NCBI RefSeq assembly: GCF_003353065.1
Contig: NZ_CP027806.1
Span: 372,001-436,000, forward strand
Direction of reading: 5' to 3'
Length of the DNA: 64,000 bases
From: Cyclonatronum proteinivorum
Lineage (GTDB): Bacteria; Bacteroidota; Rhodothermia; Balneolales; Cyclonatronaceae
Each line of letters starts with the position of its first letter. Positions within the stretch are counted from its first letter, which is position 1. A model generated the notes under the pieces. The model had not been told where the DNA came from and made no database searches. It worked only from the letters and a program-made list of their open reading frames with translations. This document shows positions 1 through 64,000 of this stretch, piece by piece. The position numbers and the translations under genes were made by a program.

Positions 1-1357
1 TGGCAGAAGCCGGGTCTGTGCGGTGCTGACCAAAATAGCGGATCAGGTCTTCGGCATAGGAAGCGCGCTGCGCCTCAGGAATCAGCGCGTCAAGTTTCAG
101 GACCGTCGCCTCCGCCTCTGAAAATCCCAGCACGTTTTCAAACTGTTCATTCACATACGAGATCTGAAAACGATCGTCGGCAATCAACAGCGGGTGCGGG
201 ATGGCTTCGATGGTTTTGTTGAGACGCTCCTTGTTTTCGCGCAGCTCAATTTCGCGGGATTTTCGGTCGGTTATATCAGCAACATTTTGCGCGATACCGC
301 TGATGTTTCCAGCCTTATCATACACCGGATAAATAAAATAGCGCCACCACTTGCCCCGATAATCCTTCTCAAAATAGGCCGTTTCACCAAGCAGTGCGCG
401 CCTGTAATGCTGTTCAAATTCGCTGACTTCACCCGGCAGGATATACGAGAGTGCCGGCAAACCGGTCTGTTGGGGTTTCCCAAAAACCTGTTTCACCAAA
501 GTCTCGGCCACCTTGTTGAAAAACAGCACCCTAAGCTCCTTATCTATGAAAGTTACCGCCTGATCGGCACTGTCATAAATGGCGCGCAGCATGCCTTCCT
601 GAAGCCGGATTTTATCCTCTGTTTCTTTTCGTTTGGTGATATCACGGTTCAGAATAACCACCTTTTCTGCATCAAGCGGTGCGAGATTGGCCTCAAACCA
701 GTTGTCCTGCCCGCTGCCCGCAAGACGGTACTCCACGCGGCGGGCAGACTCCCCCTGAGAGAGCTGCCGGAGAGCGGTACGGAAAGCAACCCGAACCCGC
801 GCAGGCAGCAGACCCTGCAGGGCACTTTCTTCAAAACCTGCCGCGGGCACAAAACCCTGTTTGCCATCCTCCGCGTGTCCCCACTCCATAATATTGCCGT
901 TCAGGTCAGCAATCAGCAGCATATCAGGAATGGCCGCAATAATGGAAGCAAGATAATCCCGCTGCAGGCTACTGTCGGTCGGCGCGCTCTTCGGAAGCAC
1001 GCTGTTTTGCACAACCGGCACAAACAAAGCAAGTAAAAGCCCCTCATCACCACTTTTGTCCCCGAAATACAAAACTTCGGCCTCGACCGGATTTCCGGCT
1101 GTTGTAAACAGCGTGCGCAGCCCAAAAACGGCTTTGGGTACCTTCCCGCCCGCGGGACAATCCGGCTGCGCAGCATGTGCGCATAAACGCCTCAGGCTGC
1201 CATGCGAGCCGGACTGAATCAGGCCAAAAAGCGAAGGATATTCCGGCATATCCCCCATCAGCTTTTTGAAAGCGGGATTATAAGCCTTCAGATCGCCATC
1301 AGGCGTGATAACAGCGGCCGCTGAAACAAGTGAATTTTTGAGATAAGGGGGAAGCAT
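1..1357 (-). CDS. Multi-PAS sensor protein, partial at left edge
   Basis: The minus strand is open from an ATG at 1357 to the window edge, giving 452 codons with no stop; the C-terminus is outside. I see at least three PAS-like units: one near residues 135-235 followed by a junction reading NRDITKRKETEDKI, one near 245-360 containing a W-R-Y core and ending in the typical PAC phrase AQNVADITDRK, and a third beginning at about 380 (IEAIPHPLLIADD). The first 120 residues are another weak PAS-like segment. No transmembrane helix is visible, so it is probably cytoplasmic. The output domain (histidine kinase or GGDEF) must lie to the left and cannot be named. Long plus-strand reading in the same stretch is an antisense shadow. 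Confidence 0.8.
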   Translation of the reverse strand, partial: MLPPYLKNSLVSAAAVITPDGDLKAYNPAFKKLMGDMPEYPSLFGLIQSGSHGSLRRLCAHAAQPDCPAGGKVPKAVFGLRTLFTTAGNPVEAEVLYFGDKSGDEGLLLALFVPVVQNSVLPKSAPTDSSLQRDYLASIIAAIPDMLLIADLNGNIMEWGHAEDGKQGFVPAAGFEESALQGLLPARVRVAFRTALRQLSQGESARRVEYRLAGSGQDNWFEANLAPLDAEKVVILNRDITKRKETEDKIRLQEGMLRAIYDSADQAVTFIDKELRVLFFNKVAETLVKQVFGKPQQTGLPALSYILPGEVSEFEQHYRRALLGETAYFEKDYRGKWWRYFIYPVYDKAGNISGIAQNVADITDRKSREIELRENKERLNKTIEAIPHPLLIADDRFQISYVNEQFENVLGFSEAEATVLKLDALIPEAQRASYAEDLIRYFGQHRTDPASA

Positions 1358-1444
1358 TACAGCAAGTCAAATCAAATCAAATCAATAAAAAAGGGAACCC
1401 AGTCAGGCTTGTTTGTTTGGGTCTCAGCATGAAGGAATCATTCC

Positions 1445-1676
1445 TAACCCGCATTATTCACCAAGAAATTTTCTTGCTGGCAAGGCGAATCTGAAAACTG
1501 AGCGGAAGGGTACCTAAGTACCCTGAGCATGAGTTTTCAGATTCAACGCCGCCAGCGGGGAAATTTCGCAGTCTTTACACCACACTCAAATTTGGGCTAC
1601 CGGTTTTTTTTAGCTAAGCCTAATGTAACTCATACTTAGCAAATAAATCCTGTTTAACTGTGAATAATGCGGGTTA
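1445..1676 (+). mobile_element. MITE-like palindromic element, copy A
   Basis: This is a full-length copy of the TA-flanked element. It starts TA then ACCCGCATTATTCAC and ends with the inverse of that 15-mer followed by TA. The core from about 1466 to 1568 folds into one long imperfect hairpin with the near-palindrome GGGTACCTAAGTACCC at its tip. The stem here reads AATCTGAAAACT against AGTTTTCAGATT. It encodes no protein. It fills most of the 457-nt gap between the divergent PAS gene and the HD gene; the rest (1358-1444 and 1677-1814) shows nothing I can name beyond AT-rich promoter-like sequence near 1680-1710. Confidence 0.85.
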
Positions 1677-1814
1677 AAATACGGCATATTTTGACTTTAT
1701 TAACATGGCTAAGCTGCAAATCCGGATTTCGCAATCTGCGGCATCGCTGTTATTTTCGGTTTACGTACGCCTCATCACACAAAAACCCACTCATCTGAAA
1801 AAACCGCTGAGCCC

Positions 1815-2357
1815 ATGACCAAATCAGAAGCCGAAAACTTGCTCGAAAGCTTCATCGAAAACGAAAACCTGCGCCATCACTGCCGCATGGTAGCTGCCGC
1901 CATGACCGCCTACGCCCAAAAGCTGGGCAAAAACGAGCAGCAAACCCACGAATGGTTCCTCGCCGGCCTGTTGCACGACCTCGACTGGGAGAAACACCCC
2001 GATGCCCATCCCAACTATGCCCTGACCGAAGTTTTTCCCCAATACGACTTGCCGGAGTCCGTAACCGAAGCCATCCGCGCACACGCCCCGGAACGCACCG
2101 GCAAGCAGCCCGAGACCGAAATCGAGCGCTACCTCTTTGCCTGCGACGAGCTCAGCGGTTTCATGCACGCCGTCTCCCTCATGCGCCCCGAAGGCTTTTC
2201 CGGCATGAAGGCCAAATCGGTCACCAAAAAGATGAAGGACAAACGTTTTGCCGCAAACGTCAGCCGCGACGACATCCGGCAGGGCGCGGAGCTCATCCAA
2301 ACCGAACTGGCCACGCACATCCTGTTCCTCGCGGAAGTATTCGAAAGCAACCCCTAA
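1815..2357 (+). CDS. HD-domain phosphohydrolase-like protein
   Basis: This 180-residue protein has the metal-binding pattern of the HD superfamily: His21/His22, the HD pair at 54-55 (GLLHDLDWE), His90 and Asp111. HD proteins usually hydrolyse phosphate esters such as nucleotides with a divalent metal; the substrate here is unknown. The protein is soluble, with no signal peptide. It stands alone on its strand, with the MITE-like copy upstream and a dispersed repeat 30 nt past its stop. The ATG at 1815 is the only good start. Confidence 0.8.
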   Translation: MTKSEAENLLESFIENENLRHHCRMVAAAMTAYAQKLGKNEQQTHEWFLAGLLHDLDWEKHPDAHPNYALTEVFPQYDLPESVTEAIRAHAPERTGKQPETEIERYLFACDELSGFMHAVSLMRPEGFSGMKAKSVTKKMKDKRFAANVSRDDIRQGAELIQTELATHILFLAEVFESNP

Positions 2358-2387
2358 CCTCTGGCAGCCTCGCCATTTCCGGCTTTT

Positions 2388-2475
2388 TTATTTTTTTGGG
2401 AAAACCCCGTGAACATCAGGGGGTACGGGGTAGTTTGAAAGATCCCAAGCCTAAGATGGGTCCCTTGCTTTTTGG
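2388..2475 (+). repeat. Dispersed 90-bp repeat R2, copy 1
   Basis: The unit runs from TTTTTTTGGGAAAACCCCGT through GAACATCA to CCTAAGATGGGTCCCTTGCT and a final TTTTTGG. The same edges recur at 26655, 26825, 40731, 46015, 50236 and 61467. It is non-coding and lies between the converging HD and ThuA genes. Confidence 0.75.
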
Positions 2476-2562
2476 TGCCCGTGTCAGCCCTGCGGATGTC
2501 AGCCGCATGCCGGTATCCATAACATGCCATCCGTAAGGCCTCAAACATGAAATCCGGGAAAG

Positions 2563-3369
2563 CTACCGACCCAAAGCGTACAAAATGCCGCCCAGCAGGT
2601 GATCAAGAAACAGCGGCTCTTCAAAGGATTCTTTGGTGTGCCCCAGCCCCGTATAAAAAGCCCGCCCACCGTCGAAGTCGTGATACCACGCGATCGGGTG
2701 ATTCCCGGGGTGATCGCTGCCCTCATAGCTGTCCGTATCGAGCCGCAACAGCACCTGGGTCGCTCCGCTGATAAAGCTGAAGTTGTACCACTCATCTTCC
2801 CGCTCCCAGCGCTCCGGCAAAGGGCGGGTTGCCGGATGATTCCTGTTGACCACCTCAAGTACAGCCTGCCTCACATTCGGGTTATTGGGATGATTGCTAA
2901 ACCGCGCACCCACCAGCTCCCCGAACCACGGCCACTCGTACTCGGTGTCCGTAGCGGAATGCACCCCGGCAAATCCGCCGCCGTTTTGGATGAAAGCCTT
3001 AAATGCCTGACGCTGATCATCTCTTGAAAAAACATCTTCTGTCGTGTTCAGAAATAGCACCGCCTGATAGCGGCTCAGGTTATCCGGCGAAAAATAAGCC
3101 GGGTCTTCCGTGTGCTTCACGCTGAAGCCGTTGTCGGAACCCAGCCGCTTGACGGCCTCAACACCCGCCTCAATCGAATCATGACGCCAGCCGCTTGTTT
3201 TCGTGTAAACCAGCAGCCGGTCCGTTGCGCCTTCAACCTCAAGTTGCGTAGGCCCGCTGTAGTCTGATTGCTGATCTTGAGCGTCGCCGCCACAAGCAGT
3301 CAGGGCAAACCCAAGGGCGAAAAGCAGGAACGGCAAAAGGCTTGCGCAGGTCATTTCAAAGCATTTCAT
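2563..3369 (-). CDS. ThuA-domain lipoprotein
   Basis: The 268-residue product begins with a hydrophobic leader ending in the lipobox LTAC (Cys26), so it should be a lipid-anchored envelope protein. The rest matches the ThuA-like fold: DRLLVYTKTSGWRHDSI, then VLFLNTTEDVFS, GGGFAGVHSATDTEYEWPW and a C-terminal GRAFYTGLGHTKESF. ThuA domains are glutamine-amidotransferase-like and are linked to sugar (trehalose-type) use in Bacteroidota, often as secreted proteins; the reaction is not firmly known. It lies downstream of the hydrolase gene on the same strand with an 86-nt gap. Confidence 0.88.
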   Translation of the reverse strand: MKCFEMTCASLLPFLLFALGFALTACGGDAQDQQSDYSGPTQLEVEGATDRLLVYTKTSGWRHDSIEAGVEAVKRLGSDNGFSVKHTEDPAYFSPDNLSRYQAVLFLNTTEDVFSRDDQRQAFKAFIQNGGGFAGVHSATDTEYEWPWFGELVGARFSNHPNNPNVRQAVLEVVNRNHPATRPLPERWEREDEWYNFSFISGATQVLLRLDTDSYEGSDHPGNHPIAWYHDFDGGRAFYTGLGHTKESFEEPLFLDHLLGGILYALGR

Positions 3370-3455
3370 GGCAATCGTCAGTTAGGATTAGGATGAAAGG
3401 TGAAAAGAGAGGTAAAGCAAAGCCACAGCCCGTGCTGCGTTTCAGGCCGGAAAAC

Positions 3456-3995
3456 TCAGCGCAGGCTTCGGGACACATCCTCCAGGAAAATCTCAAAAAA
3501 CCGGTTTACGTCCGGCAGCACCTCGTTGAGCGTGTGACCTGCCGGGAGCAACATCAGCCGTAGCCGTTCCTGAAAATGATGCGCGAAACGGATGGCATTT
3601 TCCGGTGGGATGATTTCATCCTGCCAACCGTGTATCAGGCTTACGGGACAGCGCAAATCCGGCAGCGGCTCGGTCTCGTAACCGGGCATGAACACGGCAG
3701 GAGCCATCAGAAAGATGCCGGACGGCCGCAGCTCCTCCGCAAGTTCGCGGGCCGCAAGCAGACTCACCGCGCCGCCCATGCTTGAACCGACCAGAAGCCA
3801 GGGCGTGTCCGGATGTTCGGCGGCAAAGTCCCGAACCCTGCCTATCAATCGGGCCGCCCGTACAGCCGGATCGAACGTATCGGTGTAGTCCAGGCTCTCA
3901 GCGCCAATGCCGCGCTTTTCGAGTTCCGCCCGAAGCTGTTGGATTTTCAGACCATTGGGCCCGCTCTCCTTCCCGTGAGAAAAAAATACGTGCAT
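3456..3995 (-). CDS. Small alpha/beta hydrolase
   Basis: A 179-residue alpha/beta hydrolase with the complete triad: nucleophile Ser72 in GSSMGG, Asp126 in HGWQDEIIP and His154 in AGHTLN. The N-terminal HGKESGPNG segment supplies the oxyanion region. It is cytoplasmic, with no leader. The size and layout resemble YqiA/UPF0227-like esterases, but the substrate is unknown. Its stop lies 86 nt before the ThuA gene and its start 22 nt after the stop of the PLP enzyme upstream, so the three genes may be co-transcribed. Confidence 0.8.
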   Translation of the reverse strand: MHVFFSHGKESGPNGLKIQQLRAELEKRGIGAESLDYTDTFDPAVRAARLIGRVRDFAAEHPDTPWLLVGSSMGGAVSLLAARELAEELRPSGIFLMAPAVFMPGYETEPLPDLRCPVSLIHGWQDEIIPPENAIRFAHHFQERLRLMLLPAGHTLNEVLPDVNRFFEIFLEDVSRSLR

Positions 3996-4017
3996 GCCGT
4001 GTTCCCTGTGCTGGGTT

Positions 4018-5475
4018 TTAGCAGTGACTAATGGCCTTAATCTCGGTACGGCGCAGGGCTTCGGCTATGGTTTTGTTGCGCAGCGACTGCACAAATGCCA
4101 CGAAGGTGTCAAGGTCCTTCTGCACATTGGCAATCCCAACCGAAACGCGGGTTGCGCCCCGCATACGGCCCAGATACTTCACCATATCAGGCAGGGAGTG
4201 CCGGTCGCGGCTCGCGAAATAGCGTGCAATTTCCTCGGTTGAGACGCAGGAGTTGATCTCGTCAATCCCCGGATTGCAGAAACAGCCGGACCGTATCGAG
4301 ATTTTGCGCTCATTCGCCAGCCCTTCCACCTCCTGAAACGGGTACAGTTTTCCTTCGCGATCGAAGAACGTGAGCACGAGACTTCCCCCGCGGTTTTCGA
4401 ACGTTTCGGGTCCAAACAGCCGCATGACCGGTTTGCCGTTATCGTGCCGGATAGCCCGAAGCTGCCCGGCCAGCCATCCGGCCATGGATTTCACCCGGGC
4501 CGAAATCCGCTCCATGCCGATGTTTTCGAGATAGGCGAGTCCGTGCGCGACCGATGGAATCATATTGTAGTTCAGGGTGCCGTCTTCGAAGCGCTCGTGC
4601 CCGTCGGCCAGGTGCTCTTTTTGCTCAGCAACGGAAACAAGGGTCACGGTGCCGCCGGCAAACCAGCTTTTCCGCAGCTTTGCAAACGCGCTCTTTTTCA
4701 GCAGCAGACAGCCGATACCCGTAGGAAAGCCGAACATCTTGTAAAAGGATACCGACACGAAATCGGGCTTCCATTTGCTCAGGTCGAGCCGGGAAGTCGG
4801 CACAAAAGCAGCGCCGTCGAGCAGCACATCGTAGCCCAGTGCCTGCGCCCGCGCAATCCACTCCAGCGAATGCTGCACGCCCGACACATTGCTCTGCGCG
4901 GGGAAAGCGAACAAATTTGGCCCCTCGCTCCGGCCTTCCTCCAACAGCTCTTCAAGCCGCTCCTCGTTGATTTGCAGGTCTTCCATGTTGAGCGGCGCAT
5001 ACAAGGTGCGACCGTTGCGGCGCTTCACAAACTCACGGATACCGTTCACCGAGTTGTGATTGTCGCTGAGCATCAGCAGCGTGCTTTGTTCGCTGAAAGG
5101 GTAGCTTTCCCCCACAAGCTTCAGCGCGGCGGTCGCGTTGGTGGTAAAAATGCAGTAGTAGTCGTCACTCGCCTTGAAGAAGGACAGAATTTTTCGCCGG
5201 GTATCTTCCACAAGCTGCGTTGCCAATTGCGAAGTCGGATTGGTGGAATGCGGATTGCCGAGCACGGACTCAAGCAGCATTTTATGGTGCGCTTCGATCA
5301 GGCCGCGCGGATTCAGGTTGCCCCCCGTAAAATCGAGATAGGTATGTCCACCGGCATCGAGATTAGCGTATTCGGTGTGCCGGATGGTCTCGAAAAAGGA
5401 TTCATCGGGCAGCGGCAGGCCGGCTGTTGTGGCTGTTGCTTGTACGGTTTCGGGAGCTGTCGTGGGGTCTTGCAT
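4018..5475 (-). CDS. Class V aminotransferase-fold PLP enzyme, MOCOS-like
   Basis: I chose the ATG at 5475, giving 485 residues; a longer reading from 5574 only adds a Pro/Gln-rich unconserved tail. It is a fold-type I PLP enzyme of class V. Asp220 (LLDGAAF) pairs with the PLP nitrogen, and the Schiff-base lysine is Lys246 in SFYKMFGFPTG. The C-terminal RSGCFCNPG carries Cys398 and Cys400. The FYKMFG-PTG and GCFCNPG phrases are those of the N-terminal domain of molybdenum-cofactor sulfurase (MOCOS) rather than of IscS/SufS. The C-terminal MOSC domain of MOCOS is absent. It likely moves sulfur from cysteine; the acceptor is unknown. Confidence 0.82.
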   Translation of the reverse strand: MQDPTTAPETVQATATTAGLPLPDESFFETIRHTEYANLDAGGHTYLDFTGGNLNPRGLIEAHHKMLLESVLGNPHSTNPTSQLATQLVEDTRRKILSFFKASDDYYCIFTTNATAALKLVGESYPFSEQSTLLMLSDNHNSVNGIREFVKRRNGRTLYAPLNMEDLQINEERLEELLEEGRSEGPNLFAFPAQSNVSGVQHSLEWIARAQALGYDVLLDGAAFVPTSRLDLSKWKPDFVSVSFYKMFGFPTGIGCLLLKKSAFAKLRKSWFAGGTVTLVSVAEQKEHLADGHERFEDGTLNYNMIPSVAHGLAYLENIGMERISARVKSMAGWLAGQLRAIRHDNGKPVMRLFGPETFENRGGSLVLTFFDREGKLYPFQEVEGLANERKISIRSGCFCNPGIDEINSCVSTEEIARYFASRDRHSLPDMVKYLGRMRGATRVSVGIANVQKDLDTFVAFVQSLRNKTIAEALRRTEIKAISHC

Positions 5476-5735
5476 GGTTCCGGATGGTGTTAGATGATTG
5501 CATAGTTTTGCCTGATTCCGCCCGGTGCTGTGCGCAGGGTTTTGCGGTTTCAGTATCTTTAGCGGAAGATACACCTATGCCCTGCATTTGCAAAGCCCTG
5601 TAAAAGCCCACGTACCTTTGAGTACCGCACATTAGCAGGCTCCTGCCTCAATCAAGTAAAACCTAAATGCCCTGTTTTCGTTACTGTGTCCATATTTTTA
5701 ACCAAAACCCATGCCTCCAAACCTGACCTTCCTGC

Positions 5736-6248
5736 ATGACCCGCTCCAAACCGCCCAAGCTTAAGCTCAGCCCCGAACCTTTCGACCAGCTCCTCGACCG
5801 TCTCGGCCTAATCATTACCGTAACCTACTCGCTCATGGTGCTGATTTCCATCAGCGTGCTGCCCGAGCAGGTGCCGCAGCATTTCAACCTCTCGGGAGAA
5901 GTTACTGCAACCGGCTCGCGCTACCTCTTGCTCATACTCCCTTTATTCGGCTCTTTGACCTTCATAATGCTGTACTTCCTGAATAAAGCCCCGCATACTT
6001 TTAATTACACGGTGACCATCACCGAAGAAAACGCCGAACACGAGTACCGCAAGGCCACCCGTATGATCCGCTGGATCAACCTGATCTGCGCCCTGATTTT
6101 CGGCTTCGTGAGCTTCAGCGTCATCTCTACCGGACTTGGCTTTACAACCGGACTGAACAGCTTCGTGATGTACTTTCTCATGGTCTCGCTGTTCGGAGTA
6201 ATCGGCTATTACCTGATCTACGACCGCATCCACAAAAACAGGCACTGA
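5736..6248 (+). CDS. DUF1648 membrane protein
   Basis: A 170-residue integral membrane protein with about four transmembrane helices (residues 24-44, 63-82, 111-130, 139-160). The phrase LPEQVPQHFNLSGEVTATGS after helix 1 is the signature of DUF1648, seen in SdpI-like immunity proteins and many small membrane proteins. The function here is unknown; no SdpC-like toxin lies nearby. It is a single gene with a terminator-like hairpin about 80 nt past the stop. Confidence 0.75.
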   Translation: MTRSKPPKLKLSPEPFDQLLDRLGLIITVTYSLMVLISISVLPEQVPQHFNLSGEVTATGSRYLLLILPLFGSLTFIMLYFLNKAPHTFNYTVTITEENAEHEYRKATRMIRWINLICALIFGFVSFSVISTGLGFTTGLNSFVMYFLMVSLFGVIGYYLIYDRIHKNRH

Positions 6249-6328
6249 GTGGTTTTGGGGAGCTGTTTCGAGCGCCTAAGCTTTTGCAGTTTGAAGCTGA
6301 TTTCCGTATCATAAAGGGTGAAAATTTT

Positions 6329-6347
6329 ACGCCTGCGGGCGTTTTTT
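6329..6347 (+). terminator. Rho-independent terminator after the DUF1648 gene
   Basis: ACGCC-TGCG-GGCGT forms a short GC-rich hairpin immediately followed by a run of T. It lies between the DUF1648 gene and the LPP20-like gene, both on the plus strand. Confidence 0.55.
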
Positions 6348-6422
6348 CATGTTTGATACATTTTTTTCGGAAGGCTGACTTCCGTTCCCGATCACTTTTT
6401 AATTGATTTCATCTGTTGTTCT

Positions 6423-8153
6423 GTGTGCACGCTGATGACCGATGCAAATCCGCCCTTTTCAATGAAGCCCGTTTCTGTTTGCTCCGCTGTCTCCGGCAAG
6501 ACGGTTCCGCCGGAACTCCCTTTATCAGCCCGTCCGGCAGTACTTATCAGCCGGTGGGCTTTTCTTTTTTTGTGGTGTTTGGGGGTGATGGCTTTGCAGC
6601 TCGTACCCGCGGTATCAGTCGTAGCGCAGTCCGCCGGACAAACAGAACGAATCCTCGAAATCAAGCAAAGCGGCAATTATCATTGGGGGGAGGCTTTTCA
6701 CGAAAACCGGGAACAGGCCCTAAGCCTTGCGCGGCAGGATCTGATTGAGCGGATTGTCGTTTTTGTCACTTCGGAATCGGAAGTGCGGGTCAGTGAAAAC
6801 GATGAAGCGTTTCGCTCTGAAGTAATGATGCGTAACCGCAGCATCAGCCGCATGGAGCTGCGTGGCGCCGGACACATCGAAGTGCAGCGGCGCGACGGCA
6901 GCTGGCGCACAACGGCCTACATCAGCCGGGAAGATTTCGCACGAACCCTCGACATCGAAGCCGGTCGTATACGTACAGCCCTTTCGCAGGCGCAAACCAT
7001 GGAAAGTCTGGGCAATATCAACGGTGCGATGGCCATTTGGATGGATGTGCTCGCTGCCGCAAGCTTTTTTCCGGAGCCTGTTTTTGTCAGTGCTTCAGCA
7101 ACTGGTCCGGATTCGGATAATCAGGTCGAAGCAGGCTTCATCAGCCGGGAGCGTATCCTGCACTGGTTAAATGCCGCAGATATCAGCGTGCGTGACGTGC
7201 GCAACCAAAGCGCAGGCGAAAACATCGAAATGTATCTCGATCTGGAAATTCGCTTTGGCAATCAGCCCGCTGAGCTGATTGAAGCCGCTCTCGACCGGCG
7301 CGACACCGCACTGCATACAGTCGCCGGGGGCTTTACGTCAGTTTATGTGGATCAGCCGCGAAGCAATGCCCGTGAAACCCTAACGCTTCGGCTGATGCCA
7401 TCAGCGGGCAGCGGCATGAATGAAGAAGCCGCACTTGTGCTGGAGCGCATCCGCCCGGTGAGCCGGCGAAGTGTTTCTGTTGACTGGCGCCCGGCCCTTC
7501 CCATTGATATTGAAACCGTGGCCCTGAGCGGCGGAAGGGTACGCCTCATTCCGCACACGCCCAACCTGAGCGTTTTCAACCTGCGGTGGAACATAGACGG
7601 TCGCAGTACTTCAGAAACAACACCGGTTGTGACTTTTCAGCCGGGCTCAGATGTGGCGGAAGTCAGCCTGCGCCTTAATAACAATGAACAGCTCAGCGTG
7701 CAGAAAAGCATACATCGAAGCGGTCGCATAACGGCCGTTTCAGGACGGCAGCAGCCCCGCCCCGGGTTGCGCGATACCCAAACTTCAACACGGAACCCCT
7801 GGCGGGCTTCAGACACCCCCCCGTCTGAAAGCCCGTCTGCCGCAGACGCAGCCGTAACATCGGTGCTTGATGAGTTGCTCCGTATCCGCATTGGCGATCA
7901 GCTAATCACACACCTTAACAGGCTGCAGGAAGAAGGCCGGCTACTCGTCGGCAACCGCGGCGACATGCCTGAAGCTGCACAGAGTTATGTTGCGGTGATC
8001 AACCCCGTAAACCGCCGCGTTGAAGCCGTGCTGAGTCCGGCCCATAACGGCCTGCGCACCCGCCTCCCCGGTACCACAAGCTTCACCGAAAACGAAATCC
8101 CCGAACGCTTCCGCAACATGGGCACCGTTTGGTTTTACTTCACCGAACCCTGA
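6423..8153 (+). CDS. Exported LPP20-like protein of unknown function
   Basis: The product has 576 residues; an ATG at 6462 is an equally good start. A hydrophobic segment near 43-66 followed by VAQSAG looks like a signal peptide, so it should be periplasmic or envelope-bound. Residues 78-185 (GNYHWGEAFHENREQALSLA to TAYISREDF) resemble the LPP20/FlgT N-terminal fold, in which an amphipathic helix is followed by strands. The middle, about 190-460, is unrecognised and beta-rich; the end (about 480-576) is a compact domain containing LLVGNRGDMPEAAQSYV. It is followed by another exported protein on the same strand, which suggests a two-gene unit. Confidence 0.65.
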   Translation: MCTLMTDANPPFSMKPVSVCSAVSGKTVPPELPLSARPAVLISRWAFLFLWCLGVMALQLVPAVSVVAQSAGQTERILEIKQSGNYHWGEAFHENREQALSLARQDLIERIVVFVTSESEVRVSENDEAFRSEVMMRNRSISRMELRGAGHIEVQRRDGSWRTTAYISREDFARTLDIEAGRIRTALSQAQTMESLGNINGAMAIWMDVLAAASFFPEPVFVSASATGPDSDNQVEAGFISRERILHWLNAADISVRDVRNQSAGENIEMYLDLEIRFGNQPAELIEAALDRRDTALHTVAGGFTSVYVDQPRSNARETLTLRLMPSAGSGMNEEAALVLERIRPVSRRSVSVDWRPALPIDIETVALSGGRVRLIPHTPNLSVFNLRWNIDGRSTSETTPVVTFQPGSDVAEVSLRLNNNEQLSVQKSIHRSGRITAVSGRQQPRPGLRDTQTSTRNPWRASDTPPSESPSAADAAVTSVLDELLRIRIGDQLITHLNRLQEEGRLLVGNRGDMPEAAQSYVAVINPVNRRVEAVLSPAHNGLRTRLPGTTSFTENEIPERFRNMGTVWFYFTEP

Positions 8154-8230
8154 TGCAGGCAATGAGTAATTTACCTGCAAGGTCAGCTGTTAAAACAAAA
8201 CCTTATTTTCTTCCCTATTCTTTCAGCAAC

Positions 8231-9259
8231 ATGTCTTCTTCCATCCGGCTCCGGCACCTTCCTTTACACGTGACATCCATCCGTACGCTTGTTTTCTTTT
8301 TGTTTTTGGGGATGATGGTTTTCCAGCCCATAACGCAGGTTCTTGCGGCATCCGATGACTCAGCCGATCCACCCACTGAGATACGGGTAAATGTGGCGGA
8401 TTTTACCGATTCTGTCTTTCGGGCTGTGGTGGAGCGCAATGCGACAGCATTCCTTACGGAAATAAACCGGGCGTACAGCTTACAGCGCCGGCCAAACTTC
8501 GGGGCTGAAACAAGCGGTACTTTCGACGCGGTCGGTATGGGCCGGCTTTGGAGCGTGAGTCCGTTTTACGTGTATGATGACATCATCATTGAGCAGCTCG
8601 CCCGTCGTTCTGACGGCAGCTGGGAGATGCGGAACCTGCCGCTGATGCTGCGTGATGCTGACGGTGCCGAACACTACGAAGAAGGGGTGCTCGAATTTGA
8701 AGCCGACGGGCAGGTACGCGGCCTGCGTCTTGCCCTGCCCGCACACCGCTATCAGGAGCTCATCCGCGCTGCCGACAGCAGTGTCGATCATGAAAACCGG
8801 ATGATGATCATCAGTTTTCTGGAGATTTTCAGGACGGCCTTCAATCAGAAGGACATCACTTTTATAGAGCAGGTGTTCAGCGATGAGGCGCTCATCATTG
8901 TTGGGCGGGTCGTAGAAAATACAGGTCGCAGTTCCGAGTATGAGCAGCAGGTCGAATTCCTGCGCTTCAACAAAGAAGAATACATCAGCCGCCTGCGCAA
9001 TGTGTTTGCCCGTAACGCCTGGATTGATGTGGGTTTCGAAGAAATCGACATCTTCCGTCATCCGCGGCACCCGCACATGTACGGCGTTTCCCTGGTGCAG
9101 TTTTACAACTCCGAAATTTATTCCGATGTCGGCTATCTGTTCCTTCTTATTGATTTTAGTGCGGATGAAGAACCCCTGATTCATGTCCGTACCTGGCAGC
9201 CCAAGCAGGCAACCCCGGAAAGTAACCGCTTCAGTATGGGCGATATCGAGGTTTTTTAG
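8231..9259 (+). CDS. Exported NTF2-like protein of unknown function
   Basis: I start at the ATG at 8231 (342 residues), since an upstream in-frame ATG at 8129 would overlap the previous gene. A signal peptide spans roughly residues 16-40 (FFLFLGMMVFQ to QVLAAS). The C-terminal half from FLEIFRTAFNQKDITFIEQV onward reads as an NTF2/SnoaL-like cone fold, with a beta-rich N-terminal domain before it. I do not recognise a catalytic residue set. It starts 78 nt after the LPP20-like gene and is likely co-expressed with it, perhaps as an envelope pair. Confidence 0.65.
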   Translation: MSSSIRLRHLPLHVTSIRTLVFFLFLGMMVFQPITQVLAASDDSADPPTEIRVNVADFTDSVFRAVVERNATAFLTEINRAYSLQRRPNFGAETSGTFDAVGMGRLWSVSPFYVYDDIIIEQLARRSDGSWEMRNLPLMLRDADGAEHYEEGVLEFEADGQVRGLRLALPAHRYQELIRAADSSVDHENRMMIISFLEIFRTAFNQKDITFIEQVFSDEALIIVGRVVENTGRSSEYEQQVEFLRFNKEEYISRLRNVFARNAWIDVGFEEIDIFRHPRHPHMYGVSLVQFYNSEIYSDVGYLFLLIDFSADEEPLIHVRTWQPKQATPESNRFSMGDIEVF

Positions 9260-9545
9260 ATGGAGGGCTGATACTATGGCATCAGCTTGTTTGTCTCAAC
9301 ACTAAGCAGGGTGTAGGCAGGTAGCCGGTGCCCGCGCCTTCCTGTTCGGGTGTCTCCGACGGACACATCATGCCTGATTTGCTCGACGGCGGTCGGCGGA
9401 CCGCAGACGGCAGACCGCGGGGGGCTTCCAGGCATTTAAGGGCGTCAGTGTTTTTTGCCGAGAAGAGTGAGAAGGGGGGTTGCGTGGGTTTGGGATTTGG
9501 GTGGATGCCGGAAAGTATCGAGCCGACTCGTAACCCATGATCCGG
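9260..9545. other. Non-coding stretch before repeat R1
   Basis: No credible gene. Short low-complexity pieces such as GGCGGACCGCAGACGGCAGA (9395-9414) and a G-rich tract near 9475 are visible. Reading frames on either strand here have biased, unconserved composition. Confidence 0.5.
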
Positions 9546-9885
9546 TAAAAAGCCCCGGCGGGGCGGCATATCACAGCCCGGGGTGCTAACCCTGCGGTCA
9601 GTCAGGAAATGCCCACACATAAAAAGAGCTCTGAAAGAGCGGCATACCATCGATGCCTGAATCTGATTTTGGGCGTTGGTCTGACATCGGAGGTATGCAG
9701 CCCCTTCAGGGCTTTGTTTGGGGGTGTGCGGTAATCACAGGGTTGGCACCCTGTGCTTGGGTATGTCGCCCTTTCAGGGCTTTTTTGTTTATGAGTGAGA
9801 ATGGCAAGGGCGATAAAGCCAAACAGAATCTTTTGATTCACGAGCTATTATCGTGACCAAACCGGACGTGCCCTGTAGGGGCACC
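9546..9885 (+). repeat. 340-bp direct repeat R1, left copy
   Basis: This 340-bp block recurs at 11302-11641 in the same orientation with only scattered substitutions. It is a chain of small palindromes: AGCCCCGGCGGGGC, CAGCCCGGGGTGC, GCCCCTTCAGGGC, CAGGGTTGGCACCCTG, GCCCTTTCAGGGC and CCCTGTAGGGG. Palindromes of this style are widely dispersed in Bacteroidota genomes. The two copies bracket the DUF4143 ATPase gene. The bases 9886-9981 between this copy and the ATPase stop hold further short GTGC/GCAC inversions and no gene. Confidence 0.85.
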
Positions 9886-9981
9886 CGGTGGGTAGAAACC
9901 GGGAAACGCCCCAAAATAAGAGCGTGCCGTAGGTACGCCCTGTGCATTCAGGTGCACATCAGGAATCCGATGTTTTCAAAC

Positions 9982-11187
9982 TCAGCCGAAATATTCCCGA
10001 CAGGGCACAGCAATGGCCGTCAGTCCATCTTGTTCAAACCGGTCGTGCTGATTCAGGGTGATGATGTGGCCTTCCTGCAAGCCAAAAAACCGGAGGGCTT
10101 CAAAAAGGCCATTCAGCTCCCGCTCAAGATTATCAGCCGTCAGCTTCAGACAAACCTGCATCACCTCCGCAGGCTGACCTTTTTCAAGCGCGATAAAATC
10201 ACACTCACCTTTTTTCCTGAAATAGGCGATTTCCTTGTACCGGCGCCTCAGAAACAGAAACACAAGATTTTCAAACAGCGGACCCAAATCAGACGTGAAT
10301 GACTTTGAGTTGACCTGTACGAGTCCGGTATCAATCGCATACACTTTCCGCGGGTTGACGTTTTGTTTCTTAACCGAATAGCTGAATTTGGGCACAAAGA
10401 AAAAGAGCCATGATTGCTCCAAATGGGAAAAATACTCCATCATCGTACTTGTTGCGCTGATGCCGATTTGTGACTTGAGCTTGTTCGCGCTCACCAGTCT
10501 GCCCGTGTTCGATACCAGGAAAAGGGCAAGCCGCTGCAGCGATTTCACATCCCGAATGCCGTAGCGCACGGCGATATCCCGGATCAAAATGTCATCAAAC
10601 AACTGATGCAGCACATCGTCATTTCCGCTTTTGAGATATTCCGGGAACCCGCCCTGATGCATGTAGTCCTGAAACATTGCATCCGATGGAGGCTGATTCC
10701 TGAATCGCAGGAACTCCTGCCATGAAAAAGGGAACAGTTCCGTGCTCAGATGCCTGCCGGTCAGCCGGGAGCCCAGTTCCTGACTCAGTAGGGAAGCGTT
10801 AGACCCTGTGACGATCAGCTTACAACCCTCATCAAGCTTCTGACGCACATACAGCTCCCAGCCTTCCACGACCTGTATCTCATCAAAAAAGTGCACCTTT
10901 TGTCCGGATTCCTGCAGCAGATCATCGAGCCGCGAAAAATCCCGGAGGTCGAATCCGTACAAGCGGGGATCTTCAAAATTCAGAAAAAAAGCATCCGCAT
11001 AATCCCCGCGCAGCAGCTGATGCATGAGCGTACTTTTCCCGCACCGGCGGATGCCTGAGATAATCAGGGCATGCGTATTGGGTTGGGGCAGCCGGTGCAG
11101 GGCGTCTCGCGCGAGCCCCGTTTCACGGTCCCGTAAATTCTCCCGCTGCGCAGCCGCGACCTCTGCGATGGTTGTTTTGGCAATCAT
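9982..11187 (-). CDS. AAA_14/DUF4143 ATP-binding protein
   Basis: A 401-residue ATPase. Walker A is GIRRCGKST (45-53), Walker B is VHFFDEIQ (Asp102-Glu103), a sensor-like VTGSN follows near 125-129, and the C-terminal DUF4143 domain has a GECDFIA...AEVMQV stretch like a degraded PD-(D/E)xK nuclease fold. Proteins of this family are common, variable accessory genes in bacteria and archaea; their role is not settled. The start at 11187 follows an AT-rich region with a long dyad. The gene is bracketed by 340-bp direct repeats, which would allow its loss or gain by recombination. Confidence 0.85.
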   Translation of the reverse strand: MIAKTTIAEVAAAQRENLRDRETGLARDALHRLPQPNTHALIISGIRRCGKSTLMHQLLRGDYADAFFLNFEDPRLYGFDLRDFSRLDDLLQESGQKVHFFDEIQVVEGWELYVRQKLDEGCKLIVTGSNASLLSQELGSRLTGRHLSTELFPFSWQEFLRFRNQPPSDAMFQDYMHQGGFPEYLKSGNDDVLHQLFDDILIRDIAVRYGIRDVKSLQRLALFLVSNTGRLVSANKLKSQIGISATSTMMEYFSHLEQSWLFFFVPKFSYSVKKQNVNPRKVYAIDTGLVQVNSKSFTSDLGPLFENLVFLFLRRRYKEIAYFRKKGECDFIALEKGQPAEVMQVCLKLTADNLERELNGLFEALRFFGLQEGHIITLNQHDRFEQDGLTAIAVPCREYFG

Positions 11188-11221
11188 GTCGTTTAGTTAT
11201 TTGTTGCTAAACTACAATTTA

Positions 11222-11261
11222 GTTTGATATTAACAAACAATAATGTTGTTTACTATCAAAC
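11222..11261. promoter_or_regulatory. 40-bp dyad upstream of the ATPase gene
   Basis: The sequence is symmetric about 11241.5: GTTTGATA at 11222-11229 faces TATCAAAC at 11254-11261, and 16 of 20 base pairs match across the whole span. It lies 35-74 nt upstream of the ATPase ATG in a strongly AT-rich patch (11190-11275) unlike its surroundings. This is the right place for an operator or promoter overlap. The rest of the 11188-11301 gap shows nothing else. Confidence 0.5.
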
Positions 11262-11301
11262 AAATTTTGATTTGTTCTTGCGGGATCACCATTTCATCAT
11301 G

Positions 11302-11641
11302 TAAAAAGCCCCGGCGGGGCGGCATATCACAGCCCAGGGTGCCAACCCTGCGGTCAGTCAGGAAATGCCCACACATAAAAAGAGCTCTGAAAGAACGGCA
11401 TATCATCGGTGCCTAAATCTGGTTTTGGGCGTTGTTCCGGTATCGGAGATATGCCGCCCCTTCAGGGCTTTGTTTGAGGGCTTGCGGTAATCACAGGGTT
11501 GGCACCCTGTGCTTGGGTATGTCGCCCTTTCGGGGCTTTTTTGTTTATGAGTGAGAATGGCAAGGGCGATAAAGCCAAACAGAATCTTTTGATTTATGAG
11601 CTATTATCGTGACCAAACCCGTCGTGCCCTGTAGGGGCACC
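11302..11641 (+). repeat. 340-bp direct repeat R1, right copy
   Basis: Second copy of the 340-bp block at 9546-9885. It is cut exactly at 11641/11642 by the left end of the IS4-family element: the left copy continues with CGGTGGGTAG after GGGGCACC, while here the IS begins. Confidence 0.85.
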
Positions 11642-11652
11642 CTGGAGTTTGG

Positions 11653-13008
11653 CTAAGTTCTGATGCTAATCATGGCCGATAAAGCCGGGTTTAGCAGTTT
11701 TAGGTGGTTCTGCTTTCGGTACCTTTTGTTCATGAAGCCGTCAAAACTCACCCCTATGGCTTTGCTGTAGTATTCCGCCCTGAAGCGGTTACAAATGTCT
11801 CCTGTCGTCCACCTGCTGTTTTCTTTCTCGGGGTACCACTTGGCACGTTGCAGCATTTGGACCGGTGGATCATTCTGCCTGCTGCAGTGTTCAGCGGCAA
11901 GCAGTAACAGACTGTACACCGCTGTAACAAACTTAGGTACACCTTCGGCGGAGTGCTGGTTGCGCACCTGTGCCTGCCCGCAGCCCATCAGGGTTTTCTG
12001 CTCTCGAAAGTTGACTTCAATCTCCCAGCGCCAAACATAAGCCTGAAGCAGGGTTTGCAGCGGTAACTTCAGGTCATTGGTTATCAGAAAGGCGGGTTTA
12101 CGGTACAACAGGTTCGCCCCTTTAGCCAAGCGGTACCCAAGAGGACTGATAATAATAAGCTTGAGTAGCTGGTGCCCGCCCGCAGGCTTCCACTTAACGT
12201 TTTCTACTACCTTTAATTTAAACTCGTGCTCCTTGCCTGCCGCGAAAGCTTTGACCTTCTGCCAGCTTACCTGATCACTGGTACGAATCTGGTCCGGAGT
12301 TAACTTAGGCTCCCCGTACAAGCGCCGCCGCCCTGTGTCAGGCTGGTCAGCAGGTGGATCATAGATTTTAGCGTCTTTGCGGACCCTGCCGATGAAGGTT
12401 GTATGCGCCGGCAAGTTTTGGATTACTTCGCGATTGGTATACCCCCCATCAAAACTTACAAGCAGGTGACGTGAGGCTGATCCCAACTCGTTGAGGCGCT
12501 GGCGCAATGAACCCACCAGCTTTGCGCCAACACAGCTTATCCTGCTTTTCTTTTTAGCTTCTTTGTAAGCGTCCTTTTGCAGCTGATCCGCATTACGGCC
12601 GGGTTTAACCGGCATGGGCGCATGGACAAAACTCACCGGTATACTCCGTGCCTGACAAAGCTGCGAAGAGGCCGGGCAGGCGATACTGGCCTGTACAAAG
12701 CGCTGTGCCCAGATAAAATTGGTGTGGAAAGCGGGTCCAAGCGGGTCTCGCTGCCATTTCGCACCATGTACTTTGCGTCCTGTTTTTTTCAGCAGGGTAT
12801 CGTCGATATGGGCAATGACCGGAGCGTTGTCAGGCGCCAGGCTGACATCCAGCAGGTCCTGCGGGTCAAAGCGCTGCTTGCTGAACATCCGGTAAGCGGC
12901 CGTCCAGTCACAGAACTGGTTGCCGCTACCGCTCAGCATGCCTGTGAGCGTGCGCTTACCGCCACAATTAACCAGACCGTAGGCAAGATCGTGTACCAGT
13001 CTTTGCAT
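11653..13008 (-). CDS. IS4-family DDE transposase
   Basis: A 451-residue transposase from the ATG at 13008. The DDE triad is Asp69 or Asp70 (AHIDDTLLKK), Asp187 (SFDGGYTN) and Glu331; the last lies in the IS4 signature Y324-x2-R327-x3-E331-x6-K338. The reading frame extends 5' of this ATG without a stop to TAA at 13090-13092, adding in-frame coding-like residues (LTSQFDSLLHE) but no ATG, GTG or TTG. The preceding AbrB-like gene ends in the +1 frame across a nine-A run, so the transposase may be made partly as a -1 frameshift fusion. It ends with TAG in the terminal repeat. Confidence 0.88.
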   Translation of the reverse strand: MQRLVHDLAYGLVNCGGKRTLTGMLSGSGNQFCDWTAAYRMFSKQRFDPQDLLDVSLAPDNAPVIAHIDDTLLKKTGRKVHGAKWQRDPLGPAFHTNFIWAQRFVQASIACPASSQLCQARSIPVSFVHAPMPVKPGRNADQLQKDAYKEAKKKSRISCVGAKLVGSLRQRLNELGSASRHLLVSFDGGYTNREVIQNLPAHTTFIGRVRKDAKIYDPPADQPDTGRRRLYGEPKLTPDQIRTSDQVSWQKVKAFAAGKEHEFKLKVVENVKWKPAGGHQLLKLIIISPLGYRLAKGANLLYRKPAFLITNDLKLPLQTLLQAYVWRWEIEVNFREQKTLMGCGQAQVRNQHSAEGVPKFVTAVYSLLLLAAEHCSRQNDPPVQMLQRAKWYPEKENSRWTTGDICNRFRAEYYSKAIGVSFDGFMNKRYRKQNHLKLLNPALSAMISIRT

Positions 13009-13064
13009 TTTGGGCGTCAGTTTACTGTGAGTGGATTCGTGGAGCAGGCTGTCAAACTGGCTTG

Positions 13065-13271
13065 TCAGCGCGTTTGAGGCAGTTTTTTTTTAAGGCTGCT
13101 GACGAGTTTGGCGTCGCGCTTAAGAACCATATGCTGCTGGTCATCGATGATCCATTCGATGGTTTCGCCTTTTTGGAATTCCATAGCTTCAGCCACGGCG
13201 GCAGGCATATTGACATACCACTGCTGGCTGGCTTTGCGGTCGATGCGTTGAATTTTGGTAGGATAGCCCAT
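13065..13271 (-). CDS. AbrB/SpoVT-like small DNA-binding protein in the IS
   Basis: A 68-residue protein with the swapped-hairpin AbrB/MazE pattern: IQRIDRKASQQWYVNMP, an EAMEF helix, FQKGETIEW and a VLKR strand. Such proteins bind DNA as dimers. It lies inside the insertion sequence just before the transposase. The coding sequence crosses A9 at 13083-13091 (codons CTT AAA AAA AAA CTG) and stops 8 codons later at 13065. A backward slip of one base on the A run would enter the transposase frame. It may control transposase level or bring end binding to the transposase. Confidence 0.7.
   Translation of the reverse strand: MGYPTKIQRIDRKASQQWYVNMPAAVAEAMEFQKGETIEWIIDDQQHMVLKRDAKLVSSLKKKLPQTR
13083..13091 (-). 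promoter_or_regulatory. Nine-A slippery run, candidate -1 frameshift site
   Basis: On the coding strand the bases are CTT AAA AAA AAA CTG in the AbrB frame. The -1 frame reads AAA AAA ACT GCC TCA and runs on, open, into the transposase. Runs such as A AAA AAA are standard slippery sites in insertion sequences. The -1 frame has a TAA directly before the run, so frameshifting is the only way to translate the 27 codons upstream of Met1 unless CTG is used as a start. Confidence 0.5.
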
Positions 13272-13403
13272 ATGCGGTAGGATTTAAGAATAATCTAGTG
13301 ATATAACTAGGTAATAATATCCTAAAAAATCCGGTCATATGCATCATAGACCGGGATTTTTTTTACGAAAAACTCAAAAATACAAGCAAAAGCCAAACTC
13401 CAG

Positions 13404-13573
13404 AGGGTACCTAAGTACCCTGAGCATGAGTTTTAAGCTTCAACGCAGCCAGCGGGGAAATTTCGCCGTCTTTACACCATACTCAAATTTGGGCTACCGG
13501 TGTATTTCACTAAGCCAAATTTAAATATACATTTAGCAAATAAATCTTGTTTAATTGTGAATAATGCGGGTTA
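13404..13573 (+). mobile_element. MITE-like palindromic element, copy B (left part lost to the IS)
   Basis: Only the right 168 bp plus TA remain. It begins at AGGGTACCTAAGTACCC, the hairpin tip, directly at the IS right end, and ends with GTGAATAATGCGGGT followed by TA. The left arm and left end are missing. The final TTA (13571-13573) is the complement of the stop codon of the neighbouring glutamate dehydrogenase gene. The remaining bases 13272-13403 belong to the IS right end and hold no gene. Confidence 0.85.
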
Positions 13574-14974
13574 TGGGAAGATTCCCATGCGCTCGTACAC
13601 CATGCCAACCTTTTTGATGGCACTGATGAAAGCTGCTGTGCGCAAATCGGTATCATGAAATTTACGCAGCTCGTTAATTTCGTTGTAGGCGGTAATCATG
13701 GTGTCCTCCAGTCCGGAGTCAACGAGATCGTACTCATTGGCCCCGTGCGCAAGTTTACCGATCTCCTCATCCGAAAGATTGCGGTTCGTCATGTTCTGCA
13801 TGACATCGAGCAACCTGCGGCTGGCATTTTCCTCAAACCTTCGGTCCATTCTGCCAAACCGTACGTGCGAGAGATTTTTGAGCCACTCGAAATAGGATAC
13901 CGTAACACCTCCTGCATTCAGGTAATTATCGGGGATAATAAGTGCGCCCCGGTCTTTAATGATATCATGTGCCTGCTGTGTTGTTGGTCCGTTTGCGGCC
14001 TCAGCAATAATTTTGGCTTTAATCCGCGGGGCATTTTCACCGTTAATCTGCCCTTCGAGTGCAGCCGGCACCAGAATGTCGCACTCCAGCTCGATGGCCG
14101 CACGGCTGTCGCTGATCAGGGTTCCCCCCGGGTAAGTTGTGATGGTTTTATGCTCTTTGCGGTGATTATCAAGCGCGATAATATCGATACCGTCTTCATT
14201 GTAAATGGCGCCATCCCATTCACAAACAGCGATAATTTTCGCGTCGGCTTCCATCAGGTATTTAACAGAATGGAAGCCCACGTTGCCAAACCCCTGCACG
14301 ATTACACGCTTGCCGGCAAGACCGGTGGTGAGTCCGAGTGCCTGCATGTCTTCTTTGTTTTCGCAGGCTTCCCGCACGCCAAAAAATACGCCGCGGCCAG
14401 TCGCTTCGGTTCTGCCGCGGATACCTCCCAAACCAACGGGCTTACCGGTAACGCAGCCCTCTGCATTCAGTGAAGGGTTGACCGCTTTGTAGGTATCCAC
14501 AATCCAGGCCATCTCCTGCTCTCCGGTACCGTAATCGGGGGCCGGGACATCAATATCAGGGCCGATAAAGTTTTTGCTCACCAGCTCAAAGGTAAAACGC
14601 CGGGTGATACGCTCCAGCTCCGCGGATGAGTAGTTCTTGCGGTCTATTTTAACCCCGCCTTTGGCACCGCCAAACGGCACATCCACAACCGCACACTTGT
14701 AGGTCATTAGGGCGGCAAGCGCTTTAACCTCATCTTCATTCACCATCATACTGTAGCGAATCCCCCCTTTGGTAGGCAGCTTATGATGGCTGTGTTCTGC
14801 CCGCCATGCGTGAATGGTTTCAATTGAGCCATTATCGCGTTTGAGCGGGAAAGTGAAATGGCATACCGTGTTACAACCTTTGATCTGTTCCAACAGACCA
14901 TCGGTGAACCTGACATATTTCGCAGCACGATCGAAATTCAGGTTCACCTGTTCAAAAAAACGTAAGTTTTCCAT
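13571..14974 (-). CDS. gdhA: Glutamate dehydrogenase
   Basis: A 467-residue Glu/Leu/Phe/Val dehydrogenase. The substrate lysines are Lys69 ([10 protein letters not shown]) and Lys93, the catalytic lysine is Lys105 ([10 protein letters not shown]) and the conserved Asp147 sits in [10 protein letters not shown]. The Rossmann motif is GFGNVG at 228-233. It interconverts glutamate with 2-oxoglutarate and ammonia; the family and length fit GDH, and cofactor preference cannot be read with confidence. It ends in MGIFP, the usual C-terminus. Its TAA stop is formed by the TA target plus the first base of MITE-like copy B. Confidence 0.92.
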
Positions 14975-15010
14975 TGGTGAGAATATTAAAGGATATGTAG
15001 TTGAATCGTT

Positions 15011-15034
15011 AAAAAAGCGCTTCCATAAGAAGCC
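15011..15034 (-). terminator. Terminator of the DEAD-box helicase gene
   Basis: Read on the minus strand: GCTTC-TTATG-GAAGC, then GC and a run of six T. It lies between the helicase stop (15077) and the gdhA start (14974), so it would separate the two same-strand transcripts. Confidence 0.5.
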
Positions 15035-15076
15035 ATTAAATCAGGTTTTGTTTTTCTCTGTGTGATGTGGTTTATC

Positions 15077-16930
15077 TCAGCCGAGAATTTTCTTTTTCAG
15101 CTTACCCCAGAATCCACCCTGATCAGGAGCCTTCTTTTCTTTTTTCTCAGGCAGGTTCAAGCTGCTTTGCTGCACCTGTTCAATCTTTTTCTCTTGCTGC
15201 TGAATAACCTCCCGCCTGTCGCCGGTCTGACGCGGTTTTCTTCTCCTGCTTTGTCCTCTTTTGCCCGGTCTTTTTCCGCTGCGATCGCCAGCTTTGGACT
15301 TGCTGCTGTTCTTTGAATCAGCGCTGTTATCGCCGGAGTCTTTCCCGTCATTATTTTTTTTCCCGCGCGGCTTGCGCTTCCTGGGCTTGTTCCGCTTTTT
15401 TTCGGGCCCGCCGCCTTCACCCTTGTTGTTGCTACTATTCTCTTCCCCATTCCGATCTGATTTATTATCAGAAGTATCGGGCGTGTCGTTATTTCCTTTT
15501 TTCTTTCTTCCGGAGCGCGGTCGTCTCGGACGTCTTTTGCGCTTGTTTTTTTTAGCTTGTTCTGATGATTCGCTGCTTGCGGAAGCTTTTTCTTCCTCAT
15601 CTGATCCTGAAGTTGATTCGGCACTTTTCTCAGCCGGGGCTTCCTGCCTTGCGTGAGACTTCTGATCCGTTTCTCCGGAAGAAGTCCGGTTTCTGCTGCC
15701 ATTCCGGTCATTGTTTCCGTTTCCGCGCCCGCGGTTCCGGCCACCCCGGCTCCTGCCACGCCCCCGGCCTTTGTCATCGTCATCAGACGCCTCATCCTGA
15801 GAACCCTGACCTGCGATTTCGTCCGGCAGCACGCCTTCCTTGATTTCGAGACCTTTGGCGTCCATAATTTGCAGCATAGCGCGCCAGTCGCGTCTTGACA
15901 CAAATGTAATGGCCGTACCCGTTGATTCCGCCCGCGCTGTGCGACCGATACGGTGAATGTAATCGTCCTCGTCATTTGGCACATCGTAATTGATGATGTG
16001 TGAAATGTTATCCACATCAATGCCGCGGCTCATAACATCGGTAGCTACAATTACTTTGGTTTTACCGCTTCTGAAGCGATCCAGGGTAGCTTCACGGTCT
16101 TTTTGTTCCCTGTCGCCGTGCATGCTTTCAACCGCAACGCCCATTTTATTAAGGGAGCGCGAGAGCAAATCAACCCCCCGCTTGGTTGATGCAAAGACGA
16201 TGGCGGAATGCCACTGCTGCGATTTAAAAAGGTGAATGAGTAAATCCTTCTTACGGCTGTCATCTACCTTATAAAAATACTGATCGATGCCTGCAGCCGG
16301 TGCAATCCTGCCAACGGCTATGCGCTCAAAGCCACCTTGCGTAAACTCCTTCGCGAGACTTTCGATCCTTGGGTTAACCGTCGCAGAAAAAAGCAAGGTC
16401 TGTCGTTTGGAAGGAATACGGTTGATGATGCTGCGTACATCCGGCAAAAAACCCATGTCAAGCATGCGGTCTGCTTCATCAAGAACGAGCACATCGATAT
16501 TGCTGAAATCGTAGGTCGTGATTTTCATCTGATCGAGAAGCCTGCCCGGCGTTGCAACGACAACGTTGACCCCTGCTTTCATGGCTTTTTCCTGTGCAGC
16601 CCAGTCAGAACCACCGTAAACCGAAGCACTGGAAATGTTCGCATGATAGCCCAGTGCCATGAACTGCTCATCAATTTGCTGGGCAAGTTCCCGCGTAGGT
16701 GCCAGCACCAGCGCCTGAATGCCGGATTTCCGGCTCGATGAAATTTTTTGCAAAACCGGAATTACGAAGGCAGCGGTTTTACCGGATCCGGTAAAGGAAG
16801 TACCGAGTAAGTTTTTGCCGGCTAAGGCAATTGGAATAGCTTGTTGCTGGATTTCTGTGGGCGTATCAAAGCCCATATCGAGAATCCCGTCCAGCACCTC
16901 ATTTGAGAGGTTTAAATCAGTAAATTTCAA
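15077..16930 (-). CDS. DEAD-box RNA helicase with basic C-terminal tail
   Basis: A 617-residue protein. The core (1-370) has the Q motif near residues 5-30, motif I GSGKT (48-52), motif Ia PTRELA, motif II DEAD (151-154), motif III SAT (182-184), and motif VI HRIGRTAR. Residues 390-617 are a low-complexity tail rich in Lys, Arg, Asn, Ser and Gly (repeated RGRGRSRGG and KKNKRKRRPRRPR runs), typical of tails that hold RNA. It resembles the RhlE/DeaD group that remodels ribosomal RNA, often in the cold. Cytoplasmic; monocistronic, with a terminator-like hairpin downstream. Confidence 0.92.
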   Translation of the reverse strand: MKFTDLNLSNEVLDGILDMGFDTPTEIQQQAIPIALAGKNLLGTSFTGSGKTAAFVIPVLQKISSSRKSGIQALVLAPTRELAQQIDEQFMALGYHANISSASVYGGSDWAAQEKAMKAGVNVVVATPGRLLDQMKITTYDFSNIDVLVLDEADRMLDMGFLPDVRSIINRIPSKRQTLLFSATVNPRIESLAKEFTQGGFERIAVGRIAPAAGIDQYFYKVDDSRKKDLLIHLFKSQQWHSAIVFASTKRGVDLLSRSLNKMGVAVESMHGDREQKDREATLDRFRSGKTKVIVATDVMSRGIDVDNISHIINYDVPNDEDDYIHRIGRTARAESTGTAITFVSRRDWRAMLQIMDAKGLEIKEGVLPDEIAGQGSQDEASDDDDKGRGRGRSRGGRNRGRGNGNNDRNGSRNRTSSGETDQKSHARQEAPAEKSAESTSGSDEEEKASASSESSEQAKKNKRKRRPRRPRSGRKKKGNNDTPDTSDNKSDRNGEENSSNNKGEGGGPEKKRNKPRKRKPRGKKNNDGKDSGDNSADSKNSSKSKAGDRSGKRPGKRGQSRRRKPRQTGDRREVIQQQEKKIEQVQQSSLNLPEKKEKKAPDQGGFWGKLKKKILG

Positions 16931-17788
16931 GTTGTACGTTATTAAGCGTGATATTTTGGGATCCTAAGTCCGAAGAAAGCATTTATGCTCAGTATTTTAT
17001 AAACTGAAGGCCTTCGTGCACTGATGTGCTGCGATGTTTCTTTATGCTGCGGAAAACGAGTGTGGGTTTAAATTTTTCCCGGGTACCAGCGTCAGCCACT
17101 AAAGCGCGTTGGGTGCTGAAAAAAGAGATGACCTTTGAGGTATCAATCAGTTGAAAATCAAAAAAGGAGCTGTTTGACGTGCTGCGGCTGCTTTTCTAAG
17201 CGAATGCCGGATAAGCTGCCTGATGCGCAAATCCGGTCTTTTATTTAATAAATTTGAAGTCGCTGAGAAAACCTTCGCATTAGTTCAGATTTAGGATTTT
17301 AGTGTATGAAAATGACTTCGTAAGATAGGCAAAAGCCGTCAATATTTACAGCTTACGCCCCGGTGCGTTTTTTTCGCTTGATTTTGCTGGTAATATTTTC
17401 TCCTGCCAGGGCAGCGCTGTAAAATCCGGAGAGGGTGAGCCGGGGGTGTGAGATGTACGCTTCGGTAAAACTGATGGTGAAGCTGACCCGCATAATTCGC
17501 AACGAAATCTATCCTTTTACTAAATGAGCTATCGCAGGCTTGCTCCTGATGGTGCGGGACAGCGGCTCTTTGTTCAAACCAAACGAAAGACACAAAAAAA
17601 GCTACAGAAAGTGCATATATGCTCTTCTCTGTAGCCTTGGACCCGGATTATTTACGATAAGATTTATAAGCTGATGTAAGTCTGAATTATCAACTTGTTA
17701 TCCATGTACAGCACTTAATCAAGGCAGGGGGACAATTAGCGGGCTGCCTTAAATATCCCGGATTAGATTTTTCGGAGATAATTGTTGG
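16931..17788. other. 858-nt gap without a supported gene
   Basis: I find no convincing coding frame and no tRNA, tmRNA, SRP or RNase P signature. The only structured item is the hairpin at 17600-17636. The composition is mixed and AT-rich towards 17220-17330, which may hold the helicase promoter or decayed sequence. Confidence 0.5.
17600..17636 (-). terminator. Hairpin plus T-run, likely terminator of the AP2 gene
   Basis: GCTACAGA at 17601-17608 pairs with TCTGTAGC at 17628-17635, with further pairing of GCATA with TATGC inside. On the minus strand the stem is followed by seven T. It lies about 150 nt past the stop of the minus-strand AP2 gene. Confidence 0.5.
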
Positions 17789-18475
17789 TCAGCTCCCTGT
17801 CGCCTTAATCTTGTCAGCTTCTAAGCCTTCAGATCCGCTGATCGCCGGTTCTCCGTTCTTGTCTTCTTTTTGCTGTTCTTTCAGATACTCTTTGTATCTC
17901 TCCCCATAGACTTTGGTCATGACTTCATCCCTGAAAGTTTTGGCGAGCTCAAAAGCGCGTTCTTCACCATATTTCTCAATACTCCATTGCCGGTTTTTGA
18001 TTTTCCCGGGTTCAGGAGACCAGGTAACCTGATAGTACTCATTTACCTTCCCGCTTTTGAGGGTTTTTTTCGTTTTGCTCACACCAACAACGCCTGATTT
18101 ATTTCTTTTGTCACGCGTAACAAACCGACGGATTGGCTTATCCGGTATTTTGCTAATGGTTTCAAGCGCAAGCTCCCGGGCCTTCTGAGCAAACTTAAGG
18201 GCCCGTTCTTTACCATTGTATTTGCTGTCGGAGTACAGCTTCGAGTAGGTTTTTCCGTTTTTATAGACCCTTACGTACCAGCCGTGGGTGCCTTTTGAGT
18301 CTATCCGGCTGATACCCTTCATGTTTTTAGGTCTCCGTTTTGATTTTTTTTGAGAAGACGATTTCCTGACTGATTTATCAGACAAAGGATTTTTGGTCAT
18401 TTCCATAAGTTTTGCCGCTTTTTTGAGTTTAGAAGCATATACCTGTTGTGCGTCTGTTTGATGATAACAGTGCAT
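17789..18475 (-). CDS. Tandem AP2-domain DNA-binding protein
   Basis: The 228-residue protein has a basic N-terminus (residues 31-50, SDKSVRKSSSQKKSKRRPK) and two AP2-like units. Unit 1 (53-107) reads GISRID...WYVRVYKNGKTYSK...ALKFAQKARELA. Unit 2 (127-188) reads GVVGVSKTKK...YYQVTWSPEPG...WSIEKYGEERAFELAKTFRDEV. Each is three strands followed by one amphipathic helix, as in the AP2/ERF fold. Bacterial AP2 units are usually fused to HNH endonucleases of mobile elements; here there is no nuclease. The C-terminus is a charged helix. It is likely a DNA-binding protein of unknown target. The fold call rests on pattern reading. Confidence 0.65.
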   Translation of the reverse strand: MHCYHQTDAQQVYASKLKKAAKLMEMTKNPLSDKSVRKSSSQKKSKRRPKNMKGISRIDSKGTHGWYVRVYKNGKTYSKLYSDSKYNGKERALKFAQKARELALETISKIPDKPIRRFVTRDKRNKSGVVGVSKTKKTLKSGKVNEYYQVTWSPEPGKIKNRQWSIEKYGEERAFELAKTFRDEVMTKVYGERYKEYLKEQQKEDKNGEPAISGSEGLEADKIKATGS

Positions 18476-18482
18476 TTGAGCC

Positions 18483-18531
18483 TAAGCACTAACTATGAGA
18501 TTCATATATACCTGTATTTGCTTTGTGCTTA
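18483..18531. promoter_or_regulatory. Inverted repeat upstream of the AP2 gene
   Basis: TAAGCAC (18483-18489) and GTGCTTA (18525-18531) form a 7-bp inverted repeat directly upstream of the AP2 start codon. Slightly further away TACGTA occurs twice (about 18548 and 18573). These could be operator half-sites in the divergent AP2/lipoprotein promoter region. Confidence 0.3.
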
Positions 18532-18703
18532 ATAAGCTACGGTAAAATACGTAATTTTATACCAAGTACAAATACGTAGTTATTTCGTTTCACCTTTCTC
18601 CCGGTGTGGCATACGCTCCTGAAGGTGAAGACCGGAAGGTTTTCGATTTGATTGTAAGCCAACGGTCACTAAATTAAAGACTTACCCTAATCGCCTTTTC
18701 ATT

Positions 18704-19219
18704 ATGATTCTTTTGTCATCCAAATGTACAACCGTACTGCTGTTGCTGTTTTCAATGTTGTTTTTTCACAGCTGCAGTTCAACGAACCAACTTACAGACG
18801 AAACCCATGAGAGCATGTCCGAACCACTTACACTTGCGAAAGGCAATTATGCCCCGTATCAGCCTGCCGGTGAAGAACCGCTCTATCAGCTCGTTATCAC
18901 TTCGCAAGAGGCGTATGATGAATTCAGGCTGAAATTTGAAGAGGGTGGATTTGGTGAAAGCCTACCCGAGGTTGATTTCGACCGGCACATGGTTGTTGGG
19001 GTATGGATGGGCGAAAGCAACAGCTCCGGCTTTGATACTGAAATCGTAGGGTTTGATACGACTGATTCCGAATTTAATATTTGGGTTCGCAATAAATATC
19101 CGGATCCTTCCTGCGCATATCTTACTGTGATTACAACTCCTTTCCATATCGTAGCCCTGCCCAAAACGGAGCTTCCGATTACATTCATGTCAAACAGGGT
19201 TATGGACAGCTGCGACTAA
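18704..19219 (+). CDS. PrcB-like lipoprotein
   Basis: A 171-residue protein with a lipoprotein leader ending FFHSCSS (Cys24). The mature part matches the protease-complex-subunit PrcB C-terminal domain: VITSQEAYDEFR, DFDRHMVVGVWMGESNSSGF, and a closing TVITTPFHIVALPKTELPITF. PrcB was named as a partner of the dentilisin protease in Treponema; in most bacteria the domain is a stand-alone lipoprotein of unknown role. No protease gene is adjacent. It is divergent from the AP2 gene. Confidence 0.75.
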   Translation: MILLSSKCTTVLLLLFSMLFFHSCSSTNQLTDETHESMSEPLTLAKGNYAPYQPAGEEPLYQLVITSQEAYDEFRLKFEEGGFGESLPEVDFDRHMVVGVWMGESNSSGFDTEIVGFDTTDSEFNIWVRNKYPDPSCAYLTVITTPFHIVALPKTELPITFMSNRVMDSCD

Positions 19220-19282
19220 AAGTTGCGGTTCGCGTGTGAAATGCTGCGCTCAACCGCTTAATCGTGCTTAACTTTGGCGATA

Positions 19283-19325
19283 AATCAGATTTATAAATTA
19301 TATTATTATGTATATATTTCTGATT
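19283..19325. promoter_or_regulatory. Candidate Rrf2 operator
   Basis: AATCAGATTTATA (19283-19295) faces TATATTTCTGATT (19313-19325) with 11 of 13 pairs matched. The dyad lies 38 nt before the Rrf2 ATG in a very AT-rich stretch, a position fitting autoregulation. Confidence 0.4.
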
Positions 19326-19362
19326 CCAAGCTCTTCTACACATTCATTAGATTATTTTAAGT

Positions 19363-19815
19363 ATGCAATTATTGTCACAAGGTGCGCAGTACACGATCTC
19401 CGCTATCATAGCGCTGGCCCGTGAACCAATGGGTAAGGCTGTTTCTGCCGGTGACCTTGCACGCCCTCTTAACTGTCCTGCAGCCTATCTTTCACAAACA
19501 CTTGCCCGGCTTGTGCCTCATAAGATCATAGATACCCGCAGAGGTCTGAACGGAGGTGTATATTTGCTCAAGGAACCCAAAGATATTCGCCTGATTGATA
19601 TCGTTAACGCGATTGATGGCAGTGATTTTTTTGAAAAGTGTTTTCTGGGTATTCCGGGCTGCGGTCATATAGAGCCTTGTCCGTTTCACGAAACATGGGC
19701 AAATATGCGTACAGAAATTCAGATGTGGCTGGAAAACACAACAATTGAAGACGCAAGCTCCGGAATGACAGAAGAATGGTTTGATCTGCGCCTGAAGTTT
19801 GACCGACGCAGATAG
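19363..19815 (+). CDS. Rrf2-family transcription regulator
   Basis: A 150-residue Rrf2 protein. The winged-helix part covers residues 6-75 (TISAIIALAREP, CPAAYLSQTLARLV, RRGLNGGVYLLKEP). Three cysteines, Cys93, Cys100 and Cys106, sit in the loop used by Rrf2 proteins (IscR, NsrR, RsrR types) to hold an iron-sulfur cluster, so it probably senses iron-sulfur status, nitric oxide or redox. No suf, isc or nitric-oxide gene is next to it, so the regulon is unknown. The upstream dyad at 19283-19325 suggests self-control. Confidence 0.87.
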   Translation: MQLLSQGAQYTISAIIALAREPMGKAVSAGDLARPLNCPAAYLSQTLARLVPHKIIDTRRGLNGGVYLLKEPKDIRLIDIVNAIDGSDFFEKCFLGIPGCGHIEPCPFHETWANMRTEIQMWLENTTIEDASSGMTEEWFDLRLKFDRRR

Positions 19816-19922
19816 GGATTGTTCCGGCATTGACCTGAATTGCACCGCATTTTTTGAGATGAAGCCTTCAGCTGAATAAGCTGCAGGCTTTATTCGTTTT
19901 TGGCAATTGGATTGCCTGTTCT

Positions 19923-20182
19923 TAGCCCGCATTATTCACAATTTAACAGGATTTATTCGCTAAATCTTTGTTTAAATATGGCTTAGTGAAAAACACCGGT
20001 AGCCCAAGTTTGAGTGTGGTGTAAAGACGGCGCACCGAGCGAAGCGATTCCCACGAAGTGAAATTTCCCCGCTGGCTGCGTTGAAGCTGAAAACTCATGC
20101 TCAGGGTACTTAGGTACCCTTCCGCTGAGTTTTCAGCTTCGCCTTGCCAGCAAGAAAATTTCTTGGTGAATAATGCGGGTTA
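19923..20182 (-). mobile_element. MITE-like palindromic element, copy C (with 28-bp extra block)
   Basis: Full copy in reverse orientation with TA on both sides and both 15-bp ends. It is 260 bp rather than 232 because about 28 bp (near 20030-20057, GCACCGAGCGAAGCGATTCC and following) are added beside the base of the large hairpin. Its stem reads GAAGCTGAAAACTCA against TGAGTTTTCAGCTTC. It lies in the 723-nt gap between the Rrf2 gene and the transporter. The rest of the gap (20183-20538) shows no gene; an AT-rich stretch at 20430-20460 may hold the transporter promoter. Confidence 0.85.
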
Positions 20183-20538
20183 GCATTGCTGCTACCAATA
20201 AGTAGCCATTACCGGGCTGTTTATCGCGTGCCCCGCAAAAGAACCAGCCCGATATTGGATGATTGGCAGCGGGTTGTTTCATTTTAGGCAGAAGCCTGTG
20301 AAGCATACTCCTAAATCAGTATGCTTCATACTCAACCGTGTCAGCCCGGTAAGGTTGTAAGTGAATGGTTGGGGCTAAGCTGTATAAAAAAGGTAAAATA
20401 GGGGTTGCCTGGAATCGCTTTTTATGGGTATAATCAAAACCGAATATTCAAATTAAAATATTTGCTGTTTAGCCACAGTGCTAAGGGTCCTGTTTGAGAC
20501 AGGCTGCAGTTATCCTTCATTTTTACATTACCAACAAT

Positions 20539-22050
20539 ATGAGCAAATATGACATGCGCTCAAGAATAGGCCTGTTTCTCGGGCCTGCCTTGTTTCTGCT
20601 GATCGTCCTTTTACCCACTCCCGAAGCACTGAGTACGCAGGCGCACATGGTAGGCGCTGTAGCCGTGCTCATGGCGGTTTGGTGGGTCAGTGAAGCCCTG
20701 CCTATCGCAGCTGTTGCCCTGTTGCCCATCAGCTTGTTCCCGCTGCTTGGCGTAATGCCTACTGCGTCGGTTACGGCTCAGTATGCCAATCAGATTATTT
20801 ACCTGTTTATTGGCGGCTTTTTTATTGCGGTTACCATGGAGCGGTGGAACCTGCACCGGCGTATCGCGCTCTCGGTTATCAAACTGGTCGGTACCGCGCC
20901 TGCCCGAATAATCCTGGGGTTCATGATTGCTTCGGCTATTCTTTCGATGTTCGTGAGCAACACCGCAACCGCTATGATGATGGTACCCATTGGCCTGGCT
21001 GTCATTAAACAGGCTTCCGATATCGTTAAGAAAAATAAGGTTGAAGGTGTTGATACAAGGCCGGAGAACTTCCACTTTGCTATCGCGCTCATGCTGGGTA
21101 TCGCGTATGCCTGTTCGATTGGCGGCGTCGGAACCATCATCGGTACTCCGCCCAATACGGTATTTGTGGGCGTAGCTGAAACCCTGTTTGATCAGCAAAT
21201 TAGTTTTGCACTTTGGATGGCTTATGGCGTGCCGCTTGCCGCTATCATGCTGGTGCTCTGCTGGGGATATTTGATCAAAATCGCTTTTCCCCTGCGAATC
21301 AAAGAACTGCCCGGCGGCCGCGAATTTATTAACGCGGAGCTGGAAAAGCTCGGCCCCATGACCAAGGAAGAAAAAATGGTCCTTGGTGTATTCAGCCTGG
21401 TTGCCGGTGCGTGGATTATCCGCGGATTCGTTGACTTCGGTTTTTTCAACGACGCTGCTATTGCCATTACCGGAGCTATGATTTTGTTCGTGCTGCCTTC
21501 CAATTACAAACAAGGCATTTTTCTGCTCGACTGGCAGACCGCGGTTAAAATTCCCTGGGGAATCGTTGTTCTTTTTGGTGGCGGACTTGCCCTCGCACAC
21601 GGCTTCAGTCAGACCGGCCTGGCCGCCTGGATCGCTAACTCACTGATGTTCCTTTCCGGCTTCAACATCGTCATCCTGATTTTTGCGGTAGCGGTGCTCA
21701 CCATTCTGCTCACCGAAGTCACCTCCAACACGGCAACAGCCACCATGCTTATGCCTATCCTCGCAAGCATGGCCCTCGCTATGAGCGTACACCCTTACGG
21801 ACTGATGATTGGTGCGACCATCGCCGCCTCTTTTGCTTTCATGCTGCCGGTTGCCACACCTCCCAATGCCGTCGTATTTGGCAGCAGCTTTGTCACCATA
21901 CCGCAGATGGCCCGGGCGGGCGTATGGCTGAACATCGTAGGGGTCATCATCATCGTGCTCGTTACGGTATTCGTACTTCCGCTCATCTGGGATATCGATC
22001 TCACAGTATTACCCGAATGGCTTGAAGGTGTAGAAACCTTAAGTCCATGA
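20539..22050 (+). CDS. DASS/SLC13-family sodium-coupled anion transporter
   Basis: I start at the ATG at 20539 (503 residues). It is an inner-membrane protein with about 11-12 helices and the two inverted-repeat signatures of the divalent anion:sodium symporter family: SNTATAMMMVP with TPPNTVFVG in the first half, and SNTATATMLMP with TPPNAVVFG in the second. SNT motifs bind sodium and the carboxylate. Substrates are probably C4-dicarboxylates or citrate; sulfate is also possible. A porin gene follows 58 nt later on the same strand, suggesting one uptake route across both membranes. Confidence 0.9.
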   Translation: MSKYDMRSRIGLFLGPALFLLIVLLPTPEALSTQAHMVGAVAVLMAVWWVSEALPIAAVALLPISLFPLLGVMPTASVTAQYANQIIYLFIGGFFIAVTMERWNLHRRIALSVIKLVGTAPARIILGFMIASAILSMFVSNTATAMMMVPIGLAVIKQASDIVKKNKVEGVDTRPENFHFAIALMLGIAYACSIGGVGTIIGTPPNTVFVGVAETLFDQQISFALWMAYGVPLAAIMLVLCWGYLIKIAFPLRIKELPGGREFINAELEKLGPMTKEEKMVLGVFSLVAGAWIIRGFVDFGFFNDAAIAITGAMILFVLPSNYKQGIFLLDWQTAVKIPWGIVVLFGGGLALAHGFSQTGLAAWIANSLMFLSGFNIVILIFAVAVLTILLTEVTSNTATATMLMPILASMALAMSVHPYGLMIGATIAASFAFMLPVATPPNAVVFGSSFVTIPQMARAGVWLNIVGVIIIVLVTVFVLPLIWDIDLTVLPEWLEGVETLSP

Positions 22051-22108
22051 TTCTTATTAATTATCCTCCTTTAGCTCCCATTCAACATTAAATTCATCCT
22101 ATTTAGCA

Positions 22109-23218
22109 ATGGCTTTTCATAAAATTATTATTACCTCCCTTGTTCTGATTTGCAGTTTGGTATCTGCCCATACGGTACAGGCGCAGATTGACCTCCGCGT
22201 AGGCGGTTACATGCAAACCTGGTACGTAGCTGATCAGTACACCGAAATAAGCAGCGGTGAAGAAATCGGTAACAGCGGTTTCAGGCTGCGCCGTGCACGC
22301 CTCACCGCGCGCGGTTCCGTGAATGAAACCTTCAGCGGTACGACCTGGCTGGAGTTTGCCGGGCCCAACAACATCCTGCTCGATTTCCACATGGACGCCC
22401 GTATTCGTCCATGGCTGAACCTGCGCTTCGGGCAATTCATCATGCCGGGTCAGTCGCACGATACCGCCCGCCTCGTATCCTCCCGGCTGCTCTTCTTCGA
22501 ACGGCCAACCGTTACTACGGCCCTCGCAAGCGGCATGGGCTACGACGCTTTCCGCGACATCGGCATGATGGTGTACGGCACCTACGGTCCGATTTGGTAC
22601 GGCATCCATGCCGGAAACGGCGCAGGAAGATTCAAGCAAGCTGGAACAAACACAAGTATTAGCAGCCGAGACTGGGGTAGCGGACTCTACGGTGCCCGCG
22701 TGGATTACACCGTCACAGACGGCCTTGTCATTGGGGCACACGTTTCCACCAATCAGCAACGCAATCTCGTACAGGACAACAGCGAACCCTTCGACATCGA
22801 CCGCACCTCCTGGTCCATCCGTCTTGCCACGAACAATCTCGGCATTGACCGCCTCTACACACAGTTTGAGTACATGGAAATGCAGGTCAACGACACCAAC
22901 CGCGGCGTCGCTACGATTGATGGCGTGTACGACCTCAACGGCTTCTACGGTGAAATCGGCTACGGCCTCACCCGCGAATGGCACATCCTGGGGCGCTTCG
23001 ATCGCATTCTGCAAAAACCAGGGCAAATTCAGGGCTTTAAAGGCGTCCCTCGCTTCTCCCAGGATAGCTTCACCTTTGGTGTAACGCGCTACGTGTTCCA
23101 CGAAAACCGCGAAATTGCCCGCGCTTACCTCAACTACAATTTTGGTACTGCTGACCCCGGTGATCTCAGCCGCCATGCTGTAGTCCTCGTACTGCAGCTC
23201 CGGTTTATTCCGGTCTAA
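22109..23218 (+). CDS. Outer-membrane porin
   Basis: A 369-residue protein with a cleavable signal peptide (about 1-24, ending VQAQ) followed by alternating beta strands throughout. The RLRRARLTARGSV, LRFGQFIMPG and YGIHAGNGAGRF phrases are typical of the phosphate-selective porin O/P-like family. It ends in the short strand LVLQLRFIPV. It sits behind the DASS transporter, so the likely cargo is the same small anion. A MITE-like copy begins 22 nt after its stop. Confidence 0.8.
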   Translation: MAFHKIIITSLVLICSLVSAHTVQAQIDLRVGGYMQTWYVADQYTEISSGEEIGNSGFRLRRARLTARGSVNETFSGTTWLEFAGPNNILLDFHMDARIRPWLNLRFGQFIMPGQSHDTARLVSSRLLFFERPTVTTALASGMGYDAFRDIGMMVYGTYGPIWYGIHAGNGAGRFKQAGTNTSISSRDWGSGLYGARVDYTVTDGLVIGAHVSTNQQRNLVQDNSEPFDIDRTSWSIRLATNNLGIDRLYTQFEYMEMQVNDTNRGVATIDGVYDLNGFYGEIGYGLTREWHILGRFDRILQKPGQIQGFKGVPRFSQDSFTFGVTRYVFHENREIARAYLNYNFGTADPGDLSRHAVVLVLQLRFIPV

Positions 23219-23240
23219 TCAGAAGCATAGAAGCATACCT

Positions 23241-23472
23241 TAGCCCGCATTATTTACAATTAAACAGGTTTTATTTGCTAAACGTAAGTTTAAGTTTGGC
23301 TTAGCGAAAAACACCAGTAGCTCAAATTTGAGTATGGTGTAAAGACTGCGAAATTTTCCCGCTGGCGGCGTTGAAGCTATAAACTCATGCTCAGGGTACT
23401 TAGGTACCCTTCCGCTGAGTTTATAGCTTCGCCTTGCCAGCAAAAAAATTTCTTGGTGAATAATGCGGGTTA
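23241..23472 (-). mobile_element. MITE-like palindromic element, copy D
   Basis: Full 232-bp copy in reverse orientation, TA on both sides, 15-bp ends with one change (TTTAC for TTCAC) at the left. The stem reads GAAGCTATAAACTC against GAGTTTATAGCTTC: two adjacent pairs differ from the other copies on both arms at once, keeping the pairing. Confidence 0.85.
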
Positions 23473-23480
23473 GAAAACCG

Positions 23481-23518
23481 ACAAAGCCCCGCTGTATGAA
23501 CCAACAGCGGGGCTTTGT
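23481..23518. terminator. Strong terminator after the porin/MITE
   Basis: ACAAAGCCCCGCTG (23481-23494) pairs perfectly with CAGCGGGGCTTTGT (23505-23518). It can serve both strands; it lies between the plus-strand porin and the minus-strand PH-like gene. The remaining gap (23519-23679) contains only a weak R2-like fragment at 23529-23580. Confidence 0.75.
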
Positions 23519-23679
23519 TATGTTAAAGAATCGCCACGCACATCACCGGGCTTCGTGCTTGTGAGAAATCCCAAACCGGCAATATGTCTCGTGTTTTCCT
23601 GGTTCAGGCGCACCTGCTTAAAACCCAGCCTATCACCTCATTCATGTATCTGCCGCCCATCCGTAAAACCGGATAACAG

Positions 23680-24174
23680 CTACAGCCGCTTCGCTTTGTT
23701 GCGGAATTTTCGGATGTAGCGTTCGAGCTCGCCCGCGCGCTTGCTGCCCAGGAAGAGCTTCCGCCCGTTCGGGAAACTGATCTCCACCCCCTCACTACCG
23801 CCCACCGAGTAGGCGCGCGTTGGCCCGTAGCGCACGCCCCAGCCCGCCAGCCGCCGGATAGGGCTTGTCTCCACCACTGCTATTTCTTCCATAAACTTCC
23901 ATTCAATTACCTGAAACTCCTTCTGTACCGGACTAAACCGGAATTCAAGGGCCTGCTCATCAGCACGGATGTGCAGCTCCATCCGCCGGAAAAACATCAC
24001 CAGAAAGAAGAACAGGGCAATACTTGGAATCATGGCCAGCAAAATGAAGCGGTTAACGCCAATGAGTGTGAGCTGAAAAAAGGAATACAGTACAATCGCA
24101 AAAACGCTCAGCATGGCGAACCAAAGCCCATGCCGGCCAAACGATTGCACTTCTTCAAAAGCGGGGTTTTTCAT
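23680..24174 (-). CDS. Small membrane protein with PH-like domain
   Basis: A 164-residue protein with two transmembrane helices (about 17-36 and 41-61) and a beta-rich cytoplasmic C-terminus (66-155): MELHIRADEQALEFRFSP, WKFMEEIAVVE, then a helix at 145-160. This matches the small bacterial PH-like/DUF-type membrane proteins. I do not know its function. It is alone on its strand, divergent from the ExbD-like gene. Confidence 0.6.
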   Translation of the reverse strand: MKNPAFEEVQSFGRHGLWFAMLSVFAIVLYSFFQLTLIGVNRFILLAMIPSIALFFFLVMFFRRMELHIRADEQALEFRFSPVQKEFQVIEWKFMEEIAVVETSPIRRLAGWGVRYGPTRAYSVGGSEGVEISFPNGRKLFLGSKRAGELERYIRKFRNKAKRL

Positions 24175-24307
24175 GTTCGGAAGTATATTTTATCAAATAA
24201 AAGTGGGTCGCGTTTCTGCTAACGAAAAGGGTCGCGCCAATAATTCGAATTTACAATCAGGTACTTGCATGCAAGTATCAAAGGGTTTATGTTAAAAATT
24301 ATCCTTC

Positions 24308-24661
24308 ATGAATCTGCTGATTATGAAAAAGCTTGGACTAACTACGCTATTTTGCCTGGGTGCGCTGATAATGGTTTACCTTGTAAATGGTGATTTCCAG
24401 AACCAGCTGGAAGAGCCGCGCATTGTGGTGATTACGCTTGACGCCGACAACCTGATTTTTCTTGACGGGCAGCGTATCTCTTTTGCGAACCTGCAAAAAC
24501 AAATCAGTGAAATCCGCGACTCGGAGCCATTGTTGTTTGAAATCCGCAGCGAAGCGGGCAGCTGTATTTACCGGATTAACGACCTGACGCGCTTTCTGCA
24601 CCCCGATCCGGTTCAGTTTGCGCATGCAACACCCTCTTCCGCACCCGCAGCCCGGGAATAA
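24308..24661 (+). CDS. Short ExbD/TolR-like membrane-anchored protein
   Basis: A 117-residue protein (an ATG at 24323 would be 5 residues shorter). One N-terminal helix (about 9-26) is followed by a periplasmic segment ITLDADNLIFLDGQRISFANLQKQISEI that resembles the strand-helix start of ExbD/TolR domains, and a Pro/Ala-rich tail. The fold seems cut short compared with ExbD (about 135 residues), the membrane Asp of ExbD is not seen, and no ExbB gene is adjacent. The role is unknown. Confidence 0.5.
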   Translation: MNLLIMKKLGLTTLFCLGALIMVYLVNGDFQNQLEEPRIVVITLDADNLIFLDGQRISFANLQKQISEIRDSEPLLFEIRSEAGSCIYRINDLTRFLHPDPVQFAHATPSSAPAARE

Positions 24662-24685
24662 TCTTCCTAAGCCGGAACAGCATTC

Positions 24686-24722
24686 AAAAGCCGCACGCTA
24701 CTGCAGGTAGGGTGCGGCTTTT
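24686..24722. terminator. Bidirectional terminator
   Basis: AAAAGCCGCAC (24686-24696) pairs perfectly with GTGCGGCTTTT (24712-24722). It lies between the converging ExbD-like and DUF885 genes and can end both. Confidence 0.75.
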
Positions 24723-24739
24723 TGCGTTCGGATAGCTGA

Positions 24740-26500
24740 TCAGCGGTTATCGTCAATCCATGCGCGGACTTCCTGCTCCAGCACTTCGAGCGTTATGCTG
24801 CCGTTGGCCAGCACCATGTCGTGAAACGCCCGGATATCGAAGCTGTCGCCGAGCGCTTCCTCTGCTTCCCGGCGAAGTTCTCTGATTTTGATCTCGCCGG
24901 TTTTGTACGCCAGTGCCTGACCCGGCCAGAAAATGTAGCGGTCCACCTCATTGCGGATATTCAGCAAGGTGAGCGCCGAATTTTCGGCCATGTAGTCAAT
25001 CGCCTGCTGCCGGGTCCAGCCTTTGGCATGTATGCCGGTATCGACTACCAGACGCAATGCACGCCACATTTCGTAGGTAAGGCGTCCGAAATTGCTGTAC
25101 GGATCCTGATAGAAGCCCATCTCCAGCCCCAGCCACTCGGCGTACAGCGCCCAGCCTTCCACAAAAACCGTTACGCTGCTGTTGCGGCGAAACTCCGGCA
25201 ACCCCTCCAGTTCCTGCTGCAGCGCAAGCTGCAGGTGATGTCCCGGCACGGCCTCGTGAAACGAAAGCGCCTCGATTTCATACAGCGGACGGCTCGGCAG
25301 GTCGTAGGTATTCACAAAATAAAAGCCGGCCCGCGTGCCATCCTGCGACGGACTGTTGTAGTAGGCGGTCGTCATGCGCGGCGCGAGATAGGCCGGCACT
25401 TCCCGGAGTCCGTAGGGCATGCGCGGCAGTCTGCCGAAAAATCCGGGCAGGGCGCCGTCCATTTGTTTCAGCACAAGCGCGGTGCGCATCATCAGCTCTT
25501 CGGCGGACTGCGCATAAAATTTCGGATCAGTTCTGAGATAGGTCACAAATTCATCGAAATCGCCCTCGAAGCCGGTTTCTTCGATGACCTCGAGCATTTC
25601 CGCACGAATGCGCGCAACTTCCGCCAGGCCGGTCTGATGAATCTCACCCGCGCTCACATCCAGCGTTGTGTAGAAGCGCACCAGATATTCGTAATACGCC
25701 GCCCCGCCGGGCACCTGCGAAATCCCGATCGCTTCAGGCGTAGCCGCATAATATTCATCCCGCAAAAAAGCGGCGAGTTCGCGATACGCGGGCAGCACCT
25801 CCGCCCCGATAATGCGCAGCGCTTCTTCCCGCAGCCGCGTCCGTTCGGCTTCCGAAACCGAAGCCGGAAAGCGCTCAAACGGCAGCATGAAGCGGCTGTC
25901 AGCGGCTTCTTCCGAAATCAGGGCTTCCACCGTCGGGATGTAGTTTTCGAGCACCACCCGCGGACGCACAACGCCGGCTTCGATACCCATGCGCAGCCGC
26001 CCGAGATACTGCGCATTCATCGCCGGAAACGCCTGAAGCCGCGACAGGTAGTTCTCGTAATCTCGCACCGTGCTGAACGGCATGCGGTTGGGCTGTTCGG
26101 CGAAGGTCGCGTGATAATCCCACCAGCCGTTCAGGGGCAGCAAATACTCCCGCAGCGCGTGTGCTTCTATGCCGTTCCGCAACTGCCGCTCAAACAGCCG
26201 GTAGCTGATCTGATCCTGCGATGTAAGCCGTTCATAGCTGACTTCCTGAAGCCGGCTGAGAAACGTCTGATAGGCAGCTTCGCGGGCCTGCAGGGCTTCA
26301 GTACTGGCGTCAGGCAACTGCGCATTGGCTTCCGTAATACCCGAATTGCCGGCGAGATACGGATTCACCGAAAGCTGATACGCCCAATAGTCGTCAAAAA
26401 TTTCGTGAAGATGTTTGTGCTCGTGCTCATGCTCATGCAGGTCTGAAAATGCCAGCTGCAAAGCCGCTAATAACACGATTCCAAAAAGTCTGATACGCAT
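24740..26500 (-). CDS. DUF885 metallopeptidase-like exported protein
   Basis: A 586-residue protein with a signal peptide (1-20). It is a typical DUF885 protein: the motif SFHEAVPGHHLQLALQ carries the HExxPGHH zinc pattern, a downstream WALYAEWLGLEMG supplies the third ligand Glu, and WPGQALAYKTGEIKIREL closes the domain. The family is related to M32-like carboxypeptidases and is probably a secreted or periplasmic peptidase. A His/Glu-rich stretch just after the leader (HEHEHEHKHLHE) may bind metal. It is monocistronic. Confidence 0.85.
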   Translation of the reverse strand: MRIRLFGIVLLAALQLAFSDLHEHEHEHKHLHEIFDDYWAYQLSVNPYLAGNSGITEANAQLPDASTEALQAREAAYQTFLSRLQEVSYERLTSQDQISYRLFERQLRNGIEAHALREYLLPLNGWWDYHATFAEQPNRMPFSTVRDYENYLSRLQAFPAMNAQYLGRLRMGIEAGVVRPRVVLENYIPTVEALISEEAADSRFMLPFERFPASVSEAERTRLREEALRIIGAEVLPAYRELAAFLRDEYYAATPEAIGISQVPGGAAYYEYLVRFYTTLDVSAGEIHQTGLAEVARIRAEMLEVIEETGFEGDFDEFVTYLRTDPKFYAQSAEELMMRTALVLKQMDGALPGFFGRLPRMPYGLREVPAYLAPRMTTAYYNSPSQDGTRAGFYFVNTYDLPSRPLYEIEALSFHEAVPGHHLQLALQQELEGLPEFRRNSSVTVFVEGWALYAEWLGLEMGFYQDPYSNFGRLTYEMWRALRLVVDTGIHAKGWTRQQAIDYMAENSALTLLNIRNEVDRYIFWPGQALAYKTGEIKIRELRREAEEALGDSFDIRAFHDMVLANGSITLEVLEQEVRAWIDDNR

Positions 26501-26654
26501 AAACCAAGGCTAAAATTGAAGTTGAGAACAGCTGTTGTCCTGTAAAATCACGCAAGCAAGAATATAGGTGCTGAGAGACTTTAAAAAGCTTAAAATTAAT
26601 CTCCTGAAACCAGGATGGTAAACCTGCCATATGCCGCGTAGCTTTCCGAAGCTT

Positions 26655-26742
26655 GTTTTTTTGGGTGAATCCCGTGAACATCACTGGCAGCCGGTGCATG
26701 TCAGGGTCTCCCAAACCTAAGATGAACTCCTTGCTTTTTGGG
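26655..26742 (+). repeat. Dispersed 90-bp repeat R2, copy 2
   Basis: From GTTTTTTTGGGTGAATCCCG through the CCGTGAACATCA core to CCTAAGATGAACTCCTTGCT. It faces copy 3 (26825-26912) in opposite orientation across 82 bp. Confidence 0.7.
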
Positions 26743-26824
26743 AAGCCGTAAACGCATTACCGTGTTTTGAACAGCATATTTTTTAGAGCTGAAATGGGTC
26801 GGGCTGAAAGCACTGTTTCCATCA

Positions 26825-26912
26825 CCCAAAAGCAAGGGACCTGTCTTAGGCTTGGGGGCCCGGAACCTGCCCCAGAAGACCTTGATGTTCACGGAGTTTT
26901 CCCAAAAAAATA
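26825..26912 (-). repeat. Dispersed 90-bp repeat R2, copy 3
   Basis: From CCCAAAAGCAAGGGACCTGT through TGATGTTCACGGAGTTTTCC to the A run. With copy 2 it makes an inverted pair in the 635-nt gap between the DUF885 gene and the broken kinase. Bases 26501-26654 and 26913-27135 hold no gene; a small hairpin GGTGC-ATTTTTTC-GCACC lies near 27103-27122. Confidence 0.7.
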
Positions 26913-27135
26913 AACAAACCGCATTACCGGCAAGCAAGCCGGGTGCAGGGCAACACCTTATTTACAAGCTGTTTCGTAAAAGGTACTTGCGGTAGCCCGA
27001 TTGCCGGACGGACATAGCGTGAAAAGGGCTGATGTTCCCATCAAATATTAATAAATTGATAGTTTAAGCTAAGATATTATTCGTCCTTACTATCATTACC
27101 TGATGGTGCATTTTTTCGCACCCTAGTTTTTTGTC

Positions 27136-28362
27136 ATGACTGAATCTGAATGGCTGGAACAAGTCAACTGTCCGCTACTGGCAAATGAAGTGCTCCGGAT
27201 AAAAGCGTATGAAAAGTATTAACCTTCGGATCGGGCGCCTGAACAGGAAGAAGCGTTCAACCGCCTTGCGACCCTTGTCGCCCGGTTTACGGGATTGCCG
27301 GTGTGCTACATCAACCTGATTGCACCGGAACATCAGTACCATAAAGCGTCCAATATTGATGATACTGAGGTAATGCCGCGCAGGCTCAGTTTTTGTCAGT
27401 TCACGATTATGAGCCCGGACATCCTGGAAGTCGAAGATACGCATAAGCACCCCATTTTCAGGCACAATCAGTTTTCGTGGCCCACGGAAGATAATCCGTT
27501 TTGTATTCGGTATTATGTTGGCGTTCCGCTTCGCACACCCGACGGATTTTATATTGGCAGCCTGTGTCTTGTTGATCATCAGCCGAATAAAATCGACGAT
27601 ACAGCAAGGGAAGTGCTTCAAATGTTGGCTGACGAGGTGATTTCAAGCTTTGAGCTGAAAGCCGCAAAAGCCGAGCTTGAAGCTATGAACAAGGAAAAAG
27701 ACGAGCTAATCCGGATTGTGAGCCATGATTTGCGGAATCCGCTGATTGGGGTAACGGGCTTTGCGGAGATCCTGCGGGATGAGCTTGATGATGATCAGCA
27801 CAAAGAAATGGCTTCCATCATTTTGCAATCCGGTGAGGCGACGCTCAGTATCGTCAATATTTTGCTTAGTTCGGATTACGTCAAAAATGAAACCCTGCGG
27901 ATTAACCGGAAAGTTTGCGATGTCGCCGAAATTACGCAGGGCATTCTCACGCTTGTGCGCCCGCTTTCCCTGCTCAAAAATCAGCGGCTCGAAATCGATA
28001 TGCCGGAGACGTTAAGCTGGAAGGTAGATGTCGAAAAGTGGAAGCAAATTGTCGGTAACCTGCTCAACAATGCCATTAAATTTACGCCTGACGAAGGAAC
28101 TGTTCGCATGAAGATTTATGCGGCGGACGAAAAGACCCTGAAGCTGGAAATTGCGGACAGCGGAGTTGGCATGGATAGCGAACAGCTTAAAAACCTGTTT
28201 TCGGGTCGGAAGAAATTCCACCGGCTCGGCACCAACGGCGAGGATACCTCCGGACTTGGCATGGTGCTGATTAAAAAATACACCGACCTTCACGGCGGGA
28301 ACATTGAAGTACACTCAAAACCGGGAGAGGGCACGGCCTTTACCGTAACCCTTCCCGCATAG
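27136..28362 (+). pseudogene. GAF-domain histidine kinase with in-frame TAA
   Basis: From the ATG at 27136 the frame reads MTESEWLEQVN...AYEKY, meets TAA at 27220-27222, and then continues in the same frame as PSDRAPEQEEAFNRLATLVA into a GAF domain (to about 27650), a HisKA domain with H-box IVSHDLRNPLIG, and an HATPase domain (N-box NLLNNAIKF, G1 DSGVGM, G2 GLGMVL) ending at 28362. The region before and after the stop forms one continuous GAF N-terminus, so this is a single nonsense change. A shorter product could start at TTG 27295 but would lack the first GAF helix. Soluble, with no partner response regulator. Confidence 0.75.
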
Positions 28363-28384
28363 AAATCAGAATACGCGCTGTGTT

Positions 28385-29809
28385 TTATTCGTCGCCCCAG
28401 GGCAGGCGCTGCTCCATATCGGCAACAACGTAGATCATGACCGCGGTTGCGGCAATTACGCGGGCGATGTCTTCGGGGTTTTGTTTATCGAGGGTATCCG
28501 AATCGGCGTGATGGTGCCAGAAGTATTTGGTTACATCCGTGTCGATTCCCATGCCGGGCATGCCTTCGCGCATGAGCGGACCGATATCAACGGTGCCTGA
28601 GCTGCCGCGCCGCAGGACTTCCGCGCCGGTGGGGGCGGTCAGCGCCATGATGGGCTCGAGTAGGGCGAAGGCTTCTTCCGTACCGGTGAAGCCGAAACCA
28701 AGCGGGGCGAATACGCCGAAATCAATTTCGAAAGCCAGCTGATGATTGCGGAAGCTGCCGTCTTCCAGCACTTTGTCGCGGTAGGCGAGTCCGCCGCGGA
28801 CGCCGTTTTCTTCGTTGGTCCAGCCCACGAAGCGGATGGTGCGGCGCGGCTGCAGGCCGAGGGCTTTCATCAGGCGCATGGCCTCCCAGGTGGCGATGAC
28901 GCCCCCGGCATCGTCCATCACCCCATGACCAACATCCCAGGAGTCGATGTGTCCGCCTATGACCACGATTTCGTCGGGTTTCTCGCTGCCGCGCAGTTCC
29001 GCGATGATGTTGTGGCTGAGGGCATCGGGCAGCATTTGGGCTTCCATGCTGAGGGTCACTTCCATGTGTTCGCCCCGGTTTTGGAAGCGCTGCATAAGTT
29101 CGGCGTCTTCGAGGGTGATGGCCGCGAAAGGAATGGGCTCGACATCATCGTCGTAACGGATGTTGCCGGTGTGCGGGGTTTGCATGGAAAAGGGCGTAAC
29201 CGAGCGCAGAAGAGAAGCGACTGCACCTGCACGGGACGCTTCCGAAGCGCCGCGCACACGGTACTGCACGGTTTCGCCGTAGGTCGTGAAAGGTACGTTC
29301 CAGACCACGATTTTACCGGCCGCTTCATCGGCCCGTTCCTGTAGCTCTTCAAAGCTTTGCACTACAAGAATTTCGGCTCTGATTCCTTCGGCGGGCGTAC
29401 CGACCGAGCTTCCCAGACCAAGCATGCGAAGTTCCCGCTCCCAGGGTCCGTGGAAGATTAGTGACTCATTACCCCGTACCCAGTGCGGTACCATCACTTC
29501 CTGCTTGTAAACCCGGTCGAAGCCGTCTTCATTAAGGTGCTTGTACATCCAGTCGATGGCATCTTCGAGCATCTGACTGCCGCTGAGACGGTGCGGGTAG
29601 TAGTCGGTGAGCCAAGCCAGCCGCTGCCACATGAAATCCACATTTTCCGGTTCGAGTGCGGTGGCAATGAGCTGATTGGCGACGTCGCGGTAGCTCTCGG
29701 CCCAGCCAGCATCTGAGGGCGGTTCAAAACCCGCCTCAGGTTCGGCTTTCAGTACAGTAGCAAAGGTGAACGGAAGTAACAGGAAACTCAGGAGCAAAAA
29801 TCTCAGCAT
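28385..29809 (-). CDS. M28-family zinc peptidase, exported
   Basis: A 474-residue protein with a signal peptide (1-22). It has a PA-like inserted domain (about 130-260) and the M28 metal-site motifs: GGHIDSWDVGHGVMDDAGG (His and Asp ligands), TNEENGVRGG (catalytic Glu and ligand Glu), and a late His in YFWHHHADSDT. M28 enzymes are aminopeptidases or carboxypeptidases that take two zinc ions. It is probably periplasmic or secreted and helps use peptides. It converges on the broken kinase with 22 nt between stops. Confidence 0.9.
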   Translation of the reverse strand: MLRFLLLSFLLLPFTFATVLKAEPEAGFEPPSDAGWAESYRDVANQLIATALEPENVDFMWQRLAWLTDYYPHRLSGSQMLEDAIDWMYKHLNEDGFDRVYKQEVMVPHWVRGNESLIFHGPWERELRMLGLGSSVGTPAEGIRAEILVVQSFEELQERADEAAGKIVVWNVPFTTYGETVQYRVRGASEASRAGAVASLLRSVTPFSMQTPHTGNIRYDDDVEPIPFAAITLEDAELMQRFQNRGEHMEVTLSMEAQMLPDALSHNIIAELRGSEKPDEIVVIGGHIDSWDVGHGVMDDAGGVIATWEAMRLMKALGLQPRRTIRFVGWTNEENGVRGGLAYRDKVLEDGSFRNHQLAFEIDFGVFAPLGFGFTGTEEAFALLEPIMALTAPTGAEVLRRGSSGTVDIGPLMREGMPGMGIDTDVTKYFWHHHADSDTLDKQNPEDIARVIAATAVMIYVVADMEQRLPWGDE

Positions 29810-29901
29810 GGCAAAATAAATGTGTTAAGGTTTAGGGCCTTCAAACAAGTATGCGTCAGGCTGTGTGTTAAGACCCTGAGGCGGCGAGTGTGGGGACGCC
29901 G

Positions 29902-30615
29902 TTATTCAGTAAGTAAAAAATCGACGCGTCGGTTTTGAGCCCGACCGGCCTCGGTTTCGTTTGTCGCAACAGGCTGATCGGGACCCAAGCCGGTAAAAGG
30001 CAGGCGATCGGCGCTGAGTCCCGGAAATTCACCAAGCAAAAACCGCTGCACAGAAGCGGCACGTTGTTGAGAGAGGCGCATATTCAGCGATCGGGGCCCG
30101 GTAATATCTGTATGACCCTGTATTTCAAGTCTCAGATTGGGATACCTCAGCAACCAGGCGCCAATTTCCCGAAGTACCGGAAATGTTTCATCGGGAATTA
30201 CGGCGCTGCTGATTTCGAAAGGAATCTGCAAACTGAGGAAACTGAAATCCAGTGGTACGGACAGAAAATCCGCGAGACCTGAAGCGTCGGTGCTTTCCAA
30301 AAACTCCAGCATCATAATGAGACGCTCAAGCTCATGAAACCGAAGCGTATGTTCAGCACTCTCAGAGGCCGGATCAGATACCATCATTGCCTCAGAACCC
30401 GGTATGTGACCGGCCCTGGCAAGGTGTTCCAGCCGGAGCTGCTCGATCCGGCTGCGAACCAGAACGAGGCCCTCAGGGATATCCGCAAGACCGAGCTGAA
30501 CAGAGTCAGAGGCTGCAAACTGCCGGTTGTTCACATCTGTTTGCTGTGCACTTAGGGGCGTAAACCCGACCGTGCACAGCATAAGACCAGTAATGATGAT
30601 ACTTGTACGAACCAT
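29902..30615 (-). CDS. OmpA-family peptidoglycan-binding protein
   Basis: A 237-residue protein with a signal peptide (1-23, ending LSAQ). The C-terminal OmpA domain (about 125-237) has the peptidoglycan-binding phrases LEIQGHTDITG, NMRLSQQRAASV and a closing NRRVDFLL. A helical region (45-100) lies before it. It should sit in the periplasm and hold the cell wall. It is the last gene of an operon after the two-barrel outer-membrane protein, with a 17-nt gap. Confidence 0.87.
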   Translation of the reverse strand: MVRTSIIITGLMLCTVGFTPLSAQQTDVNNRQFAASDSVQLGLADIPEGLVLVRSRIEQLRLEHLARAGHIPGSEAMMVSDPASESAEHTLRFHELERLIMMLEFLESTDASGLADFLSVPLDFSFLSLQIPFEISSAVIPDETFPVLREIGAWLLRYPNLRLEIQGHTDITGPRSLNMRLSQQRAASVQRFLLGEFPGLSADRLPFTGLGPDQPVATNETEAGRAQNRRVDFLLTE

Positions 30616-30632
30616 ACTGTAAGCATTAGCAA

Positions 30633-32897
30633 TTAAAACCTGAAGCGGTACCCGGCCGCGAGGTTATTGTAACTAAACAGGTTTTGGCTGGTATACTCGA
30701 TAAACAGCTGCCCGGGACCAAGATCGGTTGTTGCGCCGAAATGGGCCGACCATACAAACTGAATGCCTGAAGCGTTTGCCGGCGGGTTGCTGAAAGCCTT
30801 TAAACCGATACCAAAACCTGCATACGGGCTGAAGGGTGAGATATTAATATAAGGAAGACGACTGAGAGGTATCAGGGTAATTGCATTAATGTTGTACATG
30901 CGCGTGCTGCCGCCAAGTCCGATAATAAATTCCGGGATGAGCTCAACACGGTCGCCAAACAGCGAGCCGTAATCTCCCCTTACACCAAAGGTGGCCTGAA
31001 ACGGGTTTGCAAGGCCAAGGTGAACGGCTACGCCCTGAAGCTCACCGGGTCTGACAGCCGCTTCTTCATCAGGCAGGGGCTGCAGGGTAGGTATGCGGCG
31101 GGTCACATCGGAGGTGTCTGAAGGTGCTGCAGCTTGTGTCAGCCGGAGTTCGAGTTCTGCAATGCGGCGTTCGAGGGCCTGCTCACGGGGTGTAGCTGCA
31201 GGCGTAGCTTCAGCCGGGGGCGGTGTTGGCAGCGGGGTCACCCTTTGCTCCGGATCACGCGGCTGTGTTTGCTCGCGTGTAAGCTGTTCAATACGCCGCT
31301 CCAGCTCGCGAATCGCAGGATCAGTAGGAGGGGCTGGCGCGGGTGCTGCTGCAACCGGGGCGGGTGGACCAAAGCGGATGTAAACTTCACCTTCTTCCAG
31401 AACCGGCAGGGAAATCATGCGGTTATCAGGAGTGCGCACGGTTTGATGTGCCGGTGCACCGGCAAGCCGCAGCGAAGATTCCCGTACCTGATCGAGCTGA
31501 AGCTGCAGGGTGCGGGCTGTAAGGGTATCCCCCTGTGCCATTGCCCGCGCGACTTCCGCAGAAAGGGCCGCTTCCCGCATAACCAACAGCTGCTGCTGTG
31601 CCTCGGTCTGACCGTCGTCGAAGCGGCGCGAAGTTCTTACCGGCTCCCTGCGAGACGGAGCCTGACGCCGTTCTCTGTAGCGAAACTGTCCGATACGGTA
31701 GGAAACCCCGAGCGTGAACATGGGGCTGAGCTCAAGTTTTGAGGGCGAAATCTGATTATCAACCCCATCCTGCGTGAGAATAAACGCGCGGATATCCCCC
31801 GTAAAGCTTACCTGCTCCGTAAACTCAACTTCAATACCTGCGCCGGTAGTTGCGAACGGCTGACTTTTGGGCTGTGCAAGGGTTCCCGAGCGGTAATTGC
31901 TGTGCACATTCAGATATCCTCCTCCTAAAGTGAGGGTAGGCGAAACCGAGGTCTGAAAGAAGGTTGCCCTCAACTCCCCGCCATAGGCATTGATGTTGTC
32001 AAAACGCAGTCCGCCGTCAGCATCAACCCCATGCCAGTAAAAGCCCCTCAGACCGATAAAGGGACCAAAGTCTGCTCCAAACTGCAAACCGGTAAGGCTA
32101 AGGGGTGATGGGAAGCCAATGTTTTCATTGTTAAAGAATACCTGCCCGTAAACCGCGTCAAAAGCCCAGCGCAGGTTACGCAGGCCGCCATTGAACTCAT
32201 CCAGAAACAAAACGCTGCGATCGTCAGATTCATAGGTCCTGCCTCCGAGATAGACTTTGAGACCGGCGCCGAAGTGCCAGTTACTGACCAGCTGCTGTGA
32301 GAAATTGTTGGAATCCAGGCCGCCCACGATTAAATCGGTGCCCCGCAAAAATGCTGAGCCGGGATTGTACCTGTATCCGGTATGGGTAGCCTGCGCAAAA
32401 AGCGTGTAACGGTTGGCAACCGAAAACATGAATCCGCCGCCGCCTGTCAGGAAAACACTGTCACTTGCTTTCAGACCGGATCGGGTAAACCGCACTACCC
32501 CTGTACCGGCAGTAAGGTAAGGCACTACTGCAGTACTGCTGAGGTTCACTTTGGTCGTTAACCCAAACCGCTGCATATTAATACTATGATTTTCAAGGGC
32601 ATCAAGGCGGCGTTGCAGTAAGAGGTCGCCGGAACTGAGCCGGGAGAAGTCTGTGCGATGGCTTTCGCCAAGTGCGTAAGCGGCATGCAATTCAATATAC
32701 TGCCCAAAACCAAGGCCCAGAGAACCTCCGAAAGCGTAACCGGGTTTTAGCGCCGCATTGTCTTCAAACAGTATGTACTCTACTGCAGGCGAAAAACTGA
32801 AGCTCACACCCGAAACCTGAGCCGTTGCGCTTGTTACATTCAATACACCTGCAAGCAGAGCTGCCTGGAGGGTGATCAGCCAAAAATATTTTTTCAT
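30633..32897 (-). CDS. Large outer-membrane protein with two beta-barrel segments
   Basis: A 754-residue protein with a signal peptide (1-26). Residues 30-415 are beta-strand-rich in the style of OmpA-like barrels. Residues 420-610 are a linker with three charged heptad-like helices (ALSAEVARAMAQGD, IRELERRIEQLTREQ and REQALERRIAELELRL) joined by Pro/Ala/Thr-rich spacers. Residues 625-754 form a second barrel-like run ending YNNLAAGYRFRF, with the C-terminal Phe used for barrel assembly. The role is unknown; the neighbours are a lipoprotein and an OmpA-like protein, so it may be part of an envelope-spanning complex. Confidence 0.7.
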   Translation of the reverse strand: MKKYFWLITLQAALLAGVLNVTSATAQVSGVSFSFSPAVEYILFEDNAALKPGYAFGGSLGLGFGQYIELHAAYALGESHRTDFSRLSSGDLLLQRRLDALENHSINMQRFGLTTKVNLSSTAVVPYLTAGTGVVRFTRSGLKASDSVFLTGGGGFMFSVANRYTLFAQATHTGYRYNPGSAFLRGTDLIVGGLDSNNFSQQLVSNWHFGAGLKVYLGGRTYESDDRSVLFLDEFNGGLRNLRWAFDAVYGQVFFNNENIGFPSPLSLTGLQFGADFGPFIGLRGFYWHGVDADGGLRFDNINAYGGELRATFFQTSVSPTLTLGGGYLNVHSNYRSGTLAQPKSQPFATTGAGIEVEFTEQVSFTGDIRAFILTQDGVDNQISPSKLELSPMFTLGVSYRIGQFRYRERRQAPSRREPVRTSRRFDDGQTEAQQQLLVMREAALSAEVARAMAQGDTLTARTLQLQLDQVRESSLRLAGAPAHQTVRTPDNRMISLPVLEEGEVYIRFGPPAPVAAAPAPAPPTDPAIRELERRIEQLTREQTQPRDPEQRVTPLPTPPPAEATPAATPREQALERRIAELELRLTQAAAPSDTSDVTRRIPTLQPLPDEEAAVRPGELQGVAVHLGLANPFQATFGVRGDYGSLFGDRVELIPEFIIGLGGSTRMYNINAITLIPLSRLPYINISPFSPYAGFGIGLKAFSNPPANASGIQFVWSAHFGATTDLGPGQLFIEYTSQNLFSYNNLAAGYRFRF

Positions 32898-32932
32898 ATC
32901 AAATCAGGGCTACAATTAGCAGACAATAGGTT

Positions 32933-33463
32933 TCAGTTTCGTGGAATCAGATTGATGAACAAAACGCCGGGCACCGGCGGCAGTCCTTCATACTGATCAG
33001 AAAAACTGTTCAGGTCCACAGTCTGCGAATTGGCCATTTCAAGCCCGTCCCTGATTTCACCGGGAACTGTTACCCGGTCAAACCGAATCGGTGTCTGCAG
33101 AAGGAGTGAGGCAAGCCGGGCTTCAGAGCCCGGTGATGGTTGTAGCTGAATTTGGTTTGCATCAAGCGTAAAACTTCCCGCGATAATTGATTCCGGGCTG
33201 TTCAGAAATTGATAGTTCAACAGAAACTGTCCGCCCTCCGTAAGCCTCAGGAAGGTGTTTGCAGCAACCAGGGTATCGAGTACATTCGCAGGCTGAATGG
33301 CGGCGGCAAGGGGAACAAATTCATATCGGCTGAAATCATAAGTGCCCGCTACTTCATCAGGAAGCACATTTACGGGGTTCTCTTTTGAGCAGGACCATGC
33401 CGTAAGGGCAATGGATGTTATGACGAGAAGGATGAAATATCTACTGTAGCATATTGGAGCCAT
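32933..33463 (-). CDS. Lipoprotein of unknown function
   Basis: A 176-residue protein with a leader ending ALTAWSCSKE (lipobox Cys25). The mature part is about 150 residues with predicted beta strands (GTYDFSRYEFVPLA, GGQFLLNYQFLNS, AGSFTLDANQIQLQP) like a small lipocalin/META-type barrel; I cannot name it. It is the first gene of the operon, 35 nt before the two-barrel protein. Confidence 0.65.
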   Translation of the reverse strand: MAPICYSRYFILLVITSIALTAWSCSKENPVNVLPDEVAGTYDFSRYEFVPLAAAIQPANVLDTLVAANTFLRLTEGGQFLLNYQFLNSPESIIAGSFTLDANQIQLQPSPGSEARLASLLLQTPIRFDRVTVPGEIRDGLEMANSQTVDLNSFSDQYEGLPPVPGVLFINLIPRN

Positions 33464-33730
33464 GTGAAGCCTTTTCTTTTACTTGTAATGGATGATAATA
33501 TTCTGATAATTTTAACCAGCACGGCTGGGTTTGTCCTATAAGAAGCAAGGTAAAATTACACCTAATTTGGATGAGTTAGAAGAGTTGCTAATATCCGGCG
33601 AAAATTTATTATAGCGTGAAATACATACCTTTTGGCGGCAAAAAGCAATGATTTTGGTCTGATCAAAAAAGCTGATTTGCAGCCTTGGATTCAGTATATT
33701 AGCATACTTAAATAATTATACAGTAATATA

Positions 33731-34291
33731 ATGAAACTCCGACACTACCTGATCATCCTGTTTATGCTGCTTGCGGCGGCGCCTCTTTTTTATTTCTCCA
33801 ACCGCGCGTCCGGCCCGTCAGACTTTCCGTCCATCATGATGCGCGACATCACCGATCCGCTTACACGCAGCGACGAACTCACTCCCGCGCCGGATTTCAC
33901 CCTTACAGACATGCAAGGCAACCCCTTCACCCTGAGTGAGCAGCGCGGCAAAGTGGTCGTGCTCAACCTCTGGGCGACCTGGTGCCCGCCCTGCCGGGAA
34001 GAAATCCCCGATTTCATGGCGCTTCAGGATGAAATGCGGGATGACGTCCTTTTCCTGGGGGTCTCAGTGGATCGCGAAGGCTGGGAGGTTGTTCGGCCTT
34101 TTGTGGAGCTGATGGAAATCAACTACCCGCAGGTGGTGGATGACGGCACCGTAGCCCGGCTGTACGGTCCGATACGCGGCATCCCCACAACTTTTCTGAT
34201 TAACCGCGAGGGCTACGTGGAAGGCTATGCGCCCGGCATGCTGCATAAAGAAAGACTGCGCCCGCTGCTTCAGGCACTGATTGATGCGTGA
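33731..34291 (+). CDS. TlpA/ResA-like thiol-disulfide oxidoreductase
   Basis: A 186-residue protein with an N-terminal membrane anchor (5-22) and a thioredoxin-like domain with active site WCPPC (Cys85, Cys88). The phrases PAPDFTLTDMQGNPFTLSE and FLGVSVDREGW, and cis-Pro in GIPTTFLI, match the TlpA/ResA family, which reduces disulfides in the periplasm, often for cytochrome c biogenesis. No cytochrome genes lie nearby. The preceding gap (33464-33730) is AT-rich and may hold the divergent promoters. Confidence 0.9.
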   Translation: MKLRHYLIILFMLLAAAPLFYFSNRASGPSDFPSIMMRDITDPLTRSDELTPAPDFTLTDMQGNPFTLSEQRGKVVVLNLWATWCPPCREEIPDFMALQDEMRDDVLFLGVSVDREGWEVVRPFVELMEINYPQVVDDGTVARLYGPIRGIPTTFLINREGYVEGYAPGMLHKERLRPLLQALIDA

Positions 34292-34406
34292 GCGTAGTTC
34301 CATCGGGTACCATTGGCGGCCTGTTCGAAAATTGAGGATGCATTAAGCTTTGTTTTAAGCTAATTTGGGGCGCTCATATTTTTAAGTTTACCACGCTTCC
34401 AAAGCC

Positions 34407-36863
34407 TTGCCACTTAAGCCGTCAAAAACTGAACTCAGCTGGATAGCAGCCGGATTTCTTTTCCTGCTCCTTGCTTTCTTTGCGTACTACGCAGTAAATC
34501 CTTTTTCCGGAAAAAAACTCACTGCGGACACGGCTCAGATACACGAGCAGTCCGCCATGCTGCTTGAGCACTGGGGTGCGGGCTCGGTTGAACCTACAAG
34601 CGATCCCAAGTTTTTACCGGTTGCCCTTTTCATTGATGGTTACGTGGGCCTGAACGGCAAGCGGTCACTGCAAAACCGGGTTAAGCATCAGCGCTCTGAG
34701 TATCCGTTTTTTGTATGGGAAGCAGAGCACACTATCATGGCAGCCGATGAGTCTGATGCGACAGCAGCCGACAGCCTGATGTCCCGGGTTGCCCTTCATT
34801 GGACCGACAGAGGCGAACTGGTTGCCCTTCATTTGCAGCGGGGCCGACCCGATTTCCTCCTGCACGCGTACCCGCCTCTGGCAGCCGGAGCGCCTGACTC
34901 TCTTGTTGCAAATCGGGCGCGGTCTTTTCTTACAGAAACCCACTGGAGCAAGTGGGATCTCGACCTCCAGGAAATCAGCCGGGAAACTACAGAGGGGACA
35001 CTGAGCCATTATCGTCTACGCTTTGATGCAGCATACGACAGCCTCCCGGTCCGGCTAACGGTTGAACTTAGCCGCACTGGTGCGCTTCAGCAGATTCGCT
35101 ATGCCGCCGCTCAGAACGCTGAAAACCTGTTGTCGCAGAAAATTGCAAATGTGCTCCTGAAAGGGGTGATTCCGTTTTTGATTGTTATTCTGATTATTGG
35201 TCAGTTTTTTAAGCGACAGTCCAGCCGCATGATTGACCTGCGCATTGCCCGCTATGACAGTATTCTTCTGGGCGTGCTTATCGGAGCCTTTGTAAGCATT
35301 GGGGTGTATTACGGGTATGATGCAGACGAAGGGGAGCTGGCATTACGCATACTGGCTTCAGGCGGGGTTTTTCTGCTGACAGCACTTTTTTTCACCAGTT
35401 TTGGGATGTTACTGTTCTCAACCGCTGACTCTCTGGTACAGGAAGCATGGCCGGTAAAGAAATATTCCCTCACTTATTTACGGTACGGCTTACTTCGTAA
35501 CCCACAGGTCGGACAGGCCCTGGGGCGCGGACTTACAGCCGGCGCAGCCATGTGCCTGCTGTACATGCTTCTATTACTGTTTGCTGACGCCAGTTATGTA
35601 GCCTTCGAACCAGAAAAGGATCAGATGCTGACCGGGTTCGGCTACCTGTACCTGCTTTATATTCCGGGCGAAGCCCTGGTCTATGCGGTGTTTATAAGCA
35701 CCTTTTTTTTGCTGATACCCGGCTCCTGGCTCAAACTGAGAAAGGTGAACTTTGCAGCCAAGGCCCTGATGCTGACCTTTGCATTTTCGGCACTTTCGCT
35801 TGCACCGGAGCACCCGAACTTTGCATTCATGCAGCTTCATGCGCTTATGATTGCCGCCATTCCGGTGATGCTCTTCCTGCGCTACGACAACCTCAGCGTG
35901 ATGACTGCTCTGTTTGTGTTCACCATTGCCAATTTTGGCATAACCAGCTTCTTTGCACCACACCTTCCGGATGTGCTGCCGATTCTGACCTCTTTCATTC
36001 TGATTGCCGGCATTGGTGTGCTGGCACTGGTCGGAAGCACCGCCAAAGCTGATGAGTCAGGCGGACTGCCCGATCTCGAGCCTGAATATCTGAAGCGGCT
36101 GGCGCGGGAAAAGCGCATCGAAAAGGAATTCGAGCTGGCGCGGGAGGTGCACGACTCTTTCCTGACTTCCGTAAAGCCCGACATTCAGGGCTTTGATATT
36201 GCAGCAAGCTGCAAAACGGCCTACGAGGTCGGCGGCGATTACTTCGACTTTATTTCGTTGGATGAGCACCGAACCCTCGTTATTATAGCCGACGTGAGCG
36301 GGAAGGGCGTAAAAGCGGCCTTTTTTATGACGCTGCTCAAAGGCTACCTGCAGGCCGTTTCGGAACAGCACCGGGATGTCGGTGAAATCATGAAGATCGT
36401 GAACCGCTTGTTCCACGCCAATTCACCGCGCGGCACCTTTATTACAGCGCTGGCCGGCGTGCTCGATGTTCGAACCGGAACCTTCGAGTTTGCCCGGGCC
36501 GGTCACGATCCGCTGCTGTTGCTTGATGCCCGAACGGGGCAGGCGGAGGTACATCAGCCGAAAGGATTTGCGCTTGGCATGGCTAAACCGCACAAGTTTA
36601 ATGACTATCTGGAAATCCGGCGTGTGAACATTGGCGAGGGTCAGGCCGTCGTGCTGTTCACGGACGGCTACGTGGAAAGCCACAACCTGAAACGCGAACA
36701 GCTGGGCGAAAAGCGGCTGACGGAGCTGATTGGCCGCGCATTCCGCGAAGAGCCGGGCACCTCCGGCAGACTGCTGGAAGTTGTTCACGGGGAGGTGACC
36801 CGCTTTGTGGGCAATGCGCATCAGCATGACGACATGACGATGGTGGTGCTCCGTAAATGCTGA
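34407..36863 (+). CDS. Membrane-bound SpoIIE/RsbU-type protein phosphatase
   Basis: The protein has 818 residues from a TTG start at 34407; no nearby ATG is better. Helix 1 (12-32) precedes a periplasmic domain (35-245), then about 8 helices (250-545) and a PP2C/SpoIIE domain (570-818). The phosphatase has EVGGDYFDF, IIADVSGKGVKAAFFM, ARAGHDPLLLL, LFTDGYVE and HDDMTMVVL, all metal-binding motifs being intact. Such enzymes dephosphorylate anti-anti-sigma factors to release a sigma factor. No anti-sigma pair is nearby. The periplasmic domain suggests it senses something outside. Confidence 0.87.
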   Translation: MPLKPSKTELSWIAAGFLFLLLAFFAYYAVNPFSGKKLTADTAQIHEQSAMLLEHWGAGSVEPTSDPKFLPVALFIDGYVGLNGKRSLQNRVKHQRSEYPFFVWEAEHTIMAADESDATAADSLMSRVALHWTDRGELVALHLQRGRPDFLLHAYPPLAAGAPDSLVANRARSFLTETHWSKWDLDLQEISRETTEGTLSHYRLRFDAAYDSLPVRLTVELSRTGALQQIRYAAAQNAENLLSQKIANVLLKGVIPFLIVILIIGQFFKRQSSRMIDLRIARYDSILLGVLIGAFVSIGVYYGYDADEGELALRILASGGVFLLTALFFTSFGMLLFSTADSLVQEAWPVKKYSLTYLRYGLLRNPQVGQALGRGLTAGAAMCLLYMLLLLFADASYVAFEPEKDQMLTGFGYLYLLYIPGEALVYAVFISTFFLLIPGSWLKLRKVNFAAKALMLTFAFSALSLAPEHPNFAFMQLHALMIAAIPVMLFLRYDNLSVMTALFVFTIANFGITSFFAPHLPDVLPILTSFILIAGIGVLALVGSTAKADESGGLPDLEPEYLKRLAREKRIEKEFELAREVHDSFLTSVKPDIQGFDIAASCKTAYEVGGDYFDFISLDEHRTLVIIADVSGKGVKAAFFMTLLKGYLQAVSEQHRDVGEIMKIVNRLFHANSPRGTFITALAGVLDVRTGTFEFARAGHDPLLLLDARTGQAEVHQPKGFALGMAKPHKFNDYLEIRRVNIGEGQAVVLFTDGYVESHNLKREQLGEKRLTELIGRAFREEPGTSGRLLEVVHGEVTRFVGNAHQHDDMTMVVLRKC

Positions 36864-36952
36864 GGCTTCATCGGAACGTGATGGGGGCGAGGCTGCACTG
36901 CCGGCGACTTCCAAAAACCCTGCCCAACCCTTTAAACCGGTTTTAAGCTCCA

Positions 36953-37459
36953 ATGGCGAAACCTGACGGAAACACATCCCCCGAAAAAAACAAGCCACGT
37001 TTGAACAGCACCAAATCTAAGGCCGAGCTGCGGGAGATTCTGGAGCGGCTCGATACCTTCAGCTACTACACCGACAGCAACATCCGGGTGCCGTTCACGA
37101 AGTTCCGGTTCGGGCTGAGTCCGCTGCTGGGACTGCTGCCGGGTATCGGGGATTTCGCAGGACTGATTTTGTCGCTGTACGTGCTGCTCGAAGCCCGGCG
37201 GGCCGGGGCAAGCGGAAAGGTGAAGCGGCGGATGATCCGCAACATGCTGATTGAGTTTGTGTTTGGGCTGCTGCCTGTTGTGGGCGATGCCTTCGATGCG
37301 GCCTTCAAGGCGAACACCCGCAACACAAACCTGCTGCGGCGCTACCTGCTCGAACAGCTTGATGAGGCCCCGAAAGAGCGGTTCCCGTGGATGGCTTTTT
37401 TCGTGTTTATCGGCATTTTCGCCCTGCTCAGCTGGCTGTTTTGGAGGCTTTTGGGGTAG
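36953..37459 (+). CDS. DUF4112 protein
   Basis: A 168-residue protein. Residues 30-140 match DUF4112: PFTKFRFGLSPLLGLLPGIGDFAGLILSLYVLL, then NMLIEFVFGLLPVVGDAFDAAFKANTRNTNLLRRYL. Two hydrophobic glycine-rich hairpins (LLGLLPGIGD and LLPVVGDAFD) and one C-terminal transmembrane helix (147-167). The function is unknown. It follows the phosphatase gene by 89 nt on the same strand. Confidence 0.82.
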   Translation: MAKPDGNTSPEKNKPRLNSTKSKAELREILERLDTFSYYTDSNIRVPFTKFRFGLSPLLGLLPGIGDFAGLILSLYVLLEARRAGASGKVKRRMIRNMLIEFVFGLLPVVGDAFDAAFKANTRNTNLLRRYLLEQLDEAPKERFPWMAFFVFIGIFALLSWLFWRLLG

Positions 37460-37630
37460 TTTTCCGGCAGAAAGCGCAAAGCAAAAAGCAGGGGATTTTG
37501 AGTTGGCTTATGAAGCCTGAAACAGCACTGCAGCCCGTGATGCTCCGGGAGTTTCCCCCAAAAAAACTGCGCGGGAATGAGCAGGGAAGCCGTGTTCCTG
37601 GTTCACAAGCAGCTCCATTTTATTTTTGTG

Positions 37631-37924
37631 ATGATGAAAACCACTGAAGAAATAGTGCACATTTTAGCACAGCACAGACCGCGTCTGCAAGCAAAGTATC
37701 CGATAAAGACGCTAGCTGTTTTTGGATCTTATGCCCGTGGTACCGCGGGACCGGAGAGTGATGTTGATATTCTGGTCGAGTTCAGCGGGCGGGTAGGTAT
37801 GGCGTTTATTTCGCTGGGAGATGAACTGGAAGAGTTGTTAGGGCAGCGGGTGGGCCTGGTATCCCGGAACGGGCTAAAAGCCCGGCATTTTGAGCGGATT
37901 AATGGGGAGTTGATTTTTTGCTGA
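37631..37924 (+). CDS. MNT-type nucleotidyltransferase, no partner gene
   Basis: A 97-residue protein from ATG 37631. The minimal nucleotidyltransferase motif is AVFGSYARGTAGPESDVDILVEF (GS-x10-DxD), as in MntA antitoxins of HEPN/MNT systems, which AMPylate their HEPN toxin. A HEPN (HepT) gene normally overlaps or follows; here the next gene is the MATE exporter on the other strand. A short R2-like fragment lies upstream at about 37540-37566. Confidence 0.8.
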   Translation: MMKTTEEIVHILAQHRPRLQAKYPIKTLAVFGSYARGTAGPESDVDILVEFSGRVGMAFISLGDELEELLGQRVGLVSRNGLKARHFERINGELIFC

Positions 37925-37930
37925 GGATAC

Positions 37931-39232
37931 TCACCCGACCTGCGCCAGCACTTTGCGGGGGAGGAACCACAGCAGCGTTGCGCCGCGGGCGAGCATGTAG
38001 GCGGTCATGGCGAGCCAGAGGGCGTGGTTGCCTAACAGGTCAACCGTGAGGTAGTAGGCGGGGATGAACACAAGGAAAGTGGAGATCAGCATGGAGTCGC
38101 GCATGGGGCCGGTTACGGTCGCGCCGATGAAGATGCCGTCGAGCATGAAGCAGAAACTGTTGATAAGGGGCGCGGCGATGGTCCAGGCGAAGAAGGTGAG
38201 GCCGAGGGCAATCAGTTCGGGATTATCGGTGAAGAGACGGATGAGGTGCTCATCGAGCAGGAAGTAGATCCCGCTGAAGGCCACGCCCAAACCCAGGCCC
38301 CAGGCTATGAGCAGCTTCACGGCCTGCAGCAATCCCGCACGGTCGCCCCGGCCCGTGTATTTTCCGGTGATGCTCTCGGCGGCGTAGGCGAAGCCATCAA
38401 CCCCGTAGGCCATGATGTACCAAAGCTGCATGAGGATGGTGTTGATGGCCAGGTATTCATCACCCAGCGCGGCGCTTTGGATGGTGAAGAAGGAGTAGGT
38501 GAAAATGAGGCTCATGGTGCGGATGAAAATATCGCGGCTCACGCTGAAGAAGCGCTTGAGGCCTTCAATGGCGAGCAGCGCCTTGCGACCGAGGTGAATG
38601 TAGCCGCGCCCGTAGTAGCGGAAAAACAGCCACAGCGCGAAGATGAGCCCGAGGTACTGCGCAATCACGGTGCCGTAGGCGACGCCGTCAACCGTCATGC
38701 CGAGGCCATAGATGAAAAAGATGTTGAGACCGATGTTCAGCAGGTTGATGAAGATGGTGATGTACATCGGGAAGCGGGCATTCTGCATGCCCAGGAACCA
38801 GCCCTGAATGGCGAAAAGTGCGAGCACGGCGGGGGCGTCCCAAATGCGGATGTAGAAATAGAGGGCGGCCATTTCGCGGACTTCATCGGAGGTGCTCACA
38901 ATAAGCATGGCCCCGGAAAAGAGCAGGTACTGCGATACGAGCAGCAGCGCGCTGCCGAGTATAGCCGTGAGCACTGCGCGGCTGAGGACCACGCCGACTT
39001 CCGCGTCGTTTTTGCCGCCGTAGGCCGTTGCGGTGAGGCCGGTCGTGCCCATGCGCAGGAAGCCGAAGCCCCAGTACAGGAAGTTGAAAATCATGCCGCC
39101 GATGGCGAGCGCACCGAGATAGTACACACCGTCGAGCCGCCCGACCAGCGCGGTATCAACCGAGCTGAGCAGCGGCACCGAGAGGTTGCTGATGATGTTG
39201 GGGATTGCGAGCCGAAGGATTTGCCGGTTCAA
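37931..39232 (-). CDS. MATE-family (DinF-like) exporter
   Basis: A 433-residue inner-membrane protein with 12 helices in two bundles. The N-terminal PNIISNLSVPLLSSVDTALVGRL and TGLTATAYGG phrases place it in the MATE superfamily, DinF-like branch. MATE proteins export drugs or metabolites against sodium or protons; the substrate is unknown. It starts 12 nt after the stop of the upstream peptidase on the same strand, so the two are likely co-transcribed. Confidence 0.9.
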   Translation of the reverse strand: MNRQILRLAIPNIISNLSVPLLSSVDTALVGRLDGVYYLGALAIGGMIFNFLYWGFGFLRMGTTGLTATAYGGKNDAEVGVVLSRAVLTAILGSALLLVSQYLLFSGAMLIVSTSDEVREMAALYFYIRIWDAPAVLALFAIQGWFLGMQNARFPMYITIFINLLNIGLNIFFIYGLGMTVDGVAYGTVIAQYLGLIFALWLFFRYYGRGYIHLGRKALLAIEGLKRFFSVSRDIFIRTMSLIFTYSFFTIQSAALGDEYLAINTILMQLWYIMAYGVDGFAYAAESITGKYTGRGDRAGLLQAVKLLIAWGLGLGVAFSGIYFLLDEHLIRLFTDNPELIALGLTFFAWTIAAPLINSFCFMLDGIFIGATVTGPMRDSMLISTFLVFIPAYYLTVDLLGNHALWLAMTAYMLARGATLLWFLPRKVLAQVG

Positions 39233-39244
39233 GTGCGCGCGGGT

Positions 39245-40117
39245 TTAGGAAGCGAAGGGCTCATGCTGACTCAGGTAAGCTTCCAGCAGGGCGAGCAGCC
39301 GTTCAATATCGGCGATGTACACACGCTCGTTCCGCTGATGGTAGGGGAAGATGGCGGGCTCCAGCGCGACAGAGGGGATGGCGGTTTCAGGGCCGGTTTC
39401 TTCGTTGAGGACTTTGCCGTAGGTGAGGTAGTCGTTGGTGTTATTGCCAAGGTACAGCTCCGGATCGAGGGCAAGCAGGCGGTCGGTCAGGCTTTGGGTG
39501 CCCTGCGTTTCGAGCGGTGAGGGCACAGTTTTGGTGAATTCCCAGTGACCGGCGTAGAGTGCGCAGCCGGGTTTGCCGCGAAACAGCGGGGTCGTGTCAA
39601 CGGTAATGACGGCGTCGGGCAGCTGTGCTTCTTCGATGAGATGACGGGCGAGGCGCTCGGCGCCCATGCCGGAGGTGAGCCCCGCGCCGCCGTTGCGCAT
39701 GCGCTCCGGATGCTCACGGAGCCCGGTGCCTTCTTCCATTTCAGACAGTAGCACGAGCAGGCCCGGCCATGCCCGATTAGGCGCCTGTTCGAGCAGGCTC
39801 AGGATGATGCCGATGCCCACAGTGTTATCCATCTGACCCTGAATTTCGGTTTTGGTCCGGAGGAAGGGCAGCTCAGCCGGACCATCGGGTCCGAAGTGAT
39901 CAATTTTATCGAGGTGCGCGGTAAGTGCGAGGAGTCCGGGACGCTGACCGGGTACGTACAGCAGCAGGTTGCGCTGCGCTACCGTGGTGATTTCGCAGCC
40001 GGGGATTTGCTCTGCGAGCGCAAGCACGTACGGATGCAGGCGCTCTTCGAAGGAGCTGAAGGAGGGGATTCGGGCGGTATCGGCGATGATCTGAAGACAG
40101 CGTTCCGTCAGGGACAT
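39245..40117 (-). CDS. M20/M42-like metallopeptidase
   Basis: A 290-residue cytoplasmic protein. The metal-site pattern of M20/M42 peptidases is present: ALTAHLDKIDHFG (His and Asp), QGQMDNTVGIG (bridging Asp), LSEMEEGTG (Glu pair) and VDTTPLF (Asp); a late His in PTYHQRNE-like position (FPYHQRNERV) completes the set. It is shorter than most M20 enzymes (about 370) because the lid domain is reduced. It probably trims small peptides or amidated metabolites. Same strand as the MATE gene, 12 nt apart. Confidence 0.8.
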   Translation of the reverse strand: MSLTERCLQIIADTARIPSFSSFEERLHPYVLALAEQIPGCEITTVAQRNLLLYVPGQRPGLLALTAHLDKIDHFGPDGPAELPFLRTKTEIQGQMDNTVGIGIILSLLEQAPNRAWPGLLVLLSEMEEGTGLREHPERMRNGGAGLTSGMGAERLARHLIEEAQLPDAVITVDTTPLFRGKPGCALYAGHWEFTKTVPSPLETQGTQSLTDRLLALDPELYLGNNTNDYLTYGKVLNEETGPETAIPSVALEPAIFPYHQRNERVYIADIERLLALLEAYLSQHEPFAS

Positions 40118-40244
40118 TTGGTATGATCTGGTTTGGTGGCCTTTATTGGATGAAGGCGGATGATACCAATTTTGCGGTAAAAACGGGCTTGGGGAAGATT
40201 TGCAAAAGGAGGGTATTTGGAGACAGGCTTGTCAGGAATCCGAA

Positions 40245-40523
40245 TTATTGAATTTCGAGTTTCACCTTGCGCCCGAGTGCTTTTGCATACTTCCTTAGTG
40301 TTGAGAGGCGGATGTCATCGGCATGGTTTTCCATCCGAGAAATAACAGACTTTGAGGTGTTCAGCTTCTCGGCTACTTCCTGTTGGGTAATGCCCATTTC
40401 CTCGCGTGCCTGACGCAGGATGACACCAATCTTAAAGTTCAGGTAGTCTTCTTCAAAGTTTCTGGCAAAGTCAGGACTTTCGGCTTTTTTCTTTTCGATA
40501 AATCGCTCTAAATCGTCATGCAT
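40245..40523 (-). CDS. XRE-family HTH regulator (HigA-like), no toxin seen
   Basis: I start at the ATG at 40523 (92 residues), which leaves out 36 unconserved residues of a longer reading from 40631. Residues 30-85 are an XRE helix-turn-helix: ILRQAREEMGITQQEVAEKL, SKSVISRMENH, STLRKYAKALG. The form is that of HigA/RelB-linked antitoxins, but no HigB/RelE-like gene flanks it. The gap 40524-41017 holds R2 copy 4 and no gene. Confidence 0.8.
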   Translation of the reverse strand: MHDDLERFIEKKKAESPDFARNFEEDYLNFKIGVILRQAREEMGITQQEVAEKLNTSKSVISRMENHADDIRLSTLRKYAKALGRKVKLEIQ

Positions 40524-40730
40524 TGTTTTATCACTGTATAAAAGGTCTGATTTGTGAACTAAAGAAAATAGGTTATTTGCGCAAAACATCATCTCGCTTG
40601 CGCTCTGAAAAAAGCCATATAGAAGACTCATTTTGGGGTCTCCAGCTTATTCACTGAGGTTGCTCTGTGTTTTTGCTGTTCCGGGATTACATCGGTTATT
40701 CGAAGAGGGTGGAAAGCTTTGATGTGTATC

Positions 40731-40819
40731 CAAAAAAGCAAGGGACCTATCTTTGGTTTGGGGTTTCTGATCTGCCACGAAAGACCTTGATGTTCACGGA
40801 GTTTTACCCAAAAAATAAA
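40731..40819 (-). repeat. Dispersed 90-bp repeat R2, copy 4
   Basis: From CCAAAAAAGCAAGGGACCTA to TGATGTTCACGGAGTTTTAC and the A run. It lies between the divergent XRE and TPMT genes. Confidence 0.75.
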
Positions 40820-41017
40820 AGACCTTGTTCAGCTTCATGCTTCTGAGGTTCAGCGCCGGTGGTTTTGCATGGGTTTTGGGTAGCTTGAAATGCGCTGGGT
40901 ACGTTTGGTGATGGTGCCTGAAACCGATTTGATTTTCAGTATTTTGGCGGGCAGCGTTTTCGGAGGCTGCAGCTTTCTGAATGGTTTTTTGAATAGATTT
41001 CAAGCACGGTATTTGGT

Positions 41018-41659
41018 ATGGAGCAAAGTTACTGGCAGGCGCGGTGGCGCAAGAATAAGATTGGGTTTCACGGGGCGGAGCCGGATGCGGCGCTCGTGGC
41101 GCATTGGCCCGCGCTGGGGGTGCCGGAAGGTGCGTGTGTGGCGGTGCCGCTTTGCGGGAAATCGGTGGATATGTGCTGGCTGCGGGCGCAGGGGCATACG
41201 GTGTACGGCATTGAGTTCGTGGAACAGGCCTGCGCAGCGTTTTTCAGGGAACAGTTTCCGGGGGCGGAACCCGGGGTTCGGAGTGAGGGCGGCACGCAGC
41301 TTTTCACCCTTGACGGGCTGATGCTTCAAACCGCTGACCTGCTCAGGCTGCGTGCCGGGCAGGTTCCGGCGCAGGCACAGGTGCGGGCAGTGTATGATCG
41401 TGCGGCGCTCGTGGCGTTGCCCCCGCAGATGCGGCAGGCGTATGCCGCGAAGTGGGCCGAACTGTTTCCCGGGGCTGAACAGGCCCTGCTCATCAGTTTT
41501 GAATACGATCAGCAACTGATGGGCGGTCCGCCTTTTGCGGTGTATGAGCCCGAGCTGCAGGAGCTGTTTGGCGGACGGTTCAGGCTGCAGGAACTGAGCC
41601 GGACAGACATGGTACCGGTTTCGGAAATTATCAGAAAATCGGGCTTCCGGAGATGCTGA
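41018..41659 (+). CDS. tpm: Thiopurine S-methyltransferase-family protein
   Basis: A 213-residue class I SAM methyltransferase with the TPMT start YWQARWRKNKIGFH, the SAM loop VPLCGKSVDMCWL (43-55), GIEFVEQA and YDRAALVALPPQMR. TPMT-family enzymes methylate sulfur, selenium or tellurium compounds. All family landmarks and length (about 210-220) are present. Monocistronic. Confidence 0.9.
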   Translation: MEQSYWQARWRKNKIGFHGAEPDAALVAHWPALGVPEGACVAVPLCGKSVDMCWLRAQGHTVYGIEFVEQACAAFFREQFPGAEPGVRSEGGTQLFTLDGLMLQTADLLRLRAGQVPAQAQVRAVYDRAALVALPPQMRQAYAAKWAELFPGAEQALLISFEYDQQLMGGPPFAVYEPELQELFGGRFRLQELSRTDMVPVSEIIRKSGFRRC

Positions 41660-41815
41660 AAGTAGCCTGGCAACTTACCCGCCGCTAACATCTTGTTTTG
41701 TTTATAAGAATAAAAAGCGGCATTTTTGACTGTAAGTTGCATATCTTTAGGTCAGGGTGTATTTTCTGCCTCTGAATTCGAATTCTACCAACCCACGCAT
41801 TTCATTCTATTAATA

Positions 41816-42271
41816 ATGAATATTGAACAGAGAAACCGAATTGTGAGCATAGTGCTTATTGTAGTAATCCTGTTTTTAGGCTATTGGCTCTACGTAACAA
41901 TTACAGGCCCATGGCAGGAAGTTCAGCGGGAACGGGCCATGACCGAACAGGTTCGTGAAAACATGATGGCCGTGAACGAGGCTATTCGCTTCTATAATGA
42001 GCACAACAATCGTTTCCCGGTTGCGCTGGACTCGCTTTTTGTTTTTATCACCAATAATGAGCGGTTTATGTCAAACCCGGACAGCGTGCTGCGTAACCGC
42101 CGCTTTGACCCGGATACGTTCTTCCTTTCACCGCGCACCGGGAATCGCTTCGAGTATGCGCTCAACGATTCTGCGCGTCCGCCGCTTTACATGATCAGCG
42201 ACCCTGATACCGACGACCGTATCGGAACGCTCGACCGTGTAACTGACCGGGGCGCACCGAGCTGGCGATAG
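41816..42271 (+). CDS. Single-pass membrane protein of unknown function
   Basis: I start at the ATG at 41816 (151 residues). One helix (10-30) is followed by a periplasmic segment with a charged helix (WQEVQRERAMTEQVRENMM) and IRFYNEHNNRFPVALDSLFVFI, which resembles the tyrosine/proline region of type II pseudopilins such as GspG, though the prepilin peptidase site is not seen. It is the first gene of a tight run: the DUF3822 gene starts 9 nt after its stop. Confidence 0.6.
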   Translation: MNIEQRNRIVSIVLIVVILFLGYWLYVTITGPWQEVQRERAMTEQVRENMMAVNEAIRFYNEHNNRFPVALDSLFVFITNNERFMSNPDSVLRNRRFDPDTFFLSPRTGNRFEYALNDSARPPLYMISDPDTDDRIGTLDRVTDRGAPSWR

Positions 42272-42280
42272 GCATATGAT

Positions 42281-43144
42281 ATGAGCGAAACCGCGCACGT
42301 GCTCGGGATCAGCTTCAGCGGCAATGCGCTTTATTATGCACTGAGGCCGAAAAACGAAACGTCCTATCTGAGCTACATCGGAAAAGCTGATTTCAGCTTT
42401 TCCGTGCTCGATGCGTTTCGGAATGCCGATGAAAAGTTGTGTGCACACATACACCGTGCGATTTCCAGGATTACTTCCGGCCTTGAAGCCGATACCATCA
42501 GGATTGTAAGCTTCCCGCAGTTCGAGTGCTGGACGTCGCTTCCCAAAATAGCTTACGATGTTCCCGCCGAGCGGGAAGCCCACCTTAAGCTGCTCGCCTT
42601 CGGGCTTGAGCGCCGCAATATTGAAACCACCTGGTTCGAAACCGGCATTCAGGATTTCAGATTCTTGTGCATTCGCGACCTTACGATGGTTCGCATGCTG
42701 AATGCCTGCACCGCGTCTTTTTACAGCACCGAATATTGCTCTGATTTTGAAGTGGGTATGGAGTGGATGAAGCTGACCGGGAATTCCGGTTCTTTTATGG
42801 CGCTCGGGTGCGGACATGAGTCGATTTCTGTTTCGTCTTTTGTATTGGGCAAACTGCGCGCGGCAACGAGTATCCGGAAGACGCGGCCCGAAAATCTGGT
42901 GTATGCCTGGCGCCAAAACGAGACGTCTCTTGCGTGGATGAACGGCTATCATGACGAAATTCTCCTGTACGGGCCGAATGCCGATCTGGTCCGCAATCAT
43001 CTGGCGCCGGTTCTCGAAAGCAAGGCGGAGATCAGGAGTATCAGCACACTTGATGAAATCGGCGTGCAGGCCGCCGAACAAACCTATTCATTCCCCCTTC
43101 AGCACGCCTTTCCCGCCATTATGATGGCTGTGCGGCAGGATTAG
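42281..43144 (+). CDS. DUF3822-family protein
   Basis: A 287-residue protein of the DUF3822 family, which in Bacteroidota usually stands just before rsmD. It has an actin/ASKHA-like look (VLGISFSGNALYYAL at the start, FMALGCGHESISVSSF in the second half), but no nucleotide-binding motif can be stated with confidence. The conserved linkage hints at a role tied to ribosome or coenzyme A biology. Gap to rsmD: 19 nt. Confidence 0.8.
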   Translation: MSETAHVLGISFSGNALYYALRPKNETSYLSYIGKADFSFSVLDAFRNADEKLCAHIHRAISRITSGLEADTIRIVSFPQFECWTSLPKIAYDVPAEREAHLKLLAFGLERRNIETTWFETGIQDFRFLCIRDLTMVRMLNACTASFYSTEYCSDFEVGMEWMKLTGNSGSFMALGCGHESISVSSFVLGKLRAATSIRKTRPENLVYAWRQNETSLAWMNGYHDEILLYGPNADLVRNHLAPVLESKAEIRSISTLDEIGVQAAEQTYSFPLQHAFPAIMMAVRQD

Positions 43145-43163
43145 AAAAAGAGCGCTTTACGCT

Positions 43164-43751
43164 ATGAGAATTATCACCGGTAAACTGAAAGGCCGCCGCT
43201 TCGATGCCCCCAAAGATATGAAGGTCAGGCCCACATCCGACCGCGCCAAGGAAGGCTTGTTCAATGTGATTGAAGCCCGCCGCTACATAGACGGTGCAAA
43301 CGTGCTCGATCTTTTTGCGGGCAGCGGGAACCTGGGGTTTGAGGCTATTTCGCGCGGTGCCATGCAGGCGCTGATGGTGGAAGCGAGCCCGGTGGCCGTG
43401 AAGCAAATCGAGAAAACAGCTGCACAATTTGGCATTTCGGATGAGGTGACGGCCTACTGTCTGCCGGTTGAGCGCTTTCTCACGCAGCGCCCTGTGCCGT
43501 ACGATCTCGTCTTCGCTGATCCGCCCTACGATTTGCCCGGCATACCGGAAATGGTGGAAACCGTGGTACACGGCGGCTGGCTGGCTGAAGACGGCTGGTT
43601 CATCCTGGAGCATGATGTGCGTCACCTGTTCCACGAGCACCCCAACTGTGTGTTCACCAAGCCCTACGGACGCACCGTTGTAAGCATTTTCATGCAAAAC
43701 ACCGAAACTGATGATGCGCGTGAATCTGAATCCGAAACTGAAAGGGACTAA
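43164..43751 (+). CDS. rsmD: 16S rRNA (guanine-966 N2)-methyltransferase RsmD
   Basis: A 195-residue class I methyltransferase: start MRIITGKLKGRR, VRPTSDRAKEGLFNVI, SAM loop VLDLFAGSGNLGFEA (47-61), and DPPY (119-122), the catalytic motif of N2-guanine methylases. RsmD methylates G966 of 16S rRNA in the assembled 30S subunit. It is followed by coaD after 29 nt, a common bacterial pairing. Confidence 0.94.
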   Translation: MRIITGKLKGRRFDAPKDMKVRPTSDRAKEGLFNVIEARRYIDGANVLDLFAGSGNLGFEAISRGAMQALMVEASPVAVKQIEKTAAQFGISDEVTAYCLPVERFLTQRPVPYDLVFADPPYDLPGIPEMVETVVHGGWLAEDGWFILEHDVRHLFHEHPNCVFTKPYGRTVVSIFMQNTETDDARESESETERD

Positions 43752-43780
43752 GCCAATACGGCGCCCCTGAACCCTACGCT

Positions 43781-44272
43781 ATGAAAGCACTCTATCCCGG
43801 CACTTTCGACCCCATCACCTACGGTCATCTCGACATCCTTGAGCGTGCCGCTTCGCTGTTCGACGAAGTGGTCATCACTGTGGCTGTCAACACCCGCAAG
43901 GAATCTGTGTTTACCGAACAGGAGCGGGTTGCGCTCATCGAGCAAACGCTGGAAGGCAAAGCCTGGGCCGAAAAAGTGCGGGTAGTGGCTTTCACAGGCT
44001 TGCTGGTCGATCACGCCCGTGAGCTCAAAGTGAACACGCTGATCCGGGGCGTACGGCAGCTTTCCGATTTCGAGTACGAATTCCGCATGGCGCTGATGAA
44101 CCGCCGCCTTGCCCCGGAAATTGACACCGTTTTCCTGATGCCGCAGGAACAGCTGACTTTCGTGAGTGCGACCATTGTCCGGGAAGTGGCCTACTGGGGC
44201 GGCGACCTGAGTCAGTTTGTGCCGGATCACGTAGCCGCTGCGCTTCGCGGGAAATTCCCCGGCAAGCGCTGA
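43781..44272 (+). CDS. coaD: Phosphopantetheine adenylyltransferase
   Basis: A 163-residue nucleotidyltransferase with the N-terminal YPGTFDPITYGHLDI (TxGH nucleotide-binding motif), the LIRGVRQLSDFEYEF phrase and ATIVREVAYWGGD near the end. It transfers AMP from ATP to phosphopantetheine, the fourth step of coenzyme A synthesis. The length and motifs are standard. It is the last gene of the DUF3822-rsmD-coaD run. Confidence 0.95.
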   Translation: MKALYPGTFDPITYGHLDILERAASLFDEVVITVAVNTRKESVFTEQERVALIEQTLEGKAWAEKVRVVAFTGLLVDHARELKVNTLIRGVRQLSDFEYEFRMALMNRRLAPEIDTVFLMPQEQLTFVSATIVREVAYWGGDLSQFVPDHVAAALRGKFPGKR

Positions 44273-44349
44273 TGTTCTTCCCTGCGGTCAGCCCACAAGC
44301 GTCACCATTTTTTAACTCTCCTTTTTCCGAAACATCCAAAACCTGAACT

Positions 44350-45549
44350 ATGATATCCAAAAGAGCCCTTGCCCTTGCCCCTTCCGAAACCATGAAAATC
44401 TCCGGCATGGCCAAGGAGATGCAACAGGCCGGCAAGTCGGTTGTATCGCTGAGTCAGGGGGAGCCCGATTTCAAAACCCCCGAACACATCTGTGCCGCAG
44501 CGAAAAAAGCTATTGACGATGGTCAGCACGGCTACACCATCAATGCCGGTACAACAGGACTGCGCGAGGCCATTGCCGAGAAGCTGAAGCGCGAAAATGA
44601 GCTGGAATTTACCGCAGCTGAAATCATTGTGTCGAACGGCGCCAAACAATCCGTGGGCTTCAGCTTGCTGGCTGTTGTGGATGAGGGTGATGAAGTGCTG
44701 ATTCCTGCGCCCTACTGGGTGTCCTACCCGGAAATGACCAAGCTGGCCGGTGGCGTACCTGTGGTTGTGCGCACAGCTTTTGAAAACGACTACAAACTCA
44801 CGCCGGAACAGCTCCGTGAAAGCCTGACCCCGAAAACCAAGGTGCTCATCCTGTGCTCGCCTTCGAACCCCACCGGAAGCTGTTACACGGCGGATGAACT
44901 CCGCGCCCTGGCTGAGGTCCTGCGCGATTTCCCGAACGTGGTTGTGCTTTCGGATGAAATCTACGAGTACATCGTCTTCGACGGACCGCACGTGAGCATG
45001 CTGCAGGTTGCGCCCTGGCTGAAAGAGCGGTTCATTTTGGTGAACGGCTTTTCTAAGGGATTCGCCATGACCGGCTGGCGGGTGGGCTACATCGCTGCGC
45101 CAAAATCCATTGCCGGTGCGGTGGGTAAGATTCAGAGTCAGGAAACTTCTGCGCCGAGCACGATTTCACAGTTTGCCGCGGAAGAAGCCTACCGCAGCGA
45201 GGTCTCTGCCGGTGCCGTGGAGCACATGCGCAAAGCCTTTGCCGAACGCCGCGACTTTTTTATTGATGAGCTGAATCAAATCGAAGGCGTGAAGTGCTTT
45301 AAGCCGGGCGGCGCGTTCTATGCGTTTCCGAATATTGCGGCCTATCTGGGCAAAACGAGCCCGCAGGGCGAGGTCATCCGCACGAGCACAGACCTTTGCA
45401 TGTACCTGATTGAACATCAGGGTCTGGCCATTGTGCCGGGGGATGCTTTCGGCGAACCGGAAGGCGTGCGCCTGAGCTACTCGGCTTCAATGGAAACCCT
45501 GGCCGAAGGACTCAAACGTTTCCGCACGGGTCTGGCTGCACTGAAGTAA
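44350..45549 (+). CDS. Class I PLP aminotransferase, aspartate type
   Basis: A 399-residue fold-type I aminotransferase of subgroup Ib. PLP is held by Lys236 (NGFSKGFAMTGWRVGY) with Asn173 (SPSNPTG), Asp202 and Tyr205 (SDEIYEY), and the carboxylate arginine is in the C-terminal GVRLSYS. Probably an aspartate aminotransferase, possibly accepting other amino acids. It starts 77 nt after coaD and may share its promoter. Confidence 0.9.
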   Translation: MISKRALALAPSETMKISGMAKEMQQAGKSVVSLSQGEPDFKTPEHICAAAKKAIDDGQHGYTINAGTTGLREAIAEKLKRENELEFTAAEIIVSNGAKQSVGFSLLAVVDEGDEVLIPAPYWVSYPEMTKLAGGVPVVVRTAFENDYKLTPEQLRESLTPKTKVLILCSPSNPTGSCYTADELRALAEVLRDFPNVVVLSDEIYEYIVFDGPHVSMLQVAPWLKERFILVNGFSKGFAMTGWRVGYIAAPKSIAGAVGKIQSQETSAPSTISQFAAEEAYRSEVSAGAVEHMRKAFAERRDFFIDELNQIEGVKCFKPGGAFYAFPNIAAYLGKTSPQGEVIRTSTDLCMYLIEHQGLAIVPGDAFGEPEGVRLSYSASMETLAEGLKRFRTGLAALK

Positions 45550-45651
45550 GTCTGGTCTTCTGCGGTCTGCGGTCTGCGGCCAAAAATGGCACATGATTTG
45601 CTAAGTTGCCGGCACATTAACCCACCTTCATCATTCTTTTCAGTTTTTGCT

Positions 45652-45930
45652 ATGCCAACCTACGAATACATTCGCGAAGACGGCAGCCGCTTTGAGTGGC
45701 TGCAAAAAATGTCGGACGCCCCGCTCACCGAGTGTCCGCAAACGGGTCAAAAAGTCAGACGCGCCATTTTCGGCGGCACCGGCGTGATTTATAAGGGCAG
45801 CGGCTTCTACAACACTGATTACAAGCCCAAGCCCAAAGCCAGCAAGTCCGCGTCAGAGCCATCCCCGGCAAGCGCTGACACCATGACCGATACTCCGGCT
45901 GCCGCAACGACTCCTGCGAAAGCCGAATAA
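45652..45930 (+). CDS. FmdB-like protein that has lost most zinc cysteines
   Basis: I start at the ATG at 45652 (92 residues). It has the full FmdB/zinc-ribbon frame, MPTYEYIREDGSRFEW, SDAPLTECPQTGQKVRR and GGTGVIYKGSGFYNTDY, but the first CxxC of the family is replaced by REDG and the second retains only one Cys (ECPQTG). It therefore probably no longer binds zinc. The C-terminal 30 residues are Ala/Ser/Thr/Pro-rich. The role is unknown. Confidence 0.8.
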   Translation: MPTYEYIREDGSRFEWLQKMSDAPLTECPQTGQKVRRAIFGGTGVIYKGSGFYNTDYKPKPKASKSASEPSPASADTMTDTPAAATTPAKAE

Positions 45931-45976
45931 TTGGTCAAGGCGCATTCGCCGCTATCTTTGAAACACGGTTTCAGGT

Positions 45977-46014
45977 AAAAAGGCAGCTTCCTGATTAGGG
46001 ATGGCTGCCTTTTT
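45977..46014. terminator. Terminator after the FmdB-like gene
   Basis: AAAAAGGCAGC (45977-45987) faces GGCTGCCTTTTT (46003-46014), then more T. It is the expected stop for the plus-strand transcript. Confidence 0.7.
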
Positions 46015-46085
46015 CTTTTTGGGATGAACTCCGTGCACATCACTGGGTTTCGTGCTTGTGAGAGATCCCAAATCGGCGGAGTGTT
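46015..46085 (+). repeat. Dispersed repeat R2, copy 5 (diverged)
   Basis: GGGATGAACTCCGTGCACAT then CACTGGGTTTCGTGC and GAGAGATCCCAAATCGG. It matches the left half of the unit and a similar fragment at 23529-23580; the right half is unlike. The gap 45931-46214 has no gene. Confidence 0.45.
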
Positions 46086-46214
46086 CCGTGGTTTTTTTGG
46101 GGATGTTGGCGCTACCTGCCAAACCAACCTGAATAAACATGGCTTAATCCAGAGAATTGTCTGATTGGTTGCGCTAACCAAGTAAGGAATTCGGATTATG
46201 CTGAAATCAAACGA

Positions 46215-46632
46215 TCACGCAGTCTCGGCCTGGATTTGCTCCATGATAAATTCAGGACCAAAACTAAGCTTTTTTGCAAGAGGGCTACCCGGCTCAATCA
46301 CCCGCCCAAAAGGCGTAATTTCACTAAGGCTTGCACCCTGATGAAGGTTTTCAAAGCTTGCTTCAGCAACGAGCAACGATACGCAGAAAAATACCGGTCG
46401 TAACCGGACAAGTGTATTCTGCTTCAAATTGTTGAGCGAGATCTCGGCGCATGGTTTTGGTATCAACCCGCTTTCCAAATGCTATACCCCTGACGTACTC
46501 ATCAATGATTTGGGGCGTTGCAATCAGCATCACACATCCTTCGGGCATGTCAGCAAAAGCTTTATCAAGCTGCTTGATTTGAGGCACTTTGGCTTCCTTT
46601 AATTTTTCGGACCAGGTTTTTTTCTTTGGCAT
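46215..46632 (-). pseudogene. MGMT-like family gene, frameshifted by a 7-bp duplication
   Basis: From ATG 46632 the frame gives 89 residues, MPKKKTWSEKLKEAK, VMLIATPQIIDEYVRGIAFGK, TCPVTTGIFLRIVA, and then RC and a stop at 46363. The rest of the family sequence continues in another frame as EASFENLHQGASLSEITPFGRVIEPGSPLAKKLS to the stop at 46215. The break is a tandem duplication of CGTTGCT (coding strand; 46365-46378). Removing one unit restores one open frame of about 136 codons. The sequence resembles the MGMT-like DNA-repair-related family in which the PCHR site is replaced by CPxTTGIF. Type of family moderately sure, break very sure. Confidence 0.75.
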
Positions 46633-46706
46633 GGCGTGAGACTTTTATGGTCTTGGGTTTATTTTCAAAAATAGTATCTACATAAACACACGGGAGTTAT
46701 TACAAC

Positions 46707-48209
46707 CTACTTCAGCTGCTGTTCTTCTATCGCGTCCTCCAGGGTGCCGCTTTCGGTGTAGAAGGGGCGCCATTTTTCTTCGGGGTCGGGTTGTGTGAGC
46801 AGAGAGACGACAATCAGGGCAAGGATGGAGGCTCCGGCGGAGGGCAGCACGATGTAGGCGGTATCGAGCAGGGGTTCGGCGAGCACGCTGTTGAGTACGG
46901 TGATGAGCAGGGTCACCGCCATGCCCGTCGCGATGGAGGCTACGCCGCCTGCGGTTGTGACGCGCTTCCACAGGAAGGCCGCAAGCAGCGCGGGTGTAAG
47001 ACCCGCCCCGATCATGGTGTAGGCTGTGAAGGCCATCGCGAGAATGGTATCGAACTGCGTGAGCATGAAGTAGGCACACACACCCAGCACAAGCACGGTG
47101 ATGCGCTGAAATACGACAATCCGCTTCTCGGAGGCCTGTGGGTTGACAAAGCGCTGATAAATGTCGCGGGTGATGTTGGTTGAAGGGGCCAGCAAAAAGC
47201 TGTTGCCGGTCGAGGTGATGATGGCAACAGCCGCGCAAATCAGCAGCAGTCCACCCGCAATCGGGATGCCGACTTCCGTACCGAAACGGGCCGTGTGCAG
47301 GATGATCTGTTCGGAGTTCTCCACCGCGAGGTGATAGAGGGAGTCCGGACTCAGGCTGTTGAAGTGGCTGAACGCGAGAATCGCGAGGGTCGCGATGGCG
47401 GTCTCTACCACGATGGTGCCGATCACCCACCAGATTACGGCGTGTTTGGCGGCGGTCTCGTTGCGGGCGGAGAAAAACTTCTGGTACATGTTCGACTCGC
47501 CCATCAGCAGCAGAAAAGTGGGCAGGAACACGCCCATCGCCCAGAGAAAGTTGTGATCGCCGAAAACAGTGAACAGGCTGGGATCAAGCTCGGTACTCAC
47601 GTACTCCATCCCGCCGAGGTTAAAAAACACCAGGGGCACCGCAAGCAGAACGGCAAAGGTGATGATGGTCCCGTTGATGATATCGACCGAGACAATGGAG
47701 AGCATGCCCGCAAAGGCCGTGAAGAGAATGATGAAGGCCGCGGTAAGCAGCACGCCCTGCCACTGCGGTACCCCGGCGACCAGCTCCAGCACGAAAGCGC
47801 CGCCCCGGAACTGATAGCCCACAATGGTCGTGTAGGCAATCACGATCACGATGGTGCCGAGGATGCGCGCCCATTTGTTGTAGCGCAGCTCAAGGATGTC
47901 GGGCACGGTGTATTGCGAAATGCGGCGGACCCGTCCCGCCAGAAAGAAAACGAGAATGATGCCAATCCAGGCCCCGGCTGCCATCCACAGCTCGGAGAGG
48001 CCCACCTGCGCGGCGAGTCCGGCACCGGCGAGCAGGCTTCCGGAGCCGATCCAGGTGCAGAGCAGCGTTGCTACGAGTTTGTAGGTCGGCACCGAGCGCC
48101 CGGCGACCATGAAGTCTTCCTGACTCTTAATTGCGAAGCTTTTCACGATGGAAACCGACATCAGCAGAATCAGATAGCCGAGCACGACCCAGAAAAACAC
48201 ATTCATCAC
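46707..48209 (-). CDS. Sodium:solute symporter (SSS family)
   Basis: A 500-residue inner-membrane protein with about 13 helices, the LeuT-like fold of the SSS family. Recognisable parts are LLCTWIGSGSLLAGAGLAAQVG (sodium-site helix 1), GYQFRGGAFVLEL, QKFFSARNETAAKHAVIWW and ITSTGNSFLLAPSTN. The substrate cannot be told: amino acids, sugars or carboxylates are all possible. It ends in a short charged tail. Monocistronic; divergent sequences 48210-48434 contain the lipA terminator. Confidence 0.9.
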   Translation of the reverse strand: MMNVFFWVVLGYLILLMSVSIVKSFAIKSQEDFMVAGRSVPTYKLVATLLCTWIGSGSLLAGAGLAAQVGLSELWMAAGAWIGIILVFFLAGRVRRISQYTVPDILELRYNKWARILGTIVIVIAYTTIVGYQFRGGAFVLELVAGVPQWQGVLLTAAFIILFTAFAGMLSIVSVDIINGTIITFAVLLAVPLVFFNLGGMEYVSTELDPSLFTVFGDHNFLWAMGVFLPTFLLLMGESNMYQKFFSARNETAAKHAVIWWVIGTIVVETAIATLAILAFSHFNSLSPDSLYHLAVENSEQIILHTARFGTEVGIPIAGGLLLICAAVAIITSTGNSFLLAPSTNITRDIYQRFVNPQASEKRIVVFQRITVLVLGVCAYFMLTQFDTILAMAFTAYTMIGAGLTPALLAAFLWKRVTTAGGVASIATGMAVTLLITVLNSVLAEPLLDTAYIVLPSAGASILALIVVSLLTQPDPEEKWRPFYTESGTLEDAIEEQQLK

Positions 48210-48290
48210 AAATCCCTTATTGGTTGGTTTCGGTGGATGGTGACCTGCCCGTGAACCGGCCTTCCGCCCGGAAGTCCGTCATCCTGAAAC

Positions 48291-48310
48291 AAAAAAAGCC
48301 CCGCAGGGCC
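48291..48310 (-). terminator. Terminator of lipA
   Basis: On the minus strand GCCC-TGCG-GGGC is followed by seven T. It lies about 125 nt after the lipA stop. The sequence also resembles the palindromes of repeat R1. Confidence 0.45.
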
Positions 48311-48434
48311 CGATGTCGCATCCCGGCGGGAAGCCGGACGCCTGTGCACGGGTATCACCAGCGCAATGATACCAATACACAGGCTTGATTAACAGCAAAA
48401 ATTTGGATGCCGGCAAATTCCGGCGGCGTGCGTC

Positions 48435-49334
48435 TCAGAGATGGCGCTCGGCATGATACGAGGAGCGCACAAGCGGTCCGCTTTCCACGTGCTCAATGCC
48501 TTTGGCTTCCCCGATTTCCTTGTAGGTCGCAAACACATCGGGGTGCACCCACTCCTGTACATCGAGGTGCATTTTCGTGGGCTGCATGTACTGCCCGATG
48601 GTCATCACGTTCAGCTCGGCGTCCACGAGGTCGTCCATCACTTCAAAGACTTCGGCAGGGGTTTCGCCGAGGCCGACCATGATGCCGGTCTTGGTACGCA
48701 GCCCGCGGTCATGGCAGATTTTGAGGAGCTCGAGAGAGCGGTCGTAGCGGGCCTGCGGACGCACCTGTTTGTAGAGGCGGGGTACCGTTTCGAGGTTGTG
48801 GTTAAGCACTTCGGGCCGGGCTTCGATCACGTACTCGAGGGCGTCCCAAACGCCACGGAAGTCAGGGATGAGGACTTCCACGGTAACGCCCGGAATTTCT
48901 TCCCGCAACCGTTTGATGGTTTCTGCGAAGATGGGGGCACCGCCGTCCTTGCGCTCGTCGCGGTTTACAGAGGTGATGACGACGTGTTTCAGGCCCATCA
49001 GCTTGGCGGCATTGGCCACACGATTGGGTTCATCCCAGTCGAGGCCCTGCACGGGACGTCCGGTTTTGATGGCGCAGAACCCGCAGGAGCGGGTGCACAC
49101 ATCGCCGAGGATCATGAAGGTCGCTGTGCCGGCGCCCCAGCACTCGCCCATGTTGGGGCAGCGGGCTTCCGCACAAACGGTGTTGAGAGAATGCGTGCGA
49201 ATGGTGTCGCTGACTTCCTTAAACTTGGGTCCTGAAGGAAGTTTCACGCGCAGCCACTCCGGACGGCGTCCGGCTACTGCGCTGTTTTTGGATGAGAAAG
49301 TTTGGGCGGCTGAGGCCTGTGTTGCGCAACTCAT
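48435..49334 (-). CDS. lipA: Lipoyl synthase
   Basis: A 299-residue radical-SAM enzyme with both iron-sulfur sets: auxiliary Cys54, Cys59 and Cys65 ([12 protein letters not shown]) and radical-SAM Cys80, Cys84 and Cys87 (CTRSCGFC), plus the C-terminal RSSYHAE serine ligand. It inserts two sulfurs into octanoyl groups on lipoyl domains of 2-oxoacid dehydrogenases. The lipB gene lies 95 nt upstream on the same strand. Confidence 0.96.
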
Positions 49335-49429
49335 GTATCGGTTTTGGGTTTTGCGGTTTTGAACGGATAGTTAATTTTGGCTGAAATTAAGGCTTCATGA
49401 CAAGGATTCCGCATGTTCGGGCAAGCTTT

Positions 49430-50167
49430 TTACACCTGCACAGGCAGACCATCCTGCAGCCTGATCCCGAAAAGCTGACTGATCTGCGCTCTCATTTGGT
49501 GCTTTACTTGCTGCGGGTCAACCACATGGCCCAGCAAATTCTGCATGCTCGTAACCGGTTTATCGGCTATGCCGCAGGGCACAATATGGCTGAAATACGA
49601 GAGGTCGGTGTTTACATTCAGCGCAAATCCGTGCATGGTTACCCAGCGGGAGCACTTCAGGCCCATGGCACAGATTTTGGCGCCGTTTACCCACACACCG
49701 GTATATCCGGCTTCGCGGCCCGCTTCAATGCCGAAGCCGGCAAGCAATCGGATTACGGCTTCTTCGAGGGTGCGAAGATAGCGCCCGATGTCGGTGAAAA
49801 ACAGGTCGAGGTCCAGAATCGGGTAGCCGACGAGCTGCCCCGGTCCGTGATAGGTGATGTCGCCCCCGCGGTCGATGGGCACAAACTCGGCCTGAATCTG
49901 TGCCAGGAAATCGGGCGAAGCCAGCAAATGGTGCGGACTGCCGCTTTTGCCAAGGGTGTACACATGCGGGTGCTCAACAAACAACAGATAGCCGCCAAGG
50001 GCAGCGTCATTTCGTTGCACCGACATTTCCCGGCTGATTTTGCGGTCGATCAGCTCCTGTTGCAGTTTTTTCTGAAGGTCCCACACCGGGGCATAAGGCC
50101 GAAACCCGAGGTCCTGGAAGAAAACGGTGCGCTTCGGTGACGGGTCAGAGATTGGGATCGCAGTCAT
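49430..50167 (-). CDS. lipB: Octanoyltransferase
   Basis: A 245-residue LipB: GGDITYHGPGQLVGYPILDL (101-120), lysine Lys164 (NGAKICAMG), and SRWVTMHGFALNV (173-185). It moves octanoyl from acyl carrier protein to lipoyl domains, before LipA. At the position of the usual catalytic Cys (GCSFHG in E. coli) the residue is Val176 (WVTMHG). Such W-[IV]-T-x-HG forms are, to my knowledge, also seen in plant and Bacteroidota octanoyltransferases, so this is a lineage variant rather than damage. Cys166 and Cys172 are close by. Confidence 0.9.
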   Translation of the reverse strand: MTAIPISDPSPKRTVFFQDLGFRPYAPVWDLQKKLQQELIDRKISREMSVQRNDAALGGYLLFVEHPHVYTLGKSGSPHHLLASPDFLAQIQAEFVPIDRGGDITYHGPGQLVGYPILDLDLFFTDIGRYLRTLEEAVIRLLAGFGIEAGREAGYTGVWVNGAKICAMGLKCSRWVTMHGFALNVNTDLSYFSHIVPCGIADKPVTSMQNLLGHVVDPQQVKHQMRAQISQLFGIRLQDGLPVQV

Positions 50168-50235
50168 GGGTTCCTAAACCACTTGAGCGGAGAAATCGTT
50201 ATGTGTTGAGGATCAACAGCATAGCGTATTCCGGT

Positions 50236-50327
50236 ACCAAAAAGCAAGGGATTCAAATTATGATTTGGGAACGCTAATCTGCCACGAAAGACCGTGATGT
50301 TCACGGAGTTTCCCCCCAAAAAAAATA
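50236..50327 (-). repeat. Dispersed 90-bp repeat R2, copy 6
   Basis: From ACCAAAAAGCAAGGGATTCA to CCGTGATGTTCACGGAGTTT and the A run. The core CCGTGATGTTCACGG is a perfect palindrome around a 3-nt centre. It fills most of the 344-nt gap between lipB and the alanine-dehydrogenase-like gene; nothing else is seen there. Confidence 0.75.
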
Positions 50328-50511
50328 ATGACTGAAATGGCTATGCCGCAGGGCTCAGGCCGCATAAGTCCGAACCGGATCTGCGAAGGATGCGCTGTGG
50401 CATTTTCCCGGGCTGTTTATGAAATGTAAATCGTACTTGCAGACTCTGAAAACTCAGTTATCTTTTCGGCGCGTGATTTATCCTTACCTGTAAACTGTAT
50501 TCGACTTTACT

Positions 50512-51930
50512 ATGCCTTTTTCTTCGCTGCATTATCGTGTTATTGGCCTGGCCAGGGAAAATGAATCTCCTGAAAACCCCGGATCGCTTGAAAAGCGGGT
50601 AGCGCTGATTCCTAAAGACGTGAAAAAGCTGACACAGGCCGGTTGCAGCGTTTTTGTGGAGGCCGGGGCCGGTGAAGGCGTTGGCTTTAAGGATGCCGAT
50701 TATGTGAAGGCCGGGGCTTCGATCCAATCGACGGACGAGATTTACCGCGACAAGGATTTGCTCATCAAGTTTAAGGGGCCCGCCCTTGAGCACATCCCGC
50801 TGATGCGGCCGGGCTGCACGCTGTTTTGCATGGCGCATTTTCACTCTTTTCCGGAGCGGGCGAAGTTACTGGAGGCGCACCGGATTACCGTTATTGCGAT
50901 GGAGCATATCGTGGAAGCGCCCAAACGCCGCAAGGATGAGGAAATCATCGGGCGTATGGCCGCAGATGCCTGTCTGGAGACATCCATCCGGCGAAACATG
51001 CACAATTTGCTCAATATCTACATTCTCGGTTACCGGGACGGCATGCAGGGGATGATCCGGCGCTTTGCCAATCAGAATCCGCATTCGATGTCGTTGCTGC
51101 AGCCCGATCAGGCGCGTTCGGAAAAGGTAGGCGCCGTGCGGCATGGTTTGTTTGTAATTGATTCCACAGCCTTTCCCGAAACGGTTGAGATTGCGGCGCG
51201 GATGAAGCCTGAGAATGCGCTTCTCTTTGATGTGGGAAAGTTTCGCTCTGAAAAAGGAAAGGCGGCCCTGCGCTATTATAAAAGTGTACATGCACCGGCT
51301 CTTTACGGGCTTCGACGGATTCAGTGTTTGCATGAAACAGGAATGGCGGGTGCACGCTACGGCTTCAGGCTGTTGAAGGAGGTGAGTCCGCTGCAGAAAG
51401 CGGCAAGGGATGCGGAGGCTACCGTACTCGGGTATGGCAATGTGGGGATGGGGGCAATCCATGAGTGTTACCGGCAGGGGGTGCGTAAGGTGAATATTCT
51501 CGGGCGCTTTCATACCAAAAAAGACCGCATTGAAACCTGGCTGAAGCGCTCTGATGTGGTTATCAACGGAGCTGAACAGCCGGTGGAACTAAGGGGGAAG
51601 AACTTTCTGGTGAGCAACCGTCATTTGCGGGAGGTTATGCGCAAAGGCAGCGTGCTGATCGATCTGATTGGCGGAAGCGCGACGAACCGCAGCCCGGTTG
51701 AGCCGGTGGTGGAGTGTACCTATCTCACGGATCCGCATTTTGAACAGGACGGGATTTTTGTGTCAGCACTCTGGGGATGGCCCATGATGGGTATGATGAA
51801 AGAAACGGCGGTGCGGTACAGCGGGCAGATTGCGGATGTGCTGTTAGGCGATGATGAACATCTGATTGGCGGGCTTACGGACCCGGTGCACCCTGGTGTG
51901 AAGCCGGCTGTTGTGTGCGGGCCTTTTTAG
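50512..51930 (+). CDS. Alanine dehydrogenase/PNT-like NAD-binding protein
   Basis: A 472-residue protein with the AlaDH/PNT N-terminal fold (SLEKRVALIPKDVKKLTQAG, VFVEAGAGEGVGFKDADY) and a C-terminal Rossmann domain (GYGNVGMGAI at about 308-317). It is about 100 residues longer than alanine dehydrogenase; the extra part lies in the middle and is rich in Arg and Met. Residues that usually bind pyruvate (Arg of EKRVALIP, His in AMEHIVEAP) are partly kept. It may be an amino-acid dehydrogenase of other specificity or a saccharopine-dehydrogenase-like enzyme. Confidence 0.75.
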   Translation: MPFSSLHYRVIGLARENESPENPGSLEKRVALIPKDVKKLTQAGCSVFVEAGAGEGVGFKDADYVKAGASIQSTDEIYRDKDLLIKFKGPALEHIPLMRPGCTLFCMAHFHSFPERAKLLEAHRITVIAMEHIVEAPKRRKDEEIIGRMAADACLETSIRRNMHNLLNIYILGYRDGMQGMIRRFANQNPHSMSLLQPDQARSEKVGAVRHGLFVIDSTAFPETVEIAARMKPENALLFDVGKFRSEKGKAALRYYKSVHAPALYGLRRIQCLHETGMAGARYGFRLLKEVSPLQKAARDAEATVLGYGNVGMGAIHECYRQGVRKVNILGRFHTKKDRIETWLKRSDVVINGAEQPVELRGKNFLVSNRHLREVMRKGSVLIDLIGGSATNRSPVEPVVECTYLTDPHFEQDGIFVSALWGWPMMGMMKETAVRYSGQIADVLLGDDEHLIGGLTDPVHPGVKPAVVCGPF

Positions 51931-52257
51931 ATTGTTTCAGGCACGTATGGCGTGCACTGTAGTGCAGTACAAATAGCTTAATATCTGGTTTTCAGGAGAC
52001 GCTTTCTCGCTGTTGACTTTAGTCGCAGTTGTTATTCCTTTCAGAAATATTTGGTTGTGGTACGGGGTTTTTGAGCCCTTAAGCGCCTGTACATGGTTCA
52101 TCTTTTTGGTGCTTTGCTTATTGTACAGCCGCAAAACAGGTCGTATGCGCTGCAGTGCAAGCGGGATGGAAGTGCTGTTTTTTTTAAAAATAGGGCGATA
52201 ATCCCTATTTTAGATTACTCTGCAAGTTATACCCCATCATGTAAAGACCCGAATTTT
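51931..52257. other. Intergenic region before the GbsR-like gene
   Basis: No gene. A short hairpin pair (GCACGTATGGCGTGC at 51941-51955 and GCACTGTAGTGC) follows the dehydrogenase stop and may act as its terminator. The palindrome AAAATAGGG...CCCTATTTT at 52187-52211 is listed apart. Confidence 0.5.
52187..52211. promoter_or_regulatory. Palindromic operator candidate before the GbsR-like gene
   Basis: AAAATAGGG (52187-52195) and CCCTATTTT (52203-52211) are a perfect 9-bp inverted repeat around 7 nt. It ends 46 nt before the start codon of a dimeric MarR/GbsR-type regulator, where autoregulation is common. Confidence 0.45.
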
Positions 52258-52905
52258 ATGAGCGCCAACGAGCGAACCAGGGAGTATCAAAACGCCCTTG
52301 AATTATTTATCACCTACTGGGGTGAGATGGCTTCAGAGTGGGGCATTAACAAAACGATGTCTCAGATTTACGCGCTGTTGTTTGCCGAGCCCGAACCGAT
52401 GGATACAGACACCATCATGAAAGAGCTGAACATCAGTCGCGGCAATGCAAACATGAATGTGCGTAACCTTATACAGTGGGGGCTTGTGCACAAAGTAAAC
52501 CTTGCCGGGAACCGTAAAGATTTTTTTTCCGCTGAAAAGGACCTGTGGACGACCGCTGCACGGATTATCGCTGAGCGGCAGAAACGGGAAATATATCCCC
52601 TAAAAAAAACCCTTACCCGCTGTTTGGATATCCTGCAGGAGGGTAAAGAGGAAGATAGTAAGACGGAGCACTTCAAGAACCGGCTTGAGGGGTTTCTCAG
52701 CTTTCTGGCACTCTTTAATGATTTTTCAGAAGCCATACTGCCCTATATCTCTGAAAAAAACACCGAACAGATTAAAGGGATTGTGGAGATGGCAAAAGTG
52801 TATAACATGCAGCAGGCACAGGAGCAGCAGCTTGAGCAGGAACGCAGGCAAAAGGCCGCTGAGGTCGCAAGGCGTAAGCGGGAACTTGCAGGGTCATCAA
52901 AATAG
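52258..52905 (+). CDS. GbsR/MarR-family regulator
   Basis: I start at the ATG at 52258 (215 residues); a longer reading from 52093 would cover the operator-like palindrome. Residues 15-110 are a winged helix of the GbsR (DUF2285-like/MarR) type: EWGINKTMSQIYALLFAEPE, MKELNISRGNANMNVRNLIQWGLV. The C-terminal half is helical with a coiled-coil tail rich in Gln, Glu and Arg (QQAQEQQLEQERRQKAAE). GbsR proteins repress osmolyte or stress genes. No choline/betaine gene lies nearby. Confidence 0.8.
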   Translation: MSANERTREYQNALELFITYWGEMASEWGINKTMSQIYALLFAEPEPMDTDTIMKELNISRGNANMNVRNLIQWGLVHKVNLAGNRKDFFSAEKDLWTTAARIIAERQKREIYPLKKTLTRCLDILQEGKEEDSKTEHFKNRLEGFLSFLALFNDFSEAILPYISEKNTEQIKGIVEMAKVYNMQQAQEQQLEQERRQKAAEVARRKRELAGSSK

Positions 52906-53063
52906 TTAGCGGCTCTGAAGTTTTGATCCGGGAATATGAATTCACGTGTCCATATTTCTGTGTTTCTTTGCAATGCTGTCTTACAGACAACACGCTTACC
53001 CCTGAGCCGGTTTTCAGGCTTTCAGATCAGTTTTACTGAGCACCAAATCCTACGTACTATCCA

Positions 53064-53447
53064 TTGACAAAACAGAATCTTCCCGCACACCTTGAACTCG
53101 GCCAAAAAGGCGAAGACATTGCTGTTGCCTGGCTCGAAAAAAACGATATCCGGATTTTAGAACGAAACTATCATTTCGAAAAAGCCGAGGTGGATATCAT
53201 CGCCTACAACGGGCGGCAAATTATTTTTGTAGAGGTTAAAACACGGTCTTCCAATCATTTCAGTGAGCCTGAGGATGCGGTTACCGATGAGAAAAAGCGC
53301 TCGCTGCATAAGGCTGCCGGCGCCTGGCTTTATGAACGAAAAATGGACGGTGCACCCGTAAGATTCGATATTATTTCCGTAATTTTAAGTTCACCCGAAG
53401 CTGATCCGGTTGTGCGTCATTTTGAGGGGGCTTTCTGGCAGTTGTAG
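53064..53447 (+). CDS. yraN: YraN/UPF0102 nuclease-fold protein
   Basis: A 127-residue protein from a TTG start at 53064. It has the YraN/UPF0102 sequence: LGQKGEDIAVAWLEKN, ILERNYHFEKAEVDIIAY, IIFVEVKTRS. The E-x-D...E-x-K arrangement is that of restriction-endonuclease-like (Holliday junction resolvase-type) folds. The function is unknown. It starts 158 nt after the regulator. Confidence 0.9.
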   Translation: MTKQNLPAHLELGQKGEDIAVAWLEKNDIRILERNYHFEKAEVDIIAYNGRQIIFVEVKTRSSNHFSEPEDAVTDEKKRSLHKAAGAWLYERKMDGAPVRFDIISVILSSPEADPVVRHFEGAFWQL

Positions 53448-53583
53448 CGAAACGAAGTACTTTTGCAGCACTTGAATCCGTCTCTCAGAAACCCAAATAC
53501 AACCCTGTCTCATGCACAGCTGAACCGAGCTGAACTGAAACACTTTTTAAATTTACCACCATTTTTCGACTGTCAGGCGTATT

Positions 53584-54435
53584 ATGAAACTTCCATTTGC
53601 TGTTGCAAAGCGATTTGTTGCCGGAGAATCACTCAATCAGGCTGTACCCAAAGTTGCTGACCTTAATGAGTACGGTATTAAAGTAACCCTTGACTTGCTC
53701 GGTGAGAATGTAACCGATCGCACAATGGCCGATGAAACCCTTCAGCATTATATCGAATTGCTCGAGGGGATACATGAACAAAAGATCGATTCTACCATAT
53801 CGATAAAGCTCACCATGCTTGGGTTGGATATCGACCGGGATTACTGCCGCGACAACCTGTTTAAGTTGCTTGATGCTGCCGTCAAATACGATCAGTTTAT
53901 CCGCATAGACATGGAAGGCACTGATTACACACAGCTCACCATTGATCTTTTTAAAGAAGCTTTCAGGAAATACGGCAAGCATGTGGGCATTGTAATTCAG
54001 GCCTACCTGCACCGCACCAAAGATGATATTGATGAGCTCTCAGCTTTAGGGGCAGATATACGCCTGTGCAAAGGTGCCTACAATGAACCGGAACGTTTGG
54101 CACTGCAAAAAATGGACGCCATCCGTGAGGCCTACAAAGAGTATCTGAAAGTGCTTTTTGATAAAACCGTGTACCCGCGCATTGCAACCCACGACGATAA
54201 ACTGATCAGCTGGGTAAAAGAATACACGCAGCAAAAAGGCATAGGGCAGAGCCGCTTTGAATTTCAGATGCTGTACGGCATGCGTCTGGACACCTGCAAA
54301 TCGCTTGCGGCTGAAGGCTACAATGTGCGGGTTTATGTGCCCTATGGCACCATGTGGTTCCCTTACTTTACCCGTCGGCTGAAAGAACGGAAAGAAAACA
54401 TCTGGTTTGTTCTTTCCACCATGTTCAAAAAGTAG
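53584..54435 (+). CDS. Proline dehydrogenase
   Basis: A 283-residue single-domain proline dehydrogenase with the usual motifs: SIKLTMLGLD, RIDMEGTDYTQ, IVIQAYLHRT, RLCKGAYNEP, IATHDDK, FEFQMLYGMR, and YVPYGTMWFPYFTRRLKERK. It oxidises proline to pyrroline-5-carboxylate with FAD. There is no fused aldehyde dehydrogenase half (as in PutA) and none nearby. Confidence 0.9.
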   Translation: MKLPFAVAKRFVAGESLNQAVPKVADLNEYGIKVTLDLLGENVTDRTMADETLQHYIELLEGIHEQKIDSTISIKLTMLGLDIDRDYCRDNLFKLLDAAVKYDQFIRIDMEGTDYTQLTIDLFKEAFRKYGKHVGIVIQAYLHRTKDDIDELSALGADIRLCKGAYNEPERLALQKMDAIREAYKEYLKVLFDKTVYPRIATHDDKLISWVKEYTQQKGIGQSRFEFQMLYGMRLDTCKSLAAEGYNVRVYVPYGTMWFPYFTRRLKERKENIWFVLSTMFKK

Positions 54436-54474
54436 CCTTCTGATACCACAGATGCTGCCTTAACTAACCGGCGC

Positions 54475-56616
54475 ATGCCTCCCTACCGGTTTAAAGCTTT
54501 TGCAGCCGCACTTCTCTGCGGCTTTATTCTGAGCTGGATCCCCCTGTTGCGGGAAGTCCATTTCCTCTCTGCCGGGCTGACCGGACTTGCGGGTGCATTC
54601 ACGGGCGCCATTATCGCGGGCGGCCGCTCCTACAGAAACACGCCCGCTGCCGGACTTCGGGAGGCCTTCTGGCTGCTGCTCATTTTTCTTACCCCCTTGC
54701 TGCCCCTGCTTGCCGGCGCACTCTGGCGGAGTTGTTTTTCGGGGGATGGTCTGCTGTACTGGCTCCTTATTCCGGGTCCTTCTGTACTGCTTGGTTTTGC
54801 GGTAGGGCGGTATATGGCCATGCACAGCAAACGTCCGCGGTTTTGGGCGGTTAGCATGCTGCTTGTGGTCTCGCTTGGTATTTTTGTGTGGGAGTTTTTT
54901 AATTATCCTGCCGTCTTCTACCACAACCACGTCTGGGGTTTCTGGCCGGGACCTGTTTATGATGATGTTGTTGAGCTTCGCCCGTCGCTGGTCTTTTTCC
55001 GCTACATCACCCTCTGCTGGGTCGCGCTGCTTTGGCTTATGCCGCACTGGAAAAACCGCAAAAACCTGCGCCTGCCGGTTCTGCTGCTGGTTGCCAGCCT
55101 CATGCTGAGCTATTTCAACCTTTCGCGGGCTGGCATTTTGCACAATGAAACCTGGATTCAGCAGCAGCTCGGCGGCAAGCTTGAAACAGCCCATGCTATC
55201 ATATACTATGACCGGCATATACCCGAAACCGAAATTGAGTGGCTGGCTGCCTGGCATGATTTTCACATCGCTGAGCTCGCTGAACTGCTGGCGCTCGAAC
55301 CGAGCAGTTTTCCGAAAGTGCACAGCTATTTGTACCGGCATGAGTGGCAGAAAAAGGCACTTACCGGGGCAGGGGGCACGGTTTATGTACCGGTATGGCT
55401 TGGGAAGCCGCAGATGCATATCCACTGGCAGGCTGCCGAACGTGTGCTCAGGCATGAGCTTGTGCATGTATTGTCGCGGGAGTTTGGTGCACCGGTAATC
55501 AATGCGAGCCCTGTGATTGCGCTGGTTGAAGGGCTTGCTACCGCTTTTGAAACAGAGCGGGATCACCGCGGCACCGGCGATCAGCTTGTTGCAGCACAGC
55601 CGGAGTTTCCGGATCATCGTTATATGCGCCGGCTGATGAGCCTGACCGGCTTCTATGCGCTGGACAGCAATCTTAGCTACACCATTGCCGGTTCTTTCAC
55701 CGGCTGGCTGTGGCAGCACTGCGGTGCGGATGCCATGAAGCTGGCCTATCGCAGCGGTCGGATCAGCCGGGCTTGCGAACAACCTTTTGATGAGCTTGTT
55801 GATGGCTGGCATGCACACCTGAGTACCATCCCGACGGACGCGCTTCAGTTTGCCGTTTCAGGCCAAATATTCAGTGCGCCGGGCATTACGCAGCAGCCGT
55901 GCAACTTTCATCCCGGCCCTGATTACCCGGTACTTCGTCAGGTACGCGCTCTTACCGCTGAGAACCGGCACGCGGAAGCACTGGCATTTTTAGCCGCTCA
56001 GCAATCTGACCGCCGCTTCTGTGATTTCAATTCCCTTTCATTGCTTCGCGCAGACCTTTTGATGCGCGCCGGACATGCGCAGCCTGAAGAACTGTTAGCG
56101 CTGTTTCAGGGCTGTGCACGTCCACCGGAAGACCTCCCTTCACGCCTGCGGCTGTTCGCAGCCGATGCTTTTTTTCTAAGCGGGGAAGAAGCTGAAGGGG
56201 TGAAGCTGCTGGAAACATTTCAGCAGCAAGCGCAGTCAGTACGCCTTCGCACTAACCCTGGGCTGCGTGAACAGCTGCTCACGGTACTCTACACGCCCGA
56301 AACAGCAGCGCCGCATTATCTTTCCGCTGAAATTAAACCCTGGCTTGTCTGGCACTGCGCACAAGATGGGAATGACGCTTTCTGTCCGGAACTCACTCCG
56401 GATGTATTTCTGACGGATGCCCGCGAGCATTTTCTGATTTGGGAGCGTTTTATGAAGACCATGAAAAAACAGGGACAGCACGAGACTGCATTGGCCTGGC
56501 ACGCTGCGCTTACCAACGAGCTTGATGACCCGGTAAGCGACCTTGCCCGCCAAAACCGGCTGGGAGACTTTAAGCGCTTTTCCGAATATGCCCATACCAA
56601 GACCTACGGATTCTGA
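54475..56616 (+). CDS. Membrane-anchored metallopeptidase-like protein with TPR-like tail
   Basis: A 713-residue protein. About six transmembrane helices lie in residues 8-215. Then follows a peptidase-like domain (about 225-450) with RHELVHVLSREFG, a HExxH zinc motif, and LVEGLATAFET downstream, giving the second Glu as in gluzincin peptidases. Residues 480-700 are alpha-helical pairs like tetratricopeptide repeats (AEALAFLAAQQSDRR, LLRADLLMRAGHAQPEELLAL). I do not know a named family with this order. It follows proline dehydrogenase by 39 nt. Confidence 0.65.
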   Translation: MPPYRFKAFAAALLCGFILSWIPLLREVHFLSAGLTGLAGAFTGAIIAGGRSYRNTPAAGLREAFWLLLIFLTPLLPLLAGALWRSCFSGDGLLYWLLIPGPSVLLGFAVGRYMAMHSKRPRFWAVSMLLVVSLGIFVWEFFNYPAVFYHNHVWGFWPGPVYDDVVELRPSLVFFRYITLCWVALLWLMPHWKNRKNLRLPVLLLVASLMLSYFNLSRAGILHNETWIQQQLGGKLETAHAIIYYDRHIPETEIEWLAAWHDFHIAELAELLALEPSSFPKVHSYLYRHEWQKKALTGAGGTVYVPVWLGKPQMHIHWQAAERVLRHELVHVLSREFGAPVINASPVIALVEGLATAFETERDHRGTGDQLVAAQPEFPDHRYMRRLMSLTGFYALDSNLSYTIAGSFTGWLWQHCGADAMKLAYRSGRISRACEQPFDELVDGWHAHLSTIPTDALQFAVSGQIFSAPGITQQPCNFHPGPDYPVLRQVRALTAENRHAEALAFLAAQQSDRRFCDFNSLSLLRADLLMRAGHAQPEELLALFQGCARPPEDLPSRLRLFAADAFFLSGEEAEGVKLLETFQQQAQSVRLRTNPGLREQLLTVLYTPETAAPHYLSAEIKPWLVWHCAQDGNDAFCPELTPDVFLTDAREHFLIWERFMKTMKKQGQHETALAWHAALTNELDDPVSDLARQNRLGDFKRFSEYAHTKTYGF

Positions 56617-56727
56617 CCATATAAAGAGAAAGATTTCTTAAATTGGTTTACTCTATACTAATTATCCGTGCTGCTTTACCACTCAAAAGTGCAGGTTCAG
56701 CTCCCGTCTGATCTGCTTGGTTTACCA

Positions 56728-59700
56728 ATGCTTAAAACCTCCTTGCTGCTTATTTATTTGCTGATATTAGCTGCATCCCATAGTTATGGGCAGCAGCCGG
56801 AACTTGTCCGGCATAATGAATACCGTATCAGCACCTATCAGACACAGGAAGGTTTGCCGAACAATCTCACAAAAGGGGTAATAACCGATCAGCAGGGGTT
56901 TGTCTGGTTTGCTACCGACTCCGGAATCGCACGCTATGATGGGGTGGATTTTGTTCATTACGATGATGTTTTGGTGAATGCCTACCCGAAAGGATTTTAT
57001 GAGCGGGCCAACGGCGATCTGCTCATAATCCATGATGCGGGGATTTCCAAAATTGAGCATCACGATACACAGCATCTTGAGCTGTCTGTGGTCATGCGCG
57101 GCAGCGGCAGCCCTTCAGCCCAAACGGTAAATTACCCTAAATCCCTTTTTGAAGATCGCGAAGGGCGTTTATGGATTGGTGAGGTTTATTCTGTCGCCTA
57201 TCTCAAAGACGGAGAGCTCACCCGCTACATACTGCCGGATGCATACCGTACCTCAAGCTTTATTCGCTCTTTTGAGTTTGCGCAGGATCAGCAGGGCACC
57301 ATTATTATCTCCTCGCAGCAGGGAGCTCTTTTTTACCTCAATACCGAAACGGATACCATTGACCTCATTCCGGAGTCAGAAGAAATTGGTACCGTGAGCA
57401 CACTTATCTTCGAACCCATTAGCGGTCTTGTTTGGGCAGGCACTAATAACGGCCTTTACGCACTTCGCACGTTGTACGGAGAGAACCAGAGCACACCTGT
57501 CCGTTTTGAAATCAGCAAGCTGTTAGATACCCCCCTCATTTCTAAAATTGTAGCTGCCGCGGAAAACATAATTTGGGTAGCCGGATGGAACAGCAGGGAA
57601 ACCGGCCTGCTTCAGGTGGAGGTTACACCCGAAGGGATCGCTAATGTGATGGAGATGGATGCTTTCGAACTCAACTCTGTCAATGACATACACCCTGTAC
57701 CGGGCTCCGGTGTTTGGATTGCTACTGATGAAGGTGTTGCGTTTTTATTTCAAACCGATTTTGTGCGGGTACCTGTCAATCAGGACCGCTTTTACGTACA
57801 GGCGCTCTCCCGTCATCCCCATGAAGATGTATTTTTTATGACGGACGCCTCCAAGGTGTACCGGATAAGCCTGTTAGGCAGCTATTACGCTGTTGAAGAA
57901 ATATTCATCAATCCGCTGAACGATGATATTCTCACCGTTACAGCCAATGAAGCCGGCGTCTTGTTTGCCACATCAAGAGGTCGTGTGTATTTCATGGCAC
58001 ACGGTGCAGCGCAAAATGATGCGGAGATGATCTATTTTGACCGCGAGTTCGAGAATTCTGTTTTTTTCAGCATGCGTACCCCCGATGGTGACTTCTGGTA
58101 CACGCAGTACAATGCCGCAGGTATAAGCAGAATCAGCCCTGATTTTTCGAGACATGTTTATGATGAAAACCGGGGACTAGATCAGTTCGTCAACGTCATT
58201 CGTCAGGCACCTGACGGAATCATCTTTGCCGGCAGCAGTGGTGATCACAAACTGTACCGGCATGATAAACCAACTGACCGCTTTGTCCCGGTTGAAATCA
58301 AAGAGAAAACAGGCCGCCGGATTGCATCGGAAACCTTTCTGATCAACGATATGTGCTTTCTGCCGGACGGGAACATTCTCCTTGGCACCAATCAGGGGGT
58401 AGGGGTTTTCCACAGGGATTCGGCAACTTTGGAAATGAAAGAAATTGATCCGGCTGCCGACAGCGAATACATCAAAAGCATACTGCTCAAAGACGGCATA
58501 CTGTGGATGGGAACAGACCGCGGCATTCTGGCATACCGGGAAGAAGATGGTATTTTGATTAGCTTCAATGAGTTCAATGCCGGCCTTCCCTCCCGTACCA
58601 ACGCATACCGCGGTTTTACAACTACCCTTGAGGGCAACTTATGGTCAGCTACCTCCTCGGGTATCGCCGCTCTTATTAGCCGCTTCGAAATTAATCAAAC
58701 GGCCACCCCTGTGTTAACGGCAGCCCTTGTTAGTGATGAATTTGGTGTTTTTGACCTCGACGCCGCCAATAGGATTCCTTACAATGCCCTGCTCACCCTG
58801 CAGTTCAGGAGCCTGATGTTTCCGGCACGAAATATTGTCTATGAGTACCGGATTGGTCAGGGAGCATGGCAGGGGCTCGACAGACAGGCTTTTGTGAATA
58901 TTTCACAGCTTTCAACCGGCAACTACACCGTAAATGTGCGCGCTTTGCAGTCAGGTGCTTACAGTTGGAGTGAGCCGCTCAATATTGCCTTTACGGTACT
59001 GCCACCCTGGTACTTCCGGCCGGGTTATGTCCTGTTATATCTCATAGGGATTTTGATAATCATCTATGCTTCAACCTACATTTATACGCAGCGGCTCAGA
59101 AAGTCAAAGCAGCAGCTTGAAGTAGCGGTTCAGACACGAACCCGCGAGATTGATTTCAAAAACAAGGAGCTTGAAGCGGCCAAAGAAGAAGCGGTTCGGG
59201 CTAATGAAGCCAAAAGCCTGTTTTTGGCTAACATGAGTCACGAAATACGAACCCCTCTCAATGGTATTATCGGATTTCTTGGCCTTCTGAAAGATACACA
59301 GCTTACGCAGGTACAGCAGGAGTATATCGATTACGTAACCAACTCGGCCCATGCGCTCACCCAGCTGGTAAACCATATTCTCGATTTCTCCAAAATTGAA
59401 GCCGGTAAGCTTGAACTCGAGCAGGAAACTTTTAGTCTGGAAAAACTATGCTACAGCACCCTTCAGATCGTCAGCTACTCTACCGCAGGCAAAAATATCC
59501 CCGTTTATTTGGTATATGATCCCAATCTGCCGGAACAGATAAAGGGAGACCCCCTGCGTATGCGGCAAATCCTGATCAACCTTGTAGGCAATGCGCTTAA
59601 ATTTACCGAGCAGGGTGCCGTAGAGCTTCATGTAACCCTTATGGATGAAGCTGAAAAAGGAGATTTCGCACACATTCGTTTTCTGATCAGCGATACCGGT

Positions 59701-60906
59701 ATTGGCATTTCCCCCGAAAACCTCCGGCGCATTTTCACCCCTTTCACACAGGCAGATATTTCAACAACCCGGAAGTACGGCGGAACCGGTCTGGGACTTT
59801 CCATTACAAAATCTCTGATCGAGAAAATGGGCGGAGCACTCGAAGTAGAGAGTACCGTCGGCCAGGGCAGCCGTTTTTTCTTTACCCTGCCCCTTGAAGT
59901 TGCCGCACCAGAAAACATGCTTTCCGCTCCAGCGCCTGCAAAACGTATTGAGCAGGCTATGATAGTAATGCAACATGTGCGTGAAGCCGAAATTACAGCC
60001 AGCTATCTGGAGCTTCTGGGTATTCCGCATACCCTGCAGGCAGATACCCTCAATCCGGAAGCCCGCTTTGAGAACCCCGGCAAGCCTTCTCTTCTCGTCC
60101 TTGATTCCGCCCTTTGGAACCACAAGGAAGATGTCATCAGTTTTATACAAAAGCTTAAAAAAACGCATTCGGGTCTTAGCGGGATTGTGCTGATACACCA
60201 TATAGATCAGGACCTGAGTGAATTGGCCGACCATATTCAGGAGAAAACGGAGCTCAGTTGCGACCGCCTGTCACGGCCGGTGCATTTCCGTCCGCTCAAA
60301 GAGATTATTTCCAGTTTTGAAGCAGATCTGCAGACGGATACCGAAACCCCCTCCCCGCAGGAAAAAAAGAAAAGCAGCGAAAATCAGAAGCCACCAAGAA
60401 CCGGCAGCATAGAAAACCATGAAACGCTGCCGACCAACAATATCAAAGTGAATAAATCGGGTATACCCAAAATGGAGCAACTTTCACCTATTACCATATT
60501 GCTCGTTGATGATAATAATATCAATCTCAAATTAGCCACAATTCTGTGCAAAAAGTCGCTGGGCAACATCCCGGCCAGCATAATAACCGCTGAAAACGGT
60601 GAAGTCGCCGTTGAAGAATTTGAGCGATCCAGACCGGACCTCGTTCTTATGGACCTGCAAATGCCCGTGATGGATGGTTACGAAGCCAGTAAAGCCATCA
60701 GAGCATTAGAGCGCGAAAACAACTGGCCGGAATGTCCGGTCTTTGCCCTTACCGCAGGTGTGACCAACGAAGAACAGGCTCAGACTAAAAAAGCCGGCAT
60801 GACCGGCTTCATTACCAAGCCCATAAACCGCGAACAGTTCCATGATGCTGTTATGGGCGTACTCTATCAGAAATACGGGCGTGAGCTTACGGAAGAATTA
60901 TTGTAA
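56728..60906 (+). CDS. Hybrid sensor histidine kinase with periplasmic propeller
   Basis: I start at the ATG at 56728, directly before a signal peptide (1-22, ending SYGQQ); a GTG at 56668 would only add a cytoplasmic-looking tail. Total 1392 residues. Order: two-component propeller with [13 protein letters not shown]-like blades (about 35-665), Y_Y_Y domain (680-760), one transmembrane helix (762-785), HisKA with H-box [11 protein letters not shown] (His838), HATPase (DTGIGI, GTGLGLS), a receiver-like domain lacking its Asp pocket (1075-1195), and a true receiver (1252-1380) with Asp1309 in LVLMDLQMP. No HPt or DNA-binding domain. The signal and output are unknown. Confidence 0.9.
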
Positions 60907-60974
60907 TTCATTTGCGTGTTTAAAGCCCTTCCACCATCATTAAACTACTCATCTCAACGCATTTCAATTCGTTC

Positions 60975-61445
60975 ATGGCCTACGACAAATCTGTTTTGGA
61001 CAACCTTCCTGCACAGGTTGACACCATCCTTGCCACCCACAGCGACCGGGATACCATACTTTATGAAATATGCAGGCTACTCAGCAGTACGGTACCGGTT
61101 TACGATTGGGTCGGCTTCTACATTGCTGATCCTGAAGTGCCCCGCGAGCTCTATCTTGGTCCTTATGTAGGGGAAGCTACCGATCATACCCGTATCCCGT
61201 TCGGGAAAGGCATTTGCGGGCAGGTCGCAGAATCGCTCGAAACCTTTGTGGTAGAAGATGTTCATGCTCAGGATAATTACCTTTCCTGCAACATTCACGT
61301 TAAAAGTGAAATCGTAGTGCCCATCCTGAAAAACGGTGAATTTGTGGCCCAGCTTGACATCGACTCAAACACCCTCGCCGCAATGGATGCGCACGATCAG
61401 CGGGTACTCGAAGCCATTTGCGCCAAACTCAGTCCCCTGTTCTGA
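60975..61445 (+). CDS. GAF protein, probable free methionine-R-sulfoxide reductase
   Basis: A 156-residue single GAF domain: DWVGFYIA, IPFGKGICGQVAES, VVEDVHAQDNYLSCN, HVKSEIVVPI, AQLDIDS. This is the fRMsr/YebR family, which reduces free methionine-R-sulfoxide with thiols. Of the three family cysteines, Cys81 (GICG) and Cys105 (LSCN) are present; the middle one is replaced (Phe91). It may still reduce through two cysteines. It follows the kinase gene by 68 nt. Confidence 0.75.
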   Translation: MAYDKSVLDNLPAQVDTILATHSDRDTILYEICRLLSSTVPVYDWVGFYIADPEVPRELYLGPYVGEATDHTRIPFGKGICGQVAESLETFVVEDVHAQDNYLSCNIHVKSEIVVPILKNGEFVAQLDIDSNTLAAMDAHDQRVLEAICAKLSPLF

Positions 61446-61466
61446 TTTTTCGCGGATACGCTTTTC

Positions 61467-61788
61467 GTTTTTTTTGGGGAAAACCCCGTGAACATCACGG
61501 TCTTTCGCAGAAGATCAGCGCCCCCAAACCTAACCCGCATTATTCACCAAGAAATTTTCTTGCTGGCAAGGCGAAGCTGAAAACTCAGCGGAAGGGTACC
61601 TAAGTACCCTGAGCATGAGTTTTCAGCTTCAACGCAGCCAGCGGGGAAATTTCGCAGTCTTTACACCACACTCAAATCCGGGCCGCCAGTGTCTTTCGCT
61701 AAGCCAAATTTAAACTTACATTTAGCAAATAAATACTGTTTGATTGTGAATAATGCGGGCTAAGATAGGTCCCTTGCTTTTTGGTTTG
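61467..61788 (+). repeat. Dispersed repeat R2, copy 7, split by MITE-like copy E
   Basis: The left part 61467-61530 runs from TTTTTTTTGGGGAAAACCCC through CCGTGAACATCACGG (perfect palindrome) to CCCCCAAACC; the right part 61763-61788 continues AGATAGGTCCCTTGCTTTTT. The break at TA equals the place where copies 2 and 1 read CCTAAGAT without interruption. The full gap 61446-61823 holds this and copy E only. Confidence 0.8.
61531..61762 (+). mobile_element. MITE-like palindromic element, copy E
   Basis: Full 232-bp copy in forward orientation: TA then ACCCGCATTATTCAC at 61531, mirrored at the right as GTGAATAATGCGGGC then TA. The stem reads AAGCTGAAAACTCA against TGAGTTTTCAGCTT. It interrupts repeat R2; the TA at each side is a duplicated target. 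Confidence 0.88.
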
Positions 61789-61823
61789 GGTTTCGCCTCT
61801 TGTTGCCTCGTATGATTCACAAC

Positions 61824-63932
61824 TCACATGCGAACACGCATCTGAAGCCCGATTTGTGAACGCAGATTCCCGGGAGCTTCTGTAAGTCCGCTGCCGGTAA
61901 AACTGCGGTCTTCATACACCGTTGCGGCATATTTGAACCAGAAATCAAGACGGTTGCCTGTTGCGTAGCGCAGCAGCACGTAAGCCCGCTGACCCGTACC
62001 TGAAAGCATGGTATTTGAAAACACGTACAACAAGTCGTTTTCAAACATAAAAACACGCGAAGCGAAACTATCCGTCTCGAAAACGGCCATCCGCAGGTCA
62101 ACCGTGAGACCGGGCAGCGGCAGCCAGCGTATGTCCTGAAACAGCATTACCCCGTAATCCGCAGCCGGGACATCGCGGTTGCGGGCGCGCACCCACTCCG
62201 CCCGTGTGCGCAGCCGAAGTGCCGACAGTACCTGCACTTCGGTTTCCGCCCGCACAGACGTTCGGGCGTCCTGCCCCATCACTACAACCGCGCGGCCAAA
62301 AGGGTCGGAAAGTTCGAAATCGTTTTCCCGCACCTTGCTCCTGACCGTCACGTAGGCTGAAAACTGACGGCTAAAGGTGAAATCAACCTGCCCCAGTAAA
62401 TCGTACCCCGCAGTTCGCTGCGTCGTACCAAATCGCGGGGCAGGGAAGCGGAAACGGTCGTAATACGCAGACAAGGTCAGTATTCGACTCAGCTCGTGAC
62501 GCAGGCCGGTGTAGAAGCCGGTCTCATTGCGGGGCCTTCCGCTTAGCTCCCCAAACCCTGAGCCATACAGCGACTGAAAGTCCCGGCTGTAGTTTCGGTA
62601 AATCAGCGTAAGATCTGTGCGGTCATCAACCGGCAGCTGTATCCCGCTGATGAGTCCAGTGCCGCCATTTTCGCTTCTTGCGACCTCACCGAACACAAAG
62701 GCCTGCCCGAGCAGCAGCCGGTAGTCCGCACCTGCAACGGAAGCGTGCCTGCCTTCAAAATCATAGCGATTGTACACCGCCGTACCCGGTACAATGTGCC
62801 GGTTGTAAACCGCACGGTACCCGGTTGCGCCAATCATCCCGTAGCGCCCGGTGTAGGTCAGCCTTGCCCCGCCCATTTCGAGCTGCGTATTGTTGCGGCG
62901 CGCCCGCTCGCTTGGGGTACGGTGCAGCCCGCTTGCCGATGGAAAGCGGATAGTGTCTTCAGAAACGACGGTTGCACTCAGCGGTCGGTTCGAGTAAAAG
63001 CCCGTTACCTGAAACCGTCTGCCGACCGTAGCTGCGATACCCCGCATAAACCGGGTTTGTTCACTCGACTGATACGGGGCGAGACCACGCTCGCCCCGAA
63101 GCGGCCCGCCGGTCACATCGCGGCTTTTACCAAAACCCAGTCCGGTATGCAGCACAAGCCCCTGACCGGCCCAAATCCCGTAATCACCCACAACCAGGCG
63201 CTGCACCATCCCCACATTTTGGATGCCCGCGTGCCACGAGTTAAAATCGAAATCATGCGGTCCGCTGATCGGCTCGCCCGGTGCCTTCAGCTGTGTAAGA
63301 TTGAGCGAGAGATGCCGGCTCCGGTAGTTAAAGCGCTGATAGATGCGCCAGGGGTCTCCGGCATACCGCGTCTGTCCTTCAAATGCGGGCGGGGTGAATC
63401 CGGTCTGCGTCTGCAGCACCCGCTGCCCCCGGCTGATGTATTCGAAGCGCCCGCGATGCGTCCAGAAACCGGCATTGGTGAGCAGCATGCGGGTGAGCTC
63501 GCCGCTTTCTCCTACCGTAATGTAGGGCCTTATGCGCTCAAGGGTGACGGTGCCAATACCACGTATTTGCAGCAGTTCTTCGGGCTGTTCGATAGGCTTT
63601 TGCTCCCGCAGGCTGATGATCGCCTGCGCCTGAACCGGTGATATACCCGGCAGCTGACTAAGTTCAGGTAAGGAAGCCCGGTTCAGGTTTATGGGATTGG
63701 CTGCCAGGTCGAGCAGGAAAACGGCCAGCTCTTCGGCCCCTTCTGCGTCTTCTTCTGCCTCACGGTCTTCCAGCAGGCGCTCCAGCTCCCGCTCAACGGT
63801 ACGTACAGAATCAGCTGCCGTATGCTGCCGGGCAAGGGCCGTCTCACTCATCCCAAAGAAGCATAAAAGGGCGGCAATTGCTGTTTTGAGCGAAGTGCGC
63901 AGTCTCCGGTCATGCCATTTTTTCAGTCTCAT
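61824..63932 (-). CDS. ComEA-like helix-hairpin-helix protein with outer-membrane barrel
   Basis: A 702-residue protein with a signal peptide (1-35). Residues 75-145 hold two helix-hairpin-helix units as in ComEA (NPINLNRASLPELSQLPGIS, LLQIRGIGTVTLERIRPYI). The remaining part is alternating beta strands, ending QIGLQMRVRM. A HhH domain fused to an outer-membrane barrel is known in Bacteroidota and suggests DNA contact at the cell surface, but the role is not proved. The previous gene on the minus strand is 8 nt upstream, so these are co-transcribed. Confidence 0.8.
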   Translation of the reverse strand: MRLKKWHDRRLRTSLKTAIAALLCFFGMSETALARQHTAADSVRTVERELERLLEDREAEEDAEGAEELAVFLLDLAANPINLNRASLPELSQLPGISPVQAQAIISLREQKPIEQPEELLQIRGIGTVTLERIRPYITVGESGELTRMLLTNAGFWTHRGRFEYISRGQRVLQTQTGFTPPAFEGQTRYAGDPWRIYQRFNYRSRHLSLNLTQLKAPGEPISGPHDFDFNSWHAGIQNVGMVQRLVVGDYGIWAGQGLVLHTGLGFGKSRDVTGGPLRGERGLAPYQSSEQTRFMRGIAATVGRRFQVTGFYSNRPLSATVVSEDTIRFPSASGLHRTPSERARRNNTQLEMGGARLTYTGRYGMIGATGYRAVYNRHIVPGTAVYNRYDFEGRHASVAGADYRLLLGQAFVFGEVARSENGGTGLISGIQLPVDDRTDLTLIYRNYSRDFQSLYGSGFGELSGRPRNETGFYTGLRHELSRILTLSAYYDRFRFPAPRFGTTQRTAGYDLLGQVDFTFSRQFSAYVTVRSKVRENDFELSDPFGRAVVVMGQDARTSVRAETEVQVLSALRLRTRAEWVRARNRDVPAADYGVMLFQDIRWLPLPGLTVDLRMAVFETDSFASRVFMFENDLLYVFSNTMLSGTGQRAYVLLRYATGNRLDFWFKYAATVYEDRSFTGSGLTEAPGNLRSQIGLQMRVRM

Positions 63933-63940
63933 TACCTGCC

Positions 63941-64000
63941 TCAGAAAAAGATGGTGAGATCAAGACCCGGACTCCAGCCCAGCGCGTAGTGTTGCTGCGC
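63941..64000 (-). CDS. C-terminal end of an outer-membrane barrel protein
   Basis: Only the last 19 codons are inside the window, reading AQQHYALGWSPGLDLTIFF then TGA. The alternating hydrophobic pattern and terminal Phe are those of an outer-membrane beta-barrel. It ends 8 nt before the ComEA-barrel gene and is probably the preceding gene of the same operon. Confidence 0.65.
   Translation of the reverse strand, partial: AQQHYALGWSPGLDLTIFF

What the first reader, a model, noticed from the sequence alone, without database searches (positions are those of the whole stretch)
9546..11641. DUF4143 ATPase enclosed by 340-bp direct repeats
Two nearly identical 340-bp blocks in the same orientation flank only this gene and its AT-rich promoter. 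This is a cassette that recombination can delete or duplicate. DUF4143 ATPases are frequent in variable parts of genomes, and pairing with strings of small palindromes may be a general rule worth testing.
Basis: partly seen in the sequence, partly recalled or inferred. Interest (0 to 1): 0.55.

Follow-up and report, generated by a model that had tools for sequence, protein, structure and literature searches.

The report
Hairpin mobile repeats beside defence-candidate gene
The two repeats around this gene look like small hairpin-forming mobile DNA elements, built from a motif catalogued until now as an RNA of unknown function; the same motif sits beside a little-studied family of single-strand DNA transposases in several bacterial phyla, and the gene between the repeats is probably a bystander.

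Summary
Observation confirmed: two direct repeats of about 340 bp (R1a 9547-9893, R1b 11303-11642, 319/340 identical) bracket one AAA_14/DUF4143 ATPase gene. The interpretation changes. Each R1 is an inverted pair of a two-hairpin unit matching Rfam's orphan "Acido-Lenti-1 RNA" (RF01687). The genome has 57 unit matches, including 8 inverted doublets spaced 177-185 nt. A transposase gene with the TnpA-Y1 subclass 1.2 motif, a class reported to lack IS features, is flanked by such units. The link is wide: of 80 transposase loci chosen by protein alone, 65 have a unit within 300 bp (4.1/kb beside the gene, about 0.05/kb beyond 1 kb), in about ten phyla. Stem mismatches show little G.U preference, as expected for DNA hairpins. 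So R1 is best read as a REPIN-type element of a REP/transposase pairing that the papers I could search do not mention. The DUF4143 link is not general: 0 of 30 unit loci (29 in other genomes) carry it nearby, and orthologues in 10 other genomes have no R1 in the flanks examined. R1b is a mosaic: from 11491 on it equals the 488-kb locus plus its IS. So R1 copies have recombined, but a DUF4143 cassette is not supported.

The parts
9547..9893 (.). R1a: REPIN-like doublet (9547-9785) plus a palindromic tail of about 105 nt
9547..9600 (-). Acido-Lenti-1 unit, left half of R1a (small hairpin outermost)
   Evidence: model R1 52.4 bits, E 5.7e-10; RF01687 34.5 bits, under the cut-off of 37
9732..9785 (+). 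Acido-Lenti-1 unit, right half of R1a
   Evidence: RF01687 at 9736-9781, 45.3 bits, cut-off 37; model R1 60.7 bits
9982..11187 (-). AAA_14/DUF4143 ATPase, 401 aa; match to PADLOC candidate PDC-S01 over residues 26-392
11188..11264 (-). AT-rich upstream region of the ATPase gene; DNA similarity with orthologues reaches to about here
11303..11642 (.). R1b: second REPIN-like doublet with tail; mosaic with a junction at about 11491
11303..11356 (-). Acido-Lenti-1 unit, left half of R1b
   Evidence: RF01687 at 11307-11352, 38.8 bits; model R1 57.7 bits
11488..11541 (+). Acido-Lenti-1 unit, right half of R1b; the mosaic junction lies at its start
   Evidence: RF01687 at 11492-11537, 41.5 bits
11643..13403 (-). 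IS701/IS4-like insertion sequence (transposase 11653-13008) at the foot of the R1b tail palindrome
   Evidence: copies of 98.7-99.8% at four other places fetched; families (NCBIfam IS701 models below their cut-offs)

Best explanation
R1 is a REPIN-type miniature element. Two Acido-Lenti-1 units stand in inverted order around a spacer: small hairpin B outside, then a linker, then the larger hairpin A. This is the layout of the ends of a TnpA-Y1 subclass 1.2 locus (B-A-tnpA-A-B). Shown: the anatomy, the multi-copy state, the flanking of such tnpA genes by the same kind of unit in about ten phyla, and a recombinant R1b. Inferred: TnpA binds the hairpins in single-stranded DNA, cuts near the linker or foot, and copies or moves units in trans, as is published for TnpA-REP and REPs. 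The DUF4143 gene is a bystander: a roaming phage-defence candidate that now lies between two REPINs. Its right border was rebuilt by recombination or gene conversion between R1b and a truncated R1 with an IS at 488.7 kb.
For: RF01687 matches in R1. 57 matches in the genome at E 0.01 or better, 49 over the cut-off (150 of 1058 candidates were scored); 8 -/+ doublets spaced 177-185 nt. A Y1 transposase gene (C1:2323755) lies between unit clusters. 100 Y1 loci: 1.74 units/kb within 150 bp of the ORF, 0.03/kb at 1-1.5 kb, none beyond. 80 loci picked by protein alone: 65 with a unit within 300 bp; nearest left unit minus in 46 of 56, nearest right unit plus in 40 of 48. Outside Bacteroidota proper: 25 of 37 loci, 3.14/kb within 150 bp against 0.026/kb beyond 1 kb. 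Rfam's own model finds units by a Y1 gene in 10 of 34 genomes (lists, read by eye) and in 5 of 20 cross-phylum loci. Unit and TnpA similarity correlate (45 loci, Spearman 0.466, 0 of 2000 permutations). Stems covary; G.T 44 and A.C 52 of 1764 stem cells against 15 and 0 of 187 in 9 tRNAs. Y1_Tnp occurs in 32 of 33 genomes with units and 14 of 20 without. R1b mosaic. The doublet at C1:362 kb lies in a 746-bp interval that is 96 bp in G005.
Against: No transposition was observed and no cleavage site is known. The copy number is low for REPs. The canonical GT[AG]G foot is absent. 15 of 80 loci have no unit within 300 bp, and 70 of 100 loci of the phylum sample have none within 500 bp at E 0.01, so the unit goes with part of the subclass only. 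Most units of this genome are not doublets; many lie at the ends of a mosaic repeat of roughly 400-700 bp. In the small alignment A1 G.T is commoner than A.C (10 against 5 of 324). G001 has no RF01687 match at E 1e-6, yet model R1 finds units beside one of its Y1 genes (L250), so absence by Rfam is not full absence. Insertion points could not be read because G005 is too diverged. The permutation test does not control for host relatedness.
Confidence: 0.82

Rival explanations
1. Acido-Lenti-1 is a real trans-acting or guide RNA of the transposase locus (as guide RNAs are for TnpB-type nucleases) and R1 pairs are RNA genes.
For: Rfam lists it as an sRNA gene; the stems covary; RNAs first known as orphans have turned out to belong to transposon-linked nucleases (start of the abstract of PMC11061315, listing).
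Against: Units lie on both sides of tnpA, mostly in opposite orientation, and dispersed without it. Stem mismatches show no clear G.U preference (44 G.T, 52 A.C in A4; 10 and 5 in A1), unlike tRNAs (15 and 0). I did not search the loci for TnpB-like genes.
Confidence: 0.08
2. The R1 pair is a recombination cassette for the DUF4143 gene: direct repeats let the gene be lost, gained or amplified, and such genes recruit these palindromes.
For: Direct repeats of 340 bp; R1b is recombinant; 3 of 14 DUF4143 matches in this genome lie within 1.5 kb of a unit, 0.39 expected; the gene matches a defence-candidate family.
Against: 0 of 30 unit loci of the phylum sample carry DUF4143; no R1 by orthologues in 10 other genomes; no single-R1 state seen; orthologues change places without R1.
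Confidence: 0.15
3. R1a and R1b are a plain local duplication with no element behind it.
For: R1a and R1b are each other's closest full-length relatives (94% against 84% for the 325-kb copy).
Against: The unit structure, the other doublets with nearly the same spacing, the lack of similarity beyond the repeat edges and the mosaic with 488 kb fit dispersed elements better. A local duplication of one doublet remains possible for R1a/R1b.
Confidence: 0.12

Closest known systems
REPINs / REP doublets with RAYT (TnpA-REP) genes (PMC3116915, PMC6006769, PMC8266576)
   Same: Inverted doublets of palindromic units, dispersed, same units beside a low-copy Y1 HUH transposase gene
   Different: Transposase has the subclass 1.2 motif, not a class 2 one; unit has two hairpins and a conserved linker; no GT[AG]G foot; units of 54-90 nt against 20-40 bp REPs (abstract of PMC3733652)
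Rfam RF01687 Acido-Lenti-1 RNA (PMC2864571, Table 1)
   Same: Both R1 copies contain matches over the gathering score
   Different: Listed there as an RNA of Acidobacteria and Lentisphaerae; here it behaves as a DNA element tied to a transposase, in more phyla
TnpA-Y1 subclass 1.2 (PMC6006769, section 18)
   Same: Y---Q--HH motif in the tnpA beside the units (89 of 100 loci); low copy number
   Different: The paper gives it as generally without typical terminal IS200 structures and mostly in Cyanobacteria and Bacteroidetes; here units flank it and relatives occur in more phyla
IS200/IS605 elements (subclass 1.1)
   Same: Same fold by sequence: best PDB match ISHp608 transposase 2a6m, E 1.9e-16; NCBIfam names the proteins IS200/IS605 transposases
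   Different: Ends are mostly inverted copies, units are dispersed without the gene, the Y motif is that of subclass 1.2
PADLOC PDC-S01 (phage-defence candidate)
   Same: The gene between the repeats matches over residues 26-392, E 2.2e-108
   Different: A candidate family only; no defence function tested

Membership tests
REPIN (Bertels and Rainey) | Inverted doublet of palindromic units with spacer | tested here: met
   8 -/+ doublets with 177-185 nt spacing in this genome; DNA fold of R1a z -4.31
REPIN (Bertels and Rainey) | Same units flank a Y1 transposase gene | tested here: met
   65 of 80 loci within 300 bp; own genome L045
REPIN (Bertels and Rainey) | Most units occur as doublets | tested here: not met
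   8 doublets (16 of 57 matches) with the short -/+ spacing in this genome
Class 2 REP / TnpA-REP | GT[AG]G foot at the hairpin and class 2 Y motif (ending in NP) | tested here: not met
   Loose AT[TG]TC before hairpin B; Y---Q--HH
REPIN (Bertels and Rainey) | Moves as a unit | tested here: inconclusive
   Patchy distribution and one interval without the element in G005; no excision product seen
RF01687 Acido-Lenti-1 | Score over the gathering cut-off | tested here: met
   3 matches at 38.8-45.3 bits in the window; the fourth unit stays below
RF01687 Acido-Lenti-1 | Is transcribed and acts as RNA | not testable with these tools
   No expression data; mismatch pattern speaks against selection on RNA pairing
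TnpA-Y1 subclass 1.2 | Y---Q--HH motif | tested here: met
   L045 YILNQEEHH; 89 of 100 loci
TnpA-Y1 subclass 1.2 | Specific C-terminal domain profile | not tested
Integron gene cassettes (attC) | Integrase gene and attC-type sites | not tested
   Considered because hairpin repeats flank a gene; no integrase search was made
PADLOC PDC-S01 | Match to the PADLOC profiles | tested here: met
   PDLC04787 E 2.2e-108, residues 26-392

The most novel reading that the evidence does not exclude
Beyond REPINs: a directly repeated pair of these doublets could serve as the two ends of a composite single-stranded element, so that subclass 1.2 TnpA acting in trans moves or excises the segment between them, here a roaming phage-defence candidate.
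Probability: 0.06. Interest if true: 0.8.

Novelty: new variant of a known kind. Interest (0 to 1): 0.6.

Why it matters
It ties two orphans together: an Rfam 'RNA' family of unknown function, which a 2026 genome paper still reads as possibly regulatory (passage of PMC13298647), and a Y1 transposase subclass described as having no IS properties (PMC6006769, section 18). If right, RF01687 should be treated as a DNA element, and a further lineage of REP/transposase partnership becomes open to direct tests of binding and cleavage. It also replaces a DUF4143-cassette story by a testable one.

Tried and rejected
DUF4143-palindrome rule: tested with an HMM of 10 own DUF4143 proteins in 30 unit loci of the phylum sample (none), 100 Y1 loci (none) and 80 cross-phylum Y1 loci (one, L309, Kiritimatiellota). 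Cassette arrays: same-strand unit pairs 411-752 nt apart looked like gene cassettes, but the segments between them are related repeats with only short ORFs. Phage origin: blastn of 9400-11700 against the phage collection gave one partial match, inside the gene. Two other repeat families of the window (D2, D3): D3 copies lie within about 0.3-3 kb of two other Y1 genes but were not shown to abut them; not pursued. A strand bias of units was looked at by eye in the list only.

Limits: one search scored at most 15 candidates per genome, with strict filters, so its copy numbers are lower bounds. Of 34 genomes with units, 33 (all but the own) went into, with the first 20 listed of 360 without, all from one order. 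The 100 Y1 loci are 80 of the matches listed for genomes with units (fragments, low-scoring and unlisted matches left out) and 20 of the 36 that I had marked for genomes without. Three unit hits inside ORFs are not in the density bins. Model R1 was trained on 27 sequences: 25 of the 30 loci L103-L132 (L117, L120, L121, L123, L130 left out for convenience) and two of the window; at least six lie beside a Y1 gene. One search was given 20 of the 80 loci, most of them from outside Bacteroidota. One search was given 61 of 80 (chosen for having hits), and 150 of its 158 matches were aligned. The permutation test used 45 of 65 loci, one unit each, picked by me. The 80 loci are the best of 584 confirmed, so they lean to relatives of the query clade. 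ARAGORN, which made the tRNA control, itself prefers paired stems.

Full report
What is there. The two blocks are real: 9547-9893 and 11303-11642, same orientation, 319 of 340 positions identical. Between them lies one gene, an AAA_14/DUF4143 ATPase on the minus strand (9982-11187), which matches the PADLOC phage-defence candidate PDC-S01 over residues 26-392 (E 2.2e-108). No solved structure matches it by sequence at E 0.01. To the left is a gene with a Cds6_C match just under the cut-off (8129-9259), to the right a 1.76-kb IS (11643-13403) and then a glutamate dehydrogenase.

What R1 is. Rfam puts Acido-Lenti-1 (RF01687) matches over its cut-off in both copies. Each R1 is two such units in inverted order. 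A unit has a larger variable hairpin, a linker that reads roughly CTATNATATGTC, and a small GC hairpin at the outer edge. After the doublet comes a tail of about 105 nt with palindromes of its own. In the whole genome (4.29 Mb) 57 matches score E 0.01 or better, 49 over the cut-off; 150 of 1058 first-look candidates were scored. Eight -/+ doublets have spacing 177-185 nt. Same-strand units also lie 411-752 nt apart at the ends of a mosaic repeat. One 1.87-kb block that occurs at two places, 93.9% identical, begins 5 bp before a unit.

What goes with it. The genome has five Y1_Tnp matches. One, L045, sits between clusters of these units; direct repeats of about 440 bp, 89.6% identical, lie on its two sides (positions of the second copy converted by me). 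[quoted passage not shown] NCBIfam names the protein an IS200/IS605 transposase, and the REP transposase model stays under its cut-off.

Test 1, in the phylum. RF01687 was sought in 394 genomes; 34 have it at E 1e-6, in a patchy way. None of the 14 control genomes does, though 5 of the 14 have Y1_Tnp. Y1_Tnp was sought in 33 of the 34 and in 20 without units: 32 of 33 against 14 of 20 have it (Fisher 0.009). Reading the two capped lists by eye, 10 of 34 genomes, the own included, have a unit within 1 kb of a Y1 gene by Rfam's own model. I then took 100 Y1 loci with up to 2.5 kb on each side where the contig allows, 80 from genomes with units and 20 from genomes without. With my covariance model (27 sequences) the density of units at E below 0.01 is 1.74/kb within 150 bp of the ORF, then 0.76 (150-300), 0.44 (300-500), 0.07 (500-1000) and 0.03/kb (1-1.5 kb), and none beyond. 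30 of 100 loci have a unit within 500 bp, two of these among the 20 from genomes without RF01687 matches.

Test 2, across phyla, chosen by protein only. A scan with the TnpA alignment gave 80 named loci. 65 have a unit within 300 bp. Densities are 4.10 (0-150), 2.34, 0.47, 0.14, 0.06 and 0.04 per kb (2-3 kb). The nearest unit on the left is on the minus strand in 46 of 56 loci, on the right on the plus strand in 40 of 48; 30 of 80 have both. By record title (my own sorting), the positives are Bacteroidota with Ignavibacteria 41 of 44, Planctomycetota 7 of 14, Acidobacteriota 5 of 6, Verrucomicrobiota 5 of 8, Armatimonadota 1 of 2, and one of one each for Kiritimatiellota, Lentisphaerae, Hydrogenedentes, a Methylococcaceae, a Desulfovibrionales and another deltaproteobacterium. 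Outside Bacteroidota, with the Ignavibacteria record counted here, 25 of 37 loci have a unit within 300 bp, 3.14/kb within 150 bp against 0.026/kb beyond 1 kb; the model was trained on genomes of one phylum of the window's. Rfam's own model finds units in 5 of 20 of the loci given to it, at 0-0.7 kb from the gene. Unit likeness follows TnpA likeness (45 loci, Spearman 0.466, 0 of 2000 permutations; host relatedness not controlled).

DNA or RNA. The stems covary strongly. In 150 aligned units, non-Watson-Crick stem cells are about as often A.C (52) as G.T (44) of 1764; in the small alignment A1 it is 5 and 10 of 324. Nine tRNAs in the same material show 0 A.C and 15 G.T of 187. Selection on RNA pairing should spare G.T and not A.C, so the larger set fits hairpins of DNA; the alignment was fitted to the model, which may lean either way. 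Two hairpins at mostly inverted ends of an HUH-Y1 gene, whose best PDB relative is the ISHp608 transposase, point to TnpA as the binding partner. For class 2 REPs, cutting of single-stranded REPs by TnpA and a guide role of the tetranucleotide at the hairpin foot are published (passages of PMC8266576). That the linker plays this part here is my inference.

The site itself. In G005 (same genus; no RF01687 match and no Y1_Tnp, both at E 1e-6) the orthologue of the ATPase (89%) sits 27 kb from the orthologue of the left neighbour on the same contig, with other neighbours and no R1. In all 10 other genomes with orthologues no R1 or unit is found in the flanks held, 1.5 kb or less for five of them and up to about 9 kb for the others. 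Among these loci no pair shares a clear orthologous neighbour: one search shows only three weak pairs of flanking ORFs, namely ABC ATPases (26-28%, G004/G039), proteins that share a secretion sorting domain (49.5% over 101 aa, G004/G047) and a 38% pair (G053/G078) (domains); blastn adds a 260-bp match of 72% between G001 and G004, on opposite sides of the gene. In the closest pair (own/G005) DNA similarity stops at the stop codon and about 77 bp upstream, where an AT-rich array is alike in the orthologues. The gene thus changes places without R1. A doublet at C1:362.2 kb lies between two genes that are 746 bp apart here and 96 bp in G005, so it was gained here or lost there.

R1b is a mosaic. 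Up to 11490 it resembles R1a and the 325-kb copy. From 11491, the start of its right unit, it shows no difference to the truncated R1 at C1:488.7 kb up to its end (tail 98 of 98, against 94 of 98 for R1a), and the IS that follows differs by 2 mismatches and 1 gap in 1761. At 488 kb the IS has the tail palindrome on both sides; in the window it has the R1 palindrome on one side and that of another repeat family on the other. So the right border of the 'cassette' is a recombination or gene-conversion product.

DUF4143 and the repeats. In this genome 3 of 14 DUF4143 matches (13 over the cut-off) lie within 1.5 kb of a unit, 0.39 expected, 0.3% of rotations. The other two are a degenerate copy at 3697.8 kb and the one match under the cut-off, at 2558 kb. 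Elsewhere: 0 of 30 phylum-sample unit loci, 0 of 100 Y1 loci, 1 of 80. No general rule.

Literature. Searches for 'Acido-Lenti-1' (3 papers), 'RF01687' (2), RAYT/REPIN/Bacteroidetes, REP-associated tyrosine transposase terms, TnpAREP/subclass 1.2, and a misannotation query gave, in titles, starts of abstracts and the passages I opened, no paper that joins this motif to a transposase. I saw passages of PMC2864571, PMC13298647, PMC10059132, PMC3733652, PMC3116915 and PMC8266576, and sections 12 and 18 plus passages of PMC6006769; the rest only as listings. Subscription journals, preprints and supplements were not searched, so the link may be in print elsewhere.

Verdict. Observation confirmed; interpretation partly supported. 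R1 works like a REPIN; it is not a class 2 REP/RAYT system, since the foot and the Y motif differ. I file it as a new variant of a known kind.

Noticed in passing
window 11643-13403; C1:1603333-1605092, 325911-327688, 486947-488706, 3695568-3697344: An IS701/IS4-like element, 98.7-99.8% identical copies, at the feet of small palindromes; at 1603 kb and 488 kb the palindrome is present on both sides, as if duplicated on insertion.
   Followed up: partly
window 11188-11275: The AT-rich stretch upstream of the DUF4143 gene (TTGTTTG/AAACAA motifs) is alike in orthologues of other genera, like an operator that travels with the gene.
   Followed up: partly
L085 6759-12505 (G005 C41): Downstream of the left neighbour's orthologue G005 has another AAA_14 ATPase, a thioredoxin-like gene and then two DUF4143 ATPases; this genome has a DUF4143 remnant at C1:610.4 kb. 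It may be a hot spot for such genes.
   Followed up: partly
window 1441-1610, 13404-13584, 19913-20188, 23230-23476, 61529-61767: A second repeat family (D2), five copies or parts of copies in the window; one abuts the IS.
   Followed up: no
window 26817-26913, 40722-40818, 50229-50325: A third repeat family (D3, CAAAAAGCAAGGGA...), also seen near the doublet at C1:362 kb and within 0.3-3 kb of two other Y1 genes.
   Followed up: no
L343-L349 (C1:1.9-3.1 Mb): A mosaic intergenic repeat with Acido-Lenti-1 units at its ends, about a dozen segments of 365-1332 nt between units; its short ORFs look spurious.
   Followed up: partly
L309 1037-2221 and 3153-4043: In a Kiritimatiellota record a unit-flanked Y1 gene stands between two DUF4143-type ORFs.
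   Followed up: no

Follow-up and report, generated by a model that had tools for sequence, protein, structure and literature searches.

Toward the end of a 64,000-nucleotide stretch of the Cyclonatronum proteinivorum genome, the whole of which is referred to here as the window, two repeats lie one inside the other: a copy of the intergenic repeat R2 and, within it, a MITE (copy E), the pair being flanked by a GAF-domain gene on one side and, in convergent orientation, by a gene for a helix-hairpin-helix protein on the other. The arrangement raises the questions of which repeat was there first, what kind of element was inserted, and what is likely to have moved it.

Matching of the 88-column R2 core profile with nhmmer recovers R2 at 61469-61784 in two pieces interrupted by copy E (Table 1), and these pieces share exactly profile positions 63-66, which are the duplicated CTAA. 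When the flanks are joined with the MITE and one CTAA removed, the halves align as one unit, gap-free over R2 positions 2-87, at 91.0 bits (E 7.5e-30) compared with 62.2 for the left half and 16.3 for the right. A preliminary description of the locus had placed the MITE, with a target duplication, inside a pre-existing R2, and the split profile and gap-free rejoining bear this out; the uninterrupted copies that it had seen near 2388 and 26655 (the first two R2 copies in Table 1) do run through CCTAAGAT. That recombination between repeats, instead of transposition, brought the R2 halves and the MITE together is barely conceivable: both repeats are abundant and there is an IS-associated rearrangement nearby, but the 4-bp duplication is precise, the ends of the insert are perfect, and R2 is free of gaps once the insert is taken out.

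Table 1. Repeats, mobile elements and their parts in the window (coordinates are window positions).
Feature	Position	Strand	Remarks
MITE copy, 226 bp	1448..1673	+	
R2, uninterrupted	2390..2475	+	66.7 bits
R2, uninterrupted	26657..26741	+	56.0 bits
R2, uninterrupted	26826..26911	-	79.3 bits; inverted pair with 26657-26741
R2, weaker copy	37482..37566	-	39.5 bits
R2, uninterrupted	40731..40816	-	93.7 bits
R2, weaker copy	46015..46095	+	29.8 bits
R2, uninterrupted	50237..50323	-	77.2 bits
MITE remnant	13404..13570	-	broken off by the IS701-like insertion sequence at 11642-13403
MITE copy, 254 bp	19926..20179	-	TTAG duplication
MITE copy, 226 bp	23244..23469	-	TTAG duplication
R2 copy 7, left part	61469..61533	+	profile positions 2-66, left CTAA included; nhmmer E 2e-18, 62.2 bits
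Target-site duplication CTAA, left	61530..61533	+	
MITE copy E, IS1380-type ends, 226 bp	61534..61759	+	CCCGCATTATTCAC...GTGAATAATGCGGG, CTAA both sides
Left terminal inverted repeat, 14 bp	61534..61547	+	CCCGCATTATTCAC
Conserved hairpin adjoining left end	61544..61654	+	AAGGC / AACGNAG internal loop; covariance model R1, 68.6 bits, E 1.3e-12, with the source genome in the training set
Right terminal inverted repeat, 14 bp	61746..61759	+	GTGAATAATGCGGG
Target-site duplication CTAA, right	61760..61763	+	
R2 copy 7, right part	61760..61784	+	profile positions 63-87, right CTAA included; nhmmer 16.3 bits alone

The unit of duplication has to be read from other copies of the element. At 61469-61784 alone, CCTAAGAT is restored either by TA and a 228-bp element or by CTAA and a 226-bp element, and a single locus therefore cannot separate the two. 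The first of these, CC-TA-element-TA-AGAT, is equally valid at this one place, and TA does stand at the center of YTAR (TTAA, CTAA, TTAG, CTAG); it would make copy E a TA-duplicating, IS630/Tc1-mariner-like MITE. Among the 56 two-ended copies read in the source genome, however, 44 carry an exact 4-bp duplication (TTAA 18, CTAA 11, TTAG 10, GTAG 2, CTAG 1, TCAG 1, ATAG 1), YTAR in 40 of the 44, and positions 1-4 match from left to right in 49, 53, 53, and 52 of the 56, respectively. The bases outside TA differ among copies (T/C/G; A/G) yet agree left to right, so they belong to the target and not to the element. Duplication of TA only is thereby excluded, a 4-bp duplication sets the element apart from IS630/Tc1-mariner MITEs and, with ends that are moreover IS1380-like, such a membership is highly improbable. 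Insertion with duplication, as originally proposed, therefore stands, with CTAA (4 bp, consensus YTAR) in place of TA as the duplicated unit and 226 bp in place of 228 bp as the length of the element. Copy E has perfect 14-bp inverted ends and is too short for a transposase gene.

R2 has roughly two hundred candidate sites in the genome and, among 59 genomes searched, occurs only in the source genome and one other of the same genus. In the latter, G005, a first look gave 67 candidate places, 16 of which were confirmed (identity ~76-90% across the parts that matched), and the MITE end pattern gave no hit; the other four same-genus genomes gave no R2 match, and related MITE ends are present in some of them. 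At the present site R2 is older than the MITE, as had been claimed, because its halves flank the MITE, and the distribution, with R2 present in G005 without MITE ends, also supports this order. A search for the orthologous empty site in G005 found no ortholog-level match to three neighboring proteins in 15 stretches around R2 copies. Only 1 of the 56 MITE insertions lies within R2, roughly the number that the share of intergenic DNA taken up by R2 would give on a rough estimate; R2 is not obviously targeted, and the nesting thus needs no special mechanism. R2 is often found in inverted pairs (26657-26911 in the window; L360, L365, L367, and L368 in G005), and the nearest upstream gene was on the strand of R2 in 27 of 35 copies examined.

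The inserted element is short, with inverted ends, a target duplication, and many dispersed copies, and as such is a MITE. Its ends have 217 matches in the genome at no more than one mismatch, and the number of elements suggested is in the region of 100. The 226-bp copies have a mean identity of 89% and depart from their consensus by 3-16%. Identity reaches 98% among 13 copies of the MES10 type, whose duplications are mostly TTAA; the MES10 lineage was therefore active recently. Three loci (L142, L146, and L157) hold pieces of ~38 bp in which two MITE-type ends make up nearly the whole length; their 4-bp flanks match or nearly match.

Related elements, most of them 210-255 bp long and flanked by TTAA/YTAR duplications, are found in Balneolales, Persicobacter, Brumimicrobium, Saprospiraceae, and Bacteroidales. 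Elements that share the design and duplicate YTAR are present in the family and order of the source genome as well as at loci whose titles name Persicobacter, Brumimicrobium, Saprospiraceae, Salinivirgaceae, and Bacteroidales, and in some Balneolales genomes both ends are jointly changed to the CCCGGATTTCTCAC/GTGAGAAATCCGGG type. Searches of plasmids, phages, and viral contigs gave no match. On one Persicobacter contig (L209:2256-3793), 14 tRNA genes are arrayed beside a MITE. A second Persicobacter locus (L304:1376-2992) carries a 1617-bp element bounded by TTAA-CCCGAATTATTCAT...ATGAATAATTCGGG-TTAA that encodes an IS1380 transposase (NCBIfam NF033539, E 8e-99; Pfam PF13701, E 1e-122). Ends and duplication are thus common to the MITE and an IS1380-family element, the full-length match resting on this one insertion sequence, and a Saprospiraceae genome holds a degenerate IS1380 fragment with similar ends and TTAG/TTAA flanks.

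IS1380-type mobilization is the best-supported mechanism because the Persicobacter IS1380-family element matches the MITE in its ends and duplicates TTAA. We infer from the ends and duplications that an IS1380-family transposase moved copy E; the source genome yielded no IS1380 whose ends match. There, no autonomous partner was seen among the MITE-type ends read, which are part of the total, and no element of more than 500 bp with MITE ends was found among the ends read in the source genome and Balneolales loci. The six IS1380-family copies of the source genome have other ends (CCTCAATCCGTGAG) and 5-7-bp duplications where these are readable, which makes them unlikely movers of the MITE; no PF01609 transposase locus in that genome is bounded by MITE-type ends. 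A different family that duplicates 4 bp at YTAR might instead have supplied the transposase. IS701 has a 4-bp YTAR preference and IS701-like elements are present in the source genome, where the want of an IS1380 with matching ends also counts in favor of such a source, but the IS701-like copies read have CTGGAGTTTGGC at their ends and are inserted at palindromes, with a palindrome left on each side, and the one full-length element in which MITE-type ends and a TTAA duplication were found together encodes IS1380. We consider mobilization by such a family unlikely, and the IS701-like elements themselves mismatch the MITE in their ends and, where readable, their duplications. The history that we regard as very probable is that a MITE with IS1380-type ends inserted in a cut-and-paste-like manner into an R2 already present between the GAF and helix-hairpin-helix genes. 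A transposase acting in trans would recognize the CCCGCATTATTCAC ends and make cuts in CCTAAGAT within R2 that are staggered by 4 bases at CTAA, a sequence that fits the YTAR target, and repair of the gaps would duplicate CTAA.

One MITE in the window has itself been interrupted. The IS701-like insertion sequence at 11642-13403, on the minus strand, lies inside the hairpin of this MITE, part of which remains beside it (Table 1). The IS701-like copies L108 (~326 kb) and L110 (~384 kb), which are in opposite orientation, each have half of a MITE on one side and a flank of a different palindrome on the other, an arrangement such as a ~58 kb inversion between both would leave. At L108, L109, L111, L112, and L113 the IS701-like element adjoins other palindromes, for example GTGCCCCTACAGGGCAC and TCGACCCTTTCAGGGTCGC, and several of these copies have a palindrome copy on both sides.

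The nesting itself is ordinary, and the interesting part is the conserved hairpin. Folding of 16 elements placed a stem of ~100 nt next to one end in most of those with this design. When 14 hairpins taken from several lineages are aligned, AGGC and AACG are invariant and the stems vary in a compensatory way: 93.3% of cells are paired, 80 cells are changed on both sides (25.5 in shuffles), 17 of the 24 pairs have changed on both sides, and the covariation score is 0.686 compared with 0.293 for shuffled and at most 0.197 for slid alignments. With strict filters and a cutoff of E 0.001, a covariance model matched 15 of 394 genomes of the phylum, every one of them from the order or class of the source genome; the more distant matches are loci fetched by end sequence, several of them in the training set, and the distribution of the hairpin is therefore wide but patchy. 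Rfam at gathering score gave chance-level matches only in the window region and tRNAs only in 18 related loci. Template switching or gene conversion, which homogenizes imperfect palindromes, would also yield covariation; the fixed loop bases argue for something beyond such homogenization, short of proof of function. That the hairpin is a conserved functional module of IS1380-ended mini-elements across Bacteroidota, either a structured RNA or a binding site in folded DNA, and not a by-product of inverted repeats, is a tentative proposal that we hold to be somewhat doubtful; if true, these elements would not be simple deletion derivatives but would make up a class of structured passengers.

Two repeat families can be dated cleanly relative to each other from this nesting, which also fixes the exact duplication. 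A family of MITEs that combines IS1380-type ends with a covarying hairpin of fixed internal loops, and that occurs in several lineages of Bacteroidota, would offer a natural experiment in what non-autonomous elements carry besides their ends. No paper describing IS1380 MITEs or the MITE end sequences was found in the open-access literature. R2 resembles REP/BIME-type intergenic repeats in being short, intergenic, high in copy number, and at times arranged in inverted pairs, but differs in its restriction, among the 59 genomes searched, to the source genome and a single congener. Prokaryotic MITEs are short, non-coding, mostly intergenic, and hairpin-forming, with inverted ends, target duplication, and many copies (PMC10969869), and the MITE described here has all of these traits. 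Unlike those reviewed, however, the related elements span several families with one hairpin architecture and conserved internal loops, and the terms IS1380, TTAA, and Bacteroid- do not occur in that review (PMC10969869). With the IS1380 family (NF033539, PF13701) the MITE has in common CCCGAATTATTCA-type ends and TTAA duplication, as in the Persicobacter element, but it has no transposase gene, and the covariance model found no match to its hairpin inside the Persicobacter insertion sequence, the one full-length example examined. The IS1380 family comprises distant bacterial relatives of piggyBac. The piggyBac elements have a 4-bp TTAA duplication, occasionally CTAA/TTAG, and ends starting CCC (PMC10813416). 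The MITE is alike in both respects, whereas piggyBac is eukaryotic and related to it through the IS1380 transposase family only; the MITE family would lend itself readily to tests of IS1380 (piggyBac-like) transposition in trans.
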